Virus record (IMG/VR): IMGVR_UViG_3300025626_000128 | Span: 1-23,854 of that record | Length of the DNA stretch: 23,854 nt | Source of the DNA: a virus | Strand: one strand, 5' to 3' | Part shown: positions 1 to 23,854 of the stretch, piece by piece | Layout: every line of letters starts with the position of its first letter | How positions within the stretch are numbered: position 1 is the first letter of the stretch | Notes under the pieces: model-generated | Told to the model about the DNA's origin: nothing | Database searches by the model: none | What the model saw: only the letters and a program-made list of their open reading frames with translations | Made by a program: the position numbers and the translations under genes

Positions 1-2
1 AA

Positions 3-113
3 GTTATGGCAGGTAACATGCAGGAGCTACGTCGTTATATAAGGGAACTTAAAGAAGTAGTGGTTTATTATAGAACAGTAACAGTAGTGGAGACAAATGA
101 AACAGAGGACTAA
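3..113 (+). CDS. Small unknown protein or C-terminal end of a gene entering the window
   Basis: An open frame runs from base 3, with no stop before the window edge, to a TAA at 111-113. It has ATG codons at 6 and 18. If ATG 6 is the start, the product is a 35-aa charged peptide beginning MAGNMQELRRYIREL; otherwise it is the tail of a longer upstream protein. Its end overlaps the first 17 bases of the lysozyme gene in another frame, which fits the tightly coupled gene style of the window. No ribosome-binding site can be judged because the upstream sequence is missing. I do not recognise it. A role linked to lysis could be guessed only from position. Confidence 0.4.
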   Translation, partial: VMAGNMQELRRYIRELKEVVVYYRTVTVVETNETED

Positions 114-600
114 ACAAAAAGTCCTAGCAAGACTAAAGGAACAATATATGAACAGAGACGCAGTATTTGAACAACTAAAGATAGATGAAGGAGTAGTGTA
201 TGCAATCTATAAAGACCATCTTGGGTACGATACGTTTGGGGTCGGTCACCTTATCAAAGTCAGTGACGAGGAATTCGGAGCACCAGTTGGAACAGAGATT
301 AGTGAAGAAAGAGTTAGGGCGTGTTTCGACTCAGACCTTGATCTTGCCATCAGCGAATGTGGAGCTTTATACGGCGAACGGGAGTTTGGAGAATTTCCAG
401 ACGAGGTCCAGCAAATCTTGGTTAATATGATGTTTAACATGGGTAGAACTCGCTTAAGTAAGTTTAAAAACTTCACTGCCGCCCTGCAAGAGGGAAACTG
501 GGCACGAGCCGCAGTGGAAGGACGAGATTCTCAGTGGCACAGACAAGTAACAAATCGTGCAGAGCGACTCATGTCCCGAATGGAGAATGTTTCAGGTTAA
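97..600 (+). CDS. T4-type lysozyme endolysin (muramidase)
   Basis: This is a 167-aa glycoside hydrolase of the T4 lysozyme family (T4 gpE is 164 aa). It cleaves the N-acetylmuramic acid to N-acetylglucosamine bond in peptidoglycan at the end of infection. The catalytic triad aligns with T4 Glu11, Asp20 and Thr26: Glu31 in LKIDEG, Asp40 in YKDHLGYDT and Thr46, followed by FGVGHL. The C-terminal half carries the family pattern QQILVNMMFNMG near residues 105-116. There is no signal peptide or N-terminal membrane anchor, so release from the cytoplasm should need a holin; a candidate lies at 1235. GGAG at 89-92 is the ribosome-binding site. The stop codon sits inside the palindrome at 593-604. The family call is secure. 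Confidence 0.95.
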   Translation: MKQRTKQKVLARLKEQYMNRDAVFEQLKIDEGVVYAIYKDHLGYDTFGVGHLIKVSDEEFGAPVGTEISEERVRACFDSDLDLAISECGALYGEREFGEFPDEVQQILVNMMFNMGRTRLSKFKNFTAALQEGNWARAAVEGRDSQWHRQVTNRAERLMSRMENVSG

Positions 601-604
601 CCTG
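593..604. repeat. 12-bp perfect palindrome overlapping the lysozyme stop
   Basis: CAGGTTAACCTG reads identically on both strands. It includes the lysozyme TAA (598-600) and ends 10 bp before the -35 box of the promoter at 615. It has no loop or U-tract, so it is not a normal terminator. A regulator binding site is possible, but chance occurrence cannot be excluded. Confidence 0.3.
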
Positions 605-614
605 TAAATGTTTC

Positions 615-643
615 TTGACTTAAATTACTAAAACCGATATAAT
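615..643 (+). promoter_or_regulatory. Sigma-70-type promoter P1
   Basis: TTGACT at 615-620 is separated by 17 bp from a perfect TATAAT at 638-643. The preceding TTTC gives TTTCTTGACT, a weaker match to the AGTTCTTGAC upstream motif of the other five promoters. Transcription should begin near 650, practically at the ATG of the next gene (651), so the message may be leaderless. Confidence 0.8.
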
Positions 644-650
644 ATGTTTT

Positions 651-1238
651 ATGAATATATTTATATTAGATGAAAATATCGAACTGTGTGCTCAGTATCA
701 TATTGATGCACACTCCGGAAAGATGCAGCTCGAAGCAGCGCAGATGTTATGCACAAACCACTGGGTAGATAAGTACTTAGGGTACGTACCAAGAAAACTC
801 ACCTCAGAAGAATGGGCCGTTCTTAAAGAAGCCAAAACAAATGAAGTGCGAGATTTTCCATACCTCCCTACTATGTACAATCACCCCTGTACTATATGGG
901 CCAGAGAATCAGAACAGAACTATACTTGGTTATTCAACTATGCTATGGCTTTGAATGAGGAACACATATACCGTGGCGGAGCAGACCATAAATCATTCAA
1001 TGAAGTTATAAACAAACTGCCCGATATGGATAATTTACCTGATCTTGGGTTGACTCCTTTTGCTCAGGCAATGCCAGACGAGTTAAAAAGCGACAATGCA
1101 GTAGAGTCTTACCGTATGTTTTATATGAAAGATAAAGCAGCTATTGGTAAGGGGGCTACCTGGAAAGTACGAGGTAAACCACACTGGTGGAATGAAGATA
1201 TCGCGGATTATAATAATAGGATTTCAGGACAAAAGTGA
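651..1238 (+). CDS. Conserved phage protein of unknown function (MNIF...LD family)
   Basis: The 195-aa product starts MNIFILDENIELCAQYHIDAH, which I recognise as the start of a protein widespread in tailed phages and usually annotated only as hypothetical. Recognisable blocks are KMQLEAAQMLCTNHW (residues 24-38), NHPCTIWARES (77-87) and GLTPFAQAMPDELK (133-146), followed by a SYRMFY segment. The many conserved His, Cys, Trp and Glu residues suggest an enzyme, but I cannot name a reaction. Some members are loosely annotated as pyrimidine-dimer glycosylases; the catalytic Thr2 of DenV is not present here, so I do not adopt that. There is no Shine-Dalgarno sequence before ATG 651, and promoter P1 ends 8 bases upstream. 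Its TGA overlaps the GTG of the next gene (GTGA). Confidence 0.8.
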   Translation: MNIFILDENIELCAQYHIDAHSGKMQLEAAQMLCTNHWVDKYLGYVPRKLTSEEWAVLKEAKTNEVRDFPYLPTMYNHPCTIWARESEQNYTWLFNYAMALNEEHIYRGGADHKSFNEVINKLPDMDNLPDLGLTPFAQAMPDELKSDNAVESYRMFYMKDKAAIGKGATWKVRGKPHWWNEDIADYNNRISGQK

Positions 1239-1615
1239 AAGACGAAGAAATAAAAGAAAAATTTCAAGACAGCACTATGTCTAAGGCTGGACGTCTTGCA
1301 ATGGAGCTGAATGCTGAAAAGAAACGTCTCAAGCATGAGATGGAAGAACTACAAGCTCAAGTAGACGACATGACACCAGTCACACCTACAGGTACTGTTG
1401 ATAGCTATGTAAAGTGGGTGGCAACTATAACAGGAGTAGCTGGTGTATTTCTTATGAGTGCAGGCTTTGGAATTGAAGGAGAGTTCGCATACCTTGTAGC
1501 AGCGTGTAGCTGGGTCTTTGTAGGCAGTGTTTGGAATGATAAAGCAATTATGATAGGCAGTGCCATAAGTGGTACCGCTGTATTAATGAATATATTAACC
1601 CAGTATGTATTGTAG
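1235..1615 (+). CDS. Small membrane protein, holin candidate
   Basis: This 126-aa protein has a charged helical N-terminus, probably coiled coil (residues 17-45). Three hydrophobic segments follow at about 58-80, 82-100 and 103-125, and the C-terminus is short. It starts with GTG 1235, overlapping the stop of the preceding gene. Small size, three membrane segments and position two genes after a signal-less endolysin make a holin the natural guess, but holins have no diagnostic motif. The long cytoplasmic coiled coil is not typical of the lambda S type. It could instead be an unrelated inner-membrane protein made early. The three-segment membrane topology is visible in the sequence; the lysis role is inference. 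Confidence 0.7.
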   Translation: MKDEEIKEKFQDSTMSKAGRLAMELNAEKKRLKHEMEELQAQVDDMTPVTPTGTVDSYVKWVATITGVAGVFLMSAGFGIEGEFAYLVAACSWVFVGSVWNDKAIMIGSAISGTAVLMNILTQYVL

Positions 1616-1745
1616 AAACTGTGGGGAGGATATGAGTGGAGATGGGTACACACTACCTTTCCATTGTATAAATGTTAGTGAAGAGGACTGGTGGTATAGT
1701 CCACCAGATTCTGGGCCTTACTATTGCGACGGAGAGGAAGAATGA
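1605..1745 (+). CDS. 46-aa cysteine-rich protein, putative zinc ribbon
   Basis: ATG 1605 opens a 46-codon frame ending at TGA 1743-1745. It starts MYCRNCGEDMSGDGYTLPFH, with CRNC at residues 3-6 and later Cys and His in FHC (about 19-21) and YYC (about 39-41). This spacing suggests a small zinc-binding fold. Similar small proteins (a CxxCG start, a DGYT turn and a PDSGP motif near the end) occur in other phages as far as I recall, with no known function. It overlaps the membrane-protein gene by 11 bp and the next gene by 4 bp (ATGA), as expected for a coupled gene. No strong ribosome-binding site precedes it. DNA or RNA binding is a guess. Confidence 0.7.
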   Translation: MYCRNCGEDMSGDGYTLPFHCINVSEEDWWYSPPDSGPYYCDGEEE

Positions 1746-2023
1746 AGAGTAGTAAAGTAGACTGGGCAGGAGAAGCCCGAGGTATCTCTGACGTAGTATT
1801 CTCTAGACTACGTACAGAAGAAAGAATCTATGTTAATTCTGTTACTACGGATTCAGACGTATGGACAGCCACAATGACGCAAACATTATCAAGAAGTATG
1901 AAATTGGAAGATTGCGTTATGGCCTTAGTGTATGAGTGTGAGATAAATAATCGTGAGCTAGTAGATGTAATAGAAGAAGCACTGGTTAGCAGAAGAGAAC
2001 ATTATGAAAGGATTAGTAAATGA
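1742..2023 (+). CDS. Unknown 93-aa protein
   Basis: I chose ATG 1742 because GGAGAGGAAG (1731-1740) forms a strong ribosome-binding site directly before it and the start overlaps the upstream TGA as ATGA. An upstream in-frame TTG at 1724 would have to be read through that site. The product, starting MKSSKVDWAGEARGISDVV, is mixed-charge and helical with no membrane segment and no motif I recognise. The C-terminal half (LEDCVMALVYECEINNRELV) looks like a small alpha-helical bundle. Its TGA overlaps the thyX start (ATGA), so it may be translationally coupled to thymidylate synthase. No function can be assigned. Confidence 0.75.
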   Translation: MKSSKVDWAGEARGISDVVFSRLRTEERIYVNSVTTDSDVWTATMTQTLSRSMKLEDCVMALVYECEINNRELVDVIEEALVSRREHYERISK

Positions 2024-2703
2024 CAGCAAAAGTAAAATTAGTAGGATTAACTTCCCCCAGCGCATCGACAGACTGCCATACTGCAGGAGATCTGATCGCG
2101 TATGCAGCCAGAGTAAGTAATCCAGCGAATCAAAATAACAGCAAGACTTCAAAGAAATTATTGAAATACCTTATCAAAGAGCAGCATTGGTCTCCTTTTG
2201 AAATGGTCTCAGTAACCATGGAGATCACAACAACTAGAGATATTTCTAGACAGATTATTCGTCATAGATCGTTTTCCTTCCAGGAATTTTCTCAGCGGTA
2301 TGCTGTAAGTGAGAGCTTCAGTACTAAAAGAGAAGCACGAAAACAGCACCCAACCAATCGTCAGTTGAGTGAGAGAGACGAAGACAAAGAAAGACAAAGC
2401 AAAGCACAAGAAGTCTTTAACGAGATGCAAGGAGAAGTAGCACGAGTAGCTAAAGATTACTACGAGATGGCACTTAATAGTGGTATTGCGAAGGAGCAAG
2501 CACGTGCGCTCCTCCCAGAGGGACTCACACAGACTACTCTATATATGGCAGGAAGCCTGCGTTCTTGGATTCATTACTGCGAATTGAGGCGGGGTCACGG
2601 CACACAGAAAGAACACATGGAAGTAGCAGATCTATGCTGGGAAATTCTAAGAACTCATTTCGCAGATATATGTGATGCAGTAGAGGAAATGTCGAGTGAG
2701 TGA
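2020..2703 (+). CDS. thyX: Flavin-dependent thymidylate synthase ThyX
   Basis: This 227-aa protein converts dUMP to dTMP using methylenetetrahydrofolate, FAD and NADPH, releasing tetrahydrofolate rather than dihydrofolate, so it does not need dihydrofolate reductase. The diagnostic ThyX motif is present as RHRSFSFQEFSQRY at residues 81-94, and the family's C-terminal block appears as LPEGLTQTTLYMAGSLRSW followed by HYCELRRG. Length matches the family (about 220-250 aa). Together with NrdA and NrdB at 20756-23643 it would supply dTTP for phage DNA. It starts in an ATGA overlap with the preceding gene and ends 8 bases inside the next one. Confidence 0.96.
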   Translation: MTAKVKLVGLTSPSASTDCHTAGDLIAYAARVSNPANQNNSKTSKKLLKYLIKEQHWSPFEMVSVTMEITTTRDISRQIIRHRSFSFQEFSQRYAVSESFSTKREARKQHPTNRQLSERDEDKERQSKAQEVFNEMQGEVARVAKDYYEMALNSGIAKEQARALLPEGLTQTTLYMAGSLRSWIHYCELRRGHGTQKEHMEVADLCWEILRTHFADICDAVEEMSSE

Positions 2704-3229
2704 GGGTAAAAAGTATGATGGAGAGAAGCCAAGAATGCATTTGCTTCCTCCTAAATCAATGGTAGAAGTAGCAAAGGTATTAACATTCGGAGCAAAGAAG
2801 TACGATGAACATAATTGGAGAAAATTGGAAAACCTTCAGAATCGCTATACAAGTGGTGCTTTGCGTCATATTTTTGCTCATAACGATGGAGAGCAGTTAG
2901 ACGACGAAAGCGACCTTTCGCACCTAGCACACGCAATTTGTTGCTTATTATTTAAGTTGGAGATAGAATTAGAAAATGGCAGGAATGAAAAGAGTAAAGA
3001 AGAAAGACCACGAGAATCTAACATCGGAGAATATTCAGCGAGTTATCAGCTTGCTCCAGCCCACTTCTACGGATCAGAAGCCTATAACAAAGAAGGCGGC
3101 TTGCGAGATGCTGAATATAAGTTACAATACAACGCGCCTGGACTTGATCCTGTCGGAATTTCTAGATCGACAGGAATACGTACTGAGAAGAAAAAACCAA
3201 AACCGTGGAAAAGCAGCGAGTACGAGTGA
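2696..3229 (+). CDS. dATP/dGTP diphosphohydrolase N-terminal-like protein (DUF5664) with an overprinted tail
   Basis: Residues 1-95 match a domain I know as DUF5664, also called dATP/dGTP diphosphohydrolase N-terminal: KYDGEKPRMHLLPPK, then VLTFGAKKYDEHNW, LRHIFAHNDGEQLDDESDLS and HLAHAICCLLFKLE. The ExxD-like acidic and histidine pattern suggests an all-alpha nucleotide-pyrophosphatase-like fold. Activity on nucleotides is inferred from the family name and from thyX next door, not shown. The domain ends almost exactly where the next gene starts (2976), but this frame stays open for about 83 more codons, entirely overlapping that gene in a different frame. The tail is Lys, Glu and Tyr rich with no recognised domain. 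GTG 2696 is the start and overlaps the end of thyX by 8 bp. Confidence 0.85.
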   Translation: MSEGKKYDGEKPRMHLLPPKSMVEVAKVLTFGAKKYDEHNWRKLENLQNRYTSGALRHIFAHNDGEQLDDESDLSHLAHAICCLLFKLEIELENGRNEKSKEERPRESNIGEYSASYQLAPAHFYGSEAYNKEGGLRDAEYKLQYNAPGLDPVGISRSTGIRTEKKKPKPWKSSEYE

Positions 3230-3674
3230 GATTCAGGAAACAGTACAAGATTATCTAAGTGGTGATAATATAAGTGGTATTGCTAAATACTTATATAGAT
3301 CTCCTTCTTTTGTAAAGAATATCCTAGATAGAGTAGGAGTACCGCAACGTCCCCCGTCCGCTGAGGATAGAAGGATGCCAGCATTTCTACCAGATAACTG
3401 TATCTCAGAGGACTTTACAGCAGGAGAGATTGTATGGTCTGCAAAATACCATTCTCCGGCAGTTATAGATAAAAAATACGATGATCCCTTGTACTTACAG
3501 AAGTATGGTAGTACTGCGTATCAGATTTATATATTTGAAAAAGATTCAGACGATCAAGATTATCTTGCTAAAGCAGGAAAAGGCGGTTTCTATGCGTCTA
3601 GTCTGGCCTATGATTTAGGAAAACTCAGCCATCTAGCAGCATTAGGAATTGATTTAAAAAAGCAAATAAGCTAA
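2976..3674 (+). CDS. HTH DNA-binding protein, putative phage transcription regulator
   Basis: This 232-aa protein is basic at its start (MAGMKRVKKKDHE). Residues 16-60 hold a helix-turn-helix-like segment (VISLLQ..., KPITKKAACEMLNISYNTTRL), and a second HTH-like block lies at about 84-125 (TVQDYLSGDNISGIAKYLYR, then SPSFVKNILDRVGVPQRP). A C-terminal domain contains GEIVWSAKYHSPA and YGSTAYQIYIFE. I recognise this overall pattern from other tailed phages, where it is annotated as hypothetical or as an HTH regulator. DNA binding is well supported by the two HTH-like units; the target is unknown. ATG 2976 is a plausible start with GGAG at 2959-2962; ATG 2985 is an alternative. The first 254 bp overlap the preceding gene. 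Confidence 0.82.
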   Translation: MAGMKRVKKKDHENLTSENIQRVISLLQPTSTDQKPITKKAACEMLNISYNTTRLDLILSEFLDRQEYVLRRKNQNRGKAASTSEIQETVQDYLSGDNISGIAKYLYRSPSFVKNILDRVGVPQRPPSAEDRRMPAFLPDNCISEDFTAGEIVWSAKYHSPAVIDKKYDDPLYLQKYGSTAYQIYIFEKDSDDQDYLAKAGKGGFYASSLAYDLGKLSHLAALGIDLKKQIS

Positions 3675-3698
3675 GAACCTACGGGTTAGAGAAAGAAA

Positions 3699-3932
3699 AT
3701 GGAAAATGAAGCAGCTTTTGTAGCAGCATTGGAGGCGGGTATGGTAAGTGTAACTTTTACAAGTTTAGTATCCGGAACGGAGATAACAGAAGAGTTTACT
3801 CTTCGGGGAGTACATCTGCCTACTCCAAACCCTACGAGTGATAAGATAGTATTACTACGTACTTCTACTGCTCTATATGAAGATATTCAAAAAGATAGTA
3901 TTATATCTTGGCAGGCTCCTGATGAGCCATAA
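3699..3932 (+). CDS. Small SH3-barrel-like protein (DUF2693-like)
   Basis: The 77-aa product has a short N-terminal helix (EAAFVAALEAG), then a beta-rich stretch: VSVTFTSLVSGTEITEEFTL, LPTPN and a closing YEDIQKDSIISWQ. This matches the plan of DUF2693/WYL-type SH3-barrel phage proteins: helix, V-x-V-x-F-x-x-x-x-G-T, an R/E-x-x-x-C/F-T-L strand, then a final strand carrying the exposed x-x-S-I. A similar protein lies at 5177. Such proteins are thought to be small nucleic-acid-associated or regulatory factors; none is well characterised to my knowledge. GAGAAAG (3689-3695) can serve as ribosome-binding site. It overlaps the next gene by 11 bp. Confidence 0.65.
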   Translation: MENEAAFVAALEAGMVSVTFTSLVSGTEITEEFTLRGVHLPTPNPTSDKIVLLRTSTALYEDIQKDSIISWQAPDEP

Positions 3933-4425
3933 TAGAATAACTAAAGAGACAGCAGAGTTAATATCTATTCCTCCTACGGAGTGGGAAGTAAAGACAGTAT
4001 CCTGGCTTTTAGACCAGGAGGTCTTTGCAGAGAAATATGTAAAGATACCTTTGAATGAAACTCTCATGGAAAGCATAAAGAGAGACGGAATAATCTCTCC
4101 TATGCTTGTGATGCCAAACTGGTATCCAATATGTGGGAGCCAAAGACTTAGAGCGTGCAAACATATTCAGTACACAGATCCTACACATAAAGTTTTAGAT
4201 CAAAGTATTAGAGTTGCTCGTTTTGAGAAAGAGTGGTGGAACGCGTTTTATTTATGGCCTAATGAGGAGGATAAGAATAAGTGTATACAGATATACTTTC
4301 AGACAATGGAAACTGCTTGGAAGAGTAAATACTTTATTCATGAAAAGGACTTTAAAGGCAAAGACATGATTAGATTTGAGGAGGAAGGAAATGAACTTAA
4401 ATGGGAAGCCAGAGATGGTAAATAG
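3922..4425 (+). CDS. ParB/sulfiredoxin-fold-like protein
   Basis: The start is placed at ATG 3922 (MSHNRITKETAEL), not the earlier in-frame ATG at 3877, which would give an unlikely hydrophobic extension buried in the preceding gene. The 167-aa protein contains a ParB-like N-terminal signature: LNETLMESIKRDGIISPMLV, then PICGSQRLRACKHI, corresponding to the family pattern of an alternating helix with DGI..P..V, followed by a strand-G-x-x-R-L-x-A segment. Canonical ParB has a G(E/H)RR-type CTP/DNA motif; here it is GSQRL. ParB-like proteins in phages include nucleases, partition proteins and regulators, so the role stays open. The rest (WWNAFYLWPNEED...) is Trp and Tyr rich and unrecognised. 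Confidence 0.7.
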   Translation: MSHNRITKETAELISIPPTEWEVKTVSWLLDQEVFAEKYVKIPLNETLMESIKRDGIISPMLVMPNWYPICGSQRLRACKHIQYTDPTHKVLDQSIRVARFEKEWWNAFYLWPNEEDKNKCIQIYFQTMETAWKSKYFIHEKDFKGKDMIRFEEEGNELKWEARDGK

Positions 4426-4621
4426 TATGTGGACACACTTTTGTACAGTTAAAGAGACTGTTATGGATACTGAGATAGGTTCCGCGTGCTCGTGGTGTCC
4501 CGCAGAAGAAAAAACAGAGATTGCATACCAAGGATTGTACTGGGCGTATCCTCTACAGAAATATATGAGATGGCCTGAATATATGCAATATTACTACTGG
4601 CTTGACAAAAAAAGTTCTTGA
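4391..4621 (+). CDS. Unknown aromatic- and cysteine-containing 76-aa protein
   Basis: ATG 4391 is preferred because AGGAAGGA (4382-4389) precedes it; in-frame ATGs at 4376, 4418 and 4430 are alternatives. ATG 4430 gives MWTHFCTVKETV with no clear ribosome site. The product has cysteines in THFC and CSWC and a C-terminal half very rich in Tyr and Trp (YQGLYWAYPLQKYMRWPEYM). I do not recognise a family. The stop TGA (4619-4621) lies inside the TTGACA -35 box of the next promoter, so the gene and the regulatory region share bases. Confidence 0.6.
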   Translation: MNLNGKPEMVNSMWTHFCTVKETVMDTEIGSACSWCPAEEKTEIAYQGLYWAYPLQKYMRWPEYMQYYYWLDKKSS

Positions 4622-4656
4622 CATGAATGTCAAATTCAATTATAATAGTTGTCAAG
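4601..4656. promoter_or_regulatory. Four symmetric TTGACA half-sites around promoter P2 (putative operator)
   Basis: TTGACA occurs at 4602-4607 and 4618-4623; its reverse complement TGTCAA occurs at 4628-4633 and 4650-4655. The inner pair forms a 16-bp inverted repeat, TTGACATGAATGTCAA (4618-4633), centred just downstream of the -35 box. The outer pair extends to 7 bp (CTTGACA and TGTCAAG). One half-site is the -35 box itself. The arrangement looks like a regulator site superimposed on a promoter, but no protein is identified. Confidence 0.5.
4618..4646 (+). promoter_or_regulatory. Sigma-70-type promoter P2
   Basis: AGTTCTTGACA with TTGACA at 4618-4623, a 17-bp spacer and perfect TATAAT at 4641-4646. 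Predicted initiation is near 4653, giving a leader of about 20 nt before ATG 4672. It overlaps the last codons of the upstream gene. Confidence 0.9.
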
Positions 4657-4671
4657 AAAGAGAGGAAACCA

Positions 4672-5112
4672 ATGGGCTACCGATTTTACATGCAACAACT
4701 TGAAGCAACAGGACAAGCTCCTGGATTAAATAACACTAACAAAAGGAAAAGAAAAATGGCGTGGGACGACGACAAGAAAGCAGCAGTTATCGAAGCATAC
4801 GAGAACGCTGAACCAACCCCCGAAACTTCAATGGAAATCGTAAAAGATATCGCTGATAACTTTAATGAGTCACCTAACGGTGTTCGTATGGTACTCAGCA
4901 AAGCCGGAGTATATATTAAGAAAACTCCAGCAGCATCTGGCGGTACAAAAGCCGCAGGCGGTGCTAGTACACGAGTTTCCAAGGCTGGAGCACAAGAAGC
5001 ACTCATCGCAGCTTTGACCGATGCAGGTCAAGAAGTTGACGAAGATGTAGTATCAAAACTAACTGGTAAAGCAGCACAGTATTTTTCTGGAGTGATTGCA
5101 GCCCTCAACTAA
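4672..5112 (+). CDS. HTH/SANT-like DNA-binding protein with a basic, glycine/alanine-rich linker
   Basis: The protein is 146 aa from ATG 4672, or 118 aa from ATG 4756 (MAWDDDKKAAVIEAYENAEP). Both starts have a ribosome site: AGAGGA (4661-4666) and AAGGA (4743-4747). The core is a compact helical domain ending in NESPNGVRMVLSKAGVYIKK, the same helix-turn-helix pattern (S-x-x-G/S-V-R/K-x-x-L) found four times in the protein at 7573. A linker rich in Ala, Gly, Lys and Thr follows, then a C-terminal helical domain (AQEALIAALTDAGQEVDEDV, then VSKLTGKAAQYFSGVIAAL). Related short proteins occur in other phages as I recall, with unknown function. It lies behind strong promoter P2 and looks codon-optimised, suggesting abundance. 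Nucleoid-like or regulatory DNA binding is inference. Confidence 0.75.
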   Translation: MGYRFYMQQLEATGQAPGLNNTNKRKRKMAWDDDKKAAVIEAYENAEPTPETSMEIVKDIADNFNESPNGVRMVLSKAGVYIKKTPAASGGTKAAGGASTRVSKAGAQEALIAALTDAGQEVDEDVVSKLTGKAAQYFSGVIAALN

Positions 5113-5137
5113 GTTCCGCTCTCCATGTAGTTAGTGC

Positions 5138-5153
5138 AGCAAAAGATTTTGCT
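5138..5153 (+). terminator. Weak hairpin in the 5113-5176 gap
   Basis: AGCAAAAGATTTTGCT is self-complementary (6-7 bp stem, 2-4 nt loop). It lies 26 bp after the preceding stop and 13 bp before the next ribosome site. It is AU-rich and followed by AAACC, not a U-tract, so it is at best a weak terminator or a processing site. Confidence 0.25.
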
Positions 5154-5176
5154 AAACCTACTAAGAAGGAGATTTT

Positions 5177-5443
5177 GTGAACAAAGAGGAACTAGCATCA
5201 TTAGTAACTGAGTATGGTGATGCTATAATCACATATCGAAGTGAAAATTCCAGAAAACTAAAGTACAATGTCTGTACATTAGATTTTACTACACCATATG
5301 TAGCAGAGAAGAAAAACCGGGCGAAAGAGTCTTACGGGACTCTTTTGCTCTTTTGTTGGGATACAGATTCGTATAGACTTCTCAAACCTGGGAACGTAAC
5401 TAGCGTTGTACCCCTGTCTTCCATCCTTAGAAACGAGGTGTAA
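5177..5443 (+). CDS. Small SH3-barrel-like protein (DUF2693-like)
   Basis: This 88-aa protein starts at GTG 5177 behind a good ribosome site, AAGGAG (5166-5171). The short N-terminal helix (NKEELASLVTEYG) is followed by strands AIITYRSENSRKLKYNVCTL and LLLFCWDTDSYRLLKPGNVTS, then VVPLSSIL. This is the DUF2693-like arrangement: helix, ..V.Y/F.., charged turn, ..C-T-L, then the W-D-x-x-x-x-x-x-R/L strand and the exposed V-x-S. It is probably a distant relative of the protein at 3699, but sequence identity is low. It may be a small regulatory or nucleic-acid-binding factor; no function is established. The next gene starts 1 bp after its stop. Confidence 0.65.
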   Translation: MNKEELASLVTEYGDAIITYRSENSRKLKYNVCTLDFTTPYVAEKKNRAKESYGTLLLFCWDTDSYRLLKPGNVTSVVPLSSILRNEV

Positions 5444-5444
5444 C

Positions 5445-5744
5445 ATGGAACTTCATGAAGCACCTGCAGTGTATGAGAAAGTTATACACTACAACGAAGC
5501 TAAGGAACTGCAAGTACGTCTAACAATCAATACCTTTAGGGGTATTGAGTACCTGCACGTAAGGAAGTATTATTTAGATTTTACAGAGGAGTGGAAGCCC
5601 TCTCCCGAGGGTGTAGCTATGGAGTTGGATTTCAACAACTCTCGTGAGCTATTTTCAGGACTCCTAGAAATATTATCATTGGCAGAATCCAAAGAGATCA
5701 TAGAAGAACACTTTAAAGATTATATAGACGAAATCTATAAATAG
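5445..5744 (+). CDS. PC4/p15-like ssDNA-binding protein
   Basis: ATG 5445 with GAGG (5435-5438) gives a 99-aa protein; the in-frame TTG at 5406 is rejected because it lies inside the previous gene. Residues 18-70 follow the PC4 transcriptional coactivator fold: KELQVRLTINTFRGIEYLHV, then RKYYLDFTEEWKPSPEGVAM and SRELFSGLLEIL, matching the family plan of strand, R-x-Y-Y, W-x-P-x-x-x-G and a closing helix. PC4-like proteins bind ssDNA and unpaired promoter DNA and act in transcription or repair. In phages such proteins are commonly of unknown role. It closes the cluster of small DNA-binding genes at 2976-5744, and its stop is embedded in the upstream motif of promoter P3. Confidence 0.75.
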   Translation: MELHEAPAVYEKVIHYNEAKELQVRLTINTFRGIEYLHVRKYYLDFTEEWKPSPEGVAMELDFNNSRELFSGLLEILSLAESKEIIEEHFKDYIDEIYK

Positions 5745-5747
5745 TTC

Positions 5748-5776
5748 TTGACTTTCCCTGGTATTGTCTGTATAAT
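5748..5776 (+). promoter_or_regulatory. Sigma-70-type promoter P3
   Basis: AATAGTTCTTGACT with TTGACT at 5748-5753, a 17-bp spacer and TATAATATA from 5771. Initiation near 5783 gives a leader of about 19 nt before ATG 5802. It drives the first ligase half. Confidence 0.9.
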
Positions 5777-5801
5777 ATACAATATTCCAGTGAGAGTTTA
5801 T

Positions 5802-6734
5802 ATGAAAGATTTTTTAGATAAGGCAAGTAAACATTATTATGAAGGTACTCCTATTATCTCCGATGCAGAGTTTGACTCTTTGGCAGATAAGTTTGGCTAC
5901 AATAGCGTGGGTTACACAGTAACCGATGGTATTCCCCACCTTTATAAAATGTACTCCTTACAAAAAGTCTTCTCACGTGCAGACTTACCATCAGATATTG
6001 ATGATTATGTTTGTACTCCCAAGCTGGACGGGGCAGCAGTGTCCATTCTATATGTTAATGGTATATTTGCTTTGGGCCTCACACGAGGCGACGGTAACAT
6101 TGGACGAGACATAACTAAGAAATTGCGGGCTTTAGTCCCGAACACAATCCCATTAAAAGAGGTCATCCAAATCACCGGCGAAGTAGTTGCCCCTAAAAGT
6201 ATCCCTAACTCTAGAAACTATGCTTCTGGTGCTTTGAATCTCAAAGACATGGAAGAGTTTGTAGAAAGGGATATAACTTTCGTAGCTTATGATATTAACC
6301 ACAGTGTACAAGAACCAGGACGATTATATGAACAGCAAACTTTATCTATTCTTAGGGATTTCGGTTTTTACGAAGTTAGTACGTTCGATACTGATAATTA
6401 CCCTACTGATGGTCTTGTATACAGACTAAATAACTGCGATAAGTTTGATAGAATGGGATTTACGTCCCACCATCCTAGAGGAGCAGTAGCTCTGAAGGAA
6501 GAGAAAGATGGTAAAATTACGACTTTAATAGACGTAGTATGGCAAGTAGGTAAGAGCGGGGTTGTTAGCCCCGTGGCCTTACTTGAGCCTGTCGACATAG
6601 ACGGTGCTATCGTTTCTCGCGCTACTCTACATAATATAGAGTACATACGCAGTCTGAATTTAGAGATAGGCTGCAGTGTTGAGGTTATTCGTAGTGGTGA
6701 GATCATACCTCGGATTTTACGACGTGTGGAATAA
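5802..6734 (+). CDS. ligA: NAD-dependent DNA ligase, adenylation and OB-fold part (subunit A)
   Basis: From ATG 5802 (GAGAG at 5792-5796 as ribosome site) the product is 310 aa. Residues 10-26 keep the NMN-binding domain Ia pattern (YYEGTPIISDAEFDSL). The nucleotidyltransferase motifs follow: catalytic Lys74 in CTPKLDGAAV, TRGDGNIGRDIT, GEVVAPKS, TDGLVYRLN and RGAVALK. The OB-fold motif set is at the C-terminus: VVWQVGKSGVVSPVALLEPV, SRATLHN and RSGEIIPRI. The zinc-finger, HhH and BRCT domains of a normal LigA (about 670 aa) are absent here and lie in the next gene. The pair should seal nicks in lagging-strand DNA using NAD+. T5 also has NAD ligase in two genes. The upstream frame from TTG 5748 overlaps the promoter and is not the start. 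Confidence 0.93.
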   Translation: MKDFLDKASKHYYEGTPIISDAEFDSLADKFGYNSVGYTVTDGIPHLYKMYSLQKVFSRADLPSDIDDYVCTPKLDGAAVSILYVNGIFALGLTRGDGNIGRDITKKLRALVPNTIPLKEVIQITGEVVAPKSIPNSRNYASGALNLKDMEEFVERDITFVAYDINHSVQEPGRLYEQQTLSILRDFGFYEVSTFDTDNYPTDGLVYRLNNCDKFDRMGFTSHHPRGAVALKEEKDGKITTLIDVVWQVGKSGVVSPVALLEPVDIDGAIVSRATLHNIEYIRSLNLEIGCSVEVIRSGEIIPRILRRVE

Positions 6735-6757
6735 GTACACCATTGAAAAAATAGTTC

Positions 6758-6786
6758 TTGACAGAAATCTTAAAATCTCGTATAAT
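6758..6786 (+). promoter_or_regulatory. Sigma-70-type promoter P4 between the ligase halves
   Basis: AATAGTTCTTGACA with TTGACA at 6758-6763, a 17-bp spacer and TATAATATA from 6781. Initiation near 6793 leaves about 23 nt before GTG 6816. It sits in the 81-bp gap separating the two ligase genes. Confidence 0.92.
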
Positions 6787-6815
6787 ATATTCTCAATTTC
6801 AAGGAGAGCCCTTTA

Positions 6816-7571
6816 GTGCAAACTATTCAAGCCCCAACTAACTGCCCTAGTTGTAGTTCGTTACTTGATTGGTCGAACGATCTACTGTACTGTAGAAGTT
6901 CTCAATGTTCTGCTCAGAAGCAAAAGAAAGTTGAACACTTCGCCAAGACCCTTAAAATCAAAGGACTTGGCCCTAGTGCAGTCAACAAACTAGGCCTGAC
7001 AGATATTGATCAGATCTACTCTCTTAGTAGAGAGGAAATCGCTGAAGGGTTATCTTCCGAGAAATTGGCAGAAAAATTGTATGCAGAGATTAAAAACTCA
7101 GAGGCAGCCCCTCTTAACGCAGTACTGGCTGCTTTTAGCATTCCTTTGATCGGAAAGACTGCAAGTGACAAACTCTCTAAAATAATTACTAATATTACTG
7201 AGATAAATGAGAGCAGTTGTAAACAAGCAGGTCTTGGACCAAAAGCTACTGAAAACTTATTGGAATGGCTACATAGAGATTTCTATTCTTTTTATGATGG
7301 ATATCTCCCTTTTGATTACAAATTTGATACCCCTCTTCAAAAAGAAGAGATAGGCATCGTATGTATTAGTGGTAAACTTACAAGTTTTAAAACTAAGGCA
7401 TTAGCGACACAAGCCCTAGAACATAAAGGATATGTTGTGAAATCAAGTTTGACAAAGGATGTTACAATATTAGTAAACGAGAGCGGGGTAGAATCCGCAA
7501 AAACAACACAGGCCAGGACTTCTGGCGTAATAATCATTGAAAATCTATTAGATTTACTTGGAGAACAATAA
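6816..7571 (+). CDS. ligB: NAD-dependent DNA ligase, zinc-finger, HhH and BRCT part (subunit B)
   Basis: This 251-aa protein starts at GTG 6816 behind AAGGAGA (6801-6807). It holds the C-terminal domains of bacterial LigA: a four-cysteine zinc finger (Cys10, Cys13, Cys26, Cys31), helix-hairpin-helix repeats (IKGLGPSAVNKLGL at about 49-62 and a second, weaker set ending near GLGPKATENLLEWL), and a BRCT domain from about residue 176 (GIVCISGKLTSFKTKA, then LEHKGYVVKSSLTKDVTILV). It has no nucleotidyltransferase motifs, so it should act only with the product of the preceding gene by binding DNA around the nick. The symbol follows T5 usage and is unrelated to E. coli LigB. The two halves are not in one frame and have a promoter between them, so this is a true split rather than a simple frameshift. 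Confidence 0.92.
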   Translation: MQTIQAPTNCPSCSSLLDWSNDLLYCRSSQCSAQKQKKVEHFAKTLKIKGLGPSAVNKLGLTDIDQIYSLSREEIAEGLSSEKLAEKLYAEIKNSEAAPLNAVLAAFSIPLIGKTASDKLSKIITNITEINESSCKQAGLGPKATENLLEWLHRDFYSFYDGYLPFDYKFDTPLQKEEIGIVCISGKLTSFKTKALATQALEHKGYVVKSSLTKDVTILVNESGVESAKTTQARTSGVIIIENLLDLLGEQ

Positions 7572-7572
7572 T

Positions 7573-8298
7573 ATGGCATTGCCAAAATGGACCGAAGAAC
7601 GTACCGAAGAGTTGACCAACTTTGTCGGTGACGAATCACCAATCTCTCAAGCAACTGTTGCAGAAGCAGCAACTCAGCTTGAAACTTCAACACGATCAGT
7701 TTCTAGTAAACTGCGTAAAATGGGCTTCGACGTAGAACTTGCATCAGCATCTTCTGTTCGAACCTTCTCTCCTGAACAGGAAGCTACTTTGGCTTCTTTT
7801 GTACAGGACAACAGTGGTGAGTATACTTATGCTCAGATCGCTGACCACTTTGACGGCGGAGCTTTCTCTGCTAAGTCAATCCAAGGTAAGATCCTGTCTA
7901 TGGAACTGACCGACAATGTAAAGCCTGCTCCTAAAGTAGAGACTGTACGTACTTATTCTGTAGAAGAAGAAGAGACTTTTGTCTCAATGGTACAAGACGG
8001 TGCTTTCGTAGAAGCAATCGCTGACGCTCTTGATCGCAGTGTAAACAGTGTTCGTGGTAAGGCTCTTAGCCTTCTTCGCTCTGGCGATATCGACGCTATT
8101 CCACGTCAAGAGCACACCAAAAGTGCAACTAAAGAAGATCCTTTAGCAGACCTTGGTGACATCTCAGCTATGACTGTAGATACAATCGCTGAAGCCATTG
8201 GCAAAACTGCTCGCGGTGTTAAGACTATGTTGACTCGTCGTGGTTTGGTTGCGGCCGACTATGATGGTGCATCTAAGAAAGAAAAAGCTGCAGGCTAA
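7573..8298 (+). CDS. Multi-repeat HTH/SANT-like DNA-binding protein
   Basis: ATG 7573 with GGAG (7560-7563) gives 241 aa; the in-frame TTG 7558 lies in the end of ligB. Four related helical units can be seen at about residues 5-51, 63-112, 126-171 and 198-226. The first three begin with W/F/Y-T/S-x-E-x-x-E-x-x-x-x-F-V, like SANT/Myb helix 1. All end in a recognition-helix-like segment: STRSVSSKLRKMG, SAKSIQGKILSM, SVNSVRGKALSLL and TARGVKTMLTRRGL. The last resembles SPNGVRMVLSKAG in the protein at 4672. Function is unknown; a DNA-coating, origin-binding or regulatory role is inference. Codon use (many GAC, CGT, GGT, GCT codons) looks biased towards high expression compared with neighbours. 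A stable hairpin follows. Confidence 0.8.
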   Translation: MALPKWTEERTEELTNFVGDESPISQATVAEAATQLETSTRSVSSKLRKMGFDVELASASSVRTFSPEQEATLASFVQDNSGEYTYAQIADHFDGGAFSAKSIQGKILSMELTDNVKPAPKVETVRTYSVEEEETFVSMVQDGAFVEAIADALDRSVNSVRGKALSLLRSGDIDAIPRQEHTKSATKEDPLADLGDISAMTVDTIAEAIGKTARGVKTMLTRRGLVAADYDGASKKEKAAG

Positions 8299-8304
8299 TA
8301 CAAT

Positions 8305-8324
8305 AGCGACCCTTCGGGGTCGCT
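8305..8324 (+). terminator. UUCG-tetraloop hairpin, probable terminator or RNA stabiliser
   Basis: AGCGACCC (8305-8312), loop TTCG, GGGTCGCT (8317-8324): a perfect 8-bp stem closed by the very stable C(UUCG)G tetraloop, 7 bases after the stop at 8298. The tail AATCTTTATAATCTT is U-rich but not a continuous U-tract, so termination may be partial. It could equally protect the 3' end of the upstream message. Confidence 0.75.
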
Positions 8325-8350
8325 AATCTTTATAATCTTCGGGGGAAGTT

Positions 8351-9703
8351 TTGAATATTGCGAGTGCTTTAATAAAGCAAGTTCTTGTTCTACAGGATTT
8401 TGAGACCTGGACGTCCGTTCGCAAGGATTATTTGCCAAATGAGTTTCACACCCTTTTTGGTGTGATTGATAAGCATGCAGATAAATTTCACAAACTTCCT
8501 ACTCTTGAAGATTTAAAGTTTGAGATACGCGATCCTGGAACTCTAGAAAAGGTTTACGCCCTTCAGGGTATCGAGGTAGATGTAGATGCATTTAGCCTTC
8601 TACAGTATCTTAAAAATGAATATACTCAAAAGGAGATTCTCAACTCCTTAGAGTCTTATGTTGATAATTCTGTAGCTTTTGAAGATGCAGAAGAATCAGT
8701 TACACACTTACATCAGATCGTATTAGATATTGAGAAGAAAGTAGATCTAGAACTACCTCAGGAGAGTATGCAACGCATTACTCTCTTTGAGTCTGATGAT
8801 GATATTGCCAAGTATTTACCGCTAGGTTTGAATACCGAGTATGATTACGATATACAGTTCTCCCCCCGAGATCTTGTACTTATCGGTGGTCGTCGCGGGG
8901 CTGGTAAGTCTATGACTTGTGCAAATATCGCTCACAACGTCTTTGAGCAAGGTAGGTCGGCTATGTATTTCACTATTGAGATGGATAGTCGATCTATTCT
9001 TCAAAGAGTTTGCGCTATCGCAACTGGAATTCCTCACGCTCGCCTCCGTACCAAAAATCTTGGTGTGGTAGAGTGGGAAAAGGTTGCAGACTGGTGGGCC
9101 AACCGTTTTACGGAAGGTCAGAAAAAATTACAAGAATACAAACAACACCGGGATTTCGATGAATTTCACCATAGTCTAACAACTAATTGCGAGCTTCTCC
9201 CGACTCAGCAAGTAGATGTTATCTATGATCCTTCTTTGAACTTAGCAAAGATTAAGGCAGAAATGGATAAGAAAGTGAAGGCCCTTAATGTCGGTGTTGT
9301 CCTTGTAGACTATATTAACCAGGTTAAAAAATCTGCTATTCCGCACAGGGCGGGACAGTATGATTGGACAGAGCAAATTGAAGTGAGTAAAGCCCTCAAA
9401 AGTATGGCACAGGAGTATGACTGCACAGTTATCTCTCCATATCAAACAGACGCGAGCGGAGAAGCGCGCTTTGCTAAAGGTATACTAGATGCTGCTGACG
9501 CGGCCTATTCTCTTGAGACTTATGACCAAGAGGATTCTTGTATTACTTTTAACTGCGTGAAGATGCGTAACTCCGCTCAGCGCTCTTTTACTTCTAGCAT
9601 GAACTGGGAGACCCAAAAGATTGGCCCAGAGAGTGCTGCTACTCCACAGGAGAGAGAAGACTCTTCTATGAAGACCGGCGAAGATATTGACGACGTTGCT
9701 TAA
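8351..9703 (+). CDS. Replicative DNA helicase, DnaB/gp41-like
   Basis: The 450-aa product is a RecA-fold 5'-3' helicase that unwinds DNA ahead of the polymerase and works with the primase at 10170. It has a helical N-terminal domain (about 1-140), Walker A GRRGAGKS (180-187), the catalytic glutamate in YFTIEM (Glu210), Walker B VVLVD (316-320), and the DnaB motif 3/4 region with VISPYQTDASGEARFAKG followed by AADAAYSLE. Length fits phage DnaB proteins. The start is TTG 8351, with GGGGGAAG (8341-8348) unusually close upstream. No ATG gives a full N-terminus, so TTG is likely but not certain. The C-terminus is acidic and hydrophilic (EDIDDVA). It lies downstream of the hairpin at 8305 and has no obvious promoter of its own. 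Confidence 0.93.
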   Translation: MNIASALIKQVLVLQDFETWTSVRKDYLPNEFHTLFGVIDKHADKFHKLPTLEDLKFEIRDPGTLEKVYALQGIEVDVDAFSLLQYLKNEYTQKEILNSLESYVDNSVAFEDAEESVTHLHQIVLDIEKKVDLELPQESMQRITLFESDDDIAKYLPLGLNTEYDYDIQFSPRDLVLIGGRRGAGKSMTCANIAHNVFEQGRSAMYFTIEMDSRSILQRVCAIATGIPHARLRTKNLGVVEWEKVADWWANRFTEGQKKLQEYKQHRDFDEFHHSLTTNCELLPTQQVDVIYDPSLNLAKIKAEMDKKVKALNVGVVLVDYINQVKKSAIPHRAGQYDWTEQIEVSKALKSMAQEYDCTVISPYQTDASGEARFAKGILDAADAAYSLETYDQEDSCITFNCVKMRNSAQRSFTSSMNWETQKIGPESAATPQEREDSSMKTGEDIDDVA

Positions 9704-9712
9704 AAATAGTTC

Positions 9713-9741
9713 TTGACATGTGCTCGTAAATCCTGTATAAT
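9713..9741 (+). promoter_or_regulatory. Sigma-70-type promoter P5
   Basis: AATAGTTCTTGACA with TTGACA at 9713-9718, a 17-bp spacer and TATAATATA from 9736. Initiation near 9748 gives a leader of about 20 nt before ATG 9768. The upstream motif starts only 2 bases after the helicase stop codon. Confidence 0.92.
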
Positions 9742-9767
9742 ATACTTTCATATTTAAGAGGTTTCTA

Positions 9768-10070
9768 ATGATTATTCAAGGCAGCATCGGACATACCTAT
9801 TCTGGTAGGAAGCGTAAGAAAATATCAAAAGTAAAGAAAGCACAAAAGCCTTTTATCCCACTAGAGAAATCTGAACAGGTTTTCAAAATCGCCCCCTGGG
9901 CAAAAAGAGATAAAGTATATAAGTCTGCTGCTCTTACTGCACCCAAGACCTTTATACCTGACGATTCTTATAAAAAAGAAATTAGTAAAAATTATACTGT
10001 AGCCATCGCCTTTAACAAGGGAGCGTATCAAGTTATTCCTAACTCTGATATTAAGCATATAGGTAAGTAA
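9768..10070 (+). CDS. Unknown basic 100-aa protein
   Basis: ATG 9768 with AAGAGG (9756-9761) follows promoter P5. The N-terminus is strongly basic (SGRKRKKISKVKKAQKPF), and later conserved-looking stretches are FKIAPWAKRDKVY and NYTVAIAFNKGAYQVIPNSD. I have seen this layout (basic N-terminus, a PWAKR-like motif, then AIAxNKGAYQVI) in other phage replication regions but know no function. Nucleic-acid or protein binding next to helicase and primase is plausible from charge and position only. Its TAA overlaps the next ATG. Confidence 0.75.
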   Translation: MIIQGSIGHTYSGRKRKKISKVKKAQKPFIPLEKSEQVFKIAPWAKRDKVYKSAALTAPKTFIPDDSYKKEISKNYTVAIAFNKGAYQVIPNSDIKHIGK

Positions 10071-10255
10071 TGCATCGACATACTCAGATTGCACAGAGAC
10101 AAAGATTGATGCGACAACAAAGTCGCAGGCGACAAATCAAACAAGCACAAGCACGTAGGTTGGCATTTAATGAATGTGGAAGAGTTATTGATTCAGAAGG
10201 GGATACAGTACATCCCGAAGGGGAAGGACTACGTAGTCCGTTGCCTAAATCCTGA
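10070..10255 (+). CDS. Very basic Arg/Gln-rich small protein
   Basis: ATG 10070 overlaps the previous stop by one base, and the frame encodes 61 aa: a cluster of Arg, Gln and His (IAQRQRLMRQQSRRRQIKQ) followed by a neutral tail. The last 86 bases overlap the primase gene in another frame. Without it, 100 bp before the primase would be empty, which is unusual in this window, and the overlapping start supports translation by coupling. Low-complexity composition makes it hard to test by eye. I do not recognise a family. Confidence 0.5.
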   Translation: MHRHTQIAQRQRLMRQQSRRRQIKQAQARRLAFNECGRVIDSEGDTVHPEGEGLRSPLPKS

Positions 10256-10997
10256 GCATGATGATAGTAATCCAAGTATGCGAGTCGATCAGATTGATGG
10301 TCGGTTCAATTGCTTCGCCTGTGAGTTTAAAGGTAATCTATTCTCCTTCTATGGAGAGCAAGTATCAGGTTTACAACTCAAGCGCGATATCCTAGTCAAA
10401 AAGATTCAGGAAAAACGTGCAGAGAATATAGGTTTGAACTTTCCTAAAGATTACGTCCCTTATATTGGTAATTGGAGAAATATAAAACCACAAACGTATA
10501 AAACCTTTGAGGCATTTGAGCATGTCGGCAAAGACTATATTAGTCGTATCAATTTTCCTATTCGAGATATTTCTGGAAAGATAGTAGCTTTTCAAGGCCG
10601 TCACACAGCTGGAGGAACCCCTAAGTATAAGTTCTCTCCTCCTGGGGCTAAGCTACCTCTTTTTCCACAAGTATTTCCCCGTCTTGGAGAAATAATTCTT
10701 GTAGAAGGTATTTATGATGTACTAAACCTACATGATAAAGGACTCACAAACTCTGTTTGCTGCTTCGGCACAAACAACATAAATGAAGATAAGCTGTTAA
10801 TGCTCTCTATGAAAGGTGCCACCAAGATAGGTGTCTTCTTTGACGGAGATGAAGCAGGACAAAAAGCAGCGGAAAATGTTAAAGTAATGTGCGAGAAAAT
10901 TGGTCTCTTTACTAGGAACATCCATATGAAAGAATTGGATCCTGGTGCACTTACCGAAACTCAAGTTAAAAAACTGGAGAAAAGATTATATGCCTAA
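10170..10997 (+). CDS. DNA primase, DnaG-like with zinc finger and Toprim domains
   Basis: This 275-aa protein makes RNA primers for Okazaki fragments. The zinc-binding domain has Cys25, His30, Cys48 and Cys51 (CLNPEHDDSNPSM then FNCFAC), the CHC2-type pattern of DnaG. The Toprim catalytic core follows: Glu179 in ILVEGIYDVLNL and the DxD pair Asp225/Asp227 in GVFFDGDEAG, which bind the metals. It is much shorter than bacterial DnaG (about 580 aa) and has no helicase-binding C-terminal domain, as in several phage primases. ATG 10170 is chosen because the zinc domain follows directly; only a weak AGG precedes it. It overlaps the polymerase start by 8 bp. Confidence 0.93.
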   Translation: MNVEELLIQKGIQYIPKGKDYVVRCLNPEHDDSNPSMRVDQIDGRFNCFACEFKGNLFSFYGEQVSGLQLKRDILVKKIQEKRAENIGLNFPKDYVPYIGNWRNIKPQTYKTFEAFEHVGKDYISRINFPIRDISGKIVAFQGRHTAGGTPKYKFSPPGAKLPLFPQVFPRLGEIILVEGIYDVLNLHDKGLTNSVCCFGTNNINEDKLLMLSMKGATKIGVFFDGDEAGQKAAENVKVMCEKIGLFTRNIHMKELDPGALTETQVKKLEKRLYA

Positions 10998-13275
10998 AGT
11001 TGCATTAGTAGAAACTAAACCTAGCAGAACAGACTTTCGAAATGAGTTTGATGGAGCCTTTGACTTTGATCAATTTCAGCTCTGCTCGGATTCTAGTATA
11101 AAGAAAGTATTAAAGCGAGACTGTGATATTGATATGGATCCTGATAACTATGAATGGGTAATTCTAGTAGGTAGTGATGCATTGAAGTATTTTACAAAGA
11201 TTAATTCGGTCACTGAATACTCGGGTAAGAAAGTAGAAGATAAGTTCTTACCTGTCATTAATCCTGGCATGTTAAAATTCAAGCCGGAAGCTCGTAAGAC
11301 CTGGGAATCTTCCAAGGAAAATATTATTAAGTACATTAATGGTGAGATTGAAGATGTTATCATTGATGAAAGTATTGCTCGCGGTATCAATGACACTGCC
11401 GAAGCAAAGGCGTGGATACAAGGAGCTATAGACTCAGATAGTGCATATATTGCTCTTGACTCTGAGACTACTGCCCTGTACCCGCGTAACGGACATATAT
11501 TAGGAATATCTATGTCTTATAACGGGGAAAGTGGAGCCTACATTAATACTGAATGCTTTGACCAAGAAATCGAAGATATGCTACGTCAACTGTTTCTCAG
11601 TAGGAAAGTAATCTTCCACAATGCAAAGTTCGATATGGCATTCTTTGAGTATCATTTCAACTTTGAATTCCCTGACTTCGAGGACACAATGTTGCTCCAT
11701 TACCTCATAGATGAGAATCCAGGAGGGCATGGTCTAAAGCCATTATCCTTGAAGTATACTCCTTTTGGTGATTATGAAAAACCAATGTATGATTGGATTG
11801 ATCAGCACAAAAGAGCAAACGGGCTCAATGCAGGTAGCTTCACATGGGATATGATTCCATTTGACGTTATGAAAACATACGCGGCTATGGATGCTGTATG
11901 TACTTTTCTACTGTACGAGAAATTTGTTAAAATTAAGAAGAACCCAAAACTTTGTTGGATTTACGACAATATTTTGATTCCTGGCTGCAGGTTTCTGAAG
12001 GAGACTCAAGATAACGGTGTTCCGTTTGATCGTACTCGACTACAGGTATCTCAGGGTCTAATGCAGGATAACATTGATGACGCTATTAAAGAACTCTACA
12101 ATTTCAAGGAGGTGGCCAAATTTGAAGAGTTTCAGGGTAAGGATTTTAATCCTAACTCTACCGTTCAGCTTCGTACTTTGTTATTCGACTTTATTGGTCT
12201 GAAACCTACAGGTAAAAAGACTGGTACAGGCGCAAATTCAACAGATGCAGAAGTCTTACAAGAATTAGGAGAAAAGCATGAAGTTCCAAAGCATATTCTT
12301 AATATTCGCCAGAAAAGCAAGATTAAGAATACATACCTTGACAAGATCATACCTCAGCTTGATAGGGATAGTAGGTTACGCACAAATTTCAACCTACATG
12401 GAACTACTTCTGGTCGCCTGTCTTCTAGTGGTAAACTAAATATGCAGCAGCTTCCTCGCGACAATCCCATTGTAAAAGGGTGTATTCGTGCTCAGGAAGG
12501 AAATAAAATCGTTGCAATGGATTTAACCACAGCAGAAGTCTACGTCGCTGCGAAGCTCTCATCTGATGAAGAGCTGATGAATGTATTTCGTTCCGGAGGC
12601 AATTTTCATAGTTCGATTGCTAAAACAGTTTTCAAGTTACCTTGTGATGTGGCTGATGTTGCAGAGCTCTACGGAACTCAACGTCAAGCTGCAAAAGCTG
12701 TTACTTTCGGTATTATGTATGGTGCAGGGCCTCGGAAAATCAGTGAACAAGTTACCAAAGATTCTGGTAAATATTTTGGTGTCGGCGAAGCAAAAGACGT
12801 AATTGATGATTATTTCAGAGAGTTCCATAAGCTAAAAAGCTGGATCGAAATGAACCAGAAGTTTATTGAACAAAATGGATTCATCTATAGCTTCTTTGGT
12901 AGAAAGAGACGTCTACCTAATGTTGCCTCTGACGACGCTAGTATTCGAAGTCACAGTATCCGTTCAGGGCTAAACTTTTTAGTTCAGTCCGCCGCTTCTG
13001 ATATTAATTTATTGGGTGCTATTGATATGGGTATGTATATTAAGTCGAAGAAGATGAAGTCTCGCATCTTTGCCTTAGTACATGACTCTATTCTTGCAGA
13101 AGTGCCAGAAGAAGAAATAGAAGAGTATAATGAAAGGTTACAACACTTTATTCAACTTGATCGTGGTCTTAATATCTCAGGAGCCCCAGTAGGGTGTGAC
13201 TTTGATATTGGAGAAGACTACTCCATGGGCAAATTCGAGAAGATGTATGGTAGTTACTTACCGGAAGATCACTAA
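10990..13275 (+). CDS. DNA polymerase, family A, with 3'-5' proofreading domain
   Basis: From ATG 10990 (GGAG at 10976-10979) the product is 761 aa. Proofreading motifs: Exo I ALDSET (Asp157, Glu159), Exo II FHNAKFD (Asn211, Asp215) and Exo III YAAMD (Asp301). Polymerase motifs: GTTSGRLSSS, motif A MDLTTAEVYVAA (Asp511), motif B RQAAKAVTFGIMYG (Lys569, Phe573, Tyr577) and motif C VHDS (Asp699). Phe573 corresponds to E. coli Phe762, associated with discrimination against dideoxynucleotides. Motif A differs from the common DYSQIELR, and motif C has Ser in place of Glu; I recall similar motifs in T5-type polymerases. There is no 5' nuclease domain; that activity is a separate gene at 19927. The upstream frame from 10945 lies in the primase gene and is not used. 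Confidence 0.95.
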   Translation: MPKVALVETKPSRTDFRNEFDGAFDFDQFQLCSDSSIKKVLKRDCDIDMDPDNYEWVILVGSDALKYFTKINSVTEYSGKKVEDKFLPVINPGMLKFKPEARKTWESSKENIIKYINGEIEDVIIDESIARGINDTAEAKAWIQGAIDSDSAYIALDSETTALYPRNGHILGISMSYNGESGAYINTECFDQEIEDMLRQLFLSRKVIFHNAKFDMAFFEYHFNFEFPDFEDTMLLHYLIDENPGGHGLKPLSLKYTPFGDYEKPMYDWIDQHKRANGLNAGSFTWDMIPFDVMKTYAAMDAVCTFLLYEKFVKIKKNPKLCWIYDNILIPGCRFLKETQDNGVPFDRTRLQVSQGLMQDNIDDAIKELYNFKEVAKFEEFQGKDFNPNSTVQLRTLLFDFIGLKPTGKKTGTGANSTDAEVLQELGEKHEVPKHILNIRQKSKIKNTYLDKIIPQLDRDSRLRTNFNLHGTTSGRLSSSGKLNMQQLPRDNPIVKGCIRAQEGNKIVAMDLTTAEVYVAAKLSSDEELMNVFRSGGNFHSSIAKTVFKLPCDVADVAELYGTQRQAAKAVTFGIMYGAGPRKISEQVTKDSGKYFGVGEAKDVIDDYFREFHKLKSWIEMNQKFIEQNGFIYSFFGRKRRLPNVASDDASIRSHSIRSGLNFLVQSAASDINLLGAIDMGMYIKSKKMKSRIFALVHDSILAEVPEEEIEEYNERLQHFIQLDRGLNISGAPVGCDFDIGEDYSMGKFEKMYGSYLPEDH

Positions 13276-13741
13276 AATAAAGTTTCCAGCTTATTTACTG
13301 GAATCCTCGGACTGGCATGAACAAGACGGACTGTTGTTTGTAGAAAACAGATTATTGGATGATAAGAATATGCCAGGTAGCACACTTGGTCTGAGAAGGC
13401 TACAAACACCTTTTAGGGATTTATATCCTCTAAGAGCCTCTGTAGGTAGTCTTCTCGGTATTATCAAACAAAAGAACAAGACCTTCGTAGATAGTAAGGG
13501 AACTCCCTTTATTTACGAAAAAATTGAATACTGTGCTCTCAAATATTATAGAGTTCGTAAAATAGAACAAAAGGGACGTGCGTGTGTTCTATGGGTAAAG
13601 GGTGTTAGCCTTCCTTTTAAAATACCCCGCCCTCCTATGAATCAGCTTCAATGGGCGGGAATTTTGCATCGTAAGGGTATTCCTTGGATGCTATATGAGT
13701 ATTCAGACCATAAAAAGTCTGACACTCGAAGAAAAGTGTGA
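13247..13741 (+). CDS. Conserved phage protein of unknown function next to the polymerase
   Basis: ATG 13247 (MVVTYRKITKIKFPAYLLES) is chosen; it lies 29 bp inside the polymerase end with GAGAAG (13237-13242) before it. The 164-aa protein has blocks I recognise from other phage replication clusters: ESSDWHEQDGLLFVE, NMPGSTLGLRRLQTP, DSKGTPFIYEK, LWVKGVSLPFKIPRPP and a C-terminal SDTRRKV. No enzyme motif or membrane segment is evident; the pattern of short beta strands with conserved RPP suggests a small globular domain. I know of no assigned function. Position between polymerase and PhoH suggests a replication-linked role, which is inference only. Confidence 0.8.
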   Translation: MVVTYRKITKIKFPAYLLESSDWHEQDGLLFVENRLLDDKNMPGSTLGLRRLQTPFRDLYPLRASVGSLLGIIKQKNKTFVDSKGTPFIYEKIEYCALKYYRVRKIEQKGRACVLWVKGVSLPFKIPRPPMNQLQWAGILHRKGIPWMLYEYSDHKKSDTRRKV

Positions 13742-13748
13742 ATATTTT

Positions 13749-14408
13749 ATGGCAAGAAGAAATAGAACGCTAGCAGGTGCAGGTCTGACTTTATCAGAGA
13801 TTGAGCCTTTAACACAAAACCAAGTAGCCGCTTTCGAAAGTGATAAACATTTAGTTTTACACGGAGTTGCCGGCACAGGAAAGACCTTTATATCTTGTTA
13901 TTTAGCATTTGACGATATGATTAAGTCATCGTATAATAAGTTGATTATCATACGAAGTGCAGTGCCGACTAGAGATATAGGCTTTCTCCCAGGTAATGAG
14001 AAAGAAAAAAGTGCGATCTATGAAGAACCGTACAAAGATATATGTGTAGAATTGTTTCAACGAGGAGACGCATATGAGATACTAAAAACAAAAAGTCTAG
14101 TAAATTTTATGACTACTTCGTTTATTCGTGGTGTCACACTAAGAGACGCAGTAATTATAGTTGATGAGTGTCAAAACATGAGTTTTCATGAATTGGATTC
14201 AATTATTACTCGAGTTGGAGAAGAATGCAGAATTATCTTCTGTGGAGACTTCCGACAGGCTGATCTTAGTAAAAATGGACTAAAAGACTTTATTCGCATC
14301 GTTAAAGCAATGGATCAATTTGATTTAATTGACTTTGAGATCAAAGACATTGTACGGAGTGGCTTTGTTAAAGATTATATTACCGTAAAAACGAATCTGG
14401 GTTTATGA
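13749..14408 (+). CDS. phoH: PhoH-like P-loop ATPase
   Basis: This 219-aa protein from ATG 13749 starts MARRNRTLAGAGLTLSEIEP. An in-frame ATG at 13695 would add 18 residues and overlap the previous gene by 47 bp; neither start has a strong ribosome site, so the choice rests on where I recall relatives beginning. Walker A is GVAGTGKT (39-46), Walker B is VIIVDE in IIVDECQNMS (135-144), and the family motif FCGDFRQAD is at about 164-172. These identify PhoH, an ATPase related to the RecD/SF1 helicase core. PhoH is very common in marine phages, with uncertain function; RNA handling or helicase activity has been suggested. Its TGA overlaps the next ATG (ATGA). Confidence 0.92.
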   Translation: MARRNRTLAGAGLTLSEIEPLTQNQVAAFESDKHLVLHGVAGTGKTFISCYLAFDDMIKSSYNKLIIIRSAVPTRDIGFLPGNEKEKSAIYEEPYKDICVELFQRGDAYEILKTKSLVNFMTTSFIRGVTLRDAVIIVDECQNMSFHELDSIITRVGEECRIIFCGDFRQADLSKNGLKDFIRIVKAMDQFDLIDFEIKDIVRSGFVKDYITVKTNLGL

Positions 14409-15688
14409 AAGCAGTAATAAGTAACAGGATCTATCTAGAAGTAACGCAGGAGTATAAGGAGGTTCTTAGCAAAGAGCTTACTTATTCTATACCTACGTAC
14501 AACCCGAAAGATCCACCACAGATTATAAAGACTATGGTACGAATTCGTTCTGATCTAGTTAGTATACCTGTGGGAAGAATGGATCTAATCCCAGATGATT
14601 ACGAGATAATCGATAAGCGATTAATACTGCCGGAGGATTTCCCCGACTTTAGGTTCCCTTTGCGAGAAAGTCAGCAAGCTGTTTTTGACGAGATCGAAGA
14701 CAATGCTATAATTAACGCATGGGTAAGTTGGGGAAAGACTTTTACAGGTTTAGCTATTGCAGGTAAGCTTGGGCAGAAAACACTTGTTGTTACCCACACG
14801 GTTCCTTTAAGAAATCAGTGGGCAAAAGAGGTAGAAAAAGTCTATGGATTTAAACCAGGCATTATAGGCAGTGGTCACTTTGATCTTGAGCCTCCTATTG
14901 TAATTGGCAATACTCAGACTTTATACCGGAATATTGGCGAAGTGCAGAAGAAGTTCGGGACTATAATCTTGGATGAGATGCACCATGTATCGTCTCCAAC
15001 GTTCTCTAAAATAATTGATAGTAGCTATGCTAGATATAAGATAGGACTATCAGGGACTATAGAGAGAAAGGATGGCAAGCATGTGGTGTTTCGAGACTAT
15101 TTTGGGAGTAAGATCTTCAAACCCCCAAAAGAGAACTTTATGCCGCCTACCATTCATATACTCAGCAGCGAAGTTCGGTTTATGGATGGTGCTAATGTTC
15201 CTTGGGCTAATAGAGTGAATAATCTTACGAACAATGATGAATATCGACACACAGTTGCTATGCTTGCTGCGGCCTACGCCGCAAAAGGGCATAAAGTGCT
15301 GGTTGTGAGCGATCGAGTCCACTTTATGAAAGCCTGCGCCGAACTAGCAGGAGAGATTGCGACTAGTGTTACAGGTGAGCTATCGCATGAGGAGAGAGAA
15401 GAACGTATGTCTCTTATAACAAGTGGCAAAAAGAAGATCCTTTTTGGTACTCAAGCTATTTTTTCCGAGGGCATATCCTTGAATAGCTTAAGTTGCCTCA
15501 TTTTAGGTACACCTATTAATAACGAACCATTACTGACCCAGTTGATTGGGCGTGTCATACGAAAAGAAGAAAATAAAAAAGACCCGGTGATTATTGATAT
15601 ACACCTCAAGGGTAATACTGCAAGAAGACAGGCTTCTACGCGTATGGGACACTACATGAAACAGGGTTATCAAATCAAACAGCTATAA
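14405..15688 (+). CDS. SF2 DNA helicase, UvsW / T5 D10-like
   Basis: This 427-aa DExH-box helicase probably remodels branched DNA (replication forks, Holliday junctions, D-loops), as T4 UvsW and T5 D10 do. Motifs: Q-like/Ia region FPLRESQQAVFDE (84-96), motif I AWVSWGKT (105-112), Ia VVTHTVPLRNQW, motif II LDEMHH (189-194), motif III SGT (216-218), motif IV/V in VLVVSDRVHF and TQAIFSEGISL, and motif VI QLIGRVIRKEE. In motif I the usual first glycine of G-x-GKT is Ser108, which is noteworthy, although Gly110-Lys-Thr is intact. The gene is translationally coupled to phoH (ATGA). It is the first member of a D10 to D15-like gene series. Confidence 0.92.
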   Translation: MKAVISNRIYLEVTQEYKEVLSKELTYSIPTYNPKDPPQIIKTMVRIRSDLVSIPVGRMDLIPDDYEIIDKRLILPEDFPDFRFPLRESQQAVFDEIEDNAIINAWVSWGKTFTGLAIAGKLGQKTLVVTHTVPLRNQWAKEVEKVYGFKPGIIGSGHFDLEPPIVIGNTQTLYRNIGEVQKKFGTIILDEMHHVSSPTFSKIIDSSYARYKIGLSGTIERKDGKHVVFRDYFGSKIFKPPKENFMPPTIHILSSEVRFMDGANVPWANRVNNLTNNDEYRHTVAMLAAAYAAKGHKVLVVSDRVHFMKACAELAGEIATSVTGELSHEEREERMSLITSGKKKILFGTQAIFSEGISLNSLSCLILGTPINNEPLLTQLIGRVIRKEENKKDPVIIDIHLKGNTARRQASTRMGHYMKQGYQIKQL

Positions 15689-15699
15689 AAAAATAGTTC

Positions 15700-15728
15700 T
15701 TGACAACAAGGTTAAACTTAAGTATAAT
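15700..15728 (+). promoter_or_regulatory. Sigma-70-type promoter P6
   Basis: AATAGTTCTTGACA with TTGACA at 15700-15705, a 17-bp spacer and TATAATATA from 15723. It starts 2 bases after the helicase stop. Predicted initiation near 15735 lies downstream of ATG 15731, so translation should begin at ATG 15749. Confidence 0.92.
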
Positions 15729-15748
15729 ATATGTTCTTATTTGATTGG

Positions 15749-16138
15749 ATGAAAATTTATGACGCGTCACAGGGTAATGTGCGCGAGGTAGTACGTATTT
15801 TCCGGATGCTTGTCAGCAAGCAAATACCGGATAATCGTAAAGATCCTATTTATAAATATTCACATAAAGATTTTTCAGGGGTTAGCTTCATGCTGCACCC
15901 CGACGTTCTTCTATACCATTCTCATAAGTATACATATCGTGAGATAGCACAGTACATTTCGCTGTGTTCTTTTCGATCCGCTGTAGATTTTCTCAGCACA
16001 CAAGATACGACTTTAGATCTGATATTAGTACCAGGTTTAGAGCCGGAAACCATCATAAACAACAATAGGCTACTCATGATAGATGACGACAGAGTGTGTT
16101 TTCTATATGAAGAAGTCCCAGCAACGGAGATACATTAA
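15749..16138 (+). CDS. Unknown protein at the T5 D11 position
   Basis: ATG 15749 gives a 129-aa protein (MKIYDASQGNVREVVRIFRM). ATG 15731 is in frame but lies 2 bases after the -10 box, upstream of the expected transcript start. No good Shine-Dalgarno precedes ATG 15749. Recognisable phage-conserved features are FSGVSFMLHPDVLLYHSHKY, TYREIAQYISLCSFRSAVDF and the hydrophobic C-terminal RLLMIDDDRVCFLYEE. The protein looks alpha-helical with a final hairpin; there is no enzyme motif. In T5 the equivalent place between D10 and D12 is held by D11, also of unknown function as I recall. The end overlaps the next ATG (TAATG). Confidence 0.75.
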   Translation: MKIYDASQGNVREVVRIFRMLVSKQIPDNRKDPIYKYSHKDFSGVSFMLHPDVLLYHSHKYTYREIAQYISLCSFRSAVDFLSTQDTTLDLILVPGLEPETIINNNRLLMIDDDRVCFLYEEVPATEIH

Positions 16139-16770
16139 TGGCAATTTCATTTAATCAACAGAAGGGCTCAGCCCAAAAATCATCCATCTCATCTTTTCAG
16201 TATAAAGACGGTGACAACAAGTTTCGTTTAGTAGGCGATATTCTCGCTCGCTATGTATATTGGATTAAAGGTGAGAACGACAAGAACATTCCTTTCGAGT
16301 GTTTGTCTTTTGACCGAAACAAAGAAACTTTTAACAATTTAGAAAAAGACTGGATTCGCGAGTTCTATCCAGATCTTAAGTGCGGTTGGAGTTACGCTAC
16401 CCAGTGTATTGATAACGGCCAGGTAAAAGTAGTAAACCTAAAGAAGAAGTTGTGGGAGCAAATCATTACCGCTGCAGAAGATCTAGGTGATCCTACCGAC
16501 CATACTACTGGCTGGGACGTATGTTTCAAGCGAGTTAAAACCGGTCCACTACCTTATAACGTAGAGTACCAACTACAAGCACTTAAGTGCAAGCCTCGTC
16601 CTTTGACAGACTCAGAATTAGCTGCAATCGCAGAGTTGAAGTCTATGGATGAAGTTATGCCTCGTCCTACTCCAGATGCTCAGAAAGAGCTTCTCGACAA
16701 AATCCGTGATAACATGGGTGGCGCAGAAGAGATTGACGAAAGCATTGAAGACGAGTTTAAAATTGCATGA
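16138..16770 (+). CDS. Single-stranded DNA-binding protein, gp32-like
   Basis: This 210-aa protein probably coats ssDNA at the fork. The N-terminal segment is Ser, Gln and Lys rich (residues 1-20). An OB-fold-like core runs from about 26 to 155: DNKFRLVGDILARYVYWIKG, then FECLSFDR, then LKKKLWEQIITAAEDLGDP followed by TTGWDVCFKRVKTGP and YNVEYQLQAL. The run of L-x-x-x-x-x-x-I near x-D-P, then G-W/Y-D-x-x-x-x-R-x-G-x-x-x-x-Y, resembles the gp32 core of T4-like phages. The C-terminal tail is acidic (GGAEEIDESIEDEFKIA), typical of SSBs that contact partner proteins. The T4 zinc site is not clearly kept. It is coupled to genes on both sides (TAATG and ATGA). Family assignment rests on layout and is good but not certain. 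Confidence 0.8.
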   Translation: MAISFNQQKGSAQKSSISSFQYKDGDNKFRLVGDILARYVYWIKGENDKNIPFECLSFDRNKETFNNLEKDWIREFYPDLKCGWSYATQCIDNGQVKVVNLKKKLWEQIITAAEDLGDPTDHTTGWDVCFKRVKTGPLPYNVEYQLQALKCKPRPLTDSELAAIAELKSMDEVMPRPTPDAQKELLDKIRDNMGGAEEIDESIEDEFKIA

Positions 16771-17726
16771 TCTTATTTACAGCAGATTGGCACATAAAAC
16801 TGGGGCAGAAGAATGTCCCAGTTCAGTGGGCAACTAACAGATATAACAAATTTTTTGAACAAGTACATGAGATCACTGAGTACTGTGATATGCATATTAT
16901 TGGGGGCGATCTCTTTGATCGCATTCCAAGTATGGACGAGCTGTCCTTGTACTTCTCTTTTGTTAGAAAAGTAAAGAAGCCCACTCTTATTTATGATGGC
17001 AACCATGAAGCAACGCGTAAGAACAGAACTTTTCTCTCACAGCTCAGACAAGCTACTAGGGATATTAACCCTTTAGTGAATATCGTTGATATCTCGTATA
17101 TTGACAAAGATCTGGGTTTTGGTGTTTTGCCATACAGAGAGTTACATCAGAAAGGCAGTGTAGATCACTTTAACAAGAGTATGCCTCTGTTTACCCATGT
17201 TCGAGGAGAGATACCTCCACATGTAAAACCAGAGGTAGATCTTGACCTTTTTAATAGGTTTCCCGTAGTATTTGCAGGTGATCTTCATGCTCACAGCAAT
17301 ACTCAAAGAAACATTGTGTACCCAGGAAGTCCGATGACGACTTCCTTTCACAGAAAAGAGGTAGAGACCGGCTACTTGATTATTCACCCCCATACTTGGG
17401 AGTGGGAGTGGAGACGCTTCGATCTACCTCAACTTTTGAGAAAAACTGTTCAAGATCCAGCAGACATGGTTGCTACGGATTACCATCACACTATCTATGA
17501 AATAGAAGGTGATATACAGGAATTAGCCGCAGTAGAGAACTCAGACTTACTGGATAAGAAAGTAATAAAACGAAACTCTGAAGCAACTCTAGTTATAGAC
17601 AAAGAGATGACTTTAGAAGAGGAGCTTGTAGAGTACTTGAGATATATTCTCGAGATACCTGATGCACAGATTAGTAATATAGTAGGGACTTATAATGATT
17701 ACGCTCAAAAAGCTCAAGTGGAGTAA
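16767..17726 (+). CDS. sbcD: SbcD/Mre11-type nuclease subunit (T4 gp47 / T5 D12-like)
   Basis: This 319-aa calcineurin-like phosphoesterase is the nuclease part of a recombination complex with the next gene. Metal-binding motifs in order: DWH (Asp7, His9), GGDLFD (Asp48, Asp51), GNHE (78-81), FTHVRGE (His144) and GDLHAH (171-176). These match SbcD, Mre11 and T4 gp47. In T4 the gp46/47 complex resects ends for recombination-dependent replication and degrades host DNA; the same role is likely here. The C-terminal 100 residues (DIQELAAVE..., LEEELVEYLRYILEI) may hold the capping and SbcC-binding region. It is coupled to the SSB gene (ATGA) and overlaps the next gene by 32 bp. Confidence 0.95.
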   Translation: MILFTADWHIKLGQKNVPVQWATNRYNKFFEQVHEITEYCDMHIIGGDLFDRIPSMDELSLYFSFVRKVKKPTLIYDGNHEATRKNRTFLSQLRQATRDINPLVNIVDISYIDKDLGFGVLPYRELHQKGSVDHFNKSMPLFTHVRGEIPPHVKPEVDLDLFNRFPVVFAGDLHAHSNTQRNIVYPGSPMTTSFHRKEVETGYLIIHPHTWEWEWRRFDLPQLLRKTVQDPADMVATDYHHTIYEIEGDIQELAAVENSDLLDKKVIKRNSEATLVIDKEMTLEEELVEYLRYILEIPDAQISNIVGTYNDYAQKAQVE

Positions 17727-19491
17727 CTGTTTTAGCTATGGTCCCGATAATGAACTGGATTTAGACGATAACACAGTAACTCAAATAATTGGTACAAACG
17801 GTATGGGGAAATCCTCCATACCGTTAATTATTGAAGAAGTTCTTTACAATAAAAACTCCAAAGGCATAAAGAAAGCCGACATTCCTAATAGGTATGTTAA
17901 TAAAGGCTACACTATCTCTTTGAGTTTCGAGAAGGACGGGAATGAGTACAATATAGTAGTTGATAGAAAAACGAATATTAAAGTAAAACTTGAGAAGAAC
18001 GGAGAAGACATCTCCAGCCATACGGCTACGAATACTTACAAGTCTTTACAGGAAGTATTAGGTATTGATTTCAAGACCTTCTCTCAGCTAGTATATCAAA
18101 ATACGAATGCAAGTTTACAGTTTCTAACTGCCACAGATACTAACAGAAAAAAGTTTTTGATAGATCTGCTACACTTAGACGCTTACGTAAATTTATTTGA
18201 AGTATTTAAAGAAGCCTCGAAAGAGTCTTCAAATACGTTAATAGCCGTGTCCTCAGAAATAGCAACTGTTGATAAGTGGTTATCAAACAACAAATTGGAA
18301 AGTACTAACATACTTCCTCTGTTGGATTTAGAAATTAATACGGAAGAAGATGAGAAGTCTTTCCGTTCTTTATCAGTAGAACTTAATAATATCTCTGAAA
18401 AAAATAAAAAAATCTTACAAAATAATAAGTATAAAGAGCTGTTAAGTCACATTGATATTGAGAAAATTCAGAATAGTAATCTGCCTGAGAAAGAATCGTA
18501 TGATTCCTACCAGAAAGAGCTAGGAGAGATAGTAGGTAAGATAAACACAGCTACAAAGATGCTTCTCAAGTTAGAAAAATTGGAAGATATCTGCCCTACT
18601 TGTGAGCAAAAAGTAGACTCAGAGTTTAAGCAAGACTTAATAAACACTGAGAAGGACAATCTATCTCACTACGAGTATAGAAAAGATATTAACGAAGATA
18701 TGATACGGCAGATAAAAAGAAATAATGCTGCCAGAGATGGACTTAATAGAGCGCAGAAAGAGTGGGAGGATTTATACAGAAGTATAGATAACTCTTTGCC
18801 AAACCAGATACTTAATCAGGTGCAGCTACAAGAAGAACTAGACTCAGTGTCTACTCGCTTATCTGAAGCCAAGAAAGAATTGAAGAAGATTGCAGAAGAA
18901 AATGAACGTATCACAAGAGCAAATACACGTATAGAAATCATACAAGCTCAGACCGATGGGTTTATAGAAAAACTTAATAGTGCTCAAGAAGTTTTAGATA
19001 CACAAAGAAGTCTAGATTCTAACTTAGAGATTCTAAAGAAAGCATTTAGTACAAACGGATTACTTGCTTATAAAATAGAAAATCTAGTAAAAGAACTAGA
19101 AGAGTTAGCAAATACTTATCTTGCTGAGCTTTCTGATGGTAGATTTACTCTTGAGTTTGTAGTTTCAAACGATAAATTGAACGTACAAATTACTGACAAT
19201 GAAAATATAGTTGATATTCTAGCACTTTCCTCAGGTGAATTAGCTAGAGTAAACACAGCGACTTTGATAGCTATTCGTAAGTTAATGAGTAGTATTTCAA
19301 AATCACGAATCAACATATTGTTCTTAGATGAAGTAATTAACGTTCTTGACGATAGTGGTAGAGAGAAGCTAGTAGAAGTACTTTTAGAGGAAGATCTAAA
19401 TACTTATGTAGTCTCTCACGGATGGACACATCCTTTGCTTGAGAAAATAGAAGTAGTTAAGCGAGGAAATGTGAGCGGATTGGAGCAATAA
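17695..19491 (+). CDS. sbcC: SbcC/Rad50-type ATPase subunit (T4 gp46 / T5 D13-like)
   Basis: This 598-aa SMC-family ATPase pairs with the preceding nuclease. Walker A GTNGMGKS is at 33-40. A coiled-coil arm occupies about 170-300 and 305-455, with a zinc-hook CPTC at 300-303 at its tip. The ABC signature LSSGE is at 511-515, Walker B ILFLDE at 541-546 and an H-loop VSHG at about 573-576. This is the full Rad50/SbcC plan in shortened form (E. coli SbcC has about 1050 residues; T4 gp46 560). It should gate and power double-strand end processing. ATG 17695 overlaps sbcD by 32 bp, implying coupled synthesis. The stop overlaps the next ATG (TAATG). Confidence 0.95.
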   Translation: MITLKKLKWSNCFSYGPDNELDLDDNTVTQIIGTNGMGKSSIPLIIEEVLYNKNSKGIKKADIPNRYVNKGYTISLSFEKDGNEYNIVVDRKTNIKVKLEKNGEDISSHTATNTYKSLQEVLGIDFKTFSQLVYQNTNASLQFLTATDTNRKKFLIDLLHLDAYVNLFEVFKEASKESSNTLIAVSSEIATVDKWLSNNKLESTNILPLLDLEINTEEDEKSFRSLSVELNNISEKNKKILQNNKYKELLSHIDIEKIQNSNLPEKESYDSYQKELGEIVGKINTATKMLLKLEKLEDICPTCEQKVDSEFKQDLINTEKDNLSHYEYRKDINEDMIRQIKRNNAARDGLNRAQKEWEDLYRSIDNSLPNQILNQVQLQEELDSVSTRLSEAKKELKKIAEENERITRANTRIEIIQAQTDGFIEKLNSAQEVLDTQRSLDSNLEILKKAFSTNGLLAYKIENLVKELEELANTYLAELSDGRFTLEFVVSNDKLNVQITDNENIVDILALSSGELARVNTATLIAIRKLMSSISKSRINILFLDEVINVLDDSGREKLVEVLLEEDLNTYVVSHGWTHPLLEKIEVVKRGNVSGLEQ

Positions 19492-19937
19492 TGGTAGATT
19501 CCAGAGCAAAAGGTGCGAGAGGAGAATATCTAGTTAGAGATATGTTGAGAGACTTTACAGGTCTTCAGTTTGAAAGGGTACCTAACTCTGGAGCGTTAGA
19601 ATATCTGAAAGGAGATCTATATGTACCTCACGAGAAGAATAGGTTTTGTATAGAAGTAAAAAACTATGAAAGCTCTCCTCTTTCTGACAAGATATTTACA
19701 GCACCTAAGACGAATAATTTAATAAAGTGGTGGGTAAAAGTACTACAACAAGCTGCAGGAGGAGGTCAAGAGCCTCTTTTGTTCTTCAAGTATAATAGAT
19801 CGGCAGTATTTGTTGTAAGTAGTGTATTACCTATAAACACGGATCACTTCATGCGAATAGAGTGGCTAGATTGCTATGTCCTATTAGCAGAAGAGTGGTT
19901 AAAAAATGAAAAAATAAGGTTTTTAAATGGCGTTTAA
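19491..19937 (+). CDS. PD-(D/E)XK nuclease, Holliday-junction-resolvase-like
   Basis: This 148-aa protein has the resolvase (Hjc-like) nuclease layout: SRAKGARGEYLVRDML (Glu12), then VPNSGAL, GDLYVP (Asp42) and a strand with IEVKNYE (Glu55, Lys57), that is E-x(n)-D-x(12)-E-x-K. The C-terminal part includes KWWVKVLQQAAG and ends in the cytosolic fold. Such enzymes cut Holliday junctions or other branched DNA. Position between SbcC and flap endonuclease matches T5 D14, whose function I do not know. Resolving recombination intermediates before packaging is the likely job, inferred from fold and neighbours. It overlaps the next gene by 11 bp. Confidence 0.82.
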   Translation: MVDSRAKGARGEYLVRDMLRDFTGLQFERVPNSGALEYLKGDLYVPHEKNRFCIEVKNYESSPLSDKIFTAPKTNNLIKWWVKVLQQAAGGGQEPLLFFKYNRSAVFVVSSVLPINTDHFMRIEWLDCYVLLAEEWLKNEKIRFLNGV

Positions 19938-20766
19938 CTTTACAGATAAAATAACGGAAGCAGACGCTGATTGTACGTTAATAGTGGATGCTTTAAATCT
20001 AGCTTTCCGATGGAAGCATCAAGGTAGATCTGACTTCAGGTACGAGTATCAAAAAACAGTAGAAAGCCTAGCAAAGTCTTACGGCTGTGGAAATATAATA
20101 ATGACGGCAGATTGGGGCTCCTCTTCTTATAGAAAGAATATAAACCCTGACTACAAGCAAAATCGAAAAGATAAGTATGCAGAACAGACAGAAGAAGAAA
20201 AAATAGCTTTTGAAGAGTTTTTTGAAGAGTATGAAGCTACACTAGAATTATTAGCAGAAGAACATATGATTTTTAGATTTAAAGGAGTAGAGGCAGACGA
20301 CCTGGCCGCTCATTTAGTAAAAGAAAAAGAAGTATATGGACTTGAAAAAATATGGCTAGTTTCCAGTGACCGTGACTGGGATTTGTTAGTACAAGAGAAT
20401 GTAGGGAGGTTTTCTTATGTAACACGAAAAGAGGTTACTCTAGATAATTGGTCTCAACATTATGAAGTAACTCCTGAGCAGTATATTTCTATGAAATGCT
20501 TGACAGGGGATAAAGGGGACAATGTAGCAGGTATTCCTGGGATTGGTCCAAAAAGAGCTGTATCTCTGATTAGAGACTACGGAGATGCTTTGAATATTTA
20601 TGATGCGCTGCCTTTAAATAGTGGTTATAAGCATATTCAAGCATTGAACGCTAGTGGAAATCTGATATTACAGAACTATGAACTAATGGATTTAATAACA
20701 TATTGCGATGATGCAATAGGCGCTGATAATGTTTCAGCAATAAGGAGTACTTTCAATGCAGCTTAG
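19927..20766 (+). CDS. 5'-3' flap endonuclease / exonuclease (T5 D15-like)
   Basis: This 279-aa FEN-family nuclease should remove RNA primers and 5' flaps, providing the 5' nuclease missing from the polymerase. Acidic metal ligands: Asp21 in VDALNLA, Asp62 in MTADWGS, GVEADDLAAHL (Glu122, Asp124, Asp125), SSDRDWD (Asp148, Asp150) and LTGDKGDN (Asp195, Asp198). The helix-hairpin-helix DNA-binding motif GIPGIGPKRA is at 202-211. Size and motif spacing match T5 D15 (291 aa) and T4 RNase H. ATG 19927 overlaps the previous gene by 11 bp; the weak upstream sequence AAAATAAGG (19912-19920) includes a usable AGG. Its stop overlaps the nrdA start region by 11 bp. Confidence 0.95.
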   Translation: MAFNFTDKITEADADCTLIVDALNLAFRWKHQGRSDFRYEYQKTVESLAKSYGCGNIIMTADWGSSSYRKNINPDYKQNRKDKYAEQTEEEKIAFEEFFEEYEATLELLAEEHMIFRFKGVEADDLAAHLVKEKEVYGLEKIWLVSSDRDWDLLVQENVGRFSYVTRKEVTLDNWSQHYEVTPEQYISMKCLTGDKGDNVAGIPGIGPKRAVSLIRDYGDALNIYDALPLNSGYKHIQALNASGNLILQNYELMDLITYCDDAIGADNVSAIRSTFNAA

Positions 20767-22525
20767 TTATAATAGAGATAACTATTTATCAGAGTTTAGT
20801 TTAAAAACTCTAGAAGATAGATATTTTGTAGATGGAGAGACTTCTCCACAAGAAGCATTTGCCCGAGCTGCTAAAGCTTTTGCAGATGATGATGAACACG
20901 CACAACGATTATATGACTATGCTAGCAAGTTATGGTTTATGTTTTCCACGCCGATTTTATCTAATGGTGGAACTACGAGAGGTTTACCTATTTCGTGTTT
21001 TCTAAATTATGTAGAAGATAGCAGAGAAGGCTTGACAAACCATTATACTGAGAATGCATTTTTGTCCTCTGTTGGTGGCGGGGTCGGAGGATGCTGGACC
21101 GGGGTTCGGAGTGTAGGCTCGAAAACGAGCAATGGCTCCGAAAGTACTGGAGTTATTCCATTTTTGAAGATTGTAGATGCAGAGATGCTTGCTTTCTCTC
21201 AAGGCGTTACTCGTCGTGGAAGCTATGCAGCATATCTTGATATTTCTCATCCCGAGATTGAAGAATTTTTGGATGTAAGAAAACCGACTGGTGGAGATGT
21301 CAATCGAAAGTCTACAAACCTTCACCACGGTGTAATGATTGGAGATGATTTTATGCAACTCATCGAAAACGCTACCCGAGAGCCAGGGTTTGATGATTCT
21401 TGGCCGTTAATTGATCCGCACTCCGGAGAAGTTAAGAAGGTTATTCCTGCGAAAACACTTTGGGTAAAACTTATCCAAAATCGTGTGGAAACCGGAGAAC
21501 CTTACATCGTGTTTCGAGATACAGTTGATGAAGCAGTACCTGAGTTTCAGAAAGAACTTGGTTTGCGAGTACATCAATCGAATCTATGTTCCGAAATTAC
21601 ACTTCCTACAGATAAAGACCGCACAGCGGTATGTTGTCTATCGAGTGTAAATCTGGAAGAATATGATGAGTGGAAGAATAATGATTTATTTATACCTGAT
21701 CTAGTTCGGATGCTTGACAATGTACTTGAACACTTTATTACGAATGCACCAGACCAACTCTCGCGTGCTAGTTATAGTGCCATGAGAGAACGAAGTATTG
21801 GACTAGGTGCAATGGGGTTTCATGCTCATTTGCAGCGACATAACATTCCTTTTGAGAGTGCAATGGCAAAGGGCAAGAACTTACAAATGTTTAGTAGAAT
21901 TAAATCGGAGGCAGTACGTGCGACTCAACAACTTGCCACGGAACGTGGCGATTGCCCTGACGGGATGGGCAGTGGACTTAGGAATTCTCATTTGCTCGCT
22001 ATTGCTCCTAATGCTTCTTCTAGTATCATTTGTGGCAATACTAGTCCCAGCATTGAGCCATACCGCGCTAATGCATTTACGCAAAAAACTAAGTCAGGAT
22101 CCAGTCTACTTAAAAACGAATATCTGGAGAATATTCTTCAGGATTTAGGGCAGGATACTGATGACGTATGGAAAAGTATTATTACTAATAGCGGGTCTGT
22201 ACAACACCTAGATTTTCTAGATGAATGGACAAAGGAAGTATTTAAGACAGCAGTAGAGATTGACCAGAGATGGATTATTGAACTTGCTGGCGACAGACAA
22301 GAATATATTTGTCAGAGTCAGTCTTTAAATATCTTCTTTCCAGCAAACGTATCAAAATCAGAACTTCACGCTATTCATATGATGGCCTGGAAAAGGGGCG
22401 TCAAGACTTTGTATTATCTACGAAGTGAAGCATTTAAAAGAGCAGAAACTGTATCAGATGAGGCACTACGAAGATTAATCTTTGATAGTATAGATGATGA
22501 GGGATGTTTAGCTTGTGAAGGCTAA
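20756..22525 (+). CDS. nrdA: Ribonucleotide reductase large subunit, class I, without ATP cone
   Basis: This 589-aa catalytic subunit reduces ribonucleoside diphosphates to deoxy forms together with NrdB. Active-site residues: Cys81 in LPISCF, NLCSE (Asn276, Cys278, Glu280), Cys293 in VCCLSS, the radical-transfer tyrosines Tyr553-Tyr554 in LYYLR, and the C-terminal electron-shuttle pair Cys584/Cys587 in GCLACEG. E. coli NrdA has 761 residues; this one lacks the N-terminal ATP-cone and begins directly with YNRDNYLSEFS of the reductase domain, so feedback by dATP at that site should be lost. The gap from Gly180 to Asn189 and other loops look normal. The start ATG 20756 is inside the flap-nuclease gene. 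Loss of the cone may favour continuous dNTP supply (inference). Confidence 0.96.
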   Translation: MQLSYNRDNYLSEFSLKTLEDRYFVDGETSPQEAFARAAKAFADDDEHAQRLYDYASKLWFMFSTPILSNGGTTRGLPISCFLNYVEDSREGLTNHYTENAFLSSVGGGVGGCWTGVRSVGSKTSNGSESTGVIPFLKIVDAEMLAFSQGVTRRGSYAAYLDISHPEIEEFLDVRKPTGGDVNRKSTNLHHGVMIGDDFMQLIENATREPGFDDSWPLIDPHSGEVKKVIPAKTLWVKLIQNRVETGEPYIVFRDTVDEAVPEFQKELGLRVHQSNLCSEITLPTDKDRTAVCCLSSVNLEEYDEWKNNDLFIPDLVRMLDNVLEHFITNAPDQLSRASYSAMRERSIGLGAMGFHAHLQRHNIPFESAMAKGKNLQMFSRIKSEAVRATQQLATERGDCPDGMGSGLRNSHLLAIAPNASSSIICGNTSPSIEPYRANAFTQKTKSGSSLLKNEYLENILQDLGQDTDDVWKSIITNSGSVQHLDFLDEWTKEVFKTAVEIDQRWIIELAGDRQEYICQSQSLNIFFPANVSKSELHAIHMMAWKRGVKTLYYLRSEAFKRAETVSDEALRRLIFDSIDDEGCLACEG

Positions 22526-22679
22526 GATTTGGACAATTTGGAAATATACAATAGGCAGTTTTTCAGATGAAAAGACCGAGGATTATGAAGACATTATAAC
22601 TACTTTAAGAACAGTTATTTTATTAATTAATCTAGGAACTTGTTTTTTCATTATGACAAACATAGTACATAATTGGTGA
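22515..22679 (+). CDS. 54-aa single-pass membrane protein between nrdA and nrdB
   Basis: GTG 22515, inside the end of nrdA, opens a 54-codon frame stopping at TGA 22677-22679. The N-terminus is cytoplasmic-looking (MKAKIWTIWKYTIGSFSDEK), then TEDYEDIITTLRT and a single hydrophobic helix VILLINLGTCFFIMTNIV (about 34-51). I recognise this layout (basic-aromatic start, S-F-x-D-E-K-T, Y-x-D-I, L-R-T-x-I-L-L-x-N) from small uncharacterised phage membrane proteins. It fills what would otherwise be a 158-bp gap between two enzymes that normally sit close together. There is no clear ribosome site, but translational coupling from nrdA is plausible. No function is known. Confidence 0.75.
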   Translation: MKAKIWTIWKYTIGSFSDEKTEDYEDIITTLRTVILLINLGTCFFIMTNIVHNW

Positions 22680-22683
22680 TAAT

Positions 22684-23643
22684 ATGAATCTATTAACAGA
22701 AAGAGAATACTATAAACCTTTCAACTATCCGTGGGCTTTTGAGCACTATAAGGCTCAACAGCATATGCATTGGCTTCCTGACGAAGTTAATCTAGCGGAT
22801 GATTTGAAAGACTACCGTGAAAAATTGACAGATGGGAATAAGAAACTTATTTCTAATATCTTTCGATTCTTTACACAGGCTGACGTGGATGTATGTTGTG
22901 GGTATGCTAAGCATTACCTTCCTACATTTAAACAGCCAGAAATACGAATGATGCTATCCGCATTTGCTGCTATGGAGGCGGTGCACCAGGAAGCTTATTC
23001 GTTGCTTTTAGAGACACTTGGGTTTGGGAATGATGAATATCAAAAATTCTTTGAGCACAAGGAAATGCTCGACAAGCATGAACACTTAGCTAATTTCGGA
23101 ATGGAAACTCCAATGGACATTGCTAAAACAATGGCTGTCTTTTCCGGATTTACCGAAGGTGTACAACTGTTTAGTAGTTTTGCTATTTTGCTTAACTTCC
23201 CTAGACATAATTTGATGAAGGGTATGGGACAAATTGTAACCTGGTCTGTTCGTGATGAAACATTACACGTTGAAGGCATGTCACAACTTTTCCGTACTTT
23301 TATTCAAGAAAATCCAGAGTTATGGAACGATGACCTGAAGTACGAAATTTATTGTGCAGCAGAGCGTACTGTAGAGTTGGAAGATGCTTTTATTGATTTG
23401 TGTTTTACAGGTGCGGAAGTACCAGACTTAACACCACAAGAAGTAAAAGACTATATTCGTTATATCGCTGATCGACGTCTCCTAGGATTAGGAATGAAAA
23501 AGATCTTTGGTAGCGAATCTAACCCTTTACCTTGGCTTGACTATATGTTAAACGGGGTAGAGCACACTAATTTTTTCGAAAACCGAGCCACCGAGTACTC
23601 TCGAGCTAGTACTACGGGTAACTGGCAGGACATTTTTAAATAA
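22684..23643 (+). CDS. nrdB: Ribonucleotide reductase small subunit, class I, with radical tyrosine
   Basis: This 319-aa ferritin-like protein holds the di-iron (or related metal) cofactor and the tyrosyl radical that starts catalysis in NrdA. Ligands match the class I pattern: Asp67 in FTQADVDV, Glu98 and His101 in AAMEAVHQEAY, Glu158 in GFTEGVQ, and Glu192 and His195 in RDETLH. Tyr105 stands at the E. coli Tyr122 position, so a normal tyrosyl radical is expected. The C-terminus (EYSRASTTGNWQDIF) ends with residues that usually bind NrdA. ATG 22684 follows GGTGAT (22675-22680), 4 bp after the 54-aa gene. E. coli NrdB is 376 aa; this is shorter at both ends but complete in motifs. Confidence 0.96.
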   Translation: MNLLTEREYYKPFNYPWAFEHYKAQQHMHWLPDEVNLADDLKDYREKLTDGNKKLISNIFRFFTQADVDVCCGYAKHYLPTFKQPEIRMMLSAFAAMEAVHQEAYSLLLETLGFGNDEYQKFFEHKEMLDKHEHLANFGMETPMDIAKTMAVFSGFTEGVQLFSSFAILLNFPRHNLMKGMGQIVTWSVRDETLHVEGMSQLFRTFIQENPELWNDDLKYEIYCAAERTVELEDAFIDLCFTGAEVPDLTPQEVKDYIRYIADRRLLGLGMKKIFGSESNPLPWLDYMLNGVEHTNFFENRATEYSRASTTGNWQDIFK

Positions 23644-23654
23644 GGAACCTTATT

Positions 23655-23854
23655 ATGACAACTGAAGTACAAGAAAAACCTACCCTCGTATTAGACGGTG
23701 AAAACTATGTAATCGAAGATCTCTCTGACAAAGCCAAGTATTTGGTAAGTCAGTTGCAGGATCTTCAGCAACAAGCTACTCAAACAGCCGCAAGAGCAGA
23801 TCAGATTGAAGTAGCACGACAAGGATTTACGACTCTTCTCAAAGAAGAAATTGC
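23655..23854 (+). CDS. Start of a small coiled-coil protein (DUF6447-like), cut by window end
   Basis: ATG 23655 with AAGGA (23642-23646) opens a frame that is still open at the window end. The visible 66 residues start MTTEVQEKPTLVLDGENYVI, continue EDLSDKAKYLVSQLQDLQQQ and then form an Ala/Gln-rich helix (TQTAARADQIEVARQGFTTLL). This is the pattern of a short phage family I know as DUF6447 (V-L-D-G-x-x-Y-x-x-x-D-L-S-x-x-A-K, then a coiled-coil helix and a closing A-x-x-x-L-K). Function is unknown. It follows nrdB by 11 bp and is probably co-transcribed. The full length should be about 70-80 aa. Confidence 0.75.
   Translation, partial: MTTEVQEKPTLVLDGENYVIEDLSDKAKYLVSQLQDLQQQATQTAARADQIEVARQGFTTLLKEEI

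Follow-up and report, generated by a model that had tools for sequence, protein, structure and literature searches.

Conserved promoters in an uncultured relative of phage T5 form a probable lineage-specific variant of the T5-type early promoter set

The window analysed here, a complete IMG/VR virus record of 23,854 bp, carries a repeated promoter block that is real and under selection. On present evidence its sequence and position are most readily explained as those of T5-type early promoters in a form specific to this lineage, and not as a new kind of system. The motif AGTTCTTGAC-N18-TATAATA occurs with zero mismatches at positions 4613, 5743, 6753, 9708 and 15695, and in a weaker copy with two mismatches at 610; a seventh match, with three mismatches, lies within a PhoH-like gene at 13904. 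These seven matches at up to three mismatches compare with a mean of 0.14 in shuffled sequence. The six strong copies (Table 1) are all on the plus strand with a 17-bp spacer and TATAATA, and the −35 hexamer is TTGACA or TTGACT in every case. The coordinates, spacer and −10 box given in the original prediction are correct at six of six sites. A chance origin of the motif was ruled out by the shuffles, by a reversed-pattern control and by a permuted motif. Rfam and tRNA scans of the record returned no matches.

Table 1. Promoters and associated features of the window (promoter sequences run from the bases ahead of the −35 hexamer to the −10 region)
Feature	Position	Strand	−35 start	Sequence or similarity	Context	T5 counterpart
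Promoter 1 (weak copy)	604..646	+	615	GTAAATGTTTC TTGACT N17 TATAATATG	precedes p651	
Promoter 2	4607..4649	+	4618	AAAAAAAGTTC TTGACA N17 TATAATAGT	precedes D3 homologue (start 4672)	P-N26
Promoter 3	5737..5779	+	5748	ATAAATAGTTC TTGACT N17 TATAATATA	precedes ligA (start 5802)	promoter annotated ahead of ligA
Promoter 4	6747..6789	+	6758	AAAAATAGTTC TTGACA N17 TATAATATA	ligA/ligB gap (ligB start 6816)	P-K28a/P-K28b
Promoter 5	9702..9744	+	9713	AAAAATAGTTC TTGACA N17 TATAATATA	3' of D6 helicase, 5' of p9768 (start 9768) and primase	none at helicase/p9768 junction
Promoter 6	15689..15731	+	15700	AAAAATAGTTC TTGACA N17 TATAATATA	3' of D10 helicase, at T5.125 homologue start	P31A/P31B
Terminator-like hairpin (strong)	8304..8325	+			after D5, before D6 helicase	
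D5 homologue	7558..8298	+		52% to T5 D5 over 196 aa; phrog_323 'transcriptional regulator, D5-like'		D5

Megablast matched the record to none of 50,697 phage records. The DNA polymerase shares about 43-44% identity with its top matches, which belong to T5-group phages of Vibrio, Aeromonas and enterobacteria, and the gene order is that of T5: D2, D3, T5.114, T5.115, ligA, ligB, D5, D6 helicase, primase and polymerase, continuing with D10, T5.125, D11, D12, D13, D14 and D15. A PhoH-like gene and p9768 are extra relative to the T5 block, and ribonucleotide reductase genes come next. The PhoH-like gene (13695-14408) lies between polymerase and D10; the PhoH annotated in the T5 group is found elsewhere, near ribonucleotide reductase. 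D2 was assigned to 2976-3674 via a shared family, which rules out p651, a phrog_624 DNA-binding protein, as the D2 counterpart. The record is thus an uncultured relative of phage T5, probably of marine origin to judge from the names of some related bins.

To follow the motif beyond the window, relatives were chosen by their DNA polymerase alone and not by promoter (58 loci). Their 92 distinct TTGAC[A/T]-N17-TATAAT sites were compared with 145 from viral loci without a homologue of the record's proteins, a generic sample that carries a small bias in leaving out a few AGTTC-bearing loci fetched earlier. Ahead of the −35 the relatives read AAAAATA[G/A]TTC, at 72-99% per position against 23-52% in the unrelated viral promoters. 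Counting back from the hexamer, AAATA at −9 to −5 stands at 84-99% (32-52% in the generic set) and TTC at −3 to −1 at 80-92% (23-43%), while TAGTTC is 80-98% fixed at most positions. This comparison with the 145 generic sites supports the original prediction that the upstream bases are conserved beyond what sigma-70 promoters generally show. Fisher p-values on these bases are overstated, as they take related sequences to be independent; identity among dereplicated relatives is the safer measure. It is 73-90% over the block from −11 to −1, against 39-53% in the spacer and 37-48% further upstream, which indicates that selection maintains the extension at each site.

Enrichment elsewhere, whose absence had been named beforehand as the first of the findings that would refute the prediction, was found: ten whole relative records hold 4 to 16 motif sites each, some outside the replication module, and the reversed pattern has no match in the same ten records. 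Among 71 distinct occurrences of AATANTTCTTGAC, TATAAT follows 17 bp on in 67 and 18 bp on in four. In the viral collection the motif is present at no fewer than 120 loci, at least, against one locus for a letter-permuted motif. Of 12 motif-rich records tested in which the stretch retrieved has no homologue, two encode the D10 helicase (72-75% identity); the other ten, without a D10 match, may be fragments or other phages.

We also considered that TA[G/A] might simply be the stop codon of the upstream gene. This is true only at some sites, such as ligA, where the upstream stop TAG is the TAG of AAATAG; at the D3 site (4618) the stop TGA of the upstream frame falls within TTGACA. AAATA nonetheless stays fixed at the D10 and ligA-ligB junctions, where the stop codon lies apart from it, and stop codons are therefore not the cause of the motif. 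The proposal that each promoter sits 0-17 bp after the previous stop is accordingly a loose description, from which the 4618, 5748 and 6758 sites deviate; at the last of these the upstream stop ends 23 nt 5' of the hexamer.

The promoters occupy fixed places in the genome. Scoring the strict core in relatives that show both flanking genes, it was present at the T5.115/ligA junction in 27 of 27, at ligA/ligB in 28 of 29, at helicase/p9768 in 25 of 25 and at D10/T5.125 in 39 of 39. The strict core was absent from twelve other junctions of the relatives, including ligB/D5, D5/helicase and primase/polymerase, and was found ahead of pol in none of 46. A promoter is also present at the promoter 1 junction in several relatives. 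Moreover, four of the six promoters lie, within a colinear block, at junctions where the T5 record annotates promoters (D3, ligA, ligA-ligB and D10-T5.125). That record places P-N25 ahead of D2, P-N26 ahead of D3, one promoter ahead of ligA, one ahead of pol, P-K28a and P-K28b between ligA and ligB, and P31A and P31B between D10 and T5.125. Seven more cultured T5-group phages have promoters at several matching places. Taken together, gene order and annotation indicate that the promoter positions date to an ancestor common with T5.

The A-tract is shared as well. At −10 to −7 before the hexamer, A reaches 81, 89, 97 and 75% in the T5 group and 76, 99, 97 and 96% in this lineage, in the same register. 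From −6 on the two sets diverge, the T5 group reading TTTNA then TTGCTA and this lineage TAGTTC then TTGACA. No TTGCTW sites were found in the record or in the relatives tested, and since the −35 is not TTGCT[A/T] we call the promoters of this lineage a variant, not a member, of the T5-type early promoter set. A single branch with 100/100 support divides the two promoter types in the polymerase tree, with the caution that L363 and L182 form long branches. The L182 polymerase (L182:10001-12265) is only 46% identical, and the promoters of L182 closely match those of L155 and L156; it is possible that its polymerase gene was replaced. While T5 already provides the promoter plan and the A-tract, the open literature yielded no instance of the TAGTTC-TTGACA variant, and none of the papers matching AGTTCTTGACA deals, by title and abstract, with phage promoters.

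We consider it likely that these are T5-type early/middle promoters of the sigma-70 kind, with a proximal UP element (a site for alpha-CTD) and a lineage-specific link to the −35. They would form the early/middle set of a T5-like replication module and be transcribed by the housekeeping RNA polymerase of the host, of sigma-70 type, with the A-tract at −46 to −42, the link TA[G/A]TTC at −41 to −36, then a near-perfect −35, TTGAC[A/T], 17 bp and TATAATATA. Sigma region 4 would read the −35 and region 2 the −10, and one alpha-CTD would bind the A-tract beside sigma region 4; the resulting promoters would be very strong, capturing host polymerase early in infection, and each would start a short unit. 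From the observed sequence, position, conservation and orthology we infer sigma-70 use, alpha-CTD contact, strength and early timing. It has been reported that host sigma-70 polymerase transcribes all T5 gene classes (PMC7472727), and that the T5 N25 promoter has an UP element and an A/T-rich spacer (PMC12464699). The proximal alpha-CTD consensus is AAAAAARNR at −46 to −38 (PMC2801614; position also given in PMC2613000). Scored against it, the lineage averages 6.6 of 9, the T5 group 5.4 and generic viral promoters 4.8, and the five main sites reach 6 to 8 of 9, a partial match. What counts against this reading is a −35 unlike that of the T5 class, and also TAGTTC, which is predicted neither by the UP consensus nor fully by sigma-70; host preference, the geometry of alpha-CTD and sigma, or a phage factor could explain it. 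TC ahead of TTGACA is a mild trend in E. coli promoters. The activator site or phage-modified polymerase signature proposed at the outset is possible and not the simplest explanation, given an A-tract at the UP position and in T5 register; TAGTTC itself lacks a standard explanation.

The promoter might instead be a mobile or copied cassette placed ahead of chosen genes, as had been suggested, and several near-identical copies of the core do occur within one genome. Yet the sites are orthologous: their junctions are constant in nearly all relatives with none elsewhere, no variation of insertion site was seen, and T5 has promoters at four matching junctions. The spacers, described in the original prediction as otherwise unrelated, are indeed site-specific, but in the relatives they lean towards A/T, with T at 83% at −17 and G at 76% at −13; the ligA site is nearly always TTGACT, a form specific to it. 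We therefore regard a mobile unit as highly improbable. A different possibility is that AAAAATAGTTC-TTGACA is the strong promoter form preferred by the host and adopted by any of its phages. Unrelated viral promoters show a mild trend in this direction (A 0.41-0.52 at −10 to −7, C 0.43 at −1), 30 of the 120 motif loci have, among the matches listed, no nearby homologue of the record's proteins, and D10 helicase was found in only two of 12 tested records of this kind. Against it, homologues of the record's proteins occur, among the matches listed, at 90 of 120 motif loci compared with 26 of 108 generic-promoter loci. A scan of cellular genomes gave 86 scattered matches, mostly in Firmicutes-type bins, plus phage contigs in inconsistently labelled bins; no marine host was enriched, and several of the marine cellular matches are such phage contigs. 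L324, L337, L340, L363 and L365, labelled Parcubacteria, Bacteroidetes, Aureispira and Porticoccaceae, carry the genes of this phage module and have the look of phage contigs sorted into bins, and the labels thus do not name the host. Host preference is possible, if doubtful, and as it is compatible with the T5-type reading the confidence given to each overlaps.

It is also conceivable, if unlikely, that a phage-encoded factor reads AATA[G/A]TTC beside the −35, either as an activator in contact with sigma region 4 or alpha-CTD or as a repressor that later shuts the promoters off. In favour of this, TAGTTC varies far less here than in generic promoters, and from one lineage to the other it changes jointly with the −35. 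Spx is a precedent for a partner that reads bases near −44 together with alpha-CTD (PMC2801614). The first candidate for such a trans factor would be the D5 homologue, since D5 is, according to the T5 record, a DNA-binding protein required for late transcription, and the mechanism by which T5 switches between gene classes, early to late, is stated to be unknown (PMC7472727). The record's D5 copy also has a weak Sigma70_r4 match, below the Pfam cut-off. However, with the −35 and −10 both at consensus an activator is not required, the block does not form an inverted repeat, and T5 has D5 as well but not TAGTTC. Were AATA[G/A]TTC nevertheless the site of a phage-encoded polymerase partner, such as the D5 homologue or an alpha-CTD-bound factor, with all the early promoters of the lineage rewritten along with it, an outcome to which we give a rather low probability, the two lineages would form a natural comparison in which to study how T5-like phages switch from early to late, a problem not yet solved.

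Several local features accompany the promoters. A leader of about 20 nt, as originally proposed, holds at four sites and fails at 15700 and 615. At 15700, transcription is expected to start at about 15735, downstream of the ATG at 15731. This codon, with which the T5.125 homologue begins, follows the TATAAT of promoter 6 by 2 nt (15723-15751), an arrangement kept in relatives, and the expected transcript therefore lacks it. Promoter 6 may serve D11 onwards, or the T5.125 homologue may be translated from upstream transcripts. At 615, ATG 651 is at about +1, and promoter 1 is predicted to give a leaderless p651 message (region 638-651), in close relatives too; other relatives have there a leader with a ribosome site. 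In the region 4618-4656 of promoter 2, TTGACAT-GA-ATGTCAA forms a perfect inverted repeat across the −35 and TTGTCAAG follows the −10; this may be an operator for D3, and is kept in only some relatives. Weak similarity (E 0.03 and 0.004) connects the homologues of D3 (4627-5112), D5 and T5.125 (15731-16138) with the T5 counterparts of one another, and the three perhaps share one small DNA-binding repeat; two of the three lie directly behind these promoters. The hairpin after D5 keeps its place in most relatives, with unrelated stem sequences. As it lies 5' of the D6 helicase, which has no promoter ahead of it, the helicase may depend on read-through.

Among known systems, the T4 MotA/AsiA middle promoters likewise make up a class of phage promoters marked by an additional conserved box close to the −35. 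In those promoters the box stands in for a poor −35, whereas in this lineage it sits ahead of a perfect one. Spx with alpha-CTD at B. subtilis trxB resembles the present case, by analogy only, in its fixed bases near −44 adjoining an A-tract, and differs in that here the −35 is consensus and there is no known partner protein. The proximal UP element agrees in position (−46 to −38) and A-tract; T at −41 and −38 mismatches its consensus, and the bases adjoining the −35 are far more fixed than an UP element requires. The motif is in addition a simple tag with which to find fragments of these uncultured phages.

The closest likeness is to the early promoters of T5 and other Demerecviridae (P-N25, P-N26, P-K28a/b, P31A/B), with four junctions, the A-tract register, the 17-bp spacer, TATAATAT and an A/T-rich spacer in common. 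In the T5-like phage AKFV33, 32 promoters have AAAAATT at −43, TTGCTw and TATAATA with 17-18 bp between them (PMC3326045). This lineage differs in having TA[G/A]TTC then TTGAC[A/T] where the Demerecviridae have TTTNA then TTGCT[A/T], and in having an extra promoter ahead of p9768 and none ahead of pol. It thus keeps the T5 promoter positions and A-tract, but the link and the −35 differ together throughout its promoters. Setting the two promoter sets side by side distinguishes a common part (A-tract, spacing, −10) from a lineage part (TAGTTC-TTGACA or TTTNA-TTGCTA) and points to where host or phage factors should be sought.
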